Assembly (NCBI RefSeq): GCF_007741495.1
Contig: NZ_CP036262.1
Location: 4,712,001-4,776,000, forward strand
Direction: 5' to 3'
Length of the DNA: 64,000 nt
Source of the DNA: Roseimaritima multifibrata
GTDB taxonomy: Bacteria > Planctomycetota > Planctomycetia > Pirellulales > Pirellulaceae
Within the stretch, counting starts at the first letter, position 1; every line of letters begins with the position of its first letter. Made by a program: the position numbers and the translations under genes. The notes under the pieces are model-generated. The model was not told the DNA's origin, searched no databases, and worked only from the letters and a program-made list of their open reading frames with translations. Positions 1 to 64,000 of the stretch are shown one piece after another.

Positions 1-2078
1 CCCGCTTCGGACACAAGTGCCGCGTTTCCGTTGACACTTCCAGCGTTAAAGGTGACGTCTCCAGGGAGCGTATCGGTGACCACAACTCCGGTCGCATCGC
101 TGGGCCCGTCATTGGTCACAGTCAATGTGTAAGTCAACGCACCGCCACTTGCGACCGTTGCCAAACTAGCTGATTTCTCTAGTCGCAAATCGGTAACAAT
201 CGCAATCGGGACGGTGGCCGTGTCCGAGTTATTCGACGTGTCGGATTCCAGTTCGTCCGAAGTCACGGTCGCTTCATTGATAATCGCTGTACCGGTCGTC
301 GAAGAAGGAATATCGACAACAATGTCAAAGGTGACCTCTTCATTGATCGCCATCGATGCAACGGTTGCCGTCACCGTGGTTCCAGAAACCGAAACGTTGA
401 CGCCTGCCGTCACATTCTCAACGCGGTTGTAGGTCAAACCGGCTGGGATGGCATCAAGGATTTCAACGTTATTAGCAACCGAGTCACCGTTATTGCGGAC
501 CGTGATGCGGAAAACAGCTTCTTCACCGGCGGTTGGGCCTTGGGTCATAAGCTCCTTCTCGATCGCGAGGTCGGTTTCTGCAACGACTCCGAAATCAACG
601 GTCAGGTTCGTATTCGGATCGACGTCCCCATCATCGATCGGTTCCCCAAGGGAAACCAATGTAATGGCGGAAGAGACGATCCCCAAACCGTCGACGTCCG
701 ATCCATTGTTGTCGCTATCGACGTCGTCATCTGGATCGGGAACCGGGTTCAATCCGGTACTTGCGACGCTACCGAACAGTGGTTGTCCGGCGGTAAATTC
801 GGAAGCCGGAATCTGAATCAGATATTCGCCCGGAACGAGATCCGTGAAAACATAGTTCCCACCAGCAATCGTTACGGTCGTCCCGATAAACGTATCGACG
901 TTTGTGTCCAGGTCTCCGCTGTTGTCGGTGTCCTGATAAAGGTTGATATCGACGCCAACAATCCCAGGCTCGGATCCGCCTTTCATGCCGTCGTTATCGG
1001 TATCGCGGAAGACCGTTCCGCCGACCGATACCGGATCAAAATTAACCAGGTTCTGTTCCACTTCAACAGGCGCCAGTGATTTGATCACACTGACTCGCGA
1101 ATCCATCGAAGCGACTCCTTGGATGATCGCTTCGATAGCTCCGACATCCGAGAAATCAGCAGGTCCCGTAGCCCCACCAAGCGTGGTAAACGTGTCGAAG
1201 GGGACGAAGATTTCTTCAATTACGGCACTTACCGGAATCGAAATCGTCGCTTCCGACGCATTGTTCGCGTCGGTATAGATAACGACGTTTACTTCGCCAC
1301 CCGCCAAGTCCGCGAACGCTCCGAGAACCACTCCGGCCCCCTGTTCGGCCTGGTCAAGCGACACGCTGCCAAGCCCAGTAGCGTCCAAGTTCTCCGAGCC
1401 GTCCACGCCGTCATACTGCACGACCGCCTGGGCAACGACGCCCAGTTCGGTTGCATAATTCAACTGTGCACTAATGCTTAAGGTTGCCGAATCAGCGCCC
1501 ACCTGATTGATCAGTTTAAGATCGCGTTCCCCCCCCAAGATATTGGCACCCGAAGCTGAATCGGTGGCATCGGGATCCGCACTGCTGGCAACCGTTAAAG
1601 ATTGGGCTCCCGTAGTGAAATCATCGATCGATACCAGGGTCTGGCCATCGGCATCGACCACAACCACAGGGACGGCTGCAGCAGGAGAGATCAAGCCAGC
1701 GACAGGATCCTGATCCAGCAAGTAATCGCCAGCGGAAAGATTATCAAACCGGAAGACGCCATCGGCCCCTGTCGTGAAAGTTCCTTCCAGAGTGTCTCCG
1801 GCTCCGGTATCAAGGATCCCGTTGCCGTCGTTGTCGTTGTACAACCGCACAACAACATTATCGAGAGTAGGATCGTTGACCGTCGCTCCGCTGGTATTGA
1901 CGATCGAATCGATCGAATCATTGTTTGCCAAGTCGGTGTAGACGGTGCCTGTGATGACGCCGATGTCAGCGGCTAGCAATTCACGATTGGCCAGACGTTC
2001 TAGCTTTAGGCGTCGACGCTGCCCCGTTTTAGGACGAGCTTGCGAGCGACGAAAATTGAACAATTGACTGAATACCAT
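1..2078 (-). CDS. Large cell-surface protein with SdrD-like and DUF11 repeats (3' part outside window)
   Basis: An open frame on the minus strand starts at ATG 2078 and is still open at base 1, so only the first ~690 residues are seen. The N-terminus has a basic stretch followed by LKLERLANRELLAAD, matching the planctomycete LEPR-XLL export motif found on giant surface proteins. After it come two SdrD/Cna-B-like modules with the pattern G-x-V-(Y/F)-x-D-x-(D/N)-N-x-(D/G) (TGTVYTDLANND near residue 45; GGTVFRDTDNDGMKGG near 355), then DUF11-type repeats (VTNDGPSDATGVVVTDTLP). Acidic DxDNDG loops suggest calcium binding. The role is probably adhesion or cell-surface structure; this is family inference. 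The C-terminus (possible further repeats or an anchor) lies outside the window. Confidence 0.85.
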   Translation of the reverse strand, partial: MVFSQLFNFRRSQARPKTGQRRRLKLERLANRELLAADIGVITGTVYTDLANNDSIDSIVNTSGATVNDPTLDNVVVRLYNDNDGNGILDTGAGDTLEGTFTTGADGVFRFDNLSAGDYLLDQDPVAGLISPAAAVPVVVVDADGQTLVSIDDFTTGAQSLTVASSADPDATDSASGANILGGERDLKLINQVGADSATLSISAQLNYATELGVVAQAVVQYDGVDGSENLDATGLGSVSLDQAEQGAGVVLGAFADLAGGEVNVVIYTDANNASEATISIPVSAVIEEIFVPFDTFTTLGGATGPADFSDVGAIEAIIQGVASMDSRVSVIKSLAPVEVEQNLVNFDPVSVGGTVFRDTDNDGMKGGSEPGIVGVDINLYQDTDNSGDLDTNVDTFIGTTVTIAGGNYVFTDLVPGEYLIQIPASEFTAGQPLFGSVASTGLNPVPDPDDDVDSDNNGSDVDGLGIVSSAITLVSLGEPIDDGDVDPNTNLTVDFGVVAETDLAIEKELMTQGPTAGEEAVFRITVRNNGDSVANNVEILDAIPAGLTYNRVENVTAGVNVSVSGTTVTATVASMAINEEVTFDIVVDIPSSTTGTAIINEATVTSDELESDTSNNSDTATVPIAIVTDLRLEKSASLATVASGGALTYTLTVTNDGPSDATGVVVTDTLPGDVTFNAGSVNGNAALVSEA

Positions 2079-2159
2079 TGCTAGGAATCCTTTCCTCAAC
2101 ACTGACGAAACACAGACTGCACTCAGGTTATCGGCTCCCAGATGGGATCCGCATAAGTC

Positions 2160-3638
2160 CTACCAGCGATATTCACCGCCAAAACTGATGCCCTGAACCC
2201 AGTAGTCAGAATCGACAAAGGCAAATCCTGGGCGTTGAACTCCACCTTGGCCGTTTGCCGGAGGTAGCAAGTTCGTATTGACGTCCGTATCCACTTGGTC
2301 GCCCACACGTGCCACATTCGACCAGTAGATGAAGGAGTAGCCAACGGTTGCACTCAAGTTCTTGCTCAGCTTGTATCCAAGTTTGGCACCCAGTTCAGGA
2401 GCCACCGAGAAGCGATCTCGTTTGTAAGTTCCAATGTTCGAAGTCTGAGTCAGCAATCCGCCGGTTCGCTGCACGCCATCGGGTGAGATGGTTGAACCGT
2501 TGATGGTGACGGTCTGACGAGTCGTTCCGAGAGCTAGCTTTGCCAGCAAATCAAGCGACCAGCAACCCCGCTCACGGTGATAGTTGGCTCCGAAATCAAG
2601 TCCGTTGAACTGCGAACGGGCTCGGAAGCTATCGACGATGTTAAAGGTGTCGCCACGGGTGTTGCTTGGATCCGGAGTCACATCAAGAAGCGATTCCGTG
2701 ATGGTCAGCGTGTCATCCAATTCCAACCAGCGGTATCCGATCAGGCCGTCCAAACGGTGTGTGTATTGTTGAGGCAGATTGCAGAAGAACGTGTCCCCAC
2801 ACCCGTCTCCACAAGCTAGCAAGCGGCGAAAGGCGAATCCCATCCCCTTCAGTTGCGTACTCGCTTGCACGTCGACTCGGCCGGTCAAAGCCCCTGGGTA
2901 TGAAACCAGTTCGGCATCATCCTGTCCGAGTTCAGTATTGTAGAATGGGCGGGCGATCAGGTCGTTTCCCGATCCGGTGCGAGAGAATTCGGTCGACAGA
3001 GTTCCTGTCGAAAAGTACTCTCCCTCAAGTGCCCAAGTGTGGCATGCGTCAAGCCAGATCCCAGCTCGCAGACGTCCGCCATTTAGGTTTTCTGTCAGGT
3101 ATTCGCCGCCACCAAAAAGGATGTCGGCTCCCCGAGAAGGGACGCCTCCATTGGCAATGCTCCCCGAGCTAACCAGAGGCGGAAGGTCCATTCCATCCTG
3201 CCACCAGAGCAGGTATTCCAGGGAAATCCAACCGTCCTGAGGCAGGCAGAAGGTCATGCAAGGACGCCATCCGCAGGAAACGCCACCGCGGCATTGCCCG
3301 CAGTTTTGATCGGAGCATCCCATCGCGTCGCAAGCACCATGGCCCGAAAACGAATCGTGGTAGACCTCGTCTCCAGGATAGCCTTCGTAGCCCTCGTAAA
3401 TCGGCTCGCCTTGAATCGATTCAAGAACGACCTCACCCTCTGGCAAAGCATTGCCACGAGGAATCGGTTCGGCCATGATCGATTCGCTATGTTGAACCGA
3501 GCGGACTGGCTGCCACTGAGCTCGAGCGACTCGCTCGTCCTGACGAACGGCGGAGCGGCGGTTCTGAGCCGAAGCGGTGGATGCCACTGCTAGGACGAGG
3601 AACAGCCCGCAAATCCAGTTAAGTTTGTTTCTATTCAC
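2160..3638 (-). CDS. BBP7-family outer-membrane beta-barrel protein
   Basis: About 492 residues. I chose the GTG at 3638 because it places a clean signal peptide (VNRNKLNW, a hydrophobic run, ending STASA-Q) at the N-terminus; an upstream in-frame GTG at 3692 would put 18 odd residues before it. The N-terminal third is Cys/Gly-rich (CGQCRGGVSCGWRPCM), followed by the WISLEYLLWW signature typical of planctomycete BBP7 (PF07585) proteins and alternating beta-strand patterns, ending in an aromatic residue (GGEYRW) as expected for an outer-membrane barrel. The family is abundant in Pirellulales; the cargo it transports is not known. It is transcribed in the same direction as the surface protein downstream of it, separated by 81 bp. 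Confidence 0.85.
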   Translation of the reverse strand: MNRNKLNWICGLFLVLAVASTASAQNRRSAVRQDERVARAQWQPVRSVQHSESIMAEPIPRGNALPEGEVVLESIQGEPIYEGYEGYPGDEVYHDSFSGHGACDAMGCSDQNCGQCRGGVSCGWRPCMTFCLPQDGWISLEYLLWWQDGMDLPPLVSSGSIANGGVPSRGADILFGGGEYLTENLNGGRLRAGIWLDACHTWALEGEYFSTGTLSTEFSRTGSGNDLIARPFYNTELGQDDAELVSYPGALTGRVDVQASTQLKGMGFAFRRLLACGDGCGDTFFCNLPQQYTHRLDGLIGYRWLELDDTLTITESLLDVTPDPSNTRGDTFNIVDSFRARSQFNGLDFGANYHRERGCWSLDLLAKLALGTTRQTVTINGSTISPDGVQRTGGLLTQTSNIGTYKRDRFSVAPELGAKLGYKLSKNLSATVGYSFIYWSNVARVGDQVDTDVNTNLLPPANGQGGVQRPGFAFVDSDYWVQGISFGGEYRW

Positions 3639-3939
3639 GGTGACGACCGAAATGCTGGGGGGATTCGCCGTCAAAACTTGCCACGACGGCACTTTTTTTC
3701 CGGCTCACCAATCTCATCGGCACCCGATCAACCGCTACATTCGTTAAAACCTGAAAAAACGGCAAAATCGTCAAAGACGTCGCAATCGGAACAAATTACC
3801 AAGCGAAAGCAAACGCTAGCAATTCAAAAAAGAACTTCCCGCAATCTTTGCCGTGTCTCGAATTCACGATTCCTGCTGCACGTAGCAAGCGGCGAAACCG
3901 CCGACGGGTCCATCACGCCCCCCAGCTAACAGCTAACAG

Positions 3940-4740
3940 CTAAACGTCTCCGGATCCCGTTTCGGTGGTCCGGTACATTTCTCGCCAAGGCAACTGAATG
4001 CCTCCGTCGATCGTTAGCGTGCTACCGGTAATGTAGGGGTTCTCGGGATTCACCAAGAAAACAACGCCATTGCCGATCTCTCGAGGTTTTCCCAGCCGAC
4101 CGAGAGGCAATTCAGCGCCCCGTTCTTTGAGCGTCTCTTCGGAGAAGAACTTGCGTTCCCCCGGGGTGTCGGTCCAACCGGGATGGATAATGTTGACCCG
4201 GATACCTAGATGAGCCAATTCGACGGCGGCGGTTCTGGCCATTTGGTCGATCGCCGCTTTGGCCATGTTGTATGCCATCGCTCCAGGAATCGCCAAATGG
4301 GCGTGAGGGCTACTGATAGTGACAATATTCCCTTTGGTTTTCGCTTCCCGCATGACCAGTGCTGCTTTCCGCACCAGATGAAAAGCGCCCCACATGCTGA
4401 CATCGATCGTTTTCCGGAAGCCATCCAAATCGGCTTCACAAAACAATTGACGATCACTATAGACCGCGTTGGAAACGACGATATCCAGCCCGCCCATCGC
4501 CTCGACAGCTTTTTCGACCAGTTGTTCCGCCTGATCGGTGTCTCCCATGTCGGCCGCGATCGCCGTCGCTTGAACGCCTTGGCTGCGGCAAAATTCGCAA
4601 ACTTCCTCGGCTTCTTCGGGGTGGCTACGATAATTCACCACAACATCGGCACCCGCCAAAGCAAGAGCCTCGACGATTCCACGTCCAATCCCACGGGACG
4701 CACCGGTTACCAGTGCTTTTTTTCCGTCCAAACATCCCAT
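3940..4740 (-). CDS. SDR family NAD(P)-dependent oxidoreductase
   Basis: 266 residues, the usual length for a classical short-chain dehydrogenase/reductase. The Rossmann motif TGASRGIG lies at residues ~13-20, followed by the catalytic Ser in IVTISS, the Y-x-x-x-K pair in AYNMAK and the HPGWTDTPG segment after the active site. The C-terminal NPENPYITGSTLTIDGG is the canonical FabG/glucose-dehydrogenase-like ending. The substrate cannot be assigned: 3-oxoacyl-ACP reductase-like and glucose 1-dehydrogenase-like members share these motifs. The upstream class IV aminotransferase is on the same strand 79 bp away, so the two may be co-transcribed. The stretch 3693-3939 before the BBP7 gene holds no gene; three AACAGCT copies occur near 3926-3941. 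Confidence 0.9.
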   Translation of the reverse strand: MGCLDGKKALVTGASRGIGRGIVEALALAGADVVVNYRSHPEEAEEVCEFCRSQGVQATAIAADMGDTDQAEQLVEKAVEAMGGLDIVVSNAVYSDRQLFCEADLDGFRKTIDVSMWGAFHLVRKAALVMREAKTKGNIVTISSPHAHLAIPGAMAYNMAKAAIDQMARTAAVELAHLGIRVNIIHPGWTDTPGERKFFSEETLKERGAELPLGRLGKPREIGNGVVFLVNPENPYITGSTLTIDGGIQLPWREMYRTTETGSGDV

Positions 4741-4819
4741 CGCGTTCTATCCGTTCAAGCAAAGATTACAAACAAGTTCCGATCCTCGGCGGCTTCCATC
4801 GAAGCAACTAGTGGCCGCA

Positions 4820-5725
4820 TTATAGGGAGGACTGGATCGAGGTGTGACCGGACGGTGGGCGAGAATCGGGGAAAGCGTTTTGCAGCTGTTCGCAGACGGG
4901 CCCTGGGTGGGAAACGGTCGGTTGCCGATCGGCCATCCATCCGTTCCAGACCCCGTACGTCGTTCCCATGAGAAGGATCTCGTCGACCGATTCTAAACAG
5001 CTTGGTGGCAGATTCTGTTCGCGCCACTCGATCCCAAGCCGACCGGCGTAGCGGCGTACCACCTGCTCGGTCACGCCGGGTAGAACCCGTTCGGCCGGAG
5101 GCGAGACAATCTTACCTTCACGAACGATGGCTAGATTTGCCTGACTGGTTTCCGTCAGCCCCCCGTCCTGGTCGAGCAAAACTCCCAGGGCGCCAGATGA
5201 TCGACAACGGGCTTCTTGATCGGCCAAGTAGTAATGCAGGCGAGACCGCACTTTGATGTCTCGCGGCCAACTTTCTGCCGGCGTCTGCTGCACGCCGGTC
5301 ACGACTAACACTTGCCCGTCCCGCTGACGACGCTGAATCGTCGGCTGATCCAGCGGTGTGCAGACGATCCCCAATGTGGGCTTGCGGGGCCCACCATCGT
5401 TGGCGACCAACCCACGTCCCGGAGTCGCAAAGATCGTGACTCCGACTTCGCCGGCGGCTTGAATCCAATCGGCGTTGCGTTCCAGCAATTGGTCTAGCGT
5501 TCGCTTTAGGGCAGGGGAGCGAAGTTCATTGTCAGCGGAATCGAGTCCTATCGCCAACAAGGTTCGCTCAAATCGAACAAGATGTGCATCGGTTTCAAAC
5601 AAACAACCCTGATAGGTCCGCAGGCGTTCGACAGCCGTGACCCCTTGGATGAATCCCAGGTCATCCAAACCGATAGTGATCTCCGCGGCCGGTCGCCAGG
5701 CTCCGTTGAAATAGCCAATGCTCAA
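4820..5725 (-). CDS. Class IV PLP aminotransferase (BCAT / aminodeoxychorismate lyase-like)
   Basis: 301 residues. Fold-type IV PLP enzyme: the N-terminal beta-domain has YFNGAW and a GLDDLGFIQGVTAVERLRTY segment. The likely PLP lysine is K158 in DIKVRSRLHYY, the position filled by K-x-x-N/S-Y-L in the family, and LTETSQANL (~190-198) is the conserved T-E-x-S-x-x-N phosphate/glutamate loop, followed by VLPGVTE. These features fit branched-chain aminotransferase, D-amino acid aminotransferase or 4-amino-4-deoxychorismate lyase; I cannot choose between them from sequence alone. It lies in tandem between the SDR gene and a secreted hydrolase on the minus strand. Confidence 0.88.
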   Translation of the reverse strand: MSIGYFNGAWRPAAEITIGLDDLGFIQGVTAVERLRTYQGCLFETDAHLVRFERTLLAIGLDSADNELRSPALKRTLDQLLERNADWIQAAGEVGVTIFATPGRGLVANDGGPRKPTLGIVCTPLDQPTIQRRQRDGQVLVVTGVQQTPAESWPRDIKVRSRLHYYLADQEARCRSSGALGVLLDQDGGLTETSQANLAIVREGKIVSPPAERVLPGVTEQVVRRYAGRLGIEWREQNLPPSCLESVDEILLMGTTYGVWNGWMADRQPTVSHPGPVCEQLQNAFPDSRPPSGHTSIQSSL

Positions 5726-5762
5726 TTGAGATCCTTATCCAATCCAAAGTTCATCAAGAGGA

Positions 5763-6863
5763 TTAATTCGCTTCCAGCATTTTTGCCATCGTACGGCCCG
5801 CGTTGCAGGATCCACGATAATAGTCTTCCTCCGCATGCCGGCGTCCAACGGTGTGACTGCAGTTACGAAATTCAACCGGCAACCGGCTGCCATCCAAACG
5901 GGGTGCGAAGCCTCGTGGCCCCAAGTACCCGAGCGCTTCGGAACCTGGATCAAGAAGCGGGTAACGTTTTAGGATTGCGTCACGCTGATTATACAAAACC
6001 GTCAGGTGCCGCAAATTGGTGGTTGCAAGTCCGTGTTGTCCATTGGTGCACAACCAATCTTCTCCGATGGCCGGCGCGACCAATCCTACGGCCGCATCAA
6101 GTCCTTGATACTTTTCACCAGGCAATCCAAATCCGGCAATACTTCCCCCGGCCAAAGCGTGCAACGAACCGGTAACGACCCGAGCTCCGAAACTGTAGGC
6201 AATGAACTGCGGGCGATGGCCTCTAGCGGATAGTTCGCGGACGAACCATGCCAAGTACAAGCTCTGGGCATCGGCGCGACGTGCTTTCAGCCTTGCATCA
6301 TCCAACAAAATTCCTTGTTGCTCACTCGGCCAGCTCCAGACCAACCAGCGTACGGGCGTCGAGCGATCGTAACGCCGTGCCAGAACTTGCCGTCGGACAT
6401 CGAGGGCTCGTCCGACCAAATCGCAGCTTTCCATTCGATTGCCGTGCACATAGATAACGAGCAAAGTCCCAGGCGGCGCGGAAAGACAATCCTCTAGGTC
6501 GGCTCCGGTCGCCCGTCCGCAAGAATCAAGCTGCGATACACGCAAGTTGGGCCGCTGCAAATCGATGCAGCCGCACTGACTGGCCAGATGCCTTGTGCTT
6601 AATACATATGTCGAATCTTCCAGCACCGTATGCGTATCGTCATGATCGATACGGGTGGGCGATTCCGCCAACGCGGCCGGGTGAACGATTAGTAGGCTGA
6701 ATGCCCAAACAGCCCAACTGGCAATCGACCAGCGAACGTTCGACCAGCGAACGTTCGACCAGCGATGTCGGAAGCGGGGCAGGGGACGGAAGTCGACAGC
6801 AACTGAAGCATCAGGCAGTTGCCAGCTGTGGTGCGGTAAGGATTTTGTAGTCATATCGATCAT
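5763..6863 (-). CDS. Secreted alpha/beta hydrolase-like protein
   Basis: About 366 residues from the ATG at 6863; another ATG at 6854 and an upstream one at 6929 are possible, so the start is unsure. A hydrophobic segment (AVWAFSLLIVHPAALA) suggests export after an unusually long N-region that contains a duplicated WSNVR, encoded by a short direct repeat near 6735-6765. The core has the oxyanion-loop sequence LVIYVHGNR, the strand RWLVWSWPS and a nucleophile elbow FIAYSFGAR (A-x-S-x-G variant of G-x-S-x-G), followed by LVAPAIG and a late HTVGRRHAEEDYY segment that may supply the histidine. It resembles DUF900-type hydrolases; the substrate is unknown. Confidence 0.72.
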   Translation of the reverse strand: MIDMTTKSLPHHSWQLPDASVAVDFRPLPRFRHRWSNVRWSNVRWSIASWAVWAFSLLIVHPAALAESPTRIDHDDTHTVLEDSTYVLSTRHLASQCGCIDLQRPNLRVSQLDSCGRATGADLEDCLSAPPGTLLVIYVHGNRMESCDLVGRALDVRRQVLARRYDRSTPVRWLVWSWPSEQQGILLDDARLKARRADAQSLYLAWFVRELSARGHRPQFIAYSFGARVVTGSLHALAGGSIAGFGLPGEKYQGLDAAVGLVAPAIGEDWLCTNGQHGLATTNLRHLTVLYNQRDAILKRYPLLDPGSEALGYLGPRGFAPRLDGSRLPVEFRNCSHTVGRRHAEEDYYRGSCNAGRTMAKMLEAN

Positions 6864-7011
6864 GCAAAATGAAGCGTGTTGTGTGGCGACAACAAATTGT
6901 TGCCCAAAAAACACATGATGCATTTGCACAACACCAATTGCGTCCTAGATTTGTACGGCTCCCTGTTAGAGCCAAACGAATAAACTTGCTTTGCACGACA
7001 TGGGGAATGTA

Positions 7012-7458
7012 ATGAAAACGCGAATTCTACTTGCTGTAATGACTTTGATGGCAGTCACCTCGTCCGGTTGCTGTTTTAAGAACGCTTTGTTTGGACGCGG
7101 CGCTTCCTGCGGACCGTGCGCATCGCTCGGCCCATCGGTTAACTTGCCATCGCCTGGTGCTCCTTGTGCCAGCGGAACTTGTGGCCCCAGCGCCTACACC
7201 GGCGAATCGGGTTGCGGATGCGAAGGGAACAGCAGCTACTCACCTGGTTTTGACGGTGGCTACGGAAACGGCGGTTACGAAACCGGCGGAATCATCGATG
7301 GCGGAGTCATCGGCAACGGGCTGCCTTATTCGGACGGCACCGGCTGGGCTCCTCGGAACGAATACGTGGTTCCTGGTTCGCAGTTCGAAACGCAAGGCGG
7401 AAACATTCCTCGCCCGATGGTCCCCAGCACTCCCATGGGAAGTGCCAGCGGTCAATAA
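7012..7458 (+). CDS. Small Gly/Cys-rich lipoprotein
   Basis: 148 residues from the ATG at 7012, which has a good ribosome binding site (GGGGA at 7002-7006, five bases upstream); two earlier in-frame ATGs lack this spacing. The N-terminus MKTRILLAVMTLMAVTSSGCC is a lipoprotein signal with a lipobox ending in Cys. The rest is low-complexity and rich in Gly, Pro, Ser and Cys (CGPCASLGPS; GCGCEGNSSYSPGFDGGYGNGGYETGG). Such proteins are frequent in Pirellulales, without known function. It stands alone on the plus strand, divergent from the hydrolase. Confidence 0.8.
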   Translation: MKTRILLAVMTLMAVTSSGCCFKNALFGRGASCGPCASLGPSVNLPSPGAPCASGTCGPSAYTGESGCGCEGNSSYSPGFDGGYGNGGYETGGIIDGGVIGNGLPYSDGTGWAPRNEYVVPGSQFETQGGNIPRPMVPSTPMGSASGQ

Positions 7459-7701
7459 GCGTCCGGAGGCAGGCACTGCTTTGGACCTTGGAAAGCACGA
7501 ACGAACCGAGCACACAATGGTTGCGGGCCTCCACGACGCTACCGTCATCCGACGTGTAGGGCGAGGATCTATCGCGCATTGCAAACCGGTTCGACCACGA
7601 CCAGCTCCACCGCCCCAAAGCGGCTTGTGGGCTTGAAGTACAATGGAACGGATACCTATCCGTTTCCCATTCTCCCGTTCCGTTACGGCTCGACTAAAAC
7701 C

Positions 7702-8694
7702 ATGAATATTCTGCATCGTTTGCCCTCTGGACCGATTGTCGGCACTGTGGTCGCACTATGCTCGATCCTACCCCTCTCAGCTCAAGGTCCTGATCAGCCT
7801 GCCGACGGGGAAGCCGTTTCGTCGCTGCTAAGTTATGAAAGTCCACAGAAACAAGTCTGGCGTGTCGGTTTTCGCTTAGACACAAACGGCGCGAACCTAT
7901 CCAACGCGCTGGCAACGTTTCCGATTCCGACCGATTGGCCCGAACAAACGGTTCGTCTGGTCGATCAACAAGTCGGGACTCAGGTCACTAACTGGGGCCC
8001 CAAAGATATCGATGGAGGAGTCCGCCAGGTTCGTGCTTTGATGGCTCAGGTTCCCGCGGGCTCCAACTGTGAAATCCTGCTTACCTTTGAAATCGAACGC
8101 GCCCGGATCGTCGGCCCCAGCGAAGCGGAAACCGCCGAACTGCAGATTCCATCTCGCCCCAGCCGCAGCCTAAAACTTGCCCTTGGCAACAGCCCCTACA
8201 TCAACACAACGGACACGCGGATCCGGAACGCGGCCCGCGAAGTCGCCGCGATGGAAGCCGCAAACGATTGGGAGAAAGTGGAAAACGCCTACGACTGGGT
8301 CCGTGAAAAAGTCACGTACACCGAAGGGAATCTGAAAACGGCTTCCCAAGCGCTTGTCGATGGAACGGGCGACTGCGAAGAACTGACCAGCCTGTTCATT
8401 GCCATCTGCCGCAACATGAAAGTCCCGGCACGAATGGTCTGGATCCCAGGACACTGTTATCCCGAATTCTACTTAGAAGACAAAGAAGGGAACGGCACAT
8501 GGTTCCCTTGCCAAGCCGCAGGAACCCGTCAATTTGGCAAGATGGATGAGTACCGTCCGGTCCTGCAAAAAGGGGATCGGTTCCGAGTCCCTGAACATAA
8601 AACGCCGCAGCGATATGTTTCCGAATTCTTCACATGCAACAAGCGTGGTGGAGGGGATCCCGATCCCAATTTCGTTCGCGAAATCGTCGAATAG
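7702..8694 (+). CDS. Secreted transglutaminase-like domain protein
   Basis: 330 residues from ATG 7702, chosen because it opens a signal peptide (MNILHRLPSG, hydrophobic run, LPLSAQ). The first half is a beta-rich region of unknown type. The second half contains the transglutaminase-core triad: Cys in GTGDCEELTSLF, His in GHCYPEFYLED and an acidic residue downstream, preceded by the helix YDWVREKVTYTEG that precedes this fold. Proteins of this group are cysteine peptidases or amidases in the periplasm as often as cross-linking enzymes, so the reaction is left open. A stretch of 240 bp upstream carries no gene. Confidence 0.87.
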   Translation: MNILHRLPSGPIVGTVVALCSILPLSAQGPDQPADGEAVSSLLSYESPQKQVWRVGFRLDTNGANLSNALATFPIPTDWPEQTVRLVDQQVGTQVTNWGPKDIDGGVRQVRALMAQVPAGSNCEILLTFEIERARIVGPSEAETAELQIPSRPSRSLKLALGNSPYINTTDTRIRNAAREVAAMEAANDWEKVENAYDWVREKVTYTEGNLKTASQALVDGTGDCEELTSLFIAICRNMKVPARMVWIPGHCYPEFYLEDKEGNGTWFPCQAAGTRQFGKMDEYRPVLQKGDRFRVPEHKTPQRYVSEFFTCNKRGGGDPDPNFVREIVE

Positions 8695-8755
8695 CAGACC
8701 CCGCAGCATCGTCGATCGATCAACGAAAACATGACGATTGACAGCGGCACGATGC

Positions 8756-9697
8756 TTACATCGGCACCGGAATTGAATTCACCAATTGTTCCATCTGCTC
8801 TTCCACCCCTTGGCGACTTGCTCCCTGAAAAATTCCTTCAGGGATCACGCGATGGGAGAGAGCAGGGACGGCCATCTCTTTAATGTCATCGGGAATCACA
8901 TGGTCACGCCCTGCGGTGACCGCTCGAGCTTGGCACCCGCGATAGAAACTAAGCGCACCGCGGGTACTGACCCCCACTCGAAATATATCGGTGCTCCGCG
9001 TTCCCGCGACCACGTCCAACAGATAGTCGACCAAACGATCATCAAATAGGACCTGGCGGACAGCGGCCTGCGCCTCCTGCACTTCGGACAGCGATACAAC
9101 CGGCTGCAGCTGATCGACGGGTTCTCCCATCCGGTGCGTCCTCATCACTTCGCGTTCCACCTGCCGAATCGGATACCCGATCGAACTGCGCATCAGGAAC
9201 CGGTCCATTTGGCTTTCTGGCAAACTGTACGTCCCCTCGAACTCATAAGGGTTCTGCGTCGCGACAACGATAAAGGGGGTAGGGAGCGTATGGGTCACTC
9301 CGTCGACAGAAACCTGCCCCTCACTCATCGCTTCCAACAACGCACTCTGCGTCCGTGGTGGAGCTCGATTGATTTCGTCGGCTAACAACACGTTGGCGAA
9401 AACGGGACCTTGGACAAATTCGAAATCGCGGGTGTCGGTCCGGTACAACATGCTGCCCGTGATATCCGAGGGGAGCAGGTCAGGCGTAAATTGCAACCGC
9501 GTGAATTTCCCTTCAATGCTTTTGGCCAACGCCTTGGCTGCCAACGTTTTCCCGACTCCGGGAACGTCCTCTAGCAACACATGCTCGCCCGCCAATAAAG
9601 TCACCACCAATGAGCGGACGACATCGGCTTTGCCTAAAACGACCTTTTCGACATTGTGGGCTAGTCGTTTCGCTGTTTCGAAAGCTTGCTGTGGCAT
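8756..9697 (-). CDS. MoxR-family AAA+ ATPase
   Basis: 313 residues, standard MoxR length. Walker A GVGKTLAAKALA with the MoxR-specific EDVPGVGKT, Walker B LLADEINRAPP, sensor-1 VVATQNPYEFEGTYSLPESQMDRFLMR, and the C-terminal lid with HRVIPE are all present. MoxR ATPases act as chaperones that assemble or activate metalloenzymes and are normally next to DUF58 and von Willebrand factor A genes. Here no such partner is seen within the window; the gene converges on the transglutaminase gene, a family often linked to MoxR loci, so a functional link is possible but inferred. Confidence 0.93.
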   Translation of the reverse strand: MPQQAFETAKRLAHNVEKVVLGKADVVRSLVVTLLAGEHVLLEDVPGVGKTLAAKALAKSIEGKFTRLQFTPDLLPSDITGSMLYRTDTRDFEFVQGPVFANVLLADEINRAPPRTQSALLEAMSEGQVSVDGVTHTLPTPFIVVATQNPYEFEGTYSLPESQMDRFLMRSSIGYPIRQVEREVMRTHRMGEPVDQLQPVVSLSEVQEAQAAVRQVLFDDRLVDYLLDVVAGTRSTDIFRVGVSTRGALSFYRGCQARAVTAGRDHVIPDDIKEMAVPALSHRVIPEGIFQGASRQGVEEQMEQLVNSIPVPM

Positions 9698-10059
9698 CCG
9701 TGTTCCTAACCGATGGTCTTCAAACCAGTCGATTCTATTCGGGATAAAAAAGGGATGTTTGTCGGTCGATATGCTAATCTGCCAGCCGAAACTCCACCAG
9801 TCGCAGCGCGGGGGGGGCTGAACCTAAGTGGCTGGGAAAAAGCGATTTTAAACGAATTCCCCTGTTCAGCGGGCCTTGAGAAACACCCTCTAATCGTCGG
9901 AACCGGCAAATTCGGCGATCGATCATCGCCAACGTCGCTCAGACCTCTGCAGGATGCACTTTGAAACGGCTAAAAATTGGCGTCGCTGGAGGTTTGGTGT
10001 AGGATAAGGATGCCTGTTTTCGCTTTGATTTAAACAAAAAACTCCTCACGGGGAATCCG
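9698..10059. other. Intergenic, divergent promoter region
   Basis: No gene seen. It must hold promoters for the moxR-like gene (minus) and the propeller protein (plus). A run of eight G residues lies near 9810-9817, and GGGGA at 10051-10055 serves as ribosome binding site for the ATG at 10060. Confidence 0.5.
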
Positions 10060-11646
10060 ATGCCAGTTTCTCTTCACCCTTTCCGCTTTTTCTTGGCGTC
10101 TGGGATCCTCGCGACCGCTTTGCTCAGCATTTCGGATCGGTCTGCGACTGCTGAAGAATTGATGTCCCCGGCAGCCGCCGGACGCGTCGGCATGGTCGAA
10201 GCTTGGCGGCGGCAACTGAGTCTGGTCGGCGGTGCCCAGTCGGCTGTCGATATTCAGCTGTACGTCGACGGGTCGCGAAAACGAACCTTTATTGAAGTTA
10301 GCCGTGAATCGGATGGTCAGACGGAGGTCTTAAATCGGATCGACGTCAACCAACTGGATTCTCTGGGAAAACCGATCGGGCTGAAAGAAGCCCAACGACT
10401 TGCCAGTCTGCAGGTCATGCGTTGGAAGCGGCGAGGCATCGCGGCGACCGCCAAGGAAAACGAAATCCACCAAGTTCGTGTCTACACCCTCGGTAAAGAC
10501 GGCACGGTCGAAGCCCGAGACGCCGAAACCGGTGAACTGATCTGGTTGTCGCGTAACGGAGACCCGATGCTGCCCAACGGATCTTTAGGAATCAACGACG
10601 AATTCGTCACCTTCACCAACGGTTCGATTCTCTACCAGCTGTCGGCCGAATCAGGCAAAACGGTCCGCGAAGTCCGACTGGCAGGAACCCCGCTGCTCGG
10701 TTCCGAATTGGTAGGGAATTACGCCCTGGTCCCAACAACCTCCGGAGGCATTGAAGGGTTCCCGATGTTCGAAACCCTCGACCCACCGTTTGTTGAAATG
10801 GTCGCGGGACGAGCAACAAACGAACCGACCCCGGCCCCCAATTCAACCCGTTGTGCATGGCCGACCGACCAAGATTTCGTGTATGTGATGGAAACCGAAG
10901 GCGAACCGTCGGTCCTGTTCCGTTTTCCGACCGACGGAGTTGTCTCCGCGCGAGTCGCTGCGACGGTCGACGATCGATTCTTTTTCGGGACCGAACATGG
11001 ACACGTCTACGGAATCCAGGCGACTCGATCGGGTGACGTCCTGTGGCGTTTAAGTATCGGACAGCCCATCTACTCACCAGTCTTCACGGCAGGCGATCGG
11101 CTGTTCCTGGCCAGCGCTTATAAAAACCTGTTTAGCATCGAAACCGCCACCGGCGCGCTCCAGTGGGCCAGCCCCGTTTCTCAGATCGATCAAGTGGTCA
11201 GCGCTTCGGAAAACAACATCTATGCTCGGACCAGCGGTTACCGGTTAGCGGTGATCGATGCTCAATCGGGCAGCCGAACCAGTGACCTTTCCAACATCTC
11301 CATGAACCATATCGTCGTCAATCGTCTAACCGATCGGTTGTACTTACTAAGCGGAAGTGGCATGCTACAGTGTCTGCGACCCGTCAACGCCTCTTTGCCG
11401 CAACTGAGGGTAATTCCTGCCCCGCCGGTAAAAGTCGAAGACAAGGACACAGATACCCCGAAAAAACCTGAACCCCCAAAAGGGAACGACCCATTTGCAC
11501 CTGCTGGCGGAGCGGACCCATTTGCTCCAGCCGGTGGAGCCGATCCGTTTGCACCTGCGGGCGGAGTCGATCCGTTCGCCCCCGCAGGCGGAGTCGATCC
11601 ATTTGCTCCTGCGAATGCTGGCAACGATCCCTTTGCCGCCCCTTAA
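10060..11646 (+). CDS. Secreted PQQ-like beta-propeller protein with C-terminal DPFAPAGG repeats
   Basis: 528 residues. Signal peptide at the N-terminus (FFLASGILATALLSI, cleavage near SATA-EE). The body shows repeated outer-strand motifs of PQQ-type propellers: V-x-A-R-D-A-E-T-G-E-L-I-W, L-S-A-E-S-G-K-T-V, G-I-Q-A-T-R-S-G-D-V-L-W-R, I-E-T-A-T-G-A-L-Q-W-A. No enzyme residues for PQQ binding are evident, so a BamB-like or scaffold role is as likely as a dehydrogenase. The last ~50 residues are a Lys/Pro linker followed by about six copies of DPFAPAGG(A/V), encoded by an imperfect 27-bp tandem repeat that could change in copy number. An unknown gene follows 19 bp downstream, likely in the same operon. 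Confidence 0.83.
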   Translation: MPVSLHPFRFFLASGILATALLSISDRSATAEELMSPAAAGRVGMVEAWRRQLSLVGGAQSAVDIQLYVDGSRKRTFIEVSRESDGQTEVLNRIDVNQLDSLGKPIGLKEAQRLASLQVMRWKRRGIAATAKENEIHQVRVYTLGKDGTVEARDAETGELIWLSRNGDPMLPNGSLGINDEFVTFTNGSILYQLSAESGKTVREVRLAGTPLLGSELVGNYALVPTTSGGIEGFPMFETLDPPFVEMVAGRATNEPTPAPNSTRCAWPTDQDFVYVMETEGEPSVLFRFPTDGVVSARVAATVDDRFFFGTEHGHVYGIQATRSGDVLWRLSIGQPIYSPVFTAGDRLFLASAYKNLFSIETATGALQWASPVSQIDQVVSASENNIYARTSGYRLAVIDAQSGSRTSDLSNISMNHIVVNRLTDRLYLLSGSGMLQCLRPVNASLPQLRVIPAPPVKVEDKDTDTPKKPEPPKGNDPFAPAGGADPFAPAGGADPFAPAGGVDPFAPAGGVDPFAPANAGNDPFAAP

Positions 11647-11665
11647 CGATTGGTAGTGCGACGCG

Positions 11666-12835
11666 ATGACGACTCAGGCGAGTGATGTTTTTCAGCAGTT
11701 AGAAGCCCAAACAAGTGATCCAGCGACGATGTTGGAATCCTTGGTGGCTCATTACCGCCGCGAGCGAAAGCCGCTGGAGTTATTCGAAGCCCTCAAAATG
11801 CAGGTCCGCCATCGCTTGGGCCTGCCGGTTGTTCAAGGCGAATCGGAAACAGCGACCCCCGAAGAAGTCGATCGTCAGATGGAATTAGGCTTGGTCGCCG
11901 CCTGTGAAGAAGTCGGCACCATGATGTTGCAGGACGGAAACGTCCGCGAAGGCTGGATGTACATGCGGCCAACCGGCAACACTGCCAAGGCAGCCGAGTG
12001 CATCGCCAAGCTGGAAGTGACAGACGAAAACGCCGACGACATCGTGGAAGTCCTGCTTCATGAAGGGGTCGATGTCCCTCGCGGCTTCCAGATCATTCTT
12101 GATCGCCAAGGAACCTGCAACAGCATCACGACGTTCGATCAGGCGATCATTGCGATGCCGAAACCAGCCCGCCAAGCGGCCGCGGGGATTCTCCTGGATC
12201 ATGTTTACAACGAACTATGCGATGCGGTCCGGACCGACATTGCCAACCGCTCCGCTCCGGCAGGTCCCGACGACGACTTGGTCACCATGCTGGAAGGTCG
12301 CGACTTCCTTTTCGAAGGGGGCGCGTATCACCTCGATACCAGTCACTTGGCAAGCACCGTCCGCTTCGCTCGCGTTCTGAACGATCCCGCCCAGATTCGA
12401 AAAGCATGGGAATTAACGCAGTATGGACGACGCTTAAGTCACCAACTGCAATACCCCGGCGACGAACCCTTTGTCGACTTATACCCAGCCCACGCAACCT
12501 TTTTCGGGATTTTGATGGGGGAACGTGTCGACAGTTCGTTGGCCGTTTTCCAGCGTAAGGCTCGAGCCATCAACGTCGCCGAACAGGGAACCGAGCCGAT
12601 CGAAGTGTACGTTGACCTACTGGATCGAATCGGACGTCCCGGCGAAGCCTTGCAGGCCGCCATCGACCTCGTCCCCGAAGAAGTCCCCTCCGCCCGCTTG
12701 GTCCCACTTCTACTCGACCTCGCTCAGCGTGCCGATCAATTCGAACCGGTCCTGGAGTACTGTCGAAAGAAAGAGGACGCACTAGGGTACGCAGCGGCCA
12801 AAACGATCGCCGCGAGCCAGCAAAGCGAAGCGTAG
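11666..12835 (+). CDS. Conserved cytoplasmic protein of unknown function, likely helical repeat
   Basis: 389 residues, no signal peptide or membrane segment. Predominantly helical composition with TPR/HEAT-like pairing (for example LESLVAHYRRERKPLELFEALKMQVRHRLG near the start and LLDRIGRPGEALQAAIDLVPEEVPSARLVPLLLDLAQRADQF near the end). I do not recognise a named family. It follows the propeller gene by 19 bp in the same direction and is probably co-transcribed with it. GC content and codon use resemble the neighbours, so it looks like a resident gene. Confidence 0.75.
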   Translation: MTTQASDVFQQLEAQTSDPATMLESLVAHYRRERKPLELFEALKMQVRHRLGLPVVQGESETATPEEVDRQMELGLVAACEEVGTMMLQDGNVREGWMYMRPTGNTAKAAECIAKLEVTDENADDIVEVLLHEGVDVPRGFQIILDRQGTCNSITTFDQAIIAMPKPARQAAAGILLDHVYNELCDAVRTDIANRSAPAGPDDDLVTMLEGRDFLFEGGAYHLDTSHLASTVRFARVLNDPAQIRKAWELTQYGRRLSHQLQYPGDEPFVDLYPAHATFFGILMGERVDSSLAVFQRKARAINVAEQGTEPIEVYVDLLDRIGRPGEALQAAIDLVPEEVPSARLVPLLLDLAQRADQFEPVLEYCRKKEDALGYAAAKTIAASQQSEA

Positions 12836-12885
12836 CAGCAAATGAATCGCAGCGGTTCCGGGGTTTTCACCGATACGCTTACTTT

Positions 12886-13170
12886 CTTAGCGGAACGGCG
12901 CGAGCCGTCCGGCAACCGCATCGAAAACGCAATGCATTGGCCGGTCGGTTTGCGCCGATCCGCTAAGAAAATCGCCCGCAGATCGCATTGAGTGCGAGCC
13001 GTCCGGCAATCGCATGGAAAGCACAACGCATTGGCCGGTCGGCTCGCGCCGATCCGCTAAGAAAATCGCCCGCAGATCGCATTGAGCGCGAGCCGTCCGG
13101 CAACCGCATCGAAAACGCAATGCATTGGCCGGTCGGCTTGCGCCGATCCGCTAAGAAAATCGTCCGCAGA
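12886..13170. repeat. Three tandem ~94-bp units of paired REP-like hairpins
   Basis: The motif GCGAGCCGTCCGGC recurs at 12901, 12995 and 13089, a 94-bp period. Each unit contains a forward hairpin (CTTAGCGGAACGGC-GCGA-GCCGTCCGG) and, about 50 bp later, the same element inverted (CCGGTCGG-nnnn-GCCGATCCGCTAAG), giving a bipartite palindrome like BIME elements. The hairpin loop is a GNRA tetraloop (GCGA or GCAA). Related single elements occur near 20080, 51803-52039, 52147, 62989 and 63951. Short open frames crossing this block are repeat artefacts. Confidence 0.85.
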
Positions 13171-13211
13171 TGCCAAAGTAGATGGCACTGGGCCTCTTCC
13201 CCCGAAACTAC

Positions 13212-14411
13212 CTAAAGAAGTTCGGTGGCTGGTTGAGCGGCCAGCTTCTTGATCTTGGGGCGTCGCGCACGTCTGGCTCGCGCCGGCACGAGGTCTCGCA
13301 TCGATTCCAGCCGCCCGAAGCACAGCAACCGGTCTCCCGCTTGCAGGTCACGCGAGGGTTTGGGATTGGGGATCACGGTGGTGCCTCGGTTCAATGTCAA
13401 CACATTGACGTCCCGTTCCCGCAGTCCACTTTCCAAGATAGTTCGTCCAACGTATTCCGACCCTTCCGGGATATGCAGTTCGGTCACTCCATACCCTCGA
13501 CTGACCGTCAATCGTTGGCGAACATCCAGTTCGGGGAAATCAACCTGAGCGGCGATGTAATCGACGATCGCTCCGGCGACATCCAGTTTCGTAGCCGTTT
13601 CAATTCCTTCCAATCCTGGCGAAGAATTGACTTCCATCAACTGCGGACCGTCCGCCCCCTCCAACATGTCGACTCCCGCGACGCGGAGGCCCATGATCTG
13701 GGCAGCACGCACGGCTGTTTCGCGGTAGGTGTCGTCCAGCTCTACCAGTTCGGTTCGACCACCACGATGAACGTTGCTGCGGAATTCACTTCCTTGAGCG
13801 ACGCGGCGCATCGCGGCCACGACTTGATCGCCAACAACCAACGCCCGGACATCACGCCCTTTGCTTTCTGCAACAAATTTCTGCAGCAACACGTTCTGAC
13901 GCGTGCTCTGCAAGGTTTCAATGATCGATTCAGCGGTCTTTTCCGTTTCCGCCAAAATGACTCCAACCCCTTGAGTCCCTTCCAGCAATTTAATAATGAC
14001 CGGGGCTCCACCGACTCGCTCGATCGCGGGCAATACATCGCGGCGATCTTTCACAAAGGTTGTTGCGGGGATCCCGATGTGATGCCGAGCCAAAATCTGC
14101 ATGCTCCGCAATTTGTCTCGGCTGTTAGAAATTCCGATCGAACCATTCGCGGTAAAGACATCCATTTGTTCGAATTGACGAACAACGGCCGTTCCGAAAT
14201 AGGTAATCGATGCACCGATTCGAGGCAGAACTGCATCGTAATCGCTCAATCGTTTACTACGGAAGAAAAGATCGGGTTCACCTTTCTGTAAATCGATCGA
14301 AAACTTTAACGTATCCAGAACGCGGACTTTATGCCCACGCGTTAAAGCCGCCTCTCGCAGTCGCCGTGTGCTATAGCATTGAGAAGAGCGAGAAAGAATT
14401 GCCAGTTTCAT
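13212..14411 (-). CDS. rimK: RimK-family ATP-grasp ligase with fused C-terminal TrkA_C domain
   Basis: 399 residues. Residues 1-290 are a RimK (ribosomal protein S6 glutamate ligase) chain: MKLAILSRSSQCYSTRRLREA at the N-terminus, the ATP-grasp lysine segment VIIKLLEGTQGVGV (~138-151), the Mg/ATP acid segment GVDMLEG and the terminal EVNSSPGLEGIE (260-271). The usual family protein stops soon after. Here residues ~307-375 add a TrkA_C (RCK_C) domain (VTELHIPEGSEYVGRTI, DRLLCFGR), the module that binds ligands and regulates K+ channels. The gene follows a RimB-like gene by 30 bp on the same strand, a known rim arrangement. RimK enzymes add C-terminal glutamates to S6 or to small molecules; the true acceptor here is not known. 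Confidence 0.9.
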   Translation of the reverse strand: MKLAILSRSSQCYSTRRLREAALTRGHKVRVLDTLKFSIDLQKGEPDLFFRSKRLSDYDAVLPRIGASITYFGTAVVRQFEQMDVFTANGSIGISNSRDKLRSMQILARHHIGIPATTFVKDRRDVLPAIERVGGAPVIIKLLEGTQGVGVILAETEKTAESIIETLQSTRQNVLLQKFVAESKGRDVRALVVGDQVVAAMRRVAQGSEFRSNVHRGGRTELVELDDTYRETAVRAAQIMGLRVAGVDMLEGADGPQLMEVNSSPGLEGIETATKLDVAGAIVDYIAAQVDFPELDVRQRLTVSRGYGVTELHIPEGSEYVGRTILESGLRERDVNVLTLNRGTTVIPNPKPSRDLQAGDRLLCFGRLESMRDLVPARARRARRPKIKKLAAQPATELL

Positions 14412-14441
14412 GTGTTGGCTTTGGTAGAGGGTGTCAACGGA

Positions 14442-14924
14442 CTAGGACGGCGTCTGTTTAGGGATTTGCGGAGTCCCTTGCAAGTAGGACTTACCAGGAT
14501 CGATTACAAATCGTTTCCGCATCGCTTGCCGCCCGAGCAGCATTCGGAATCCCATTGCATCACGATCGGCAAGTGTCAGTTCCAGAATCCAGCGAGTTTC
14601 CCCAATGACCATTGGAGTGAGCACCACGGGGCGGACCGTCTCGTGCCCGTTGCTACTTCGTACCCGCCTAAATTCATGGACGGGCATCTCCACTCGCTTG
14701 GTGTCTTTGGTGTTCTCTTGATGAGGATGAATCGAGAAGGCAACCCAGGTTTGACCATCCTTATCAAAGGTTTTCAAACGGGTTGCGTGGATCGCACTGG
14801 AGCGTGCTCCGGTATCAATTTTCACTTTGATCGGTGGAAGGTCTAATCCTTCCAAAAGGCCCCACTCGCGCCAGCCAATCAGCTGACGTTTAGAAGGGGC
14901 CTTTCTCGTTTTTGCTATTTTCAC
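14442..14924 (-). CDS. RimB-like ATP-dependent zinc protease / retropepsin-like protein
   Basis: About 160 residues from GTG 14924 (AGGA six bases upstream at 14932-14935 range); a longer frame from 14987 would overlap the upstream gene and lacks a good ribosome binding site. It has the PF05618 signature: GWREWGLLEGL, the aspartyl-protease-like VKIDTGARSSAIHA, and the C-terminal GRQAMRKRFVIDPGKSYL. RimB family members are partners of RimK; in Pseudomonas they belong to a rimABK operon that controls S6 glutamylation. The gene lies directly upstream of rimK and downstream of the sugar dehydrogenase gene on the minus strand. Confidence 0.87.
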   Translation of the reverse strand: MKIAKTRKAPSKRQLIGWREWGLLEGLDLPPIKVKIDTGARSSAIHATRLKTFDKDGQTWVAFSIHPHQENTKDTKRVEMPVHEFRRVRSSNGHETVRPVVLTPMVIGETRWILELTLADRDAMGFRMLLGRQAMRKRFVIDPGKSYLQGTPQIPKQTPS

Positions 14925-14955
14925 CACGCATCCTATCGTCGTTACTAAGACAGCA

Positions 14956-16206
14956 TTATTTGGCAGAGAAACGGTAGATACGACCACCGCCCATCATGGT
15001 GCTCATCAAGACTTCACCGTCGTCGGTTTGACCGAACGTGAAAATTTGCAACCGGTCCCAATCAATGGGCCGGTTTGCGACGACTTTCTTGGTCTCTCGA
15101 TCATATTTCAGTCCCCACAACAAACCGGAGATGTAATCGCCATAGAGGTAATAACCATCCAGCTCAGGAACTCGTGATCCACGATAGACCGCACCGCCGG
15201 TGATCGATTTTCCCCAGTTTTCCGTATGGGGATATTCGATCAGGGGTTCAATCAAATCAGCACGTGGAGCGACGCCTTTACCATTTGCATCGAAGCGATG
15301 TCCCCCTTCGCGGAGACTCCAGCCGTAGTTGCCACCTTTGACGATTAGATTGACTTCTTCCCATAGGTTTTGACCAACGTCCGCTGCCCACAGATCCCCG
15401 GTTTTGGGGTCAAATGCCATTCGCCAAATGTTGCGAATGCCATAAGCATAGATTTCCGGCCAAGCGTGTCCGCGGTCGACAAACGGATTGTCCGCGGGAA
15501 TTCCATAGGGACGCCCTTCGGCTTCCGTATCGACATCGATCCGGAGGACCGAACCGAGCAGTTTGCTAAGGTCTTGGCCGCTTCCCAATGGGTCATTTCC
15601 TTTCCCACCGTCCCCCAGGGCTACATACAGGTAACCGTCGGGACCAAACGCCAGCGTGCCACCGTTGTGATTCCAGAACGGCTGCTGGATCGTCATCAGA
15701 ATTTCTTCACTCTGCAGATCCACGGGCCCTGGTTGCCCAGGTTTGGCCGTGAACCGCGAGATAATCGAAACGTGTGGACGGCGACTGGTCGTGTAATAAA
15801 CAAACAGTTCTCCGTTTGTTTTATGGTCTGGATGAAAAGCCAAACCGAGCAGTCCCTCTTCGTTCTCTTTGTCCACATAACGCACGACCGACCGAAGATC
15901 CAGGTACGGAGTCGCTTCCTCTACCTGCTCATCTTTTTGATCGATCGAGTAGATATCGCCCATTTGTGAAGCGATAAATAAACGCCCCGATCCATCCCCA
16001 GCGCCGGTGATCGCCACCGGACGCTCGATCCGCAAATTTGGATAGGCCTCCACCACTTTGATTGGCAGTGGAGAGGTATCCAAGGATTCTGGAGGGGACG
16101 CCAAATTAATGGTCGTCGATCCCTCTTCGCCAAAACACGATACGGACCATGCACAGCCAAGTGCCAAGCTGATCCCACAAAGAAGTAAACGCACCGATGA
16201 AAACAT
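14956..16206 (-). CDS. Secreted PQQ-dependent sugar dehydrogenase-like protein (GSDH fold)
   Basis: 416 residues with a signal peptide (LLLCGISLALGCAWSVSC). The glucose/sorbosone dehydrogenase six-bladed propeller motifs are visible: LRIERPVAITGAGDGSGRLFIASQMGDIYSI, the catalytic-site stretch GLLGLAFHPDHKTNGELFVYYT, WNHNGGTLAFGPDGYLYVALGDGG, YGIRNIWRMAFDP and GDLWAADVGQNLWEEVN. His and Asp positions of the family are kept, so it is likely an active periplasmic aldose oxidase, although HHIP-like non-enzymatic homologues exist. Its stop lies 32 bp upstream of the RimB-like start, so it may head the same transcript. Confidence 0.9.
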   Translation of the reverse strand: MFSSVRLLLCGISLALGCAWSVSCFGEEGSTTINLASPPESLDTSPLPIKVVEAYPNLRIERPVAITGAGDGSGRLFIASQMGDIYSIDQKDEQVEEATPYLDLRSVVRYVDKENEEGLLGLAFHPDHKTNGELFVYYTTSRRPHVSIISRFTAKPGQPGPVDLQSEEILMTIQQPFWNHNGGTLAFGPDGYLYVALGDGGKGNDPLGSGQDLSKLLGSVLRIDVDTEAEGRPYGIPADNPFVDRGHAWPEIYAYGIRNIWRMAFDPKTGDLWAADVGQNLWEEVNLIVKGGNYGWSLREGGHRFDANGKGVAPRADLIEPLIEYPHTENWGKSITGGAVYRGSRVPELDGYYLYGDYISGLLWGLKYDRETKKVVANRPIDWDRLQIFTFGQTDDGEVLMSTMMGGGRIYRFSAK

Positions 16207-16245
16207 TTCAGAACCCTAGGGGATGGAAGCGGAGGAACATCCGAA

Positions 16246-16995
16246 TCAGTCGACAATGTCAAGCAATTCCACGTCGAAGATCAAAGCTTCGTTGGGACCG
16301 ATTGCTGGTTCGCCTCCGGGAGGGGCCGGGGTTCCACGAGCTCCATAAGCGAGGCCTGGATGAATGTAAAGCTGCCATTTATCGCCAACTTTCATTTCCT
16401 TCAAAGCCATTTGCCAGCCTTTGATCACTCCGCCAACTTGGAACTCGGCAGGTGTACCGCGTTCGACCGAGCTGTCGAAGACTTTGCCGTTAACCAACCG
16501 GCCGGTGTAATGAACTCGAACGGTGTTCGCAGCGGTAGGCGATTTGCCATCGCCAGCGTTCAGCGATTTGTACTGAAGACCTTCGGCCAGTTCTTTAACG
16601 CCTTCCTTCTTGGCATTCTCAGCGATGAATAGTTCGCTTTTTTCCAGATTGGTCACGGCAACCGACTGCATTTCTTCGGCCTGTTTTTCCTGACGGCTGC
16701 GGAGGATTCCCTCAATCGCCTGGGCAGTCTGCTGAATTTCTTCGTCGGTTAGCGAAGGGTCCTTTCCGGCCAACGAATCGGCCAAGCCTTGCTTCACAGC
16801 ATCAAGGTCAAAGTCTCCCGTCTGGAAACCTTGGGAGGCCATTTGCTGGCCAATCGAGATTCCTAGAAAGTAGCCAATTCGATCCATTTTTTTTTCGCCT
16901 TCAGCGTCTTGGGCAGAAACAGGAGAGCCGCAGACAGCTGCCAACAGAGCGACCATGCAGACCGAAGTAACTGTCTGCCAGAGATTTAACTTCAT
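16246..16995 (-). CDS. FKBP-type peptidyl-prolyl cis-trans isomerase, secreted (Mip/FkpA-like)
   Basis: About 249 residues from ATG 16995, which begins the signal peptide MKLNLWQTVTSVCMVALLAAV...SAQ; an upstream ATG at 17046 would place 17 residues before it. Residues ~30-130 form the helical FKBP_N dimerisation domain (DRIGYFLGISIGQQMASQGFQ; a SLTDEEIQQTAQAIEG helix), and the C-terminal ~110 residues form the FKBP domain (VRVHYTGRLVNGKVFDSSVERGTPAEFQVGGVIKGWQ; LYIHPGLAYGARG; LIFDVELLDI). It assists folding of exported proteins. A run of nine A residues (minus strand) occurs early in the mature part near 16887-16895 and could be slippage-prone. Confidence 0.93.
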   Translation of the reverse strand: MKLNLWQTVTSVCMVALLAAVCGSPVSAQDAEGEKKMDRIGYFLGISIGQQMASQGFQTGDFDLDAVKQGLADSLAGKDPSLTDEEIQQTAQAIEGILRSRQEKQAEEMQSVAVTNLEKSELFIAENAKKEGVKELAEGLQYKSLNAGDGKSPTAANTVRVHYTGRLVNGKVFDSSVERGTPAEFQVGGVIKGWQMALKEMKVGDKWQLYIHPGLAYGARGTPAPPGGEPAIGPNEALIFDVELLDIVD

Positions 16996-17473
16996 CAATT
17001 GAGTCCTATTCAGGAAGGATTTAAGGCGGGGGAATGGCATTTCCAATTGAAAGACCTTTCAACCGCAATGCTACCTTAGAATAACAGCGATTCAACGTGG
17101 CGAGTAGTCACAAAGCGGCCGCTTGTCCCGCTTCGCCCAGTTATCCCAAAACCTACCGAAACGCCTCGGTTCTACAGGCGACCGGCAAGCCGATCACAAT
17201 CCGGCTTTCGGAGCGTCAGGTCGGCCGCCATTCTCGCCAACTGCCACGTGAAACAGGGCCGAATTCGATGCCGTTTCGCCTCGCATTCCCTGCCCATTGA
17301 CAAGCGAAAAACCAGGGGCCTAGCCGCTTCAGCGTGCAAATCTCCTGCGAATCACAATCCAATGCCGCGACTGGGCGACTTTTTCTCCCGTTTCGTTAGT
17401 GGTGAGCTAGATTTCAGAGTCGCTACGTCCGCGTCGACAATTTATTCTGCCTACAAACGTTTTTGCAAATCGA
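16996..17473. other. Intergenic, divergent promoter region
   Basis: No supported gene. The 5' regions of the FKBP gene (minus) and the Wzz-like gene (plus) lie here. Short frames in the segment have no recognisable content or ribosome binding site. Confidence 0.5.
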
Positions 17474-19570
17474 ATGACAGACTCCAGCGCTCCGCTTCCT
17501 TGGAAACATATTTCTAAAACGCTGACGCAATACGCACCTCTATGGGGGGGAACCGTCGTTCTATTCACGGTTTTCGGCATAGGGTATGCGCTTTTCAGCA
17601 GCGACTATTGGTCGGCCAGCCAACCACTGGTTCTTCGCGATGAAGCGACCGGATCGGTGGAACGACTCGGCCGATTTGGTAGCCAAACCCAAATGAAAGC
17701 AGCCCAGGAAACGATTCTGGAAATGGCAACCAACTACGAAGTCGTCGCCGAAGCCCTCCGCGCAATCGGTCCCGAAGACGGGAGCGATGATCCGCAGTGG
17801 CCATCAAGCAGCCTTGTCCGTGGAATTGCCAATCACCATGTCAATGTTCGGGCCCCACAAGGAAGTGAATTCGGAAACACCGAAGTCGTCTACCTTCAAA
17901 CTCAAGCGACGACTCCCGAACGGGCAGCCAAACTATGTCAGGCGGTTTACGAAAGCCTCGCACACCGGCTGCGCACCGTCCGGCAACTGCGTGCCGACAG
18001 CATCGTGGAAGAACTTCGCCAAGCCCGTGAACTGGCCGCCGAAAAATTGGCCGATGTGACTTCCGAACTAAAAGAAATTGAAATCGCTTTTGGAAGTGAC
18101 CTCGCCGACCTGCGAAGCCTAAGCGAAACGTTTGGCGATGGCGGTGGACGACGCTTGCTAGACGAGACCTTGCGTGAACAACAGGCTGCCGAACTGGAAC
18201 TGGAACAGCTGGAATCGTTGCATCAGCTATTGGTCGCCGGTCGCGAAGATCCACAAAAACTTCTCGTCTCCGGTGGCGATTTACTTAGCGCACAACCCAG
18301 CCTGCTCCGCATGAAAGACGGCCTGATCCAAGCTCAGCTGGAATCCTCGCAACTTTCCGGTCGGTATACCGACGTGCATCCACGCCTGCGTGCAGCGATC
18401 GAAACCGAAAACGAAATCCGCCAGAAACTACAGAAAGAAACCGGGGCCGTCGTGGATGCGATGCAGCCTCAACTGACTCTTGGACGCGATAAAGTCAAAC
18501 GACTTCAACAGAAACAACAACGCCTTACCGAACGCCTAGATCGGTTGGCACACGTCCGTGCCGACTATGCACACCTCGCGTCCGAAGTCAAACATCGCAC
18601 CGATTTACTCGCCCAAGCCGACAAAGCTTTGACCGAAGCTCAAGCCAGCAGTGCTTCGTCAACTTCGGTCAATCTGCTTGCCGAACTGGGACCGCCGGTT
18701 GTCTCCGACAGCCCGATCGGAACCTCTGGCAGTATTTTGACGATAGGCTCTGCAACGGCGGGCCTACTGTTTGGGCTTGGTGCTGTTTTCTTAGTGGCTC
18801 CCGGACCAAATACAACAGGGCGTGGACGTCGTTGGTCGGACATCATCAGTGGGCGTCGTGCAACCGATCGGGGCGGCAGCGTTTCCGCTTCTGCAGTGCC
18901 TCCCGGTGTCGACCGACGCGCCAATCGATCTCCCGGAACCCCACAGCAATCGGACGTTCCCGCGACCGTCATGCCCATGCCTGTAGGTCGGCGTGCCAGC
19001 GACCAGATCGCCCCAAACAATCCGCCATCCCAACAGCCCGCCGCTCCGCCAGCATTCGCACCAGCCCCGCTGAAATCGGACGCAGCTCAATCTCGGGCAA
19101 TCGATACCAATCCAACGGCCAGCGTTCCCAACGCCTCCCCAACCAATCCGAAACTACCCCCGCTTGTTTACCGGGATACGACAGCGACAGGGAATTCCGC
19201 CCCTGCGGAAACGCCCCCTTCGAATGAAACGACCCCGCCGTCCAAACCGGAAGCGACTCCTTCTTCGCCGAAGGAGACTCCCACGGTTCGCAATATCCAA
19301 CCGGTGATCGCTTCACGAAAACCGAAATTGCACGAAATCTGGCAGGAAGTCCAGACGAAGGGAGCCTCAAAAACCGATTCGAAAAAGCCGCGAAGAGCAA
19401 AGCGATCTCAAACCGCCGAATCGGCGACCCCAGAAGAAACCGCTCCAAAGGACGGTCCCTTAGCCGACATCCATTCAACGATCTCGCTAGATGAACCCTC
19501 TCTCAAACGGGCGATGGATGTGAGTGCATTTCCCGGAGACCGACGTCGCCATACTCGCGACGATTCCTAG
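17474..19570 (+). CDS. Wzz/GNVR-type polysaccharide co-polymerase-like protein
   Basis: 698 residues. An N-terminal membrane helix (WGGTVVLFTVFGIGYALF) leads into a Wzz-like beta-region (WSASQPLVLRDEA), a long helical/coiled-coil part from ~170 to ~400 (EELRQARELAAEKLADVTSELKE and GNVR-like segments), and a second membrane helix near 420-440 (GSILTIGSATAGLLFGLGAVFLV). The last ~250 residues are a Pro/Ala/Ser/Thr-rich, disordered cytoplasmic tail without the Walker motifs of a fused BY-kinase. Proteins of this class set the chain length of exported polysaccharide with a polymerase and kinase; neither is adjacent here. A G7 tract occurs at codons 23-25. Confidence 0.83.
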   Translation: MTDSSAPLPWKHISKTLTQYAPLWGGTVVLFTVFGIGYALFSSDYWSASQPLVLRDEATGSVERLGRFGSQTQMKAAQETILEMATNYEVVAEALRAIGPEDGSDDPQWPSSSLVRGIANHHVNVRAPQGSEFGNTEVVYLQTQATTPERAAKLCQAVYESLAHRLRTVRQLRADSIVEELRQARELAAEKLADVTSELKEIEIAFGSDLADLRSLSETFGDGGGRRLLDETLREQQAAELELEQLESLHQLLVAGREDPQKLLVSGGDLLSAQPSLLRMKDGLIQAQLESSQLSGRYTDVHPRLRAAIETENEIRQKLQKETGAVVDAMQPQLTLGRDKVKRLQQKQQRLTERLDRLAHVRADYAHLASEVKHRTDLLAQADKALTEAQASSASSTSVNLLAELGPPVVSDSPIGTSGSILTIGSATAGLLFGLGAVFLVAPGPNTTGRGRRWSDIISGRRATDRGGSVSASAVPPGVDRRANRSPGTPQQSDVPATVMPMPVGRRASDQIAPNNPPSQQPAAPPAFAPAPLKSDAAQSRAIDTNPTASVPNASPTNPKLPPLVYRDTTATGNSAPAETPPSNETTPPSKPEATPSSPKETPTVRNIQPVIASRKPKLHEIWQEVQTKGASKTDSKKPRRAKRSQTAESATPEETAPKDGPLADIHSTISLDEPSLKRAMDVSAFPGDRRRHTRDDS

Positions 19571-19587
19571 GCATTAAACTGACGGAA

Positions 19588-19610
19588 GAGGAAAGGTTTT
19601 CCTCGTTTTC
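19588..19610 (+). terminator. Rho-independent-like terminator after Wzz-like gene
   Basis: GAGGAAA and TTTCCTC form a 7-bp stem with a short loop, followed by a T-rich stretch (GTTTTC). It sits 18 bp after the stop codon of the Wzz-like gene. Confidence 0.55.
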
Positions 19611-19640
19611 ATCCGTTCGTTTTTGCACAGGACTTTTCGC

Positions 19641-20033
19641 TTGAATTCTCCACAAATTTTTCTGGCGGCAAAACGCTATGCCGTCGCCGGGGCATCGACC
19701 GATCGGCAGAAGTACGGAAACAAAGTTTTCCGAGCGTTAAAAGAATCGGGCCGAGACGTAGCGCCGCTAAATCCCAAAGCAGATCAAGTCGAAGGGATCA
19801 CCGCATTCACAGCGATAAGCGACCTCCCCACGCTGCCTGAATCGCTCTCAGTCGTTACCCCTCCAATCGTTTCCCGACAGTTGACCGAATTAGCGATCGA
19901 ACTAGGCGTCTTGAATATCTGGTTCCAACCAGGCGCCGAAGATGCCGAGGCCAGCCGACTAGCTCGCTCCGCCGGACTGAACGTCATCGACGACGGCAGC
20001 TGTCTATTGGTGCTATTAGCACTAGAAAAATAG
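19641..20033 (+). CDS. CoA-binding protein (YccU family)
   Basis: About 130 residues from a TTG at 19641 (AGGA nine bases upstream); a TTG at 19623 would add six residues and lacks a site. The family signature is clear: AAKRYAVAGASTDRQKYGNKVFRALKESGRDVAPLNPKADQVEG gives the Rossmann-like CoA-binding segment, followed by VVTPPIVSRQLTELAIELGVLNIWFQPGAED and the C-terminal GLNVIDDGSCLLV. It is a stand-alone succinyl-CoA-synthetase-like CoA-binding domain. The precise role of YccU proteins is not established. Confidence 0.9.
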   Translation: MNSPQIFLAAKRYAVAGASTDRQKYGNKVFRALKESGRDVAPLNPKADQVEGITAFTAISDLPTLPESLSVVTPPIVSRQLTELAIELGVLNIWFQPGAEDAEASRLARSAGLNVIDDGSCLLVLLALEK

Positions 20034-20413
20034 CGACCAAAAAACATGCACTTGCTATGGAGCCCAAAGCGCTAAGATTTCTTAGCGGCAGGGTGCAAGC
20101 TCTCCGGCCCGGCAAGCAGCAACAAAACAAAAAAACACCCACAAGACCAGATCGCTCTGAACTCATCCGGCCCCGCGTGACGAATGCCCTTTTTGCTCGG
20201 GACGTGAAATTTATAGGTAACGGAAGTCTGGCTCCGAATCGGCATGGATTGCTTCCGCCCCGCTTGGTTTGGAATGCGTTGTGTCGACGCTCCTACCCCA
20301 CAGGCTACCGAAAGAGTTCCGTTTCCGGGCTTGCCCCTGCGGACTCACTATTGGCGGCGATCCACTTATGCAATCGATATGCGGCTCTCCGCCAGCCCCA
20401 AACGCCAAAAACC
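20034..20413. other. Intergenic with one degenerate REP-like element
   Basis: No gene supported. Near 20077-20110 a diverged copy of the REP-like element occurs (TTAGCGGCAGGGTGCAAGCT): the five-base stem keeps pairing through G-T wobbles around a GCAA loop. Otherwise I see nothing. Confidence 0.5.
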
Positions 20414-20659
20414 CTATTCTTCTGAACACCCGTGATGCGGCTTCGCGGGCATCGCCAGAAACGCTGCGATGCCGAGCAACGACCAGACGACAAGCAGCGG
20501 AGTAAAACAACGATAGAAGGTCGCCACCCCTTCCTGTCCAGCAGCGTTATCGGGCATAAACAGCTCCGCCACCACAATCGATGCCACAGATCCGCTGACC
20601 ACCAAGACGCTAACAGCTAAAAAGCCAATCGCCTGCAAACGCGTTTTAAAGAGAGACAT
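20414..20659 (-). CDS. Small two-helix membrane protein, unknown
   Basis: 81 residues from ATG 20659 (AGGTG just upstream). Two strong membrane segments: IGFLAVSVLVVSGSVASIVVA and FTPLLVVWSLLGIAAFLAM, with a short loop between and a C-terminal KPHHGCSEE. No family recognised. Codon use resembles the surrounding genes. A longer frame from 20758 lacks a matching site and adds an unlikely N-terminus. Confidence 0.6.
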   Translation of the reverse strand: MSLFKTRLQAIGFLAVSVLVVSGSVASIVVAELFMPDNAAGQEGVATFYRCFTPLLVVWSLLGIAAFLAMPAKPHHGCSEE

Positions 20660-20835
20660 CGCTTCAGCACCTAAAAGAGAAACACGCGCCACGCAACGCC
20701 ACGGTCGAATATTGCGGCCAGAACTCGCTGGGGGGTTCATTGCCAAACGCCCCTGCATTCTATCACCAATCCTCGCATCGGAAAAATCCGGTATCGACAG
20801 AAAGCCACCTGATCCTTCTCGGTGCGTTCAACCTG

Positions 20836-21096
20836 CTAGTCAGGCGGGTGCCCAAACAGAGCGTACCGAGCAAAGTGGACGAGTCCCGCAAAACGGTAGC
20901 TCGGATCAACGTATCGTTCGATGACGTAGAACGCGAAGTAGTAGGCACGGCAAAACGCCCAGATCGAAATCGCCAGAAGCACTACCGACCGCAAATCCGG
21001 ACGACTGGCGAGCAGCAATCCAGACGCTAGGATTCCCATCCCGATGAACAGACCACCTTTTAGCCAAATCATTTTCGGATTCGTCAGATTTTGCAT
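20836..21096 (-). CDS. Small membrane protein, unknown
   Basis: 86 residues. Two hydrophobic helices (WLKGGLFIGMGILASGLLLA and LRSVVLLAISIWAFCRAYYFAFYVI) followed by YVDPSYRFAGLVHFARYALFG, a tail typical of short planctomycete membrane proteins of unknown role. The start lies 12 bp after the stop of the sialidase-like gene on the same strand, so it is probably translated from that transcript. Confidence 0.68.
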   Translation of the reverse strand: MQNLTNPKMIWLKGGLFIGMGILASGLLLASRPDLRSVVLLAISIWAFCRAYYFAFYVIERYVDPSYRFAGLVHFARYALFGHPPD

Positions 21097-21108
21097 CGGG
21101 ATATTGCT

Positions 21109-22284
21109 CTATTCCATCGGTACTTTCTGATCAATCTCTTCCAGTTTAAACCGGGTGGTCATGACCGAGTGCTTCTCTGGCCCTGGGCGATACTTGACAT
21201 AGGTGGTGGCGACAAACGTCCCATCGGGAAGCAAATCGAATCCGGAATAGCCACAATCACTTGCGGCGTTACTGTGAAACAATTTGATTCTGTATTCCCC
21301 CTCTCGATTCGTGACGACATCTTCGTACGTACCAACCCAGGCAATGAAATGGCCGTGAGTCTTCGACGATTTTGCAGTGTCACGCATCACCATGACCAGC
21401 CGTCCATCCGGAGCGTAAAGCATCTTTGGACGGTGACCGGTCAACGCAGCCGGCAAAGGTCGCACCTTGCTCCAGTTCTTGCCCCCATCATCACTGACCG
21501 AAAACAGCGAGTGGAAAGTTTCGTTGCGAAGCACCATCAACAACTGCTTCTCGTCGGGTGACTTGATGACCGCCGGTTGCCCCCAACGCGACTGAGTCCG
21601 AACCACCGGCCGCTCCGGCGACCACGTAAGCCCACCATCAAGCGATTCGGCTTGCCAAATATAGGGATCCGCATCGGGCCGATTGAGTGCAAACGGACCA
21701 CGTCGATCGCACCACATCACCAAACGTTTTCCTTCATCAAACGACATGATCGTCTTTGGCGCGCACTCCGCGGTTAAACCAGTATCCTTCATCGGAGTCC
21801 AGGTCACTCCGCCATCTTCCGAGTACGCCTGACGCAAACGCCCTTCGAAATCACGGCCACCAAACACAAAGATCCGTCCGACACCTTCGGGATCGACCAG
21901 ATAGTGAATCGTAGGAGTGGTTTGTCTAACCTGAGTCCAGTTTGCCGGGACATCCAGCAAACCGCTCCAAGTCTTGCCACCGTCATCGCTACGCGAAAGC
22001 GGACCAAGGTACCCCGCGTGATTGATCGACCAGGTACAGAACATCGTCTTGCCATCCGGAAGCAAAACAGTGCAGGGGTGCCCCTGATAAATTTCAGTCG
22101 TTCCTTGCGCAACGACCGAGTGACGCTCGGTCTCATCCGAAATATCAAATGTCGGAATCGATATCGTCGCGGGGGCAACGTTCGCTTCCCCTTCGTTACC
22201 GGTTACTGAACTGGGGTTCCAAGCGAAAAACAGGAAAGCGAAAGACGTCGTATAAAGAGCCAAGCAAAATTTGTGGGCTGACAT
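21109..22284 (-). CDS. Secreted sialidase-like BNR-repeat protein
   Basis: 391 residues, signal peptide at the N-terminus (FCLALYTTSFAFLFFAW). Four Asp-box motifs (S-x-D-x-G-x-x-W) are visible: SRSDDGGKTWSG, SEDGGVTWTP, SLDGGLTWSP and SDDGGKNWSK, spaced as in six-bladed BNR propellers. Arg residues of the sialidase arginine triad may be present (MWCDRRGPF; VMRDTAKSS) but I cannot confirm them, so the activity may be on sialic acid or another sugar. Sulfated or host-derived polysaccharide use is common in these bacteria. No sulfatase is adjacent. Confidence 0.85.
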   Translation of the reverse strand: MSAHKFCLALYTTSFAFLFFAWNPSSVTGNEGEANVAPATISIPTFDISDETERHSVVAQGTTEIYQGHPCTVLLPDGKTMFCTWSINHAGYLGPLSRSDDGGKTWSGLLDVPANWTQVRQTTPTIHYLVDPEGVGRIFVFGGRDFEGRLRQAYSEDGGVTWTPMKDTGLTAECAPKTIMSFDEGKRLVMWCDRRGPFALNRPDADPYIWQAESLDGGLTWSPERPVVRTQSRWGQPAVIKSPDEKQLLMVLRNETFHSLFSVSDDGGKNWSKVRPLPAALTGHRPKMLYAPDGRLVMVMRDTAKSSKTHGHFIAWVGTYEDVVTNREGEYRIKLFHSNAASDCGYSGFDLLPDGTFVATTYVKYRPGPEKHSVMTTRFKLEEIDQKVPME

Positions 22285-22567
22285 TCATTTCCTACAGATT
22301 ACAGAGAAGTCAATTTAAGACGGCAGGTTCAGCAGAGCCACGAATCATCGCAAAGAGACTTGGCATCGACTTTTATTTGCTCATAGCTCTCAGTATAGGC
22401 AGCGAATTTGCGTTCGGTGTTGGAATCACCACACTTCACGCGGCCAGCTCGGCTTCGCGATGGCACCAATGTACCGGACGGTGTCCCCCCCCGCTCAAGC
22501 AAAAGGCTGAAATTGGGTTTGACGCAAGAAAAAGAAATCGTGTAAACGCCAGTAAAGGAGAATACCG

Positions 22568-22714
22568 ATGCGAAAAGCGATCGCCTTCATTATCTTGGCA
22601 ACCATGTGCATGGCAGGTTGCGCCGCCGTCCGAGATATGCTCTTGCCCGGCAACAGCGCCTCCGATGCAAACCGCCGGTTCTGGGACCAAACGTCAGACA
22701 ATCCTTATCGATAA
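22568..22714 (+). CDS. 48-residue lipoprotein
   Basis: A short frame preceded by AGGAG eight bases before the ATG. It encodes a lipoprotein signal (MRKAIAFIILATMCMAGC) with a perfect lipobox M-A-G-C, then only 30 mature residues (AAVRDMLLPGN, then NRRFWDQTSDNPYR at the end). Small lipoproteins with this N-terminus (GCAAVRDML) look like entericidin-sized envelope peptides; function unknown. It is easily missed because of its length. The preceding 280 bp up to the sialidase start holds no gene. Confidence 0.7.
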   Translation: MRKAIAFIILATMCMAGCAAVRDMLLPGNSASDANRRFWDQTSDNPYR

Positions 22715-23128
22715 CTGGCATATCAATCTTCACCGCCGGTTGGTTCCCAGCTCGGCCTGTTGGCAAGAAAACAGACAAAGATCCCACTCATCTTCTTGAC
22801 CACATCTTCTTGCTAGGTATGGGTGCGTTGCACGAAAAGAAAGCAACGGGATATCGCTCAGAACGAAACAATCCGTTCGAGAGCCCTTGGCCAAGCAATG
22901 CCTGCCATCGCGATTAAGAATGCGCCCGCAGCGTTCGCGGCACCGGACGCTGCGAATCCCCAATCACAAAAAGCATGGTGGGGCTGATGTTGCTTAGCGG
23001 CGGACACGATGTTCTACCGCCCGACGACACGCATGCCATCCGTCACCGCAACAACCGCCATCGCCGAAGGCCGGCGATGGCTCTGCCTAAATTTGCAGGT
23101 GGTTGCCAATCGACTAAATCACGATGGA
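22715..23128. other. Intergenic, no gene seen
   Basis: Between the small lipoprotein (plus) and the DUF1254 gene end (minus). Overlapping short frames lack starts with ribosome binding sites. I see nothing definite. Confidence 0.45.
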
Positions 23129-24769
23129 TTACTCAACCAATTCGATCTCACTTGGTTGCCAGCTTTTGTCAAAGAAAGAAGGCAATGGGCTGTAAAGCCG
23201 CAGAATGGTGAACCAGCCCTTTTCGGGATCGGTTTGAATCCAGTTACCTCGTTCGACGCCCTCTGGTTGTTGCGGCGCGAAGTAGATGACGGTCGAACCG
23301 TCGGCTTCAGCCGTCGCGGCAGGAGACGGGTAGGTCTGGCTGCCAGCACGAGGGTATTTCTGCGGCGTCTGCAACATCGAACGCGATTGGTTGTCGTATA
23401 GCGTAAACGACCAAAATGCACGTGCGGGAATACCCTTGGGAAGCGTGACTTTGTAGGTACTGGCTCCGTTAAAGGGCAGCCCTTCGGAATCAAGGAAATC
23501 CATTAGGTACTGGGAACCAACGCCGGGAATTCGCATGATCATCCCAGGCGAATCCAGCGTGTATGCATAATAGAACGCCGTTCGAGAATCGAGCGTTCGG
23601 GCGCCGGTGGGTGCGTACGGTTTGAACATTCCGTCCGCGTAAGCGGGCGGAGGCGTTTCGAAAAAGGCCCCTCCTTCGAACAGCATATTGCCCCACTGCG
23701 AGTTGGGATAATATGCCCATTCGGGATGAAGCGTAGCATACCGCCAATTCAAGACGCGACCTGCAGCGTTACCAACCGCGGCGGCATCGGCAAGGATCAT
23801 TTTCAACCGGGCATCGGGTTTAAAGGGCTTGCCGTGTTGAATGCCGATCGCCGCCAATTGGCCAGCTAGTTCAACGTCGTAACTGGTTGCTGGTTCCCGC
23901 TGAACATTCGCGTTGACCATCTCATAGAAGCCATAATCGCTTGGTGGGATCGTGTTGAACGATTTGCCCGACGCTTCGACGAATTTGGTTTCCGGCACGG
24001 GTGGGTTCTCCCCTAGCTTGACGTTTCCTTCAAGCGCTTCCGCAATGCTTGTTCCGTAGCCACCAGGTGCGTACGGGTATACCTTCATATTCTTCTTGAT
24101 GTTCTCAACCGCTGGCTTTGGATCATTATCAACCAGGAACGATCGGCCAGCATAAAGCACGCGATTGGTTCGCGAGTGGGCGACAAAATAGCCACCTTCC
24201 GGTAGAGGCCCTTCGTAACCTGGTGGGACGATCAAATACTTGCCCCCTTTGCCGCGATCGGGACCAGGTCGACCGATATCAATGATCCACGAGAACCACA
24301 TGTCATTGATAGTCCCCAATCCCGCCGGCGGTTGCTCGATAACTATCGGTCCATCGGTTAGATTGATGACGCCGATGTAATAAATCGTATCGCAGTTCGC
24401 AGTTAGGAACAGCGAGTTGGCGTCCATCAAATCGGAGAAGATGGCAATGCTGTTATCCGTTGCCCCCATATCTTCCAGGCCTTGAGCGATCGCGTACGCC
24501 GAAGCACCGCGAAAGCTGTTGTTGTAAACGTCGATCGCGTTGTTGAGCGCCAGGATGTCTTTCACTTTTTTGGCGGTTGCTTCGGTAGGCGCACCATCCT
24601 GGTACTCCAGCATTCCAAATGGACTTTTCACTTGGTCCGGAGTGTTGATGGAAGCAGGAGTCGGCGTCTCGCTTTGCGCGTGAACAACACGGTCGCCAGA
24701 AGTCATCGCCCAAGCCGCAGAGACGGCGAGGAAGCCGACGATCATGCCAGCACGACTAGAATCGATCAT
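23129..24769 (-). CDS. DUF1254/DUF1214 domain secreted protein
   Basis: About 546 residues from ATG 24769, chosen for its signal peptide (MIDSSRAGMIVGFLAVSAAWAMTSG ... VHAQ). The DUF1254 N-terminal part is recognised by NCDTIYYIGVINLTDGPIVIEQPP and WFSWIIDIGRPGPDRGKGGKYLIVPPGYEG; the C-terminal DUF1214 by KGIPARAFWSFTLYDNQSRSMLQTPQ, GSTVIYFAPQQPEGVERGNWIQTDPEKGWFTILRLYSP. Family members are periplasmic or outer-membrane-associated proteins with no proven role. The gene stands alone on the minus strand. Confidence 0.9.
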   Translation of the reverse strand: MIDSSRAGMIVGFLAVSAAWAMTSGDRVVHAQSETPTPASINTPDQVKSPFGMLEYQDGAPTEATAKKVKDILALNNAIDVYNNSFRGASAYAIAQGLEDMGATDNSIAIFSDLMDANSLFLTANCDTIYYIGVINLTDGPIVIEQPPAGLGTINDMWFSWIIDIGRPGPDRGKGGKYLIVPPGYEGPLPEGGYFVAHSRTNRVLYAGRSFLVDNDPKPAVENIKKNMKVYPYAPGGYGTSIAEALEGNVKLGENPPVPETKFVEASGKSFNTIPPSDYGFYEMVNANVQREPATSYDVELAGQLAAIGIQHGKPFKPDARLKMILADAAAVGNAAGRVLNWRYATLHPEWAYYPNSQWGNMLFEGGAFFETPPPAYADGMFKPYAPTGARTLDSRTAFYYAYTLDSPGMIMRIPGVGSQYLMDFLDSEGLPFNGASTYKVTLPKGIPARAFWSFTLYDNQSRSMLQTPQKYPRAGSQTYPSPAATAEADGSTVIYFAPQQPEGVERGNWIQTDPEKGWFTILRLYSPLPSFFDKSWQPSEIELVE

Positions 24770-25242
24770 GAAATTTTCTCGTTGTGTGAATAGAGGTGAA
24801 GAGCTTGTCAGTAGCGCCAGAACCTTGGTATCGCACCCCGGCAACGGGATCAAAATCGGTGAAACGATCCGGTTCTCAGCCGATTACGGGCGAGCCCAAA
24901 CGCCGCGTAAAGGCTGCAAGCTGTTGCAAACGTCACCTGGCTCGCAACCGCTTTAGCGATCCACATCCTAGATCTCTCGGCTGCTGCAAGCAATGCAAGC
25001 AATACGCTCAAGCCCTATTACACCTAGCGCCGCGACTTAAGCGGAACGAACATTCCATCCAAACCTTACCGATTGACAGTTCGACGTCGGAACAACGGAA
25101 TGAATCGTTAAAAGTTCAAACTCGACTTAAGAAACACCGAGAGAAACAAGCCCACCAATCCTAGGTGTGCACCAGTGCACGCGGGACTTGGTCGCTGGAC
25201 GTTGAAGATTAAAGATCCAATCACACTTTCTTCACGCAACCA
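24770..25242. other. Intergenic, no gene seen
   Basis: Upstream region of the DUF1254 gene and downstream of the esterase gene. Nothing else identified; a few Ser/Arg-rich frames are chance. Confidence 0.45.
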
Positions 25243-26475
25243 TCATCGCTTCTTGAAATGCCGATCCGCAAACTTAAGATATTGCTCCCAATCGAACGCG
25301 GTGACATCGTGAGCTCCTGTTCGCAGGTGATACCCGATGGTTGTATGAATCGGTTGATCAGGTGCGGGCAGTCTATCCTGCGATAAAGCAGGTTTATCGA
25401 AGAGCTGATAAACCGGGCTCGCGTGCCTCGCGGCGAGGAATTCACCTTTCGGGTCTGCCCAACGATCGTTCGTCGCACTCGCAACGTAGAGCGGTCGCGG
25501 CGCGATAAGCGCCATCAGCATGTGTTGATCGACAGGAAGCGTCGCTTCTTTCTGCTGGTACTGGTGATGATTAGTACAGAACCAATAACCAACGGGTTTG
25601 AGCATGTGATGAATCCGTTCTCCATAACAGCGCCGATAAAGTGCCGCTCCGCCACAACCGGAATCATTACTGATCGTCATCGCAAAACGAGTGTCTTGTG
25701 CCCCAGCCCAAAGCGCTGCTTTCCCGAGTCTCGAATGGCCAATCACCGCGACCTTCGACGCATCAACCTGTTCGTCCGTTTCCAAATAGTCCAGAATCCG
25801 TGATAGACTCCAAGCCCAAGCACCGATGGAACCCCACTCGGTAGGTTCAGGCTTTGCTTGGCCTTCCCGATAGAACAGAGGATGAATTCCATCGGTGAAA
25901 TCATGTCGATAATTGTCTGGATCGACCTGATCGCGGTGAACCGTCGCGAGTGCATAGCCTCGCCCGATAACCTTTTCTACCTGCCAGCGACTTGCATACG
26001 CGCCGCGCTCCTTCCCCGTGTCTCGTTCGATGATTGCCGGGTCAGCGTGGACCGTATGATTTCCGCTGAAATTCAAACCAACGAATCCCGCGACAGGCCC
26101 TACCGTGTTGTTCGGAAGGTACACCAAGATATCGATCCGATATTCTTCATCTCCGAAGAACGCGGCGATTTGTTTACGAGTCGCAGCACCGCCAAGTGCA
26201 TTCGAATCGGACTCAACCAGCTCGTACCGCACTGACAATTTTTGACTTGGCGTAGCTCCATAAACCGAATCTTCAAACAACCGCTGAACTTCTGCCCGTC
26301 GATAAGCAACCCATTCGTCTCGACCAACCGGCTGGCCCGCATTGTCAATGCATGCGTTCGGCAATTCGTACGCAGGAACTTTTGACTCGTCGTAGTTGGT
26401 GTCCGCGGGTTCTTTTGCGATGGATATCGAAGGACCTATAACAAGTAGGGTTACCAACATCGAGATACGAAACAT
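25243..26475 (-). CDS. Secreted CE15-like glucuronoyl esterase / alpha-beta hydrolase
   Basis: 410 residues with a signal peptide (MFRISMLVTLLVIGPSISIA). It matches carbohydrate esterase family 15: the GLNFSGNHTV oxyanion segment, nucleophile motif GHSRLGKAALWAGAQDTRFA (G-x-S-R-x-G-K), SNDSGCGGAAL next to it, and a late HDVTAFDW with the catalytic His; conserved QVDPDNYRHDF also fits. CE15 enzymes cut ester bonds between lignin alcohols and 4-O-methyl-glucuronic acid; environmental homologues act on other uronate esters. It precedes an SGNH hydrolase with the same orientation. Confidence 0.87.
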   Translation of the reverse strand: MFRISMLVTLLVIGPSISIAKEPADTNYDESKVPAYELPNACIDNAGQPVGRDEWVAYRRAEVQRLFEDSVYGATPSQKLSVRYELVESDSNALGGAATRKQIAAFFGDEEYRIDILVYLPNNTVGPVAGFVGLNFSGNHTVHADPAIIERDTGKERGAYASRWQVEKVIGRGYALATVHRDQVDPDNYRHDFTDGIHPLFYREGQAKPEPTEWGSIGAWAWSLSRILDYLETDEQVDASKVAVIGHSRLGKAALWAGAQDTRFAMTISNDSGCGGAALYRRCYGERIHHMLKPVGYWFCTNHHQYQQKEATLPVDQHMLMALIAPRPLYVASATNDRWADPKGEFLAARHASPVYQLFDKPALSQDRLPAPDQPIHTTIGYHLRTGAHDVTAFDWEQYLKFADRHFKKR

Positions 26476-26698
26476 GCTTTACTGATCCTATACAACGCTT
26501 CTGCGAACTCACTCGCGACAGGCAGTGACCATCCGTAGAATTGGCGGCAATTTTGTTAAACCTCAGCATACGTACGATGGTGGCCTCGAGCAACAATTTG
26601 CAGACAGGAATCGTTACGCTTCAGCATCCGCATATTGCCGTCGCCCGATACGCCAGCGATGCCGATGCTGCCAAGAGGAAATGCACTCCCTCTCTTTC

Positions 26699-27490
26699 TC
26701 ATGCCGTCCCCCAACGAGCGCTGACTTCGTACAGCCAGTTCCGTGCGATCAATTCGTGCCCCTGCGGAAGCGGATGCACACCATCCCACAACCAATGTTC
26801 CGGAGAAACTTTTTCGGCAGCCGCATCAAACACGTCCTGAGTTTTAACATGCACCGCATCAAATTCCTCCGCAAGCCTACCGACAATCGGTATCAGACGT
26901 TCGACTTGATCACGCCACTTTTTGAACATGGCTTCTTGAGCCAACCGGCCGGAGGGCAACACAAAAGGATCCAGCAAAACCAGCTTCAATTCCGGGTTCG
27001 CTTTGCGGCTAGCGTTAAGAATGAATCGATAGTCGGTTTCCCATTTATCGACGTCCACGCCATCAAGATTCCTTCCAACGTCGTTAACGCCGATGAGGAT
27101 ACTGAGCAGATCAGGCTTCATGTCGATTGCATCCGCCAGCCAACGATCGCGTAAATCTCCGACCTTGTGGCCACTGATTCCACGGTTATAGAAATCCAGC
27201 TCCGCCTCCGGCATATCGACTCCAAGACGCGCGGCAAGCAGAAAGACGTAGCTGTGCCCGAGATAGTGATTTCGATCCTTTTGATTGCGTCCCCACTTCA
27301 TATCGGTGATCGAATCCCCTTGAAAAAGCAGACGGCTACCATGCTTAAATGCAGGCAAGCGATATCCGTATCCTTCGGCGGCAGACGACCTAGCGGTCGC
27401 CCCTGGTTCCCGAGCACTCGCAAAGACCGTCAAGTTTGCCAAGCTGGCCAAAGCGAGACCACTCCGGAGGAAGTTACGTCGATCATTCAT
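26699..27490 (-). CDS. Tat-exported SGNH/GDSL hydrolase
   Basis: About 263 residues from ATG 27490; a frame open further upstream to 27718 has no recognisable N-terminus. The start MNDRRNFLRSGLALASLA is a Tat-like twin-arginine signal. SGNH blocks are clear: block I RLLFQGDSITDMKWGRN, block II Gly in FYNRGISGHKVGDLRDRW, block III Asn in ILIGVNDVGRN, block V DGVHPLPQGHELIA with the D-x-x-H dyad. It is a GDSL lipase/acylhydrolase, probably acting on acetylated sugars, consistent with the CE15-like esterase on the same strand 200 bp downstream. Confidence 0.9.
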   Translation of the reverse strand: MNDRRNFLRSGLALASLANLTVFASAREPGATARSSAAEGYGYRLPAFKHGSRLLFQGDSITDMKWGRNQKDRNHYLGHSYVFLLAARLGVDMPEAELDFYNRGISGHKVGDLRDRWLADAIDMKPDLLSILIGVNDVGRNLDGVDVDKWETDYRFILNASRKANPELKLVLLDPFVLPSGRLAQEAMFKKWRDQVERLIPIVGRLAEEFDAVHVKTQDVFDAAAEKVSPEHWLWDGVHPLPQGHELIARNWLYEVSARWGTA

Positions 27491-27896
27491 CGTATTTGGA
27501 ATCGGATAAAAGAAGGTTTTTGCAGGCAGTGGGCAACAAATCTCCACTGCGTTAAAGGGCTCACGAAAGAACGGCCATGAAACATCTGTCGCCTCCCGCT
27601 TGCGCGAAAGCAATAAGACACAGGACGGAGTTGAACGCTGGCACGGTGATTCGTACACGGAGTTCAACTCCGCCCTACATCGCAAGCCGTCAGTCATTTC
27701 CCGAGCGCTGCGACGCAATTAGCAAGTCATGCGCAACGTTCAGGCACCCTATGTGTCATGCGACAAGCCCTTCCTGACGCGGCGGCGAACTAGCGATCGT
27801 CCGCAGCAGCCCAACCGAATGCCAACCGTCTGAGGATCAACATCGCTCGGTCACCACTAAACGTACGAGCGCCGCCATCGCGATGCAACTAACGGG
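27491..27896. other. Intergenic with inverted repeat
   Basis: No gene. CGGAGTTGAAC at 27626-27636 is complementary to GTTCAACTCCG at 27662-27672, forming an 11-bp stem, and the right arm is itself part of a palindrome (CGGAGTTCAACTCCG). It resembles dispersed hairpin repeats; a terminator role is possible but there is no T-tract. Confidence 0.5.
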
Positions 27897-28328
27897 CTAG
27901 TCAAGATGTTGAATTGTTCCGTCGGGTGTGACGTCGATCACCCCCAACCAGTAAAGCAGAAGCACCGTTGGATAAAACACAATGACTACAGTTGCAATCA
28001 AGCCGACTAAATGCAGTAGCCAAAGGCCCAGCCCGCGAAAACGACGAGTCCAGATCAAATAGCCAAGCGATGCAAGCGGCCACACGAGAAAGAAAATAAG
28101 TGGAACGACCGGATAGAATCGTTGGCCGCGTATCCGCATATCCTCAACGACCCAGCAAGTTGCGGCCACGCCCAGTAACACGGAAACGATCCAGTACAGC
28201 GAGCCCGAATTTGGCACAACGACTTGCCCAATGCCCCATAGCGCGGTCACCCCGTATAACAACCAAACGAACCTGCGTCGCATCGTGGACCGCGAATCAT
28301 TTTCGTCTGGCGGCGATATGTCAGCCAT
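27897..28328 (-). CDS. Four-helix membrane protein, unknown
   Basis: About 143 residues from ATG 28328 (MADISPPDENDSRS), preferred over an upstream frame opening at 28388. Predicted helices: FVWLLYGVTALWGIGQVVV, LYWIVSVLLGVAATCWVV, VVPLIFFLVWPLASLGYLIW and GLGLWLLHLVGLIATVVIVFYPTVLLL. No family recognised. Neighbour on the same strand is another membrane protein with an NPYSAP start, suggesting related roles. Confidence 0.65.
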   Translation of the reverse strand: MADISPPDENDSRSTMRRRFVWLLYGVTALWGIGQVVVPNSGSLYWIVSVLLGVAATCWVVEDMRIRGQRFYPVVPLIFFLVWPLASLGYLIWTRRFRGLGLWLLHLVGLIATVVIVFYPTVLLLYWLGVIDVTPDGTIQHLD

Positions 28329-28453
28329 GCAAGTTACATTCAAATAGCGAAGAAATTCAACGAGACGGGGCGAACGCCTCAGCGGCAATCCCGCGCCGCC
28401 CGCGTCCGTCGAGTGTCAAGGTTTTATCTTCAGATCACGCCACCTGCCAAACT

Positions 28454-28873
28454 CTAGATCGTCTTCGGGTTTGCCCCCAGCAAGCCGACCTTAATGCCAT
28501 TTGCCCTCAAAATCGTCGTGGCTTTGGAGCTGATCACAATCAATATAACAAGCCCCAGCAGTGGCACGAAAAGTCCCAGCACGTATAAGACAGCCACTAC
28601 TTTTCCGCGAAACAGTGAAGCCAACCAAAAAACCGAAACCATTCCATAAACCAACACCGCCAGCACAGCAACCAGCGTAATCAAAGCCGCCCAAATGGTA
28701 TCACCCGCGATGGCTGACACGGCAATGTTCAAAGGAAAGAGACAAAGATAAAACAAAACGGCAAGGTTTACATGTCGTTGAGCGGTAGCGATCTTTCGAA
28801 GGCGTTCCCGATCGCCACCAGATACAAGCTTCTCTACAACCGCAGGAGCTGAGTATGGATTCTCTGTTGACAT
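28454..28873 (-). CDS. Membrane protein with NPYSAP N-terminus, unknown
   Basis: 139 residues. The N-terminus MSTENPYSAPAVVEK is the NPY(Q/S)(S/A)P-type leader seen on many small planctomycete membrane proteins. Three hydrophobic segments follow (LAVLFYLCLFPLNIAVSAIAG, AALITLVAVLAVLVYGMVSVFWLASLF, VLYVLGLFVPLLGLVILIVI), ending with SSKATTILRANGIKVGLLGAN, a tail recurring in this group. The role is unknown. The gene starts just before the first tandem-repeat array. Confidence 0.7.
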   Translation of the reverse strand: MSTENPYSAPAVVEKLVSGGDRERLRKIATAQRHVNLAVLFYLCLFPLNIAVSAIAGDTIWAALITLVAVLAVLVYGMVSVFWLASLFRGKVVAVLYVLGLFVPLLGLVILIVISSKATTILRANGIKVGLLGANPKTI

Positions 28874-29049
28874 CGCGATCTTTCACCGAATGCGGCATGA
28901 CTGAAATTGCTAGTCGAGTGTACGAATTGCAGACCGCAAAAGCAAGCAAACGCCAAACTCGTGCACAGCGTCACGAATCCAAAGCACTGCTGCAGAGCCG
29001 AAAAGAAGGGATGCGTGTCGCAGCCCATGGAGTTTCAACCAGTAGCATC

Positions 29050-29870
29050 CTTGCGAGGTTTATTAAACGACCGCGCATCCCAACTGCAATGAAGACAACC
29101 GCGAAAGACGCAAAAAACGCGAAAAGACAATGCCCCATTTCAACAAGAGAGAATGGAGCAGCTGAAAGCAGTCACCTCCGCAAAAGCCAAAAACCAAAAC
29201 AGCCTGATCCATAATCCCTTTCGCGTATTTCGTGTCTTTCGCGGTTTATTAATCGACCGCGCATCCCGACTGCAGTTAGGACAACCGCGAAAAACACGAA
29301 ATACGCGAAAAGACAATGCCCGTGTTCAACAAGGAAGAATGCGGCGGCCGAGCGCACTTCCGCCAAAGAGAAAAACAAAGCAGCCTGATCCATAATCTCT
29401 TTCGCGTATTTTGCGTCTTTCGCGGTTTATTAATCGACCGCGCATCCCGACTGCAGTTAGGACAACCGCGAAAGACACGAAATACGCGAAAAGACAATGC
29501 CCGTTTTCAACAAGGAAAATTGGATCGGCCGATCGCACGCACTTCCGCAAAAGCTAAAAACCAAAACAGCCTGCCCCATAATCCCTTTCGCGTATTTTGC
29601 GTATTTCGCGGTTTATTAATCGACCGCGCATCCCAACTGCAGTTAGGACAACCGCGAAAAACACGAAATACGCGAAAAGAGAATGCCCGTTTTCAACAAG
29701 GAAAATTGGATCGGCCGATCGCACGCCCTTCCGCAAAAGCTAAAAACCAAAACAGCCTGCCCCATAATCCCTTTCGCGTATTTTGCGTATTTCGCGGTTT
29801 ATTAATCGACCGCGCATCTCGACTTCATTTGAGACTACCGCGCGAGAAGCAAAAAACGCGGAAAGACAAT
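29050..29870. repeat. Tandem array A, ~186-bp units (about 4.5 copies)
   Basis: The landmark CGACCGCGCATCC recurs at 29068, 29254, 29435, 29621 and 29807, spacings 186, 181, 186 and 186 bp. Each unit has two complementary arms of about 30 bp (left CTTTCGCGTATTTTGCGTAT..., right ...AAACACGAAATACGCGAAAAG) around a ~30-base loop that holds the landmark, and a spacer of variable unique sequence. Frames open across the array on both strands (the units are mostly divisible by 3) but no start, codon bias or known domain supports a protein. Array B at 31,455-32,965 shares the same core. Confidence 0.85.
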
Positions 29871-29989
29871 GCCCTATCGATTCTTTCGCGGTTGATGATC
29901 CAACAACTCTGCCAAAGGATTGCTGAGGTGCAATCGATTCGTTTTTTTGCGGTTGCTCTAATTCGAAGACGCTTCTTACGACTTCACGA

Positions 29990-30973
29990 TTAGGCCAATT
30001 CTTTGGCTTCGCTGAAGGTTAGCAAGCGGTTTGCTAGGGGGTCCCAGAGTTTCAGTCGCATGCACTGAATGATGTCCGGGACGTGCAGCGTGGTGACGAC
30101 GGGCGATTGTAGTTCCTGGATGCCGGCCATTGCTTCGGGCAACCGGTAAAACGGAATCTTGGCATTCAAATGATGCACATGGTGATAGCCAATGTTCCCA
30201 GTACACCAACGCATGATCACGCCCATCTTCATAAAGCTGGACGACTGCAGCGCGGCGTAGACGTGATCCCATTCGCTCCCCTCACGACGAATCATGCCGG
30301 GGAAGTTGTGCTGCGCATAAAACAAATAAGAGCCTATGCACGTGATGATCGCCATCGGCAAGAGCATTCCCAGCAGCAACGCCTGAATCGAAACAAAACC
30401 AATGGCAACAGCAATACTGATATGCAACACGATCGCCAGTGCCCCGTCAACGTTCTTCCTGGGGTTCATCAAGAACGCATGCAGACACATCTCCCAAAAG
30501 AAGATGGTCACGTAAGCCAGGAGGAGTGTGAGTGGATGTCGCGACACGGCATAGTGAAAACGCTGCAACGGGGTAGCCTGAGCGTAATCGGAGGTACTCA
30601 TCACAGGAAACGTCCCCAACGTCGTCCCAAAATGCCTTGCATTGTTCTTGTGATGTTCGTCGTGGGAATGCTTCCAGATCGACGGAGGACTGAGCACCAA
30701 CGTGCCATACAGTCGCAAGATGCCACCGGCAACACGCGAGCCGCTCAGAATCGTTCCATGCATGTAATCATGGTAGATAATGAACAACCGGATCAACACA
30801 AGGCTGGCCAGGACGCTACTGGTGACACAGACAAACCAGGGCAAGGGAAGGCAGGCGATAGCCAGAAAAGTGACCGCCAGAGTCAACGTCGACCAGAGGT
30901 GCCACCAACTTTTCCAACGCTGCTCGGATGCGTACTGCCGACTGGCAATCAATAGTTCTTTTCCGCTCCGCAT
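29990..30973 (-). CDS. Fatty acid desaturase
   Basis: 327 residues. Membrane-bound di-iron desaturase with all three histidine boxes: IYHDYMHGTIL (H-x3-H), KHSHDEHHKNN (H-x2-H-x2-HH region) and GYHHVHHLNAKIPFYRLPEA. Hydrophobic stretches lie at ~35-65, ~155-215. Family enzymes introduce double bonds into lipid acyl chains, or act as hydroxylases/ketolases on carotenoids; acyl-lipid desaturation is the simplest reading. The gene sits between repeat arrays A and B, ending ~120 bp from the last unit of array A. Confidence 0.92.
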   Translation of the reverse strand: MRSGKELLIASRQYASEQRWKSWWHLWSTLTLAVTFLAIACLPLPWFVCVTSSVLASLVLIRLFIIYHDYMHGTILSGSRVAGGILRLYGTLVLSPPSIWKHSHDEHHKNNARHFGTTLGTFPVMSTSDYAQATPLQRFHYAVSRHPLTLLLAYVTIFFWEMCLHAFLMNPRKNVDGALAIVLHISIAVAIGFVSIQALLLGMLLPMAIITCIGSYLFYAQHNFPGMIRREGSEWDHVYAALQSSSFMKMGVIMRWCTGNIGYHHVHHLNAKIPFYRLPEAMAGIQELQSPVVTTLHVPDIIQCMRLKLWDPLANRLLTFSEAKELA

Positions 30974-31454
30974 CCGTTCGTTTCCTCGGTATTGTCAGAA
31001 TAGTTATTCGGCAGTCGTCAGCCGCCACCAATACTCGACACGAAATCGGAGAGATCAGCGGTAAGACGTTAGCCGGTGCAGGCAACCAAGAGAAGGAGTC
31101 TTGGAATGGAACTCGGCCGATCAGGTCATCCAGCCCCAAAATCGAACCAACCTTTCGGCCACTCGAACAGGCGGCAGCGGCGGAAAAGCGAGTAAATCCG
31201 AGCCCAAGACTGAGCTAAGGCAGAGAGAAACCGATCACGAACACGCGAATAACGAGCGTAACCACTGACTCGATGCCGTTTCCAACGTAGCCCCCGAAAA
31301 TCACTCCCAAACAGAGCAACCATCTCCTCTAATCCATTGCCTAAAAACAACTTAGGGCGGCAGGTAAGCTCAACGCCCAAATCCAAAAACGGGCACCAAC
31401 CTGTCACCAGAAAGCGGTAAACCGCTACAAATCAAATCAAGCAGTTCCCCAAAA
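30974..31454. other. Intergenic upstream of desaturase
   Basis: No confident gene. On the minus strand a 34-codon frame (about 31,340 to 31,215) with AGGAG nearby would encode a hydrophobic peptide, but I consider it unsupported. The desaturase promoter should lie at 30974-31100. Confidence 0.4.
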
Positions 31455-32965
31455 ATCAATCCAGCCGCGCATCCCAGCTGCAAATAGAACAACCGCGAAA
31501 AACGCAAAAGACGCGAAAAGACAATGCACCATTTCAGCAGGGAAGATTGCTTTCGTGTGTAGGACCTGGAACCGCGAAAACACATGGGGACCGCCTTGTC
31601 CGGAATCCCTTTCGCGTCTTTCGTGTTTTTCGCGGTTGTTCATTCGACCGCGCATCCCAACTGCATTTAGAACAACCGCGAAAAACGCAAAAGACGCGAA
31701 AAGACAATGCACCGTTTCAGCAGGGAAGATTGCTTTCGTGTGCAGAACCTAGAACCGCGAAATCGCATTGGGCCCACCTTGTCCGTAATCCCTTTCGCGT
31801 CTTTCGTGTTTTTCGCGGTTGTTCATCCGACCGCGCATCCCAACTGCATTCAGAACGACCGCGAAAAACGCAAAAGACGCGAAAAGACAATGCACCATTT
31901 CAACAAGGAAGATTGCTTTCGTGTGTAGAACCTAGAACCGCGAAATCGCATTGGGACCGCCTTGTCCGGAATCCCTTTCGCGTATTTTGCGTCTTTCGCG
32001 GTTGTTCATCCGACCGCGCATCCCAACTGCATTCAGAACGACCGCGAAAAACGCAAAAGACGCGAAAAGGCAATGCACCGTTTCAGCAGGGAAGATTGCT
32101 TTCGTGTGTAGGACCTGGAACCGCGAAACCACATTGGGACCACCTTGTCCGTAATCCCTTTCGCGTATTTCGTGTCTTTCGCGGTTGTTCATTCGACCGC
32201 GCATCCCAACTGGATTCAGAACAACCGGGAAAAACGCAAAAGACGCGAAAAGACAATGCACCATTTCAGCAGGGAAGATTGCTTTCGTGTGTAGAACCTA
32301 GAACTTCGAAATCGCATCTGGACCACCTTGTCCGTAATCCCTTTCGCGTATTTCGTGTCTTTCGCGGTTGTTCAGTCGACCGCGCATCCCAACTGCATTC
32401 AGAACAACCGCGAAAAACGCAAAAGACGCGAAAAGACAATGCACCGTTTCAGCAGGGAAGATTGCTTTCGTGTGCAGAACCTAGAACCGCGAAATCGCAT
32501 TGGGCCCACCTTGTCCGTAATCCCTTTCGCGTATTTCGTGTCTTTCGCGGTGGTTCATTCGACCGCGCATCCCAACTGCCTTTAGAACAACCGCGAAAAA
32601 CGCAAAAGACGCGAAAAGACAATGCACCATTTCAGTAGGGAAGATTGCTTTCGTGTGCAGCACTTGGAACCGCGAAACCACATGGGGACCACCTTGTCCG
32701 GAATCCCTTTCGCGTATTTCGCGTCTTTCGCGGTTGTTCATTCGACCGCGCATCCCAACTGCATTTAGAACAACCGCGAAAAACGCAAAAGACGCGAAAA
32801 GACAATGCACCATTTCAGCAAGGAAAATTGCTTTCGTGTGCAGAACTTGGAACCGCGAAACCACATTGAGACCGCCTTGTCCGTAATCCCTTTCGCGTAT
32901 TTCGCGTCTTTCGCGGTTGTTCATTCGACCGCGCATCCCAACTGCATTTAGAACGACCGCGTGAA
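31455..32965. repeat. Tandem array B, 183-bp units, nine landmarks
   Basis: The landmark (C/A)G(A/C)CCGCGCATCCCA is found at ~31463, 31646, 31828, 32011, 32194, 32377, 32560, 32743 and 32926: seven of the eight intervals are 183 bp and one is 182. Each unit contains left arm CTTTCGCGTATTTCGTGTC... and right arm ...AACGCAAAAGACGCGAAAAG (inverted repeat of ~31 bp), then a less conserved part with ATTGCTTTCGTGTG. Because 183 is divisible by 3, several frames on both strands stay open for hundreds of codons; this is a consequence of periodicity and not evidence of translation. The array ends a few bases before the integrase remnant. Confidence 0.9.
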
Positions 32966-32970
32966 GACCA

Positions 32971-33267
32971 ATGCTTTGGTACGGCGGAAAATTGCTGTGG
33001 GTGACTCCGCTCCTTGAGAAAAGACTTCCATGGGCTTGGTGGGCGGAGCTACTGGAGGCGTTTTCTGGTTACGTTGCCGGTGCTTGGCTTGGCTATTTTT
33101 GGGGGTGGCTGCCGGACTTTCTTTGCAGGTGCTCCGTGACTACTGGATCGCCCGTGCGCCGACGGCTACGTAAGGTCACACGAAACCCAAAACAGGACTG
33201 CGCACAATCGGCGGTGCCATTGCTGCTTATTTCTCGAGCCTTTGGAGCCCGAACGGGCGAGCAAGAC
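32971..33267 (+). pseudogene. Decayed C-terminus of a tyrosine integrase
   Basis: Translation of 33007-33120 gives LEKRLPWAWWAELLEAFSGYVAGAWLGY, which aligns with the element's own integrase (WEKTFINLRSTRRTELQEAFPGHVVDAWLGH). After a one-base insertion near 33120 the match continues in the next frame (LQVLRDYWIARA against LQVTSDHWTAGA), passes an in-frame TAA at 33171, and then runs up to the 71-bp attachment repeat. The catalytic His is Tyr here and the Tyr nucleophile is lost. The DNA match over ~110 bases is roughly two thirds identical. It is most simply the remnant of a related element that was integrated in tandem at the same tRNA. Confidence 0.8.
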
Positions 33268-33338
33268 GCTCAAAAGCCAATAAAAAAGCCTCCAAAACAC
33301 TAGGGATTGGAGGCTCAGTAGCCCAACCAGGACTCGAA
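33268..33338. repeat. attL, left 71-bp attachment repeat
   Basis: Identical to 45492-45562 over 71 bases; the bases immediately outside differ (C33267 vs T45491, G33339 vs C45563). It contains the copy of the tRNA terminator hairpin and the last ~20 bases of the tRNA 3' end (T-arm part). Confidence 0.92.
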
Positions 33339-33515
33339 GAACCCGCTGAAACGCTAGTAGATTCGGACATTGTCCCCGATGGTGGTAACACCGGTGGTAA
33401 CAGTGACGACCAGACCGATCAATTCTTGCCAACTTGGCACAAACTGAACCGGTTGCAGCGAGAGAAGGTACTGGCAGTGATGAGGGGAATGATAAGCCAG
33501 GGGGTGGAACAGTGA
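33339..33515 (+). other. Alternative integrase C-terminus used only in the circular element
   Basis: Joining the repeat copies as in excision continues the integrase frame from codon 444 into 33339 for exactly 58 more codons (EPAETLVDSDIVPDGG ... LPTWHKLNRLQ ... MISQGVEQ) to TGA at 33513-33515, giving a 502-residue protein. In the integrated form the frame ends after 21 codons antisense to the tRNA. The stop overlaps the GTG of the next gene (GTGA). The second half is amphipathic and resembles the natural C-terminal helix of planctomycete integrases. Confidence 0.78.
33427..33439. repeat. Element palindrome copy 1 (TGCCAACTTGGCA)
   Basis: Thirteen-base core of the element's recurrent palindrome, here inside the codons of the alternative integrase tail (flank TT on the left instead of GT). 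Confidence 0.75.
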
Positions 33516-33646
33516 ACGCCACGAAGAAGTCCCCTGACGGGCTCTGTGAGGACTGCAGCAAGAGACAGGGCAGGCAGTTCAATTACTGGCCCGCGGCGCT
33601 CTGCCAGGCGTGTGCGTGGCTCAGAATGGATGACGAGCGAGGTTAA
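33512..33646 (+). CDS. 44-residue zinc-ribbon-like protein
   Basis: Starts at GTG 33512, overlapping the stop of the reconstructed integrase tail (GTGA), a classic coupling arrangement. It has two C-x2-C pairs (LCEDCSKRQG and LCQACAWLR) 17 residues apart, as in a small zinc ribbon, with FNYWPAAL between. Function unknown; the context suggests an accessory factor for recombination, translated only when the integrase transcript runs across attP. In the integrated state the upstream DNA is decayed integrase, so the native promoter would be absent. Confidence 0.65.
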   Translation: MNATKKSPDGLCEDCSKRQGRQFNYWPAALCQACAWLRMDDERG

Positions 33647-33887
33647 TCGCCACCATTGCCATCAGACCTGACGGGGCCGTGTGAGAGGGACCATTGATTA
33701 GACAGAGTCGCAAGCCATTATCAGTAAGAATTGTGGGTGCCCACTGATTCCCCTGACGGCCAAGCTGACTAAACTGCAGGCTTGGACACACGCTAACGCC
33801 TGGACTTGTCTTTCGTCACTGGCGTCCCACCGCGACGTTTCGCACTCAGCGTGTCCTTGAGAAGGCATCTTCATCAATAGCACCTCA

Positions 33888-35138
33888 GTGGCAGCATTGA
33901 ACAGAAACAGAAGCTCAGCGTCCAACGGCTCCAGAACTGTCGATTGGGTATTGCTAGGAATCCTTTCGGTACTCGGTCTAACAGCCTTGGGATGCTGTGG
34001 GCTGTTGTTTGTCCTGTTCTCTTTCTCGGGGACTCCGCATCGTCATGTCCGACACAGCGTTGTCGATTCCACGATTGCGACAGAACCAGACGCCATGGTG
34101 TCAGAGCTTCCTGCCATCGAAAGCAATGCTTCCAGTGACGCAGGTTCAGAGACACCTGAACTTGACGAGATCCTGGAGACAGTCGAGCTTGCTGAGGCTC
34201 TGGATGCTGCCAAATCGATGGAAGCCCTCGCCGTTGCTGAAGTCGCGGAGGACTCCGATCAGCAGCAGTCTATGTTTGCGACCGCAACAGCCCCCTCAGC
34301 GGAAGCTCTCGCAGAAAGCGGGTTATCGCTGCCTAAGCAGGGCAACAGGACCTGGATAGATAAGGCGGGCATTCATTCAGTCATTGCGACCCTGGGGAAT
34401 GTCAACTCAACGCATGTTCAACTGGAACGAGCTGACAGCGGGAAAAACATTGCGTTACCAATCGAGACGCTCAGCGAACGAGATCAGGTTTATGTCGCCT
34501 ACGCTATAGCACCAAGAATTGACCCTGAAGCAGAAGTCGTGCTCGGCAAGGTAAACCGGGTCATGGACGGGGACACGATCCAGATCGATGCGATAGAGGG
34601 AGATTCTAGGACGATCCGGCTAGTCGGGATTGATGCTCCTGAAAGTAGTCAGAGGTTCGGAACAGCCGCCAAGGTATGGCTGACGCAGCAAGTTTCCGGC
34701 AAGACGCTTCGCGTAGAGATTACAGAGAAGGACCGTTACGGACGTTTCCTGGGCAATGTGTACGTCGTCGACGATGGCGATCGCTGGCTGAACCGTGAGA
34801 TTATCCTTGCAGGTCTCGCATGGCACTATGTGGACTACAGCAAGGATATCCGCCTAGCCCAGGCCCAACAGGTTGCACGAGGGGAGAACGCAGGGTTATG
34901 GCAGGACGCCCGTAAGGTTGCCCCTTGGGACTTCCGAAATGGGGAAAGGATTGAGACAGCGATCCCTGTTAATGCCGAATCGATCCGGACAACGGACATT
35001 CAGGTTTACATCACACAGTACGGATCTAAATATCACTCGGATGGGTGCAAGTATCTGGCCAAATCGAGACAGCCGATCCCCCTGAGCCGAGCCAAATCAG
35101 CTTACGAACCTTGTTCAATATGCAAACCGCCGAGGTAA
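33888..35138 (+). CDS. Membrane-anchored thermonuclease-family protein with SHD1 domain
   Basis: 416 residues. An N-terminal membrane helix (WVLLGILSVLGLTALGCCGLLFVLFSF, ~22-47) is followed by an acidic linker, then an SHD1 domain (~145-200: RTWIDKAGIHSVIATLGN ... VQLERADSGKNIALPIETLSERDQVYV), which is common in planctomycetes. The staphylococcal nuclease domain (~210-340) keeps the catalytic set: DGDTIQI, RLVGIDAPE, DRYGRFLGNVYV and GLAWHYVDYSKD. The C-terminus has a YHSDGCKYLAKS ... YEPCSICKP motif, a Cys/His module often appended to such nucleases. It would face the periplasm and may degrade entering DNA. It is an element cargo gene. Confidence 0.87.
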   Translation: MAALNRNRSSASNGSRTVDWVLLGILSVLGLTALGCCGLLFVLFSFSGTPHRHVRHSVVDSTIATEPDAMVSELPAIESNASSDAGSETPELDEILETVELAEALDAAKSMEALAVAEVAEDSDQQQSMFATATAPSAEALAESGLSLPKQGNRTWIDKAGIHSVIATLGNVNSTHVQLERADSGKNIALPIETLSERDQVYVAYAIAPRIDPEAEVVLGKVNRVMDGDTIQIDAIEGDSRTIRLVGIDAPESSQRFGTAAKVWLTQQVSGKTLRVEITEKDRYGRFLGNVYVVDDGDRWLNREIILAGLAWHYVDYSKDIRLAQAQQVARGENAGLWQDARKVAPWDFRNGERIETAIPVNAESIRTTDIQVYITQYGSKYHSDGCKYLAKSRQPIPLSRAKSAYEPCSICKPPR

Positions 35139-35320
35139 GCCTCGGGCGTCGACAGCTCGCGATGCAACCTACCCCTCCGCTCAGTGTCATGCTGGATACC
35201 GGGACATTACCGCTTGCCGATGTGACAGATGCGAATGGTCAGCACGAGGCCAACGAGGGTGTTTGAGGTGCTGTGGGACAGAGCTTTGGCCCATTCCTCG
35301 CGGGACCCAAAACTTGCTGG

Positions 35321-36277
35321 TTATGCCTCTTCAATTTCTAGCGTCACCTTAGGGGTTCGTCTGTATTTTCGCGACACAAGTGTGCCTGAGCTAAACAATG
35401 TTCCGCCACGAACACTCGCCTTGATCTCATACCGATCATGCACTGCGATACCTAACGGGCTCTCGTAACTTGCGAGCAGATAAAATCCTTGGCCTTCCTC
35501 TGCGCCGCGAAATTTGACCAACGACGTCATCAAGACAGTCTGTCCAGGCACGACGATTGATCTCGTCCCGTTGTCGTCCATGTGTTCCCATCGGACATAA
35601 AAATTGAACGCCGCCACCCCCCCAACATTTGTAAGTTTCGTTGAATATTTTAGCACTGAAGGAGCGTCAAACCCTTCACTGTCACAGTCGAACTGAATGT
35701 CAAAAATGGGAAATTTGTTATTCTCAATAGCTTCCACTAGATGGTGCGGCAATAGTTTTACTTTGAAGTACCTGCTTGCTGCTGCCTTAAGGTCGAGCGA
35801 ATTCGAAAACGTAAAGAACCAATTTGATTTATCGCCCGCAGCAAGCTGTGAATGCTCCTCAAGGAGCTCGAAAAGCCCAAGATCCTTTTGCTCTACCCAA
35901 GCAAGTGAAACGGAACCTTCCTTGCCATTTTTTTTCCAGACGGCGTAGTCCGCATCGAGCCGATCGCGAATGAATAGGTGGACGGGAATGCCGCGTTCAA
36001 CTGCCCGGCGATATTCGAGATGGGTCGCGGAAACATTTTCGAAACCAAACTTCCCCAATCGTGGTCCGTACCTACGGTCCAATATAAGAATCACTTCGTC
36101 ACAAGACGCGACATTGGACAGACAAGTCTCAATTGAATTCGCATCCGATTGGACACGGAAATCAGAGAGCTTGTCATCAGAAAGCACAGGTGTCACGCCA
36201 AGATTGCGCAATTGCTGACTAAGCTCTGCTCGCACGTCTATTAAATCGTAAACCGTTGAGCTAACGAACACTCTCAT
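35321..36277 (-). CDS. DUF4062-domain protein (TIR/NTPase-associated type)
   Basis: 318 residues. Residues 1-~130 match DUF4062: MRVFVSSTVYDLIDVRAELSQQLRNLGVTPVLSDD, CDEVILILDRRYGPRLG, SATHLEYRRAVERGIPVHLFIRD. In family proteins this domain (TIR/STIR-like fold) lies in front of NTPases or effectors of antiviral systems. Here residues ~130-318 have no NTPase motif; a beta-rich tail (KYSTKLTNVGGVAAFNFYVRWEH; YEIKASVRGGTLFSSGTLVSRKYRR) ends the protein, possibly a binding module. Next to it on the same strand is a four-helix membrane protein. Lower GC than the chromosome. A two-gene effector/sensor pair is inferred, not shown. Confidence 0.8.
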   Translation of the reverse strand: MRVFVSSTVYDLIDVRAELSQQLRNLGVTPVLSDDKLSDFRVQSDANSIETCLSNVASCDEVILILDRRYGPRLGKFGFENVSATHLEYRRAVERGIPVHLFIRDRLDADYAVWKKNGKEGSVSLAWVEQKDLGLFELLEEHSQLAAGDKSNWFFTFSNSLDLKAAASRYFKVKLLPHHLVEAIENNKFPIFDIQFDCDSEGFDAPSVLKYSTKLTNVGGVAAFNFYVRWEHMDDNGTRSIVVPGQTVLMTSLVKFRGAEEGQGFYLLASYESPLGIAVHDRYEIKASVRGGTLFSSGTLVSRKYRRTPKVTLEIEEA

Positions 36278-36588
36278 AAGTACTCCGAGATACAGGTTTC
36301 TTATTGGGGACGCTGTGTGACGGCAACTATTTCAGATGTTGCATTTGCTCTAGTAGCAAGAACTAGACTCCAACTGACCGTCTGCCGAAATGCACCTAAA
36401 CCTAATGGCTGAAGGTCTAAACGACTACTGGGACTATGAAGGTCACAAAGGCTGCACGAATCGTGAACTACTGCCACGTGTGAAGTAGGCGGTCGACCCC
36501 TCGCCAATGCGTCCTGTTTGCCGGGACGCACTGGCCTAGGCACGATCCGTGCCAAGTTGGCACAGATGCTACCCTCCCTGCCACGCGA
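36278..36588. other. Intergenic between DUF4062 gene and membrane protein gene
   Basis: No gene. It contains palindrome copy 2 (36549-36563), only 26 bases downstream of the membrane protein's stop, and the promoter region of the DUF4062 gene. Confidence 0.5.
36549..36563. repeat. Element palindrome copy 2 (GTGCCAAGTTGGCAC)
   Basis: Perfect 15-base palindrome around a central base, preceded by ATCC as in copies 3 and (inverted) 4. Confidence 0.85.
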
Positions 36589-37305
36589 TCACGACTCGAT
36601 CTCGGCAATCTCTTGAGGTTCGGCTTGCGTCTCATTTCGCAGAGGAGTTGCTGGCTCACTGCCAACCCCTCGCTGGTTCCCTGCATCGAGATAGCGGGGA
36701 ATACCACGAATCAAAGCCTCAATGTCTCGATGCTCGCACTTAACCTGCGATGTCAACATCCAGACAGACATAAAGATTACGCTGCATATTGCAATTGCGA
36801 CAATCTGTATCGATAGACTTCCTTCGCCAGGAGGAAAGGCCGCTGCCAAAAGCAATATGCCCACAACGATGTTTATCGTGATCTGGCAGGTCAGGCACAG
36901 TGAAACGTCAGGCTCAAGAAGCGGTCGAGTCAAGACAAAGGTTCTAGGCGACTTATCAACGTGCACAAAAAAAAGGCCAGAAAGACTGACCGCTTCAAGC
37001 TCGTTCGGTCGAGCCAACATCCTTTGTAGTATTTTGTTTCCGCGACGAAGCGAATGCAGGCAGAATAACAAGGAACCAACGATCAAGAGTGATAAGCATA
37101 AACAACCTAGATACTTTGGGACAGAAGTACCGAGGACTGTAACTTCGGCGGTCCATGGCATACGAGGTCCCAAAAATAACGCCATAGTGATTGTTGATGT
37201 TATCGCAACCAACCACGAGCGACGAGCATCGTCGCTCGTTCGCAAAAGCGAATCACTGTACAAATCCCAGGTGCGGTCATCGGGGTCAGGCATCATAGCA
37301 GGCAA
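36589..37305 (-). CDS. Four-helix membrane protein, putative partner of DUF4062 protein
   Basis: 238 residues. Predicted helices: WLVAITSTITMALFLGP (~31-47), LGCLCLSLLIVGSLLFCLHSL (~66-86), CQITINIVVGILLLAAAF (~140-157) and IQIVAIAICSVIFMSVWML (~167-185), with a cytoplasmic-type loop between helices 2 and 3 containing RRGNKILQRMLARPNELEA. N- and C-terminal tails are polar. No family recognised. It is 311 bp upstream of the DUF4062 gene in the same direction; in several antiviral systems a TIR-like or NTPase protein pairs with a membrane effector, which is the basis of the proposed link. Confidence 0.7.
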   Translation of the reverse strand: MPAMMPDPDDRTWDLYSDSLLRTSDDARRSWLVAITSTITMALFLGPRMPWTAEVTVLGTSVPKYLGCLCLSLLIVGSLLFCLHSLRRGNKILQRMLARPNELEAVSLSGLFFVHVDKSPRTFVLTRPLLEPDVSLCLTCQITINIVVGILLLAAAFPPGEGSLSIQIVAIAICSVIFMSVWMLTSQVKCEHRDIEALIRGIPRYLDAGNQRGVGSEPATPLRNETQAEPQEIAEIES

Positions 37306-37426
37306 GGTCCCAAAAGGCGTTTATTAAGTGACTAATGTTCAGGCCCTAAGTCTTGAAGCAAAGGGCGCGAAGAAAGTCGAGAGGCGAATAAATTCAGCGA
37401 TATAGTGTATCCTCACGCTACCTGAT

Positions 37427-38215
37427 GTCAGTGCGACACTAGATGCAAGCTGGTCGCGAATACGCATACCAGAACCAAATAACGCAGCCCGCGACCGTAA
37501 CCCCGCAGACCTCCCCAGTCCGAAACGGCGGCGGTGGAAACACACTGAAACCAAACGACTCGCCACGCCAGCCGTAATCCCTGGGCCGTCAGAACGGAAC
37601 GAGGGCGGTCACGGATGCCGCCCCATAAGACCGCACGGAGGCAGGACGCCAGGAGGGAGCGGAGGCCATGGATGGCCAGAGCGAGCGACCGAAGCGAGTG
37701 CAACGATGCGGAGCCGTGCGTGTGAAGGCGTGCCCAGTGAAGCGAAGGATGAGCGTAACGCAGTGACAGCAAGCCTGGAGCGTGTGAGGCACGAACCGCA
37801 ACAGGGGCCGCGGCACGCACGCCGTAACGAGGCAGGATGCCGATAAGGGCTGTTGAGGCATGGATGCCGAACGCCGCTCCTAGAGACCGGGAGTGAGCCT
37901 AGGCGAACGGTGGATGCCATCCGACAGGCAAGAGGGCGGCGGAGGTGACAGGTCGTGTCCGCCATCTAACCTTGAACGGAACGCAAACAGTTAGACCTAG
38001 CCAGCACCACAGGACGAACAGGTTGAGGGACTGGCGGAGAGGGACTGTCACCGCAGTCCGGCAACCGCTTGACTCCTGAACATCGCGAAGCGGACCGAGC
38101 ATAGACAGAAGGGAATGCGTACTAGGCAGCCGTAGATGGAGTGGAGGCATGGTGCCAGTGTGCGAGGAACGAGTACCTGAGACCATGCCGAAACGGGCCA
38201 CTCCGCAGCGCTCAT
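37427..38215 (+). ncRNA. Candidate large structured RNA (~0.8 kb)
   Basis: GC-rich, purine-biased block in an otherwise AT-richer region, dense in local hairpins on the plus strand: CTGGT..GCG-AATA-CGC..ACCAG (37451-37473), GCCATGGATGGC (~37663-37674), GGCATGGATGCC (~37857-37868), GGCGG...CCGCC (~37938-37966), GGACTG-TCACCG-CAGTCC (38042-38059), CCGCTT...AAGCGG (38066-38094), GGCATGGTGCC (~38147). Stops are depleted in three minus frames at once, which argues against coding. Size and setting recall large phage/mobile-element RNAs such as GOLLD or ROOL, but I cannot match it to either. Ends and strand are estimates. Confidence 0.45.
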
Positions 38216-38283
38216 CATGACCAGAACGACGACAGGAACGATCGATCGTCTCAACGACCGAATAAATCAACGCTGTCGAATCC

Positions 38284-38298
38284 GTGCCAAGTTGGCAC
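38284..38298. repeat. Element palindrome copy 3 (GTGCCAAGTTGGCAC)
   Basis: Identical to copy 2 including the left flank ATCC. It lies between the RNA-like block and the 3' end of the acyltransferase gene. Confidence 0.85.
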
Positions 38299-38647
38299 AG
38301 GACCACTTGCAGAAACGCCAATCTCCGAAGCCCGCCAGGGTTCCCATTAGCGGCGGCACTCTCTTTAACATTACCCGCCGAGAACGCACGTCATTTTTCC
38401 AATGACCTGTCTCGGCGACGTATCGCCAACTCTTTGCCCCTGGGCCTCTGGCGGTTCGTTTTTGCCCGATGGGGCGTCACCCTATCGAAGACAAGGAGAA
38501 GATCAGATGGTAAATGTGCTCAGACAATCATTTACCTTTTGCGGCACAGCTAACCACGCTTTTCCTTCGAGCAACTGCGGAACTTCGCTGCTCTCAATTT
38601 ACCCGTCCCAGAAATTGCTCACGATCACCTTCGCAAATTTAATGAAC

Positions 38648-40567
38648 TCAGTCTGCAAGTATTTCCAAAATTTTATCTCTCAATCGAGGTTTGATCATTT
38701 GCGCACCGGCCTGCAAGAGGTGATGTTCATCGAGATAAAAAACTTGTTTTCCGTCCAGGACTAAAGCTCCAGCGTCGTGAGCATACAGATCGTAAGTCGG
38801 TAGATACTCAACATGGTCATAAGACGCAGCCAACTCTCGAACTAACTTCCGGCCGACATCATCTTTTTCTAGTGAGTACGGCATAAAATGCTGAATTCCA
38901 TCCTGGGGCTCGACTCCCTTAGCGGCAAGCAATTGCATCACATTTTGATTATGGACATCGAGCAAAGTTGGTGGATCTTCAATCAACAATACCCGTGTTC
39001 CTTGTGCTTTAAGAATAGCTAGCAGGGCATGCGATTGAGATTGCTCGGCTCTCTTTCCCCACCAATCAGCGATGATAACCAAGCGGGGGTTCCATTTTTC
39101 TATATAAGCAAGCCTCGCTTCACTGTATCGCAGGAGTTCTTCCTTCGAGAGCTGTCGGGTTGACTTACCAAGCGTGGGAGGAATATGAAAGAACGCACTC
39201 ACCCCGCCCATCGCAAAGCATCTTGTGGAGATTCCTTCCTCTCGTGCGACCGACACGATTGCATCGCTCCACATAACACCGTGAGAATCCCCTAGAACGA
39301 TAATTTCAGGATCCTCTGACTTTCCCCGAACACCAACTCCACCGGTATAGTACGCGTCAGATGTGTTCCCAGGCCTGACGTGGACCGTTTTGCATGCTAG
39401 CGTCGAGGGGAGGATACTTCCAGGACGTGGGTCAACGTCATAAGTGACCCAACGTGCCTCAGCAAAATTTGACGTATCGTAAAGCCGTAAGGTAGTCGCC
39501 ATCATTGAGGCTATGACCACCAACAACATACTGGCGGCTAGTACGACCGGAACAGTCTCCCTTCTTCGCCGCGTTGGTTTCTCAACGAAGTGATAGGTTC
39601 CAAGAGCAAAAAAGTAGGTTCCAACAACCAGAACTATCCTTTCGAAAGGGCCAAGCCATCCAAACCCTAGATGCGGTGCGAGTACTAGAATCGGCCAATG
39701 CCAGAGGTAGAGTGAGTAAGATATCTTGCCAATGTGAACCACCGAGCGTTGAGACAGCAACACATTGCAGAGTCCAGTCTGCCCGAAAGCAATGATCAAT
39801 GCCGTTCCAACAACAGCTAACCCTAAGCCGCCGTTGAGTTTGTCAATGAAGAAATAAGAAGTGACGACCATTCCTAGACCAGCAACGGCGAAAATTCCGA
39901 AGTTTGAATTTTTAGGCGATTGCTTGTTAAGCGACACCGCCAGTAGACAGCCAGTACCAAGTTCCCAGACTCGGGTTGGCAATAAGTAAAACGTCGCATT
40001 CGGATAATCGTGCAATCCCCCAAGGAAAAGGACGAGACTGCCAATAGTTGCGGTCAAGATGCAGCCTTGAATCCACCTCGATCGCAACCGAAAAATCAGC
40101 CACATTGCGAGGGGAAAGAACAGATAGAACTGCTCTTCTAAGGACAGTGACCAAGCATGGAGAAACGGAGATTCTTCAGCGGCGGTTCCCCAGTAGTCTC
40201 CTATGCTCTGCCAGAAATAAATATTTGCAAAGGACAACAGGGCTGCTATGCCTTGCTGACCAATAGCCTGCTGGTCAGGCCGGAATACAAAGACATAGGA
40301 AACGGCAAGCGTGACGGCAGTCACGAAGGTCATCGCAGGCAAGATTCGTCGGATCCGGCGTGCCCAAAAGTCACGAAACGAAAACGTACCTTGGTCAAGT
40401 TCCCTCTTGATGATCGAAGTAATCAGGAAACCGGAGATTACGAAAAAGACGTCAACACCGATGTAGCCGCCAGGAATCCAACTCAGGCCTAAGTGAAAAA
40501 GAATGACAGGTATAACAGCAAATGCTCGAAGACCGTCAATTTCCGGTCGATATCCAATTCCCGCCAT
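38648..40567 (-). CDS. OafA/YrhL-type O-acyltransferase with C-terminal SGNH domain
   Basis: 639 residues. Residues 1-~370 form the ten-helix acyltransferase-3 domain: YRPEIDGLRAFAVIPVILFHLG, YIGVDVFFVISGFLIT, FWARRIRRILPAM and SLSLEEQFYLFFPLAM are diagnostic. Residues ~400-639 form an SGNH domain (EIIVLGDSHGVMWSDAI; D-x-x-H in YLDEHHLLQ). This fusion O-acetylates surface polysaccharide or peptidoglycan in the periplasm. As element cargo it could alter the cell surface, for example a phage receptor; that is inference. Low GC compared with the chromosome. Confidence 0.92.
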   Translation of the reverse strand: MAGIGYRPEIDGLRAFAVIPVILFHLGLSWIPGGYIGVDVFFVISGFLITSIIKRELDQGTFSFRDFWARRIRRILPAMTFVTAVTLAVSYVFVFRPDQQAIGQQGIAALLSFANIYFWQSIGDYWGTAAEESPFLHAWSLSLEEQFYLFFPLAMWLIFRLRSRWIQGCILTATIGSLVLFLGGLHDYPNATFYLLPTRVWELGTGCLLAVSLNKQSPKNSNFGIFAVAGLGMVVTSYFFIDKLNGGLGLAVVGTALIIAFGQTGLCNVLLSQRSVVHIGKISYSLYLWHWPILVLAPHLGFGWLGPFERIVLVVGTYFFALGTYHFVEKPTRRRRETVPVVLAASMLLVVIASMMATTLRLYDTSNFAEARWVTYDVDPRPGSILPSTLACKTVHVRPGNTSDAYYTGGVGVRGKSEDPEIIVLGDSHGVMWSDAIVSVAREEGISTRCFAMGGVSAFFHIPPTLGKSTRQLSKEELLRYSEARLAYIEKWNPRLVIIADWWGKRAEQSQSHALLAILKAQGTRVLLIEDPPTLLDVHNQNVMQLLAAKGVEPQDGIQHFMPYSLEKDDVGRKLVRELAASYDHVEYLPTYDLYAHDAGALVLDGKQVFYLDEHHLLQAGAQMIKPRLRDKILEILAD

Positions 40568-40864
40568 GCCTATTTACTCATTCCCAGAAAATTGCTATTC
40601 GGCGGCTTGCACCTAGTAATCACTGTCCCAAATTTCTACGGCAGTATAGTTCGAGAAATTGCTTACGCGGCATTCTGTCTCCACTGACCAACAAAGTAAG
40701 CACCCAAAAATTACGCACGACGTGTTAATAGTGCTACGATCAGACTCCTTAACATGGCGTCAATCACCAATTTATTGAAAGTCATCCGATTCACCCGCCC
40801 GCCACAACTGGTAGTTGTTCATCACGCCTGCCGATCGTAGTCAATTTTGCTGCCCCTGAGTTTT

Positions 40865-40879
40865 GTGCCAACTTGGCAC
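40865..40879. repeat. Element palindrome copy 4 (GTGCCAACTTGGCAC)
   Basis: Same 15-base palindrome in the opposite orientation of the centre base; on the minus strand the flank ATCC is kept. It is 144 bp upstream of the DNA-binding protein gene. Confidence 0.85.
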
Positions 40880-40962
40880 GGATTTAAAACCGTTTGCGAC
40901 ACCGGTTCAAAATCAATAGTCTACATACACCTGGGTTAGCTCCCCAGGCTTTCGCCTGCGAG

Positions 40963-40991
40963 GCGTCGGCGATCCCCTATCTCGCCGATGC
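40963..40991 (+). promoter_or_regulatory. Long hairpin in leader of the replication module
   Basis: Ten-base stem with one mismatch around the loop TCCCCTATC, located 32 bases before the ATG at 41023. It may act as attenuator or as a protein site; there is no T-tract, so a simple terminator is unlikely. Confidence 0.4.
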
Positions 40992-41022
40992 CCGTGGGCC
41001 TTCTAACAAGTAGGGGAATCTG

Positions 41023-41580
41023 ATGTTTGATCGCGAGAACTTCGCGCGTCGATTGACGCAGGGCAAACCAGCTAAAGAGTCTATTGAGGATTTGGAGGAA
41101 CGTGTCGACAGCATGTTTGTTGACGCCTGGGCCGATCACCAGACAGACAAGGAAGCAGAGATTGAAAGGGAGTCGCAGAAGCAGTCTGCAATACGTCGAC
41201 GGACTGACGAGTTGTGTCAAGAGTCCGGACCATCGGCCAAGCGAACGCAGACCGGCAAGGCGAAAGCTGGGAGTAAGAGTTCAAGTAGCAACTCGAAGAA
41301 GCTCCTGCTGATGGCTGCGATGGTGGAGCACCACAAGTACAGAAAACGTTCCAAAGGCAGTGAAGATAGCGTCGGAGAATGGAGACCAATCGGCTCGAAC
41401 GAATTGGCAAGGAATGCGAAAGTATCAAAGGATACAGCCTCTAGGTTTTTCAATAAACATTGGGACAACCACGGCAACTACAAAGTTCATTGTCAGAGAG
41501 AAACCCTCTTGCCGTTCCTCCGGCAGTTTGCGGGTGAACCAATCATTAGCCAGCATCGTCCTTTGCACCACAACACATAA
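41023..41580 (+). CDS. Putative DNA-binding protein with HTH-like segment
   Basis: 185 residues. N-terminal charged helical region (FARRLTQGKPAKESIEDLEERVDSMFVDAWADHQ), a Ser/Lys-rich linker, and near residues 125-150 a probable winged or simple HTH (IGSNELARNAKVSKDTASRFFNKHW). First gene of a plus-strand run with the excisionase-like proteins and the helicase; likely a regulator or replication accessory factor. I do not recognise the family. Confidence 0.65.
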   Translation: MFDRENFARRLTQGKPAKESIEDLEERVDSMFVDAWADHQTDKEAEIERESQKQSAIRRRTDELCQESGPSAKRTQTGKAKAGSKSSSSNSKKLLLMAAMVEHHKYRKRSKGSEDSVGEWRPIGSNELARNAKVSKDTASRFFNKHWDNHGNYKVHCQRETLLPFLRQFAGEPIISQHRPLHHNT

Positions 41581-41692
41581 CAGGTGTTCGGCTGTTCGGA
41601 CGATTTGCCCGAACGCCGAGAAAATATTCTCAATTTGTCGGAACAAGGAAAACACTGACGGCGAGTGGCGACAGGAGGCGACAGAACGACTG

Positions 41693-41735
41693 TTCGGGCA
41701 GCAGTGCCCGAACGCTGGGACATGGGTATACCCAT
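41693..41735. promoter_or_regulatory. Palindromic operator-like sites before excisionase-like gene
   Basis: TTCGGGCA-GCAG-TGCCCGAA (41693-41712) is a perfect 8-bp stem with a 4-base loop, and ATGGGTATACCCAT (41722-41735) is a perfect 14-bp palindrome, 25 bp before the ATG at 41761. A diverged copy of the first (TTCGG...CCCGAA) lies near 41593-41613. The arrangement suits autoregulation by the HTH proteins downstream. Confidence 0.5.
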
Positions 41736-41760
41736 TACCTATCACTCCCAGAGGACTCTC

Positions 41761-42015
41761 ATGTCTATCTCAAGCCCGTTGCTACTTTCCGTGGCCGATG
41801 CGGCCAAGATGCTCGCCACGAGCGAACGCTCACTCTTTCGCCTGACTGCTCCGCGTGGTCCCATACCACCAATCCGCATTGGGCGATCTGTCCGTTACTC
41901 CGTTGATGACCTTCAAGCCTATGTCGACAGCCGTCGAAGTGCTGCAACTAGGACTCAGCAGGTTGCCGAACAGACTGGTTTGATGGTCGGCACCGAGATG
42001 CAGGAGGGCCGCTAA
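41761..42015 (+). CDS. Excisionase-like HTH protein 1
   Basis: 84 residues from ATG 41761 (GAGGA eight bases upstream). A MerR-like/HTH_17 domain occupies residues 8-55: LSVADAAKMLATSERSLFRLTAPRGPIPPIRIGRSVRYSVDDLQAYVDSRR is the standard recombination-directionality pattern. It stands one base apart from the next HTH gene. Role: probably control of excision and/or transcription of the replication module. Confidence 0.82.
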   Translation: MSISSPLLLSVADAAKMLATSERSLFRLTAPRGPIPPIRIGRSVRYSVDDLQAYVDSRRSAATRTQQVAEQTGLMVGTEMQEGR

Positions 42016-42016
42016 C

Positions 42017-42292
42017 ATGCCTGATTTGCAATTCCGTGCCAACTTGGCACAAGAAGACCGGGACGCGATAGCCCAGTCAGTGACCGAGGCGCTCCGTCCA
42101 CTGATTGAGTCCCGGCAGACCCTTCTGGTCGATGGTGACCGCATGGCAAAGATGTTATCCATCTCCAGGCCACACCTGGACAAACTGCGGGCCGCTGGTG
42201 CGATCCCTAGCCTGCTACTGGGCCACAGTCGGCGATATGATCCGGCAGCCGTAATGGCCGCGATAGAGGGTAAGGAGGTGCCTCATGAATAG
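42017..42292 (+). CDS. Excisionase-like HTH protein 2
   Basis: 91 residues. C-terminal HTH_17-like segment: LLVDGDRMAKMLSISRPHLDKLRAAGAIPSLLLGHSRRYDPAAVMAAIEG. Palindrome copy 5 lies inside its codons 7-12 (encoding RANLA). It overlaps the start of the helicase gene by 8 bp, so it is translated in the same unit. Two small HTH proteins in series are usual for phage-like replication regulators. Confidence 0.8.
   Translation: MPDLQFRANLAQEDRDAIAQSVTEALRPLIESRQTLLVDGDRMAKMLSISRPHLDKLRAAGAIPSLLLGHSRRYDPAAVMAAIEGKEVPHE
42036..42050. repeat. Element palindrome copy 5 (GTGCCAACTTGGCAC)
   Basis: Inside the coding region of the second HTH protein, 19 bases after its start codon; a site for autorepression or a shared site class with copies 1-4. 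Confidence 0.85.
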
Positions 42293-43616
42293 CATGGACG
42301 CAGCGGTACCGATCGACGATCTACTGGAGGCGATGAATCTCAGCGGAGTCTTTGCAGAACTTGATGTTCACGGGACCCCGAAACTGAACGGCCCTGACGC
42401 TGCGAACTGGCAGGGTCGTCTGACAGGGCGACAGGACGAACTCATAGAGGCCCTGGGCGGTGCGGGGACCGATGATCTACAGGACGTGGATCATCGGTAC
42501 ATGCGTGATCTGATGCGGCAGTATGGGATCAGTGAGCCTTGGACCTGCAAGCAGCTTGATGAAGCCGAGATTACCACCAACTACCTTGTTGACGGAGTGC
42601 TTGTCGAGGGTCAGCACGCGATTATCGCGGGGGCATCCAAGTCCATGAAGACATCGATCGCTATCGACTTAGCGTTGTCCTTGGCGAAACCTGATCGGTT
42701 CCTTGCGAAGTTCTGGGTACCAGAGGCGAAGCGGGTGCTGTTCCTGTCTGCCGAGTCTGGAGAGGGAACCATACAGGAGACAGCCCGACGAGTTGCCGAA
42801 TCGAAAGGATTCTGGTTGTCGGCTTGCACCAACGTCCACTGGGGCTTTTGGGTGCCGCGTGCGAAAAGCCAGGAGCAACTAGCGGTCCTGGAGTATCAGC
42901 TGGACCAGTCTGGTGCCGATGTTGTCGTGATCGATCCACTGTATCAATGCCTCTCAGGCGAGGACATGGCAAACCTTTCGATGAATGGAGAGCAACTACA
43001 GGCCATCGTCGGCAGGTGCAAACAGCGGGGCGTCACAGCGGTACTTGTCGACCATGTTAAACGTGGGTCTACCAATGCCAATACTTTCCAGCCCTTGGAA
43101 CTGAATGATGTCTCCGGAGCCGGTAAGGCTGAGTTCTTTCGTCAGTGGCTCTTGATCGGCAGGAGGGAACGCTTTGATCCAGAGCATGCCCTACATCGGC
43201 TCTGGTTGACCGTAGGTGGTTCCGCTGGACATTGCGGCCTTTATGCGGTCGATATCGACGAGACGCGTGACGTTACGACAGAGGCCCGTCAGTGGGTCGT
43301 TAATGCCGAAAAGGGTTCCTCGGCAAAGGTGGATGATGCCAAGCAACGGGCGGAAGCCAGGGCAGCCAAGAAGGAAGCAGAGAAGGCAGAGAAACTGGAA
43401 AAGAACGTTGCCAAGATCCGTGAAACCTTCAAGGACACCGAACCATGGACCAGGCGAAAGATCCGTGCACATGCCGACCTCAGTAATGAGGCGGCGGCAA
43501 CAGCCTTGGCGAAGTTGATGCAGCTTGGCGAAATCGAAGAGGGAAAAGCCAAGACCAACGGAGGCACTTATGGAGGATATAGATGGACAAGATTGGCACC
43601 AATCAATCAAGACTGA
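42285..43616 (+). CDS. RepA-like AAA+/RecA-fold replicative helicase
   Basis: 443 residues. The central AAA_25/RepA-type ATPase has Walker A AIIAGASKSMKTSIAIDLA (~108-126), Walker B VVVIDPLYQCLSGED (~220), a following VLVDHVKRGS motif and GKAEFFRQWLLIGRRE sensor region. The C-terminal ~100 residues are charged and helical with an HTH-like end (TEPWTRRKIRAHADLSNEAAATALAKLMQLGEIEEGKAKTNGG). Such hexameric helicases start replication of plasmids and satellites. It overlaps the upstream HTH gene by 8 bp and is followed by an iteron/cruciform region. Confidence 0.85.
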   Translation: MNSMDAAVPIDDLLEAMNLSGVFAELDVHGTPKLNGPDAANWQGRLTGRQDELIEALGGAGTDDLQDVDHRYMRDLMRQYGISEPWTCKQLDEAEITTNYLVDGVLVEGQHAIIAGASKSMKTSIAIDLALSLAKPDRFLAKFWVPEAKRVLFLSAESGEGTIQETARRVAESKGFWLSACTNVHWGFWVPRAKSQEQLAVLEYQLDQSGADVVVIDPLYQCLSGEDMANLSMNGEQLQAIVGRCKQRGVTAVLVDHVKRGSTNANTFQPLELNDVSGAGKAEFFRQWLLIGRRERFDPEHALHRLWLTVGGSAGHCGLYAVDIDETRDVTTEARQWVVNAEKGSSAKVDDAKQRAEARAAKKEAEKAEKLEKNVAKIRETFKDTEPWTRRKIRAHADLSNEAAATALAKLMQLGEIEEGKAKTNGGTYGGYRWTRLAPINQD

Positions 43617-43640
43617 ACGCAGGGCGGGACAGGTGGACAG

Positions 43641-43776
43641 GGTGGGACCGTCCCACCTTAGACGGTTGCTGTCCCACCTTGAGCATGGTGGGTGGTACAG
43701 GGCCTATATATATAGGCCCGTCCGTACCACCCCACCTGCAAGGGCACTGATATCTATTACTTGACCAGGGTGGGAC
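43641..43776. other. Candidate replication origin (iterons and AT-rich cruciform)
   Basis: GGTGGGAC, or its complement GTCCCACC, occurs at 43641-43648, 43650-43657, 43671-43678 and 43769-43776. Between them lies the perfect 20-bp palindrome GGGCCTATATATATAGGCCC (43700-43719), flanked by a second inverted repeat GGTGGGTGGTAC (43687-43698) / GTACCACCCCACC (43724-43736). Position directly after the RepA-like helicase gene fits an origin; a terminator or transfer site are alternatives. A possible short frame from 43525 or 43570 crosses this region but is not supported. Confidence 0.6.
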
Positions 43777-43823
43777 AAGTTCTGTCCCGGTGAGATTCTT
43801 ACTTCCTTAGTGGATAAAAGCAG

Positions 43824-44090
43824 ATGGCAGGCAAGAGCAGACGGTTTACAGCGTCCTCAGAGGTCCGAGAGGAATACAACACGCTTCACGAGTTCCTCAG
43901 CCGTGCAATAGCCCCATTCACATTATGGGCTCACGAGTGCGAAGACGGGATTGATTGGGTTGATTCTGAGTCGTTCCGTATGGCGGAAAGGTTAGCGGGG
44001 GAGATTCATCATGGCGACTTCGACTTGAAGCAGTACCCGAAACCACTGGTGCAACCGGGAAATTTAACAGCAGACAGGGATTCTCCTTAA
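43824..44090 (+). CDS. Small acidic protein, unknown
   Basis: 88 residues (MAGKSRRFTASSEVREEYNTLHEFLSRAIAPFTLWAHECEDGIDWVDSESFRMAERLAGEIHHGDFDL...). Predicted mainly helical; no known family. Its ribosome binding site is weak, but length, composition and position between the origin-like region and integrase make it a plausible gene. 140 bp with no visible feature separate it from the integrase. Confidence 0.5.
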   Translation: MAGKSRRFTASSEVREEYNTLHEFLSRAIAPFTLWAHECEDGIDWVDSESFRMAERLAGEIHHGDFDLKQYPKPLVQPGNLTADRDSP

Positions 44091-44230
44091 GAGATTTTTT
44101 GACACAGGACGACGTAGGTTGTACTTTGATGCCCGCAGCGGCTAGGAGTTGCTCCCGAACACCGGTTCCCATGACCGGCCCGCCGTCTGCATTTCTTAAT
44201 CATGGGTTCAACCGATGGAGTTGATATCTG

Positions 44231-45628
44231 ATGGCTTCACTGCACCAACAAAAGGGCGACCGGCCCGGCTGGAAGATCCGATGGAGGGATGCGGCTGGAA
44301 AACCGCAGGCACTTTGGCTTGGCAAGAAGAGTAAGCGGATTGCGGACCAGACTTTCGTAAACGTATCTGAGTTGCTGCGGGCACAGTCTGCGGGCATCCG
44401 ACCCGAAGCGTGGGCCGAAGCGTGGGCGAACGAAACCAAGGGACGACTGCGGTCCAATTTGGTTAAGCATGGTTTGGCGAAAGACGAAAACAGGAACTCC
44501 GATGCCGAGCGATTCCTGGAAGCGTTTATCGATGCCTACGTTGCGAAAAGAACCGACGTTACAAAGAGAACCAAAGACAACTACGCGCAGGCCAAGCGGT
44601 ACTTGGTGGAACACTTCGGAGCGGATCGGCAATTGCAAACGATCACCCCAGCGGATGCCGACCAGTGGCGGCGGTGGTTGCTCACCTACGCTGTTCGTCG
44701 CGACAAAGACGGCAAGCCCCTTAAGACCATGGCCCCTGCGACCGTAGCGAAACACGTTAAGCGGGCGCGGCTGTTATTCAACGAAGCGGTACGTGGACGA
44801 CTGATCGACTCAAGCCCCTTTGCAGCGGTCAAAATCGATTCCGAATCCAATTCAGACCGTCACCACTTTGTTGACCGAACGACGACAACCGCCGTCCTGG
44901 ACGCCTGCCCCGATCACGATTGGCGGCTGATCTTTGCTTTGACCCGATTCGCTGGTATGCGTTGCCCCTCTGAGGTGACCCGCCTGCGATGGGCGGACGT
45001 ACTTTGGGATTCCGGTCGACTGCGGATCGATTCGACAAAGACCGGTTTGCGGTTCTGTCCGATCTTTCCTGAATTGCTACCGATCCTGGAAGCCGCCGCC
45101 GCTGACCGCGAAAACGACTTGGTGATGAACCGTCGGCTGATTGCTGGCTATGCGGTAGACGCCAATCTAGGAACGCAGTTTCACCGGATCGTTGAGAACG
45201 CCGGTTTGGTCCCGTGGGAAAAAACCTTTATTAATCTGCGATCCACCCGCCGAACGGAATTGCAAGAAGCGTTCCCCGGTCACGTTGTCGATGCGTGGCT
45301 AGGTCATTCTTCAAAAGTAGCTGCCGAACACTATCTGCAAGTGACGAGCGATCACTGGACGGCAGGGGCAACGAAGCAAACCGGGGGACAGATTCAGCCC
45401 GAAACCGCCCAGCAGGAGCGCCGTGGTAACGCCGGTGGTAACATACCCGCTTATTCCCAAGCATTTGGGGCCAATTCGGACGCCGAAACATGCTCAAAAG
45501 CCAATAAAAAAGCCTCCAAAACACTAGGGATTGGAGGCTCAGTAGCCCAACCAGGACTCGAACCTGGAACAACAGAACCAGAATCTGCCGTGTTGCCAAT
45601 TACACCATTGGGCCGCGTATTAAACTAA
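44231..45628 (+). CDS. int: Tyrosine recombinase (integrase) of the element
   Basis: 465 residues as integrated. N-terminal SAM-like core-binding domain (~95-195: FIDAYVAKRTDVTKRTKDNYAQAKRYLVEHFG...), catalytic domain from ~210. Catalytic residues: Arg near 244 (RFAGMRCPSEVTRLRW), Lys in STKTGLRF, Arg in FINLRSTRRTEL (the usual His of H-x-x-R is Asn, common in planctomycete relatives), His near 359 (WLGHSSK) and Tyr near 368 (AEHYLQV). Codons 421-444 are encoded by attR and the last 21 codons (PGTTEPESAVLPITPLGRVLN) are antisense to tRNA-Gln, so this C-terminus is a product of integration; the circular form would give 502 residues. Confidence 0.93.
   Translation: MASLHQQKGDRPGWKIRWRDAAGKPQALWLGKKSKRIADQTFVNVSELLRAQSAGIRPEAWAEAWANETKGRLRSNLVKHGLAKDENRNSDAERFLEAFIDAYVAKRTDVTKRTKDNYAQAKRYLVEHFGADRQLQTITPADADQWRRWLLTYAVRRDKDGKPLKTMAPATVAKHVKRARLLFNEAVRGRLIDSSPFAAVKIDSESNSDRHHFVDRTTTTAVLDACPDHDWRLIFALTRFAGMRCPSEVTRLRWADVLWDSGRLRIDSTKTGLRFCPIFPELLPILEAAAADRENDLVMNRRLIAGYAVDANLGTQFHRIVENAGLVPWEKTFINLRSTRRTELQEAFPGHVVDAWLGHSSKVAAEHYLQVTSDHWTAGATKQTGGQIQPETAQQERRGNAGGNIPAYSQAFGANSDAETCSKANKKASKTLGIGGSVAQPGLEPGTTEPESAVLPITPLGRVLN
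45492..45562. repeat. attR, right 71-bp attachment repeat
   Basis: Perfect copy of 33268-33338, overlapping the 3' end of tRNA-Gln and its terminator, and coding for integrase residues 421-444 on the plus strand. Confidence 0.92.
45505..45539 (-). terminator. Terminator of tRNA-Gln gene (inside attR)
   Basis: On the minus strand AGCCTCCAA (45531-45539 side) pairs with TTGGAGGCT (45511-45519 side), a 9-bp stem with 11-base loop, followed by six T. It starts a few bases after the tRNA and is duplicated in attL. Confidence 0.85.
45543..45614 (-). tRNA. tRNA-Gln (anticodon CTG)
   Basis: Cloverleaf on the minus strand, 72 nt: acceptor GGCCCAA/TTGGGCT (first pair G-T), D-arm GTGT-AATTGGCA-ACAC, anticodon stem GCAGA/TCTGT with loop TTCTGGT, so anticodon CTG (Gln), T-arm CCAGG-TTCGAGT-CCTGG. 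No encoded CCA. It is the target of the integrated element and remains intact. It reads antisense to the end of the integrase gene. Confidence 0.93.
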
Positions 45629-45853
45629 AGTTCCGCTCCAGATTGTCAAGGACCTTAAAACGTTGTTATTTGGCACAAAATGCATGTTCGTTGACGTGGG
45701 GCTCGATAAGCGCCAGAATTGGCACTCGTTTGGACAACTGCTTCGACTCCCTCCTGTCCATTCCCACTTGTCTCCTGGCAGCAAGACCGCAGTTCGGGAC
45801 GTGGATTAGTTTGACCTTAATGATTCACTCCGCTTTAAAAGCTGGCTTTCAAG

Positions 45854-47602
45854 ATGGCATTTCTTTCGTCTCGCAGCGAAGGCACCGCGGGCCGTTACGA
45901 CTTGGGAGACCAAGCCGTTATCGGTCGTCACCCTGAATGTGATGTCCTTTTGACGGTCGGTGCGGTTAGCCGACACCATGCCAAGGTCTACAAAGAGGCT
46001 GACCAATATTTTCTTGAGGACCTCCAAAGCCGAAATGGAACGTTCGTCAACGGAAAACTCATTACCAGCAAAGAATCGCTCTCCGAAGGGGACCGCATCC
46101 GCGTCTGTGAAGTCGAATTGGTATTCCATTTCGATTCTCCCGCACCCTTTGTGCCCAGTGCCGAAATGACCTTCGATGGGACTCAGTTCGGTATCCTGAT
46201 GGTCGATGACCCGGCCCCGAGCAACGATGATTCCAGCTCCTCGCGGATCGATATCCGGCGGTCCGGCGATACCCATCGACTGGTCGCCTCGGCGGACGCA
46301 AAGCTTGCGGCGTTGCTGAAAATCACCCGCAACCTTGCTCAGGCACTCTCCTTGGACGATGTGCTTCCCAAGGTCCTTTCGACGCTCTTCGAGATATTTT
46401 CTCAGGCCGATCGCGGGTTTGTTGTTCTCCGCGAACCGGATGGATCGCTCGCCCCACGCTGGGTTAAAACGCGTGGGCCTCAACAGGACCAAACGATTCG
46501 AATCAGCCGCACGATCATTAACGAAGCGATGTCGGCGGGCGAACCGATCCTTTCGCTGGACGCGGCCAACGACGACCGTTTTGATGCGGCCGCTTCGATC
46601 GCCGATTTCCGCATCCGGTCGATGATCTGTGCTCCTTTGATCGACAGTGACGGAGTTGCTTTCGGAGCATTGCAGATCGATTCCAGCCAAGGGCAGGGCA
46701 GGTTCTCTGAAAATGATATCGATCTGCTGGCAGCGGTGGCTGCCCAAGCCGGGATCGTTATCCGCAACGCTCAACTGCACGAGCAGGCGCTGCTGCAACG
46801 GGAAGTCGAACAAGATCTCAAGCTATCGACCGAAGTTCAACAGGCCTTCCTTCCGCAAAAATCGCCGACCATCGCAGGATACCAACTGCGAAGCTTCTAT
46901 AAAGCAGCACACCATATCGGTGGCGACTACTTCGACTACATTCGGCTGCCGGGAGACCGGGTAGGAGTCGTGGTCGCCGACGTCACCGGACATGGTGTCG
47001 CGGCCGCGATGTTCATGGCAAAACTGTCTGCGGAGACTCGGTTTTGTTTAGCCGGGGAACCGGACGTTGCCAAAGCGATCGAAAACCTCAATGACCGGAT
47101 GAGCGCCCTGCAGGTTGAAAGGTTTGTCACCTTTTTGCTAATGGTGATCGATCCTGTTCAAGATTCGGTTAGCATCGTGAACGCGGGGCATATGCCACCG
47201 ATCGTCCGCCGAGCCAAAGACGGTCAGATTTCCGAACCAGGCAGTGATGAGGCGGGGTTACCGATCGCGATCGATGCCGGTTTTGAATACATCGACGTCC
47301 CCTTACAAATGGAAGTCGGCGATCTGGCATTGATGTACACCGACGGCATCAACGAGGCGATGAACTCAAAGGACGAGCAGTTCGGTATGGACGCCGTCCG
47401 CGAAATTGTGGCCGAGGGAGCGGGGGCCGACGCGACCTTGCAACGCCTGGTTAGCGCCGTTGCAGCCCACGTCGGAAACGGGCCGCAAGATGATGACATC
47501 TGTGTCGTCATCATCGAACGTGTTGAGGATGAAGTATCTCTTCCGGATCACAAAACCGGTGGGGACCTTGGAACCGCATCCGATTCGGGTACCGATGCCT
47601 GA
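45854..47602 (+). CDS. FHA-GAF-SpoIIE (PP2C-type) phosphatase regulator
   Basis: 582 residues. FHA domain at ~15-90 (VIGRHPECDVLLTVGAVSRHHAKVY; QSRNGTFVNGKLI), which binds phosphothreonine peptides; a GAF domain at ~145-305 (SIADFRIRSMICAPLIDSDGVAFGALQID; VAAQAGIVIRNAQLHEQ); and a SpoIIE/RsbU phosphatase from ~330 (HIGGDYFDYIRLPGDRVGVVVADVTGHGVAAAMFMA; LALMYTDGINEAMN; PQDDDICVVIIE) with the metal-binding Asp residues kept. RsbU-like proteins dephosphorylate an anti-anti-sigma factor. It overlaps the acylphosphatase gene by 8 bp. The 240 bp upstream contain the first host sequence after the element and no gene. Confidence 0.92.
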   Translation: MAFLSSRSEGTAGRYDLGDQAVIGRHPECDVLLTVGAVSRHHAKVYKEADQYFLEDLQSRNGTFVNGKLITSKESLSEGDRIRVCEVELVFHFDSPAPFVPSAEMTFDGTQFGILMVDDPAPSNDDSSSSRIDIRRSGDTHRLVASADAKLAALLKITRNLAQALSLDDVLPKVLSTLFEIFSQADRGFVVLREPDGSLAPRWVKTRGPQQDQTIRISRTIINEAMSAGEPILSLDAANDDRFDAAASIADFRIRSMICAPLIDSDGVAFGALQIDSSQGQGRFSENDIDLLAAVAAQAGIVIRNAQLHEQALLQREVEQDLKLSTEVQQAFLPQKSPTIAGYQLRSFYKAAHHIGGDYFDYIRLPGDRVGVVVADVTGHGVAAAMFMAKLSAETRFCLAGEPDVAKAIENLNDRMSALQVERFVTFLLMVIDPVQDSVSIVNAGHMPPIVRRAKDGQISEPGSDEAGLPIAIDAGFEYIDVPLQMEVGDLALMYTDGINEAMNSKDEQFGMDAVREIVAEGAGADATLQRLVSAVAAHVGNGPQDDDICVVIIERVEDEVSLPDHKTGGDLGTASDSGTDA

Positions 47603-47870
47603 CTCCATCCGCACCAAAGCCATTTTCCACGGGACCGTCCAAGGGGTTGGGTTCCGAGCGATCACAAGGCACCAAGCTGGCTCTTTCCAAGTGACAGGAA
47701 CCGTCCGCAATCTGCCTGACGGGACCGTCGAATTGATCGCCGAAGGAAGCCCTGACCAGGTCCAGCGATTTATCGCATCCGTCGAAGAAGCACTGCGGCA
47801 TCGGATCGAGTTTGTCGACCGCTGCGATTCTCAAGCAACAGACGAATTCACAACGTTCCAAATTACTTGA
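47595..47870 (+). CDS. Acylphosphatase
   Basis: 91 residues from ATG 47595, whose ATG-CC-TGA overlaps the stop of the SpoIIE gene. It has the complete acylphosphatase signature: TKAIFHGTVQGVGFRAITRHQA with the substrate-binding Arg, VTGTVRNLPDGTVELIAEG with the catalytic Asn, and a C-terminal beta-strand. Enzymes of this family hydrolyse acyl phosphates such as 1,3-bisphosphoglycerate. Close to the normal length (about 90-100). Confidence 0.92.
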   Translation: MPDSIRTKAIFHGTVQGVGFRAITRHQAGSFQVTGTVRNLPDGTVELIAEGSPDQVQRFIASVEEALRHRIEFVDRCDSQATDEFTTFQIT

Positions 47871-47953
47871 CGGATCGTCAGGGCATCCCACGGAACGTGA
47901 TTCGAAACGAATCGAAAAAAACTATCTGTCCTCACTCCCAGCGATCTTCTCAC

Positions 47954-48898
47954 GTGTCCTACCTCCAAGATTTGACCCTTCGCCTCTCCGCAGGGGCCGG
48001 CTCGCTCTCTGAATCACTTCGCGAAAGACAGACGCGCTGGATTTTGGCGCAGCAAAAACCGGACGGTGGATTCGCTGGACGCGAGGGCGAAAGCGACCCG
48101 TATTACACCGGGTTTGCCCTGCGCGCCCTGATGGTGCTGGATGGATTGACCGAAGAGTCCGCCGATTCCGCGGCCAAATATTTGCAATCCCGATTAGACA
48201 AACAGGAAACGATCATCGATTTAATATCGATTGTCTACGGCGCCGCGGTCCTGCAACTGGTTGCGGGAATCGACGTCCTGGGAACTGCCGACCCGCGTTG
48301 GCCCGACCGGTTGGCAGACCTGCTTGAATCGATGCGTCGCGACGACGGTGGGTACGCCAAGAGCGCCGAGGGACGAGCCGGGAGCACGTACCAGACGTTC
48401 CTGACGGTCCTTTGCTACGAATTGATCGATCGCTCGGTCCCCAATCCACAGCAAGCTGTCGATTTCCTGCTCCGGCATGAACACGAAGAGGGGGGATTTT
48501 TGGAAATCCGTGTCGGAAAACGGGCTGGCGTGAACCCGACCGCGGCAGCCATCGGAGCCCTGAAAACGCTTGGCGCCCTGACGCCTGAAATCCGCGACCG
48601 CACGGTTGAATTTTTAGCCGACATGCAGTCCGACGAAGGGGGATTCACCGCCAATACGCGGATCCCGATGGCCGATTTGCTTAGCAGCTGCACAGGGATG
48701 ATCACGCTTACCGACCTGGAGGCTACCGACCGGATCAACCGGCGACGAGTCTGCCACTACGCTCAGCAAATGGAACGTCCCGAAGGGGGGTTCGCCGGTT
48801 TCGCAATGGACCCCAGCCAAGACGTCGAATATACGTTTTATGGATTGGCGACATTGGCCCTGGCGAGCGACCCTTCGGAGCTTGGCGAGTCGCTATAA
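47954..48898 (+). CDS. Prenyltransferase / squalene-oxidase repeat protein
   Basis: About 314 residues from GTG 47954 (VSYLQDLTLRLSAGAGS, the usual beginning of homologues); a TTG at 47867 overlapping the acylphosphatase stop is possible. It contains at least six QW/PFTB-like repeats: AQQKPDGGFAGREGESDPYYTGFALRALMVL, RRDDGGYAKSAEGRAGSTYQTFLTVLCYEL, HEHEEGGFLEIRVGKRAGVNPTAAAIGALKTL, DMQSDEGGFTANTRIPMADLLSSCTGMITL, ERPEGGFAGFAMDPSQDVEYTFYGLATLAL. The D-x-D-D or zinc ligands of cyclases/transferases are not obvious, so binding of a prenyl or related chain is more likely than catalysis. It is in tandem with the SpoIIE/acylphosphatase genes. Confidence 0.82.
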   Translation: MSYLQDLTLRLSAGAGSLSESLRERQTRWILAQQKPDGGFAGREGESDPYYTGFALRALMVLDGLTEESADSAAKYLQSRLDKQETIIDLISIVYGAAVLQLVAGIDVLGTADPRWPDRLADLLESMRRDDGGYAKSAEGRAGSTYQTFLTVLCYELIDRSVPNPQQAVDFLLRHEHEEGGFLEIRVGKRAGVNPTAAAIGALKTLGALTPEIRDRTVEFLADMQSDEGGFTANTRIPMADLLSSCTGMITLTDLEATDRINRRRVCHYAQQMERPEGGFAGFAMDPSQDVEYTFYGLATLALASDPSELGESL

Positions 48899-49099
48899 TT
48901 TCCTGATCGAATCATCGCCTACGCAGTGTTGATTTATTTGAGGATCCCACAGCCGTCACTTGCAGATGGCGCGTTTCCTGCGATCACATCGTCCGCGATG
49001 CATCCTTTCGCGGCACGATAGACGACAAACATCAAATCGACAGCACGCCTACGCAGTCACGTTCGATAAAACGATCTTGCTTTTAGAAAGTCAAACACA

Positions 49100-50338
49100 A
49101 TGGAAAGTCAGTACGACGTGGTGGTGATCGGCGGTGGTCCTGGTGGGACTGCCGCAGCGGCGACGGTTGCGGAAGCGGGCTTGCGAACCCTACTGGTGGA
49201 GCGTGAGCCGATGCCACGATTCCATGTTGGCGAATCGCTGATGCCCGAAGTCTACTGGCCGCTGGAACGTCTAGGGATGGTAGACCGGATCCGAGAAGCT
49301 GGCTTTGTGAACAAAGAAAGCGTTCAGTTTGTCAGTGCCAACGGAAAAGAATCCGCGCCATTCTACTTCCGCCAGCATGACGAACGCGAGTGCAGCACTA
49401 CCTGGCAAGTGGAACGAGCGGAATTCGATCAGATGCTGTTTGATCGAGCCGAGGAACTGGGAGCGGACTGCTACGACGACACGCGGATCCTGGACATTCG
49501 CATGGAGGGAGAGCGAGCAACCGGCGTACTGCTTCGCGATTCCAAAGGAACCGAGCACGAGATCCAAGCGAAGGTGGTTGTGGATGCGAGCGGACAACAA
49601 TCGTTGATCGCGAACAAACTGAAACTGAAAGAGGTCGATCCCAATCTAAAGAAGATCGCCATCTGGTCGTATTACAAAAACGCCCTTCGCGATGACGGCG
49701 AGAACGAAGGGGCAACCATTATCCTGCAGTGCGAACATCGCAAAGCTTGGTTCTGGTTTATCCCTCAATCACGCGGTGTGACGAGTATCGGCTGCGTTGG
49801 CGACCGCTCGTTTTTGCTGGACGGCAAACAATCGCCGACCGAGATCTTTGAACGCGAAGTTCTGAACTGCCCAGGAATGGTACGACGCCTGGAACCGGCG
49901 ACTCGAGTTGGTGACATTCGTCTGACAAAAGAGTTCTCCTACACCACCAAACAACACTCCGGCGAAGGCTGGGTTTTGGTCGGAGACGCTTTCGGTTTTA
50001 TCGATCCCGTTTATTCGTCGGGCGTTTACTTCGCCTTGGAGATGGGAATTCGAGCCGGGGATGCGATCATCGAAGGGCATGCCAAGGGAGACTACTCGGG
50101 CGACCAATTGGGAAAATGGGCCGAAGAATTCAAATCGGGCAGTCGCTGGATTCGAAAATTGGTCGATGTCTTTTACACTCCGGAATTTAGCATCGGCAGA
50201 TTCTTGAAGGCTCATCCCCAACACCAAGGGAACTTGGTCGATCTTTTGATCGGGCGTACCTTCCACGATGGTGCCGGTAAAATCTTTGACGATCTTGACC
50301 CCGCTCTGAAAATGGCAGTCGAAGAAGCGAGAAAATGA
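49100..50338 (+). CDS. Halogenase-like FAD-dependent oxidoreductase
   Basis: 412 residues. FAD-binding GxGxxG (VVVIGGGPGGTAAAATVAEAG), PRFHVGESLMPEVYWPLERLG as in the PF04820/geranylgeranyl-reductase group, the motif AWFWFIPQS (W-x-W-x-I-P of flavin-dependent halogenases) and FAD motif GWVLVGDAFGFIDPVYSSGVYFALEMG. The W-x-W-x-I-P motif also occurs in non-halogenating relatives, and the catalytic Lys of tryptophan halogenases is not identifiable here. Its stop overlaps the next gene's start by ATGA (50335-50338), implying joint translation. Confidence 0.87.
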   Translation: MESQYDVVVIGGGPGGTAAAATVAEAGLRTLLVEREPMPRFHVGESLMPEVYWPLERLGMVDRIREAGFVNKESVQFVSANGKESAPFYFRQHDERECSTTWQVERAEFDQMLFDRAEELGADCYDDTRILDIRMEGERATGVLLRDSKGTEHEIQAKVVVDASGQQSLIANKLKLKEVDPNLKKIAIWSYYKNALRDDGENEGATIILQCEHRKAWFWFIPQSRGVTSIGCVGDRSFLLDGKQSPTEIFEREVLNCPGMVRRLEPATRVGDIRLTKEFSYTTKQHSGEGWVLVGDAFGFIDPVYSSGVYFALEMGIRAGDAIIEGHAKGDYSGDQLGKWAEEFKSGSRWIRKLVDVFYTPEFSIGRFLKAHPQHQGNLVDLLIGRTFHDGAGKIFDDLDPALKMAVEEARK

Positions 50339-51624
50339 CATCGAAAATTGTAGTTATCAACGTCGTTGGTTTGACACCCGAATTACTGCAGCACGCTCCA
50401 AGAATTTCGCAAGCCGGATCGGCTAAGCCTTTACGAGGCCCATTACCTGCGGTCACAAGCACTGCTCAAGCGACCATTCTGACGGGATTGAATCCGGCAG
50501 AACATGGGATCGTTGGCAATGGGTGGTACTTCCGGGAAACCGGCGAAATCCGTTTCTGGCAGCAAGCCAACACGCTGATCCAAGGTGAAACGCTCTACCA
50601 AGCGATCTCTCCGGCAAAAACGGCGAAGATGTTCTGGTGGTACAACCAAGGTGCGCCGGTCGAATGGAGTGCGACGCCGAAACCGCATTACGGATGCGAC
50701 GGTTCAAAAGAATTTGGCATTCTGGATCGCACCAGTTGCGAGCTGGTCAAAAATCTGGGGCCGTTTCCATTCCACGCCTTCTGGGGTCCGTTCTCCGGCG
50801 TAGCATCCTCGCAGTGGATCGCTGCGGCAAGTGCCAAAGTGATCGAACAGAAAAGGCCCGAACTGACGCTTGTCTACCTGCCGCATCTTGACTACGACTA
50901 CCAACGCTTTACCGAGCATGATCCTCAACGTGTCGCCGAAGTCGACGCGTGTGCCGGTACGGTAATCGATGCTGCTGAACGAATCCGAGCCGAAGTCATT
51001 ATCCTGTCCGAGTATGGTCTTGTCCCCGTCAGCCGCCCGGTGATGATTAATCAGGCACTCCGCGAAGCCGGTTTGCTAACGGTCCGCGATGGGCCATTCG
51101 GCGAAATGCTGATGCCGATGGACAGCAAAGCGTTTGCAGTGGTCGACCATCAATTGGCACATATCTACGTTTCAGATCGAAGCCTATTGCCAGCCGTCCG
51201 GGACTGCCTGGAATCGTTGCCTGGAGTGGATGCGGTGGTTGATCCCTGTGACATCGGCCTGGGACATCCACGCAGCGGAGAACTGGTCGCGCTGTCGGAG
51301 CCCGATGCGTGGTTCTGCTATTACTACTGGCTGGATGATCGCAAAGCCCCCGACTTTGCCAGAACCGTCGATATCCATCGCAAACCGGGCTACGATCCCT
51401 GCGAACTATTTATCACAAGCAAATTTCGCGCGGCGGCTCGTCTAGCGCAGAAGAAACTAGGAATGCGTTACCGCATGGACGTCGTCCCGCTCGACCCACG
51501 CCTGGTCCGCGGCAGCCACGGCCTGCGAACGGCCCCTCAGAAAGGAGCCGTCATTGTCGGCCAGGACCCGCCGGAGGATATGTTGCAAGTGAAGGATTAT
51601 GTTCGCTCTCGCATGGAGCGGTGA
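50335..51624 (+). CDS. Type I phosphodiesterase/nucleotide pyrophosphatase (alkaline phosphatase family)
   Basis: 429 residues, overlaps the flavoprotein gene by 4 bp. N-terminal core [15 protein letters not shown] gives the first metal-ligand strand, [24 protein letters not shown] contains the Thr nucleophile position and the turn typical of the family, [16 protein letters not shown] provides Asp/His ligands and [17 protein letters not shown] the C-terminal His. Substrate is unknown (nucleotide sugars, phosphonates or phosphodiesters are all possible). The tight coupling with a halogenase-like flavoprotein suggests a small specialised pathway. Confidence 0.88.
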
Positions 51625-51630
51625 GCTTTT

Positions 51631-51763
51631 GGGAGTTGGGAGTTGGGAGTTGGGAGTTGGGAGTTGGGAGTTGGGAGTTGGGAGTTGGGAGTTGGGAGTT
51701 GGGAGTTGGGAGTTGGGAGTTGGGAGTTGGGAGTTGGGAGTTGGGAGTTGGGAGTTGGGAGTT
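51631..51763. repeat. 19-copy 7-bp satellite GGGAGTT
   Basis: Exactly 133 bases, 19 perfect copies of GGGAGTT, starting 7 bases after the stop of the phosphodiesterase gene. With one GGG per 7 bases the plus strand fits the pattern for G-quadruplexes. The open frame of Pro/Thr/Asn/Ser/Gln units on the minus strand is a by-product. Confidence 0.95.
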
Positions 51764-51802
51764 TACCGAGCGACAACGTCTATTCAGGAAACCGCACTCA
51801 CT

Positions 51803-52039
51803 CTTAGCGGAACGGCGCAAGCCGTCCGGCCTGCAGCTTTGAAAAACCATACTGCCCAGGACAGTGAACACCGCACTCACTCTTAGCGGAACGGCGCGAG
51901 CCGTCCGGCCTGCAGCTCTGAAAAACCAGACTGCTCAGAACAGTGAACACCGCACTCACTCTTAGCGGAACGGCGCAAGCCGTCCGGCCTGCAGCTTTGA
52001 AAAACCAGACTGCTCTATACGCTGGAAACCGCCCTCACT
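51803..52039. repeat. Three 79-bp tandem copies of a REP-like element
   Basis: CTTAGCGGAACGGCGC(A/G)AGCC begins at 51803, 51882 and 51961, each 79 bp apart. Each has the ACGGC-GNAA/GNGA-GCCGT hairpin followed by GGCCTGCAGCT(T/C)TGAAAAACCA and a short variable tail. They follow the G-rich satellite. Confidence 0.9.
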
Positions 52040-52146
52040 CTCAACAAAACGGCGCGATCTCGATACCATCCACTTTGCCATCTGCGGACGGATTTCCTTG
52101 CCAGTCGGCGTAAGGCGATCGGTAGATTCACCGTATTTTCGATGCG

Positions 52147-52182
52147 ATTGCCGGACGGCTTGCGTCGTTCCGCTAAGAAAAC
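52147..52182 (-). repeat. Single REP-like element
   Basis: Minus-strand copy (TTAGCGGAACGACGCAAGCC), stem with one A-C mismatch around loop GCAA. It lies between the 79-bp array and hemH; other bases up to 52296 show nothing. Confidence 0.75.
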
Positions 52183-52296
52183 AGATGGCTCTGGGAACGA
52201 ACCATCCGGCCTGCGGCGTTACTGGCACGACGGCACTCGTCTAGAAATGCCATTAAAACAATGGCATGTTTCCCTCGACAGCACGCCCCCTCAAAC

Positions 52297-53349
52297 CTAC
52301 TTTGATTCGCTGGGTCTAGTGGGTCGTGTTGGATTGTACTGGCAACAATCGGCGGGGCAGACGTCGTGCCAGGGTCCTAAATCACCGATGGCGACGCGTT
52401 CAACCTCGCCTGATTGTCGCTCAATGATCAGGTCGGCAATCATTGAAACGAACTGGGGATCGACGCCCACGGTTTTGGATCGAGAAAAGGCTATGCCGCG
52501 TTCTTTGCATAAATCGGCCGCCTCATGATCGAGATCATAAATGACCTCCATGTGGTCGCTGACGAATCCGAGCGGGACAACCACCAACCGCTCCAATTTT
52601 TCGCGATCATCGGCTTCGGCAATCCAATCACAGACGTCTGGTTCCAGCCATGGCTGATGCGGCGAACCGCTTCGCGACTGATAGACCAGTTCCCAATTTT
52701 GGTTTCCGACGTTCTCCGCAACCAGTCGGCTGGCCTCTTTCAACTGGCGTTCGTAATCGCAGTGATCCGCCATCGACATGGGAATGCTGTGAGCGGTGAA
52801 CAACACTTTCGTTGTCGCCGGATCGGCCTGCAATTCCTCCAACGAATCTTTTAGATTTCTGGCGACGGTCTGAATGAATTTTGGATGATTGAAACCGAAC
52901 CGAAGCTTGTCGATCTGCGGCGCATCCTCTCCGACCGTGCGACAGGCTTCGGCTAGGTTTTCACGATATTGCCGGCACCCGCTGTAGCTGGAAAACATAT
53001 TGGTAAAAAACGCCAGCGTACGGCTGCAACCATCCGTTTTCATCTGCTGCAACGTATCACTTAGCATTGGATGCCAGTTGCGGTTGCCCCAATAGATCGG
53101 CAGTTCGATCCCGCGTTGTTCGAATTCTAGTTTCAGTGCTTCCAGGAGCAGTCGGTTCTGCGAATTGATGGGGCTGACACCTCCGAAACTGCGATAGTGT
53201 TCGGCGACCTCCAGCATCCTTTCACGTGGTACGGGCTTTCCTCGCAATACGTTTTCCAAGAAGGGAAGCACGTCGTCCGGTCCTTCGGGTCCTCCAAACG
53301 AGACGAGAAGAAATGAATCGTAGGAAGTCGCCGAAGTCGTTTCGTGCAC
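52297..53349 (-). CDS. hemH: Ferrochelatase
   Basis: 350 residues, the family's normal length. Ferrochelatase inserts Fe2+ into protoporphyrin IX (or coproporphyrin). Diagnostic segments: FLLVSFGGPEGPDDVLPFLENVL, YRSFGGVSPINSQNRLL, catalytic His in KVLFTAHSIPMSMADHCDYERQLKE, PWLEPDVCDWI, and the acidic LVVVPLGFVSDHMEVIYDLDHEA with the conserved Glu, ending in CPADCCQYNP. The C-terminal Cys pair could hold an iron-sulfur cluster, as in some bacterial homologues; not proven. It is a single gene on the minus strand. Confidence 0.95.
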   Translation of the reverse strand: MHETTSATSYDSFLLVSFGGPEGPDDVLPFLENVLRGKPVPRERMLEVAEHYRSFGGVSPINSQNRLLLEALKLEFEQRGIELPIYWGNRNWHPMLSDTLQQMKTDGCSRTLAFFTNMFSSYSGCRQYRENLAEACRTVGEDAPQIDKLRFGFNHPKFIQTVARNLKDSLEELQADPATTKVLFTAHSIPMSMADHCDYERQLKEASRLVAENVGNQNWELVYQSRSGSPHQPWLEPDVCDWIAEADDREKLERLVVVPLGFVSDHMEVIYDLDHEAADLCKERGIAFSRSKTVGVDPQFVSMIADLIIERQSGEVERVAIGDLGPWHDVCPADCCQYNPTRPTRPSESK

Positions 53350-53400
53350 CAGGAGTAACCTTATGGATCAAAAATTGTATGGAAGAGTCAGTGAACTTAC

Positions 53401-55140
53401 TCAGGATGAAGGTGTTGCAGCGGGCAACGCCTGCAACGTGTCAGCAATCTCGTGCGGGTGAACTCCACCGACCTCGTCGGGCATCGCCCGCAACTGCTCC
53501 AGCGCCTCTTCGCGGTCCGCTGGTTTTGAAACGGGAGTCCAGTATTGATAGACCGCTCGAGCCACCGGGGCCGCGGGCTCACCGGCCGACATCGTCATCT
53601 TTTCTAACTGGTGCAGCACGAGCAACGGAATCTCCTCGAAGGTGTACCTCTTGATCCGTCCATTGACCTGCAACTTCAAATGATCCTGCGACACTTCGCT
53701 GATGGCAACCTCAAGCGTCGGAGCCAACTGCAAAGTGTTGCCGGATTTTAGATCGCCCAACGCTTTCTTGATTCCACCCAGGTAATAATCGGCCATCTCG
53801 GCGACTTCAAACCACTTGTCCGCCGCCGCGATTTGGGCCGCGGTCTTGGCCTGACGTTGTGCGTTTTCCGCAAGCGGTTTCACCTGCAGCCAGTTCCGCT
53901 TCAAAAAAGCATTCTGAGCCGCCAACAACGCTGCGTCACCCTGCTTAATTTCGGCATCTGACGGAGCTGGGGGCGCGGGTGGCGGAGTCGGCGTAGGCAT
54001 AGGCGGTTTAGGCAGAGACGCCACGGATAGATCGGGCGTAACCTCAGGCTGCATTGGCATCGAGGGTTCTTGCATGTCCGGCTGCGACGGCGTCTCCATC
54101 CCCGCTCCCATCCCGTTGCCTGCGGCCATTGGCATCGCACTTGGCATCGGTTGATTTGAAGTTTCAAACGGGGCGAGGTCCGCCGGCGGCTTGGTCGATT
54201 TCCGAGGCCCCATCGATCCCATAATCGAATCGGAAGGCTGCGCGCGCGGCCGGTCCCGCGGGACGGGGGCAGCCGCCTGAGCAACTTGCGGCTGAGTGGT
54301 CAATTGCGATTCTCGCTCTACCAGGTAATAAGCTGCACCACCGATCCCTCCCAACATCAACAGCACGACCGCTGACAACAGGATCATAGGAGCTCGGCTA
54401 GTGCGGCGGCGACGGACCGATGATTTCGGGGCACTGGCCAGCTGAGCAAACGCCATATCTCCCCCGGAGCCCGCATTCCCGTTGTCGCCACTGGAGGGAT
54501 TTGCCGTGCCAGCCTGGAGCATCGAAACCGTAGGGTCAAACTGAATCGATTCAACTGCTGGCGATTCGGCCTGCGGTGATTCAACCTGAGCCGGTTCGAC
54601 GGCTGGATCTGACAAGCCTGCCATTCCCAGCCCCGATCCGCCTGGCTCTTGATCGTCAGGGTCAACGGTATCCGTTAAAGCGTCCGCAAATTCGGGCGTG
54701 TCATCGATGGAATGGACCGATGTTGGCAGCGGAGGTGGCTGCCGAGGGCGAAGCCCGGCCGAGCGAGCCGCAGCGGCTTCGATATCAAACGGTGCCAGGG
54801 GATCCGATTTGGGCAGCAAACCGGCCAGAGGATCCGAATCGGCTTCACTGATCGGAGCGGAGCGACGCTTTCGGCTTTGGCGTAATTTGGCGTCATACGC
54901 GGCCCTCGATTCAGGGTCGATCAACAGACGCCTCGCTTTGGTCACCGCCGTTGCCGCCCGACTCCAAAGAGCTGGCTCGGTCGCCGCCTGATTTTCCTTC
55001 AGCCGACGAACCACGCCTCCAATTGCCTGCTCAATCCGCTCCGGATCGGACTCTCCTGCTTGGAGGCCAAAGATCTGGTAGGCGTTGGGTTTTTCGGTGT
55101 TGGGATCAATCCCCAACAATTCGGCGAGGGATTCTGCCAT
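53401..55140 (-). CDS. Membrane protein with J-like N-terminal domain and long disordered linker, unknown
   Basis: About 579 residues from ATG 55140 (MAESLAELLGIDPNT); a frame open up to 55191 would overlap coaX. Residues ~15-95 resemble a J-domain (YQIFGLQAGESDPERIEQAIGGVVRRLKE ... ARRLLIDPESRAAYDAKL) but lack the HPD motif, so it cannot stimulate DnaK in the usual way. A membrane helix at ~260-285 (MILLSAVVLLMLGGIGGAAYYLV), a Pro/Met-rich linker, then a C-terminal domain (~380-560) with a helical start (ALLAAQNAFLKRNWLQVKPLAENAQRQ). Such proteins are typical of Pirellulales; function unknown. It starts 48 bp after coaX. Confidence 0.75.
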   Translation of the reverse strand: MAESLAELLGIDPNTEKPNAYQIFGLQAGESDPERIEQAIGGVVRRLKENQAATEPALWSRAATAVTKARRLLIDPESRAAYDAKLRQSRKRRSAPISEADSDPLAGLLPKSDPLAPFDIEAAAARSAGLRPRQPPPLPTSVHSIDDTPEFADALTDTVDPDDQEPGGSGLGMAGLSDPAVEPAQVESPQAESPAVESIQFDPTVSMLQAGTANPSSGDNGNAGSGGDMAFAQLASAPKSSVRRRRTSRAPMILLSAVVLLMLGGIGGAAYYLVERESQLTTQPQVAQAAAPVPRDRPRAQPSDSIMGSMGPRKSTKPPADLAPFETSNQPMPSAMPMAAGNGMGAGMETPSQPDMQEPSMPMQPEVTPDLSVASLPKPPMPTPTPPPAPPAPSDAEIKQGDAALLAAQNAFLKRNWLQVKPLAENAQRQAKTAAQIAAADKWFEVAEMADYYLGGIKKALGDLKSGNTLQLAPTLEVAISEVSQDHLKLQVNGRIKRYTFEEIPLLVLHQLEKMTMSAGEPAAPVARAVYQYWTPVSKPADREEALEQLRAMPDEVGGVHPHEIADTLQALPAATPSS

Positions 55141-55187
55141 GAGTCGGTTCAACGTAATTAGGAGGTTTGCAGCCCTTCTATCATAGC

Positions 55188-56036
55188 TCAAACGTAAATC
55201 AAGCGATTGATAGCATCCCTCATCAGGTCGGGTTCAAGGCGGTACTGGGATTTCAGCCAAGGGGCAATTCGAGGGGCATCCCCCCCGGTCAACCATAGTT
55301 GGACGCGAGTGGCCGATTCCAGTTCCACCTGCTGAACAAAACGATCAATCGCCGCGGCCGCACTGGTATAGACTCCCACGGCGATCGCCGATTCGGTATC
55401 CATCCCCGGAAATGAGGGGACCGACGTGGCGGGCTGAGGGGACAAATGCTGCTGAATGATCGATTCAACAGCGGCTGAAAGGGCTGGAATATGTTCCCCA
55501 AGCGACTGCAATTGCAACTGAACGCCCGGCAGGATGGCTCCTCCGCGGAATTCTCCTTCCACACCGGTCCAGTCGATGGTCAAAGCCGACCCAGCGTCGG
55601 CGACGATCGTCGGCCCCGGTTCGCCACGGCGATTGTTTTGCCATGCCACCCAACTGGTTAACAGTCGATCGATTCCGATCTTCTGCCGAGCAGGAAGCCG
55701 AGTTCGGAGAGGAACATCGGCCGAGGAAAGGACCCGAAAACGATCGCTCGGGAAATGCGACGTGATCCGGTCGCAAAATCGACCGGTGATGGTCGCCTGG
55801 ACACTGGCGATCACCCACTCGACGGCGGGCTGAGCACTAGCGATCGGCAGCGAATGGACCAGTTGATCCCGCCACTGCATGACGCGATCCAGCCACGCAG
55901 CCGAACGAATCGCCTGCTGGTCGGCCAGGGAGAGACCTTGCTGCCAGTCGGCCGCTGCTCCCAAAGCCCAACATTTGACGCGCGTATTCCCCAGGTCGAC
56001 TCCGATGCACAAACTTTCGACCGGATCTTGGCTCAC
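55188..56036 (-). CDS. coaX: Type III pantothenate kinase
   Basis: 282 residues. First step of CoA synthesis: phosphorylation of pantothenate. Motifs: [16 protein letters not shown] (N-terminal acidic ATP/Mg loop), [23 protein letters not shown] (G-x-D-R), [15 protein letters not shown] and [22 protein letters not shown]. The order of these segments and the length fit CoaX rather than types I or II. Its start overlaps obg's stop by 4 bp, so the two are co-translated; in many bacteria obg and coaX are not neighbours, so this is a lineage feature. Confidence 0.94.
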
Positions 56037-57190
56037 TTCGTGCCTTCTCCGGGAACGTCTTTCGCTTGCAGGTCATCACACAGCTGAGCCGTAGGCCCGG
56101 CAAGATGTGGTGGCACCCGTCTTGGTTTTTCAGGAGCCGGTTCGTCAGGCTCCTGTGGCCTATCCGTTTCGGACAGCAACAGCGAAGGAGTCCCTTCGGG
56201 CCGAGCTTCATCGAGCGCTTTGGTTACCGTTCGCAACAATTCATTTAATCCCTCGCCCGTCACCGCACTAATCCGGTAGACAGGGTGACCAAGATGTTCT
56301 TGAAGTGCTACTTGAGCTTCTTGACTGCTAGGCAATTCGGCCTTGGTGACGGCAACGATTTCCGGACGACCGGCCAAATCTTCGCTGTAAGCGTCCAGTT
56401 CGCCTCGAATCGAAATGTAATTCTGCAGCGGGTCGGTTTGATCGTTCGGTTCAGGCTCGACCAAGTGCAGCAGAATCCCAGCCCGTTCAACGTGCCGCAG
56501 GAACTCGTGCCCCAAACCGACCCCTTCGCTAGCTCCATCGATCAGTCCTGGAATGTCGGCCAGCACAAACGATCGTTCGGCGTTGGCCCGGACCATTCCC
56601 AGATTGGGATGTTTGGTAGTGAACGGATAATCGGCGATCTCGGGACGTGCTTTGCTTAATCGGCTAAGCAGCGTGCTTTTGCCGGCGTTCGGTTTGCCGA
56701 CCAAACCGACATCGGCGATCGATTTCAATTCCAAGATCACTTTACGTGATTCCCCCAGTTCCCCGCGTTGGAACTGCCGCGGAGCCTGATTCGTCGAACT
56801 CTTAAAGTGCGTATTTCCATAACCACCTTTGCCGCCACGAGCGATCACGATGGAATCCCCCGGTTCGATCAGGTCCTTGATAACGAACCCATGCTCAGCA
56901 TCGATCACGGCGGTCCCTGGTGGAACCTGCAGCGGCATATCTTTCCCACGACGCCCGTGACAGTCAGCACCTTGGCCTGGCATCCCTTTCGGAGCGCGCC
57001 AGTAGTACCGTCCCTGGAACGCAGACAGACTGTTAACACCAGCAACCGCGGTCAAGGTAATACTGCCACCATGACCACCATTCCCGCCATCGGGTCCCCC
57101 TTTGGGGATATAGATTTCGCGGCGAAAACTGGCACAGCCATCGCCACCTTTCCCTGCATGAACTTCGATTTCAACGCGGTCGACAAACAT
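56033..57190 (-). CDS. obg: GTPase Obg (ribosome biogenesis)
   Basis: 385 residues from ATG 57190 ([26 protein letters not shown]), the universal Obg start; longer frames to 57289 are not needed. Gly-rich OBG domain ([37 protein letters not shown]), G domain with [14 protein letters not shown] (G1), [12 protein letters not shown] (G3) and [10 protein letters not shown] (G4). The tail ends with a charged, Pro-rich segment instead of a full OCT domain. It acts in 50S assembly. rpmA lies 400 bp upstream on the same strand, the usual neighbour of obg. Confidence 0.95.
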
Positions 57191-57589
57191 GAGGGCAATG
57201 CAGCTTTCTAATGATTTGATGAGTGGTGGAGGCTTCCAGCTGACGTTCCCAACAGCCAGGGCAGGGGAACGTGCGAACCAAACGAGCAACCGCTCGAATG
57301 TTTATCGAAGTGGAGTCCCCATCCGCTTGCCGCATGCCTTCACGGGCGATGAACGTCAACGAGAGCGACTACACCGATGCGGTAGTCCTTCTGACGTAAG
57401 CAAGGGGGCCAGAAAAGATCCGCAATAAAACCCTGTCTGTATCGTCAAGAAGGGAGCGTTCTTTGGCAAATGCCCAAGGGAGTTCCCTCAAGCAAAGAGT
57501 GCATCACTAAAAGACCACAAAGATTCCGCGTGACGCAGTGCTCAACAGAGGAGGCCTACGACACGCGTTCAGAATGTTTTGTGGCGTAC
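57191..57589. other. Intergenic between rpmA and obg
   Basis: No gene; unusually long for the rpmA-obg pair, which is normally tightly linked. Probably includes a separate obg promoter. A few low-quality plus-strand frames are not supported. Confidence 0.5.
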
Positions 57590-57850
57590 TTACGCAGCTT
57601 CGACGGCTACAGCGTCTACGTTGATTCGGCGACCTTTTCGGTCAAAACGAACAACCCCTTCGGTCAATGCGAACAGGGTGTAGTCATTCCCCATGCCGAC
57701 ATTGGCACCTGGATGGAATTTCGTACCTACCTGACGAACCAAGATACTACCTGGAGTCACTTTCTGGCCACCAAAACGTTTCACACCACGACGTTGTGCA
57801 TTACTGTCGCGTCCGTTACGGCTGGAGCCCTGTCCCTTTTTATGTGCCAT
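57590..57850 (-). CDS. rpmA: 50S ribosomal protein L27
   Basis: 86 residues. [52 protein letters not shown] is unmistakable L27; residues reach into the peptidyl-transferase centre. No N-terminal extension of the Firmicutes type. rplU (L21), its usual upstream neighbour, is absent from the 119 bp upstream and from the window, since the next gene there is a secreted protein of unknown role. Confidence 0.97.
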
Positions 57851-57969
57851 CGTCTCTGTATTCGGTTGAGGATCGCCTGCCTTCAGGCCTTTGAAACGTT
57901 CCGGGAATCCGGCGGATTCCGATAAACGTCAGCGATCGGTGATATGGATTGGATTGTTAGCCCCAAAGA

Positions 57970-58959
57970 TTAGCGGTAAACCCACTGATAATCAAGCCGC
58001 TTTGTCAGCCCGTACTCGTCCAAAATTTCCTTCTGCTCTTTAGCATTGGAGAAGGCGGGAATCCCAAAGCGAATTTCATCGTCGGTCTGCCGCATCGTAT
58101 CGCCGGGGCGATAGAAATTCAGCTGGAGCGTTTTCTTCAGCAACGTGACTTTGTTGTCCTTGCTTTCTTCCCGTTTGAAGGCGTTGGTCAACCCCGATAC
58201 GTAGACCGAAAAGAAGTCAATTTCAGGGTCAACGTCTTCCCAGGTCGCCAATCCCCAAACGCCAGGAGACGAAGGGTCGGTAGCTAACTTGATCGGCTGA
58301 GAACTGATTTCGACCGTATTGTAGAGCGGGGCCGTGATTTTCTCGCGGGTAGCGATCACGTCTTTAACCGCTGGCAAAATTCGGTCCAGATACTCTTTTC
58401 CTGTCACGTGATTGGACAACACGATCAACGGCAAGAAGCGTCGCGACTTGTAACTAACCGCTTCGATCCTTCCATACGGAGTGTTGCTGCTGCTATCTTC
58501 GGCGGCTCGCAGGTCCCCCCCCAAGTAACGGACTCGAAAGACCATATACCAGATCAGCTTGCGTTTCATGCGGCCGTCGGGCTGAGGCACGTCGGCATAG
58601 ATCTGACGAAGCGGTTTGAAGGCGAATTCTAGCGAATAGACTTCGCGGCGAAGAATCACCTGGCGAGCCATTTCGGGCAGGGTTCGCGTTCGCGGGTCAC
58701 TGTAGGGACGACCATCCTTGAATTCGGGAGCTTTCCACGCGATTTCGGGATGGGCATCGATAAAATCACGCAGCGCGATCGGCCCCGTAAAGGTCTCTTC
58801 CGCTGTCGGCTGAGGCGGGATAATTGTCACGGTCCCAGGAGCGAACAACGTCGATTCAACTCGAACCGCGGGCAATTTCGAATCTTGCCCACTGAGAATG
58901 GGCTGCACAGTCAACGCCAGCAACAGGCCAGCGGCGACAATAAATAGGTTCGATTTCAT
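57970..58959 (-). CDS. Secreted protein, planctomycete-type, unknown
   Basis: About 329 residues from ATG 58959, which opens a signal peptide (MKSNLFIVAAGLLLALTVQPILSGQ); ATG 58971 is also possible. The mature part is beta-rich: PIALRDFIDAHPEIAWKAPEF, IWYMVFRVRYLGG and VEISSQPIKLATDPSSPGVWGLATWEDVDPEIDFFSVYVSGLTNAF. It recurs in Pirellulales genomes, but I cannot assign a function. Transcribed towards rpmA. Confidence 0.7.
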   Translation of the reverse strand: MKSNLFIVAAGLLLALTVQPILSGQDSKLPAVRVESTLFAPGTVTIIPPQPTAEETFTGPIALRDFIDAHPEIAWKAPEFKDGRPYSDPRTRTLPEMARQVILRREVYSLEFAFKPLRQIYADVPQPDGRMKRKLIWYMVFRVRYLGGDLRAAEDSSSNTPYGRIEAVSYKSRRFLPLIVLSNHVTGKEYLDRILPAVKDVIATREKITAPLYNTVEISSQPIKLATDPSSPGVWGLATWEDVDPEIDFFSVYVSGLTNAFKREESKDNKVTLLKKTLQLNFYRPGDTMRQTDDEIRFGIPAFSNAKEQKEILDEYGLTKRLDYQWVYR

Positions 58960-59090
58960 GCTAGAGACCATCAGGCTCGGCGAAAGCTAGGACAAAAGGA
59001 CCCCCTCGGCAGTCCCTCTCGAGGGACGCCTCCAATGGCGGTCCTTTCTCAGTTTAACTGCTGAGAACAAAAACACTCATCATTATCTGT

Positions 59091-60536
59091 CTATCGCTGC
59101 GTTTTTGCAGCAGATGTTGGCCGAGAAGCGGCTTGCGTGTCAGGCTTCGCAGCAGCATCCCCTTCCTCTTCCTGTTCTTCATCGGTACTCGGCGATGCGA
59201 CGGTCAAGAACCGCAAAGACTGCACGAATTGCTCGTCCGCCCCCGCAAACGCCTCTTGGTTATCCGCCGCCAATGTGAACGTGGCCAAAATCCGGCGTCC
59301 ACTATCGTCACTGCAGTGTGCAAAAACCCAATGGACGGGGACCCCTTCGGCGACACCCATCGCATGAGCCCGAGCGATTCGCAGATCGCTGCCGTTCGCC
59401 AATTCCGAGGCGGAAATCCACTCTCTGAACTGCTCGCCCAACGATTTTTTGATGTCCGCCTGCAGCGCTTCCAGGGTCAACTGGCGACCCGCGTCCAACG
59501 AGGGCAGGTGACGAACATCGCACTGGGCAATGTCGCGGTCCTGATCGACCATCCGCATCGTCGACAGGCTGCTAGACTGGGAAATCATTTGCCAGCGACG
59601 ATCCATCAAAACGCCATACCGCCCGGCAGTGCTGTAAAGATTGACCAACAACTGAGCTGGTTTGGGCGTATCGCCAAGCGGTTTATCAAGAACCGTCACC
59701 ACGTCGGTCAGTGGTTTACGCAGAACCTTAATCGTTGCGGAAAGCTCGAAACCAGGTTTTGCTTTGCCGATCTGACGACGCTCACGGAGTGCGATCGCAA
59801 CCCAAGAACAGAACTTGGCCTTACGATCGAAAGTGATTTTGCCAGCCAAATCGATCACCGTCGGGACCCCATCGGTCGATCCCTGCACGGTTCCGGTCCA
59901 CTCAAATCGAGCTGATTTGTCGTCGACGGAAACCAATTTCGAAACGACATCCTGCTCCTGAATCGCATCCATATCCAGCAATTGGCGGAGGATTTCGGTA
60001 TCAAGCTTGTACTCTGCTCCGATCGCCAACGGTTCGGTCGGAAGGGCTTGATCGATCACTAGACTGTTGACAGGAATTTCCAGCAAACTGACTTCTTCGT
60101 GAGTCAGATACGCACTGGCGGCATAGGAAACACTGCGGCCCTCGGTCAGATGGACAGCCGTGTGCTTCGCCGAATCACGCAGTTCGAGACGACTGGGGGT
60201 TCCGGAGGTCGTTCCCTGGCTCATCGCGGTGTGGTAGTAACGGCGGGCTCCGCGCGGTTTTTGATCATCTTTCACAGAGAGACGCTCCTCATAATCGAGG
60301 ACCGAATCGTAGGCGATTGGCAACTGACGAACCCGTTCTTTAGAAACCAATTCGTTCTTAGCTAAGTCAATGTTCCCTTTTAATTCCATCTCGATCCGCA
60401 CCCGACAAGTCGGATGCAGGACGGGGGTGAAAAGATACTGCTCGTCGCTAGGTGCGGCATAAGAAGCCTTGCGCAAACCTCCAGCCAGCGAAGCGACCGC
60501 GAGTCCATTCAGCAGAAAATTGCGTCGTTTCATCAT
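59091..60536 (-). CDS. Tat-exported secreted protein, unknown
   Basis: About 481 residues from ATG 60536. The twin-Arg N-terminus MMKRRNFLLNGLAVASLAGG is Tat-like. The body includes LRQLPIAYDSVLDYEERLS-type regions and many LAGKITFDRKAKF/beta-strand segments, ending in an Ala/Thr/Lys-rich disordered tail (EEEGDAAAKPDTQAASRPTSAAKTQR). No known domain found. A Lys/Arg-poor, acidic composition suits an extracytoplasmic protein. It lies on the minus strand after a 60-bp gap that separates it from the other secreted unknown only loosely. Confidence 0.65.
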   Translation of the reverse strand: MMKRRNFLLNGLAVASLAGGLRKASYAAPSDEQYLFTPVLHPTCRVRIEMELKGNIDLAKNELVSKERVRQLPIAYDSVLDYEERLSVKDDQKPRGARRYYHTAMSQGTTSGTPSRLELRDSAKHTAVHLTEGRSVSYAASAYLTHEEVSLLEIPVNSLVIDQALPTEPLAIGAEYKLDTEILRQLLDMDAIQEQDVVSKLVSVDDKSARFEWTGTVQGSTDGVPTVIDLAGKITFDRKAKFCSWVAIALRERRQIGKAKPGFELSATIKVLRKPLTDVVTVLDKPLGDTPKPAQLLVNLYSTAGRYGVLMDRRWQMISQSSSLSTMRMVDQDRDIAQCDVRHLPSLDAGRQLTLEALQADIKKSLGEQFREWISASELANGSDLRIARAHAMGVAEGVPVHWVFAHCSDDSGRRILATFTLAADNQEAFAGADEQFVQSLRFLTVASPSTDEEQEEEGDAAAKPDTQAASRPTSAAKTQR

Positions 60537-61242
60537 TCCATTGCTTTCGAAACACAAGAAAATCTGTCCAAGCCACTCCTTCCTTGGAGCCCCGGCGAGT
60601 TACTCAAATCGACCAAATGTCGGCAATATCTCCATTAATTCAGGCAGATTGAAACAGCGTTCTTTGAATGCCGTACTGCCAAATAGACAGACGTGCAGCC
60701 CCGCTTTTACATTAATTGCAAACGAAATGTACAAATTACAGCGCACACGGGCTTTACGGGCAACCGCAAAACAGTCAACTAAAAAAACGCAAAGCATTCT
60801 GTACTAGACACTTACGCTATTGACAACAAAGAAGTTGGTCCGATTCGACGCAAACGGCGCGAAATTTCCTAATACTCCCTTACGAAAGACGTGATAAGCT
60901 CCACCGGTCGCCTCTACCGAGGGGATCAGTGGGCAACACTCGGCAGATCAGCGATCGACTTGGAAGTTCCCTATGATGAGGTTGCGATAGCTACAGCGGC
61001 TGTATCAAGGGCAGCCGAACCTTTTTAGAACTTTTGGGTCTTTTGATGGAGAGAGCGGACGCTTTTTCGCGTCTATGTAGAAGGACGAAGAACACATAGC
61101 AGTCGGCATGGAGCCGGCAAGTCATTACAATGGTGCTTCACGAGGAAGTGTCCCCCGGGCTTACTGAGTATTGATCGAGCGACCCGCCGGGGTCGCATGG
61201 ACGTTTCGGTCGAGAATACTCCCAGACTGGGATTGATGTGCG
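60537..61242. other. 706-bp leader of the sigma factor gene, with a terminator-like hairpin
   Basis: No protein gene. Hairpin CGGCTG (60997-61002) / CAGCCG (61012-61017) followed by TTTTT at 61022-61026 resembles a rho-independent terminator, 220 bp before the sigma-factor ATG. A TTGACA box occurs at 60825. A small RNA from ~60830 to 61026 or an attenuator for the sigma factor are possibilities. Confidence 0.45.
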
Positions 61243-62913
61243 ATGCACGAAGAATATCGCGACGAAAATATTAAACAACTGCGCGACCAACAGGTCCGTT
61301 TCGCTCCTCGAGCTAAAAAGCTTGAACAGGCGATGCGAGCGGAGCAGCTATTGGCTGATCTAGAAGACAGCCGTAGTTACTCTTTTGATTTTGTCTGCTT
61401 CCGGATCACCGATTATCGGCCCGAACTGTCGCAGCGACGCAATATCAAAGGAGCCGATCTGAAGTATGACCTTCGTCTATTCGTCGAAGACATGTCTGAA
61501 GCTGCAGACATCACGATCGAAGAAGCGAACGAGTCGGTCCATACCGTCGGCGACCTGAGCCGCATGTTCAGTGTATCGACCAAAACCATCAGCCGTTGGC
61601 GAGACCAAGGCTTGGTAAGCCGCCGGTTTGTCGTCGGTGGACGCAAACGCGTCGGATTCCTGCAAAGCAGCGTCGAGCGATTTGTTGCCAAAAATGGCGC
61701 AAGAATCCGCCGTGGCGAACGCTTCAGCCAATTAAGCGACGAAGAGAAGGGTGAAATCATCGAACGCGCCAGACAGCTGGCCGAATCGGGAGCCAGCCTT
61801 TCCGAGGTGACTCGCTGCTTGGCAGAACAGATGCACCGGAGCCCCGAAACGGTCCGCTACACGCTGAAGAATTACGATGCTGAAAACGCCTCCTTGGCGA
61901 TTTTCCCCAACCATCGTGGGACTTTGACCGAAGAGGACAAGCGTTCGATCTTTCAACAGTTCCATCGCGGTTCGACGGTCAATCAATTGTGCAAACGCTA
62001 CGGGCGGACTCGCAGTAGCATCACCCGCATCTTGGTTGACGTTCGAGTGGCTCGGACGATGGAGTTGCCGCTGGACTACATGTACAACGAAGACTTCGAG
62101 GATGCTTCTCGCGAACCTGAATTCCTAGGTGAAATGCCAGCGCTGGATCCAGCATCCAGACGACAACGCGTTCCTGCAGACCTGCCTCCTTACTTGGCCG
62201 CTTTGTACGACGTGCCTCTGCTGAATCGCGAACAGGAATACCACCTGTTTCGCAAGATGAACTACTTGAAGCACAAAGCCAGCCAGCTTCGTGAACAATT
62301 GCAGAACAGTGCGGATCGCGCGGCGGTCATGGAACAGATTCATGACCTGTACGAGCAAGCTGTTGCGGTCAAAAACAAGATCGTGCAGTCGAACCTAAGA
62401 CTGGTCGTTTCCATCGCGAAGCGGCACATGAACAGCACGGACGATTTCTTCGCACTCGTAAGCGATGGCAACATGTCATTGATTCGAGCCGCCGAGAAAT
62501 TCGATTATGGGCGCGGAAACAAATTCAGCACCTACGCCACTTGGGCGATCATGAAGAATTTCGCACGCACGATTCCTTCGGAATTCAAGCACCGTGATCG
62601 ATTCCGCACCACCGCGGAAGAGCTGTTCCTGGCTCAAAGCGATAATCGAGGCAATCCGTTCGTCGAAGAATCGACCCAGCGTCAACGTCAACGCGAAGTC
62701 GGTCGCATCCTGAATCGCTTGGATGAACGTGAGCAAAAGATCATTAGTGCTCGCTTTGGCCTAGCCAAAGGCAGCGAGCCACTAACGCTGAAAGAAGTTG
62801 GACAGGAAATGGGCGTCACCAAAGAGCGAATTCGCCAATTGGAAGCTCGGGCCCTGAACAAACTTCGCGAAGCCGCAAGCGAAGCGAAAATCGACGTCGA
62901 ACTAGGCAGCTAG
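61243..62913 (+). CDS. RNA polymerase sigma-70 family factor with N-terminal HTH
   Basis: 556 residues. The C-terminal 250 residues are a group 2/3-type sigma-70 protein: region 2 (QSNLRLVVSIAKRHMNSTDDFFALVSDGNMSLIRAAEKFDYGRGNKFSTYATWAIMKNFARTI), region 3, region 4 (LDEREQKIISARFGL ... TLKEVGQEMGVTKERIRQLEARALNKLR). Ahead of it lie ~240 residues absent from standard factors: a MerR-like HTH at ~104-140 (HTVGDLSRMFSVSTKTISRWRDQGLVSRRFVVGG) and a second HTH near 230 (TVNQLCKRYGRTRSSITRILVD). This layout is known from planctomycetes. Region 1.1 is missing, so it is an alternative sigma factor. The N-terminal HTHs may tie its activity to a ligand or a target site. Confidence 0.9.
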   Translation: MHEEYRDENIKQLRDQQVRFAPRAKKLEQAMRAEQLLADLEDSRSYSFDFVCFRITDYRPELSQRRNIKGADLKYDLRLFVEDMSEAADITIEEANESVHTVGDLSRMFSVSTKTISRWRDQGLVSRRFVVGGRKRVGFLQSSVERFVAKNGARIRRGERFSQLSDEEKGEIIERARQLAESGASLSEVTRCLAEQMHRSPETVRYTLKNYDAENASLAIFPNHRGTLTEEDKRSIFQQFHRGSTVNQLCKRYGRTRSSITRILVDVRVARTMELPLDYMYNEDFEDASREPEFLGEMPALDPASRRQRVPADLPPYLAALYDVPLLNREQEYHLFRKMNYLKHKASQLREQLQNSADRAAVMEQIHDLYEQAVAVKNKIVQSNLRLVVSIAKRHMNSTDDFFALVSDGNMSLIRAAEKFDYGRGNKFSTYATWAIMKNFARTIPSEFKHRDRFRTTAEELFLAQSDNRGNPFVEESTQRQRQREVGRILNRLDEREQKIISARFGLAKGSEPLTLKEVGQEMGVTKERIRQLEARALNKLREAASEAKIDVELGS

Positions 62914-63224
62914 AAACTGCCGGCAAGGGACTCCGCCGCACAAGCAAACATTGCTTGCTGCGGCTGGCGAGGAACCGGCCCCATCTACTAGTGGAACGGC
63001 ACAAGCCGTCCGACCTGCAGCGGTAAAAGCATCTGCGACACCTTCTCCGTCGCAAGCCCGCCCTAAGCAGGAAAACGCAGGCGCCCCGGTAGAAACCTAG
63101 GCCTGAAAGCCTGCAGTTTTGGCACACAATTCGCGACGTCTGATTACAGTACATGGTGCAGGGCAATCTGCTCTATTCACCAATCAACGTCCCGTTTCTA
63201 ACTCTTTCCGAAAGTCCCTAAGTC
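62914..63224. other. Intergenic before sodC
   Basis: No gene. A REP-like element at 62989-63020 (ACGGC-ACAA-GCCGT stem, loop ACAA) and two short inverted repeats. sodC starts at 63225. Confidence 0.5.
62989..63020 (+). repeat. REP-like element with ACAA loop
   Basis: GTGGAACGGCACAAGCCGTC: the five-base stem is perfect but the tetraloop is ACAA. The right flank CCTGCAG matches the copies at 51.8-52.0 kb. Confidence 0.75.
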
Positions 63225-63836
63225 ATGATCCGAACCAAACCCTTCGCGCTAGCGGTCGCCTTCGCCACATGTTTTGCGTTCTCTTCGGCGAGCGCTCAGG
63301 ATAAACCAGCCCATTCCCACGAGAAAGAGTCCCATCATGGGCACGCGGAAGCGGGGCATCATCACGGTGACCTCCCGACCTTTGGCGTCGCGATCGTGAC
63401 CCCGACCAAAGGAAACAAGGTCCGCGGAGTTCTTCAGCTGAAGCAAGTCGGAGACGACCTGAAGGTGATGGGCAAGGTCCGTAATTTAACTCCGGGAAAG
63501 CACGGATTCCATATCCATGAATTCGGTGATTTTCGCGACGGGGCTAAAGGGACAAGCGCTGGGGGCCACTTTAACCCAGCGGGAGTCGATCATGGCCCGG
63601 AGGGTCATGGTCATGTGGGTGACCTGGGCAACATCACAGCAAACGACGAAGGTGTCGCCACAATCAAAACCACTCTTAAAAACACCAAACTGCACTTCGT
63701 CCTCGGACGCAGCTTTGTCATTCATGCAGACGCTGATGACCTTAAAAGCCAGCCCAGCGGAAATGCTGGACCTCGAGTCGGCTTGGGCATCATCGGAATC
63801 GGAAATGCCGAATACAAACCAGCTGCAAAAAAATAG
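63225..63836 (+). CDS. sodC: Superoxide dismutase [Cu-Zn], secreted, without conserved cysteines
   Basis: 203 residues. Signal peptide to A24; then a His-rich metal-binding segment (HSHEKESHHGHAEAGHHHG, residues 30-48). The SOD fold keeps its metal ligands: H96 and H98 (GFHIHEF), H115 (GGHFNP), H123, H130 and D133 (DHGPEGHGHVGDLGN), H167 (FVIHADADD) and the catalytic Arg R184 (GNAGPRVG). The two Cys that form the family's disulfide are absent: the only Cys is C16 in the signal peptide. It dismutates superoxide in the periplasm. A terminator follows at 63857-63902. Confidence 0.93.
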   Translation: MIRTKPFALAVAFATCFAFSSASAQDKPAHSHEKESHHGHAEAGHHHGDLPTFGVAIVTPTKGNKVRGVLQLKQVGDDLKVMGKVRNLTPGKHGFHIHEFGDFRDGAKGTSAGGHFNPAGVDHGPEGHGHVGDLGNITANDEGVATIKTTLKNTKLHFVLGRSFVIHADADDLKSQPSGNAGPRVGLGIIGIGNAEYKPAAKK

Positions 63837-63856
63837 TCATCGCTAGCTTCCAAACC

Positions 63857-63902
63857 AAAGGCAAGACCTGGAGCCCCATATGCTTCAGCCTTGCCTTTTT
63901 TC
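63857..63902 (+). terminator. Rho-independent terminator after sodC
   Basis: AAAGGCAAG (63857-63865) pairs with CTTGCCTTT (63890-63898), a 9-bp stem, followed by TTTTTTC. It is 20 bp after the stop codon of sodC. Confidence 0.85.
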
Positions 63903-63950
63903 GTTGGCAACCAGCGGGATCATCCCAATGCCACCAACCGTGACATCTTT

Positions 63951-63980
63951 CTAAGCGGAACGGCGCAAGCCGCCCGGAAA
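63951..63980 (+). repeat. REP-like element at the window end
   Basis: CTAAGCGGAACGGCGCAAGC followed by CGCCCGG: stem with GCAA loop and one G-T/C mismatch at the distal pair. Confidence 0.8.
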
Positions 63981-64000
63981 AGAAAGGTCCGTGCATTGTC

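Follow-up and report, generated by a model that had tools for sequence, protein, structure and literature searches.

What left a broken piece of an integrase gene immediately outside an integrative element that carries an intact integrase of its own? The locus lies in the window, the 64,000-nucleotide stretch of DNA analyzed here, which spans positions 4712001-4776000 of a 7.2-Mb genome in a single contig. The window contains a 12.2-kb element (E2) bounded by two exact 71-bp repeats, and the broken gene, referred to below as the fossil, adjoins the left repeat (Table 1). The explanation that we favor, with a probability of about 85% for the whole of it, is that an earlier element (E1) and then E2 integrated at the same tRNA-Gln gene, that the integrase of E1 decayed, and that the att core of these elements is located within the integrase coding sequence.

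Table 1. Coordinates, within the window, of the features discussed
Feature	Position	Strand	Basis or remark
Array B, 8.2 copies of 183 bp	31465..32961	+	TRF; lies beyond the fossil, away from attL
Stretch between the 183-bp array and the fossil, 84 bp	32962..33045	.	Perhaps a degraded array unit
Integrase fossil, C-terminal part of the integrase of an earlier element	33046..33267	+	Frameshift-aware alignment
attL, 71-bp exact repeat	33268..33338	+	Repeat search and whole-genome search
Integrase tail at the left end of the element, EPAETL...GMISQGVEQ, stop 33513-33515	33339..33515	+	Frame continuous with the core
Excisionase-like DNA-binding gene of the present element	41665..42015	+	phrog_66, E 1.9e-09
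Present tyrosine integrase, 465 aa	44231..45628	+	PF00589, PF13102, phrog_1
attR, second copy of the 71-bp repeat	45492..45562	+	Repeat search and whole-genome search
tRNA-Gln (ctg), target gene	45542..45614	-	ARAGORN

The Element at tRNA-Gln

E2 has the organization of a tRNA-targeted integrative element, with a direct att repeat that contains the 3' end of the tRNA and an integrase adjoining one end. The integrase matches PF00589 at 33.3 bits and PF13102 at 29.6 bits, and its last codons are antisense to tRNA-Gln. Tyr368 is invariant among eight aligned family members, and the protein is a tyrosine recombinase with a C-terminal Tyr. In addition to the excisionase-like gene, E2 encodes an AAA_25 ATPase and cargo at 33888-35138, 35321-36277, and 38648-40567: an SNase protein that also has an SHD1 domain, a DUF4062 protein, and an acyltransferase-SGNH fusion protein. 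No relatives were found in plasmid and phage collections at E limits of 1e-20 and 1e-10. To the right of E2, a 7-bp unit, TTGGGAG, occurs in nineteen exact copies at 51629-51763, and a tandem repeat of 79 bp comes next at 51789-52055.

The attL repeat consists of 21 bp of the tRNA-Gln 3' end (33318-33338) and 50 bp (33268-33317) that, judged by eye, contain a hairpin and a T run on the minus strand resembling a tRNA terminator. Exact identity beyond the tRNA end thus extends over 50 bp in the window, compared with 0-4 bp in the other 30 elements of the survey described below, and is not predicted by a simple integration model. The identity could stem from gene conversion, from acquisition of the resident end by the element that came in, or from constraint on the terminator-like hairpin. 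In the stretch of G002 that was fetched, tRNA-Gln has no integrase, and the match to the repeat is limited to the 21 tRNA bases.

A Decayed Integrase outside attL

The intact integrase was compared with the DNA from 32962 to 33267, which excludes the 71-bp repeat, by frameshift-aware Smith-Waterman alignment. The alignment scores 118 and pairs residues 343-416 with positions 33046-33255, with 35 of 70 residues identical, two frameshifts, and one stop; a few unaligned codons follow up to the repeat. Maximum control scores are 43 for 300 dinucleotide shuffles of the DNA (mean 27.4, sd 3.8), 53 for 500 shuffles of the integrase protein (28 for the reversed protein), and 48 for 804 half-overlapping 306-bp segments from elsewhere in the window, on both strands. 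A genome search with the integrase independently matched the same place (4745102-4745377, a match that includes the repeat). The similarity in any single frame is short and must be joined across frameshifts, as chance in-frame matches without homology would be; however, a score of 118 against the maxima of three kinds of control refutes that explanation, to which we assign next to no probability. The homology of the fossil is confirmed, far above all controls.

The original prediction, a decayed integrase just outside attL, is therefore borne out, and pairwise alignment gives a similarity well above that of random in-frame matches, but several of its details need correction. The fossil had been placed from 33007 onward, with two frames joined by a one-base insertion near 33120. 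Homology is detectable only from about 33046 (a local DNA alignment of 32995-33046 scores 15, against a shuffle maximum of 20), and the frame changes instead at three places: one base is lost near 33097, and shifts follow near 33231 and, at the repeat junction, within about 33247-33270. The match to the C-terminus stands; the clean run of 90 residues expected from it does not, and about 74 residues plus those encoded by the repeat are found. DNA identity to the integrase is about 65% up to 33267 and 100% from 33268. The loss of the catalytic His and Tyr holds, with other residues at His/Asn position 359 and in place of Tyr368, and the Arg box (NLRSTRR) is missing too. Because these catalytic residues are not intact, the fossil is a pseudogene. 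The frame in which it enters the repeat is, as had been claimed, the one that continues into the tail at the left end of E2, and it is free of stops over 51 codons to the left of the core. Array B is indeed on the far side of the fossil, although not directly, as it ends 84 bp before the detectable homology.

Alignment of this 84-bp stretch with the array unit scores 30, which is not significant against a shuffle maximum of 32.5, and a continuation of array B into the fossil was rejected on that score. One unit of array B has 89 matches genome-wide, many of which are short matches to parts of the unit. Array B and a 186-bp array at 29057-29874 represent a repeat type that recurs at other places in the genome (near 3.39, 4.28, 4.33, 5.02, and 5.37 Mb, for example), and the stretches in common are about 30 bp.

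Origin of the Fossil

The best match of the fossil is the window's own integrase, both when the repeat is excluded (118 versus 79 for the next of 37 proteins) and when it is included (182 versus 97 for the next of 108 family integrases). This ranking, together with the identity of the adjoining 50 bp, would suit a fossil that is a duplicate of the end of the present integrase, produced by a tandem dimer or a local duplication and decayed after E2 arrived. We consider this origin unlikely. A fossil that is only about 65% identical sits beside a repeat that is 100% identical, and its differences from the integrase pile up at third positions (among 70 codons, 20 differ at position 1, 23 at position 2, and 39 at position 3; chi-square 7.6, 2 degrees of freedom, p about 0.02, hand calculation), unlike those of a fresh copy under neutral decay, with the caveat that the alignment was optimized on protein similarity and may inflate the third-position excess. 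Over the same stretch, the intact integrase of the sister species G001 differs from that of the window in 15, 10, and 30 of 75 codons. This comparison of codon positions suggests that the E1 integrase diverged under selection as a working gene and decayed later. E1 would therefore be a relative of E2 and not a recent duplicate of it.

The same distinction modifies a further part of the original prediction, in which a tandem copy had been deleted up to its integrase end. An earlier element is retained, but as a related element instead of a tandem copy, and its body was presumably lost by deletion, with decay as the alternative. A third copy of the 71-bp repeat, proposed as a further check, was not found in a search of the whole genome at E <= 0.001, which returned two copies only. 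No genes of the earlier element were recognized left of the fossil, and the window left of attL has no match in the fetched G001 or G002 loci. The gene at 29990-30973, which we take by recognition to be a desaturase, gave an empty return in G001-G003, in a search that is uninformative on absence.

Remnants in Related Elements

Loci for a survey of related elements were picked by hand, mostly as the best matches of integrase searches, and are not a random sample. Of 113 sources scanned, 112 have an integrase match (L045 has none), and in 92 of the 112 a tRNA is antisense to the integrase end; L038 is in both counts even though nothing but the antisense strand of tRNA-Gln is matched there, and partial genes such as L039 and L043 are included. 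The integrase frame stops inside the tRNA in 80 of the 92 tRNA-bearing loci, L038 among them; in most of the loci examined, the integrase as read from the chromosome thus finishes with an antisense-tRNA peptide.

Remnant scoring was limited to the 31 elements with an exact att run of at least 16 bp; a pilot on 52 loci, with runs of at least 15 bp, had given 13 elements. The 450 bp outside attL were scored against integrase C-termini, and 2250 windows from the same loci served as controls. A remnant is present outside attL in 7 of the 31 elements (L033, L049, L079, L085, L088, L094, and the window), with scores of 182-447, whereas the other 24 score at most 60 and the control windows at most 67, with none in the remnant range. 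The score of 182 for the window includes 50 repeat bases and is 118 without them. One remnant is unbroken (L088, reference residues 1-384), those of L033, L049, L085, and L094 are partial, and those of L079 and the window are decayed. A series from intact to shredded is that expected from successive insertion followed by loss. This recurrence, with the fitting place and orientation of the fossil, supports the prediction that tRNA-Gln was used for integration twice in succession.

The phase of the tail is open into the remnant in four of the seven (L033, L049, L094, and the window); it closes 3 codons left of the core in L085 and L088 and after 26 in L079. The remnant alignments of L085 and L088 do not reach attL and stop about 140-155 bp away from it. 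The remnants of these two elements belong to a subfamily other than that of the resident integrase, which ranks 91 and 96 of 108 as a match, and this too argues against duplication of a resident gene. L088 (G270:C3) has an apparently unbroken integrase at about 1131-2447, outside the attL of an element at tRNA-Asn. It is probably a tandem that has not decayed, and its frame at the core differs from the tail frame.

Recurrence in 7 of 31 elements could also mean that fragments outside attL are kept because they are useful, for instance, as an integrase-binding arm or as the source of a truncated integrase, rather than as passive relics, and some of them (L033 and L094) do retain the box-III and Tyr motif, and their frame stays open into the tail. 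This seems very improbable to us. The copy in the window is without the catalytic residues and contains a stop and shifts, that of L079 is decayed as well, 24 of the 31 elements have no clear remnant, and direct repeats flanking the core are no better within than between elements (mean 8.48 versus 8.35 of 11). Neither these direct repeats nor inverted ones (mean 8.19) were accepted as arm sites of the integrase; direct repeats reach at least 10 of 11 in 3 of 31 own and 3 of 60 cross-element comparisons, and single elements are suggestive.

G001, of the same genus, shows this arrangement at tRNA-Gln as well: the right flank of the tRNA gene is conserved, and an intact integrase, 74% identical to that of the window, adjoins the tRNA. 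The attL of this element is 5.6 kb away, and outside it is a C-terminal integrase fragment (L033), 58% identical over residues 307-443, which is in frame through the tRNA 3' end and core into the tail. Searches of Pfam and NCBIfam returned no family for this fragment with its tail. A fossil at the tRNA-Met element of G001 (L034/L145) was considered and not counted, with integrase scores of 36-50. Outside the attL of that element, at about 5376-5428 of L145, a terminator-like stretch is 80% identical over 54 bp to the repeat of the window; by eye, it adjoins what we take to be the end of a type I restriction protein. L042 and L047 are borderline and were not counted either: L042 scores 69 in the pilot and 60 in the main scoring, and its attL and attR agree at 43 of the 60 positions left of the tRNA end, whereas L047 scores 91 in the pilot, with L054 in the panel, and 45 with the fixed panel.

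Integrase Tails at the Left Ends of Elements

Counted from the core, the tail in the window is open for 62 codons in the integrase frame versus 9 and 7 in the other frames. The count was extended to the 29 elements whose integrase is open through the core (2 of the 31 were dropped). In 25 of these, an in-frame tail of at least 45 codons follows the attL core, compared with 8 and 5 in the two other frames, and the median lengths are 65 versus 12 and 15 codons. A W..L...R..hydrophobic motif occurs in 15 tails in the integrase frame and in none in either other frame. The in-frame tail is shorter than 45 codons in four elements, and that of L145 contains a stop. These sequences indicate a planctomycete integrase family in which the att core lies within the integrase reading frame. 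Because the core is in frame and a conserved tail continues past attL, integration appears to swap the C-terminus of the integrase.

Of the 25 long tails, 23 (all except L099 and L085) were used to build a profile, which was compared with 59 of 79 viral-contig loci, all but the last 20 of the list. The profile matches the C-terminus of 6 of the 59 integrases at 24.6-34.8 bits (five distinct sequences, as two are identical). All six are unsplit, each being one ORF, with a T-arm-like sequence between the catalytic part and the tail in five of them, and no tRNA gene was found in these six loci. Among the other 53 integrases, 5 have an adjacent tRNA and 48 have neither the tail nor an adjacent tRNA; many of the 48 are distant members whose integrase ends shortly beyond the catalytic Tyr.

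An AlphaFold model of the unsplit integrase of L148 (496 aa; mean pLDDT 74.7, pTM 0.47) shows a confident catalytic domain, a low-confidence stretch at residues 373-461, and helices at 456-474 and 477-492. Block means of pLDDT are 66-81 over residues 461-490 and lower at both ends. The T-arm-like core starts at about residue 426, within the low-confidence stretch. On the basis of this model, the family seems to place attP in linker codons, such that integration would trade a helical hairpin for an antisense-tRNA peptide.

Discussion

Our reconstruction of the locus starts from observed homology, position, recurrence, and in-frame tails, together with the unsplit genes in some other contigs; from these we infer the order of events, the removal of the E1 body by deletion, and any change in integrase activity. 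E1, with an integrase of the same family, would have integrated at the 3' end of tRNA-Gln such that its integrase gene adjoined the tRNA. E2 would later have integrated at the same 3' end, and the end of the E1 integrase would lie just outside the attL of E2 because E2 inserted between it and the tRNA. The body of E1 would then have been lost and its integrase reduced by decay to about 220 bp. That the fossil runs in phase through att into the tail of E2 would follow from the location of the core, which in this family belongs to the integrase gene. Before integration, the order in the element would be catalytic part, core, and tail. Upon integration, the tail would stay at the left end, and the integrase would gain codons antisense to the tRNA.

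We extend this scheme tentatively, at a little under even odds, to the proposal that a bacterial integrase family carries attP inside its own gene, at linker codons predicted to be disordered, that the enzyme forms differ, and that the fossils are former tandem junctions. Integration would remove the helical hairpin and add the antisense-tRNA peptide. Since the C-terminus would be exchanged at integration, the enzyme that integrates would differ from the enzyme that remains, and this difference could set the direction of recombination. The swap suggests a testable idea on how that direction is controlled. Upon tandem insertion with matching frames, the inner junction would re-form a full-length integrase, and fossils may be the leftovers of such junctions.

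The event recorded by the fossil is of a known kind. Integrative elements and genomic islands accrete in tandem at a single tRNA att site, with the newer element adjoining the tRNA and older remnants further out. Here, too, successive elements would have used the same tRNA 3' end. Unlike tandem accretion in general, only the integrase end survives, right at attL and in phase with the tail of the newer element. The fossil is a modest historical record, and tRNA sites are reoccupied often enough to leave remnants in 7 of the 31 elements. The self-overlapping att architecture is more notable. Among the open-access titles and abstract openings listed on attP within integrase genes, tandem tRNA islands, and planctomycete integrases, which include the repressor-based phage system discussed below, none describes the arrangement in bacteria, although absence from this literature is weak evidence.

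Leftover int fragments also record past integrations in archaeal SSV-type systems. These suicidal, or type I, integrases have the att site within the integrase gene, and integration separates the two parts, according to PMC8371274. The family in the window likewise has the att core inside the integrase reading frame; however, the core follows the catalytic Tyr, such that the catalytic domain stays whole and only the C-terminal tail would be exchanged. The host is bacterial, and the integrase of the window matches only PF00589 and PF13102 at E <= 0.001, unlike the SSV-type enzymes (PF16795, Phage_integr_3). PMC8371274 also states that only archaea have recombinases that disrupt the gene encoding them, a statement on which a bacterial integrase family with a C-terminus rewritten by integration would bear.

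A second parallel is the integration-dependent immunity of mycobacteriophage BPs, in which attP lies in a reading frame and integration alters the C-terminus of the product; the gene concerned encodes the repressor, which loses a degradation tag (PMC4557955). The two systems are alike in having attP inside a reading frame whose product would change its C-terminus upon integration. They differ in that the gene here is the integrase itself and integration would remove a predicted helical hairpin.
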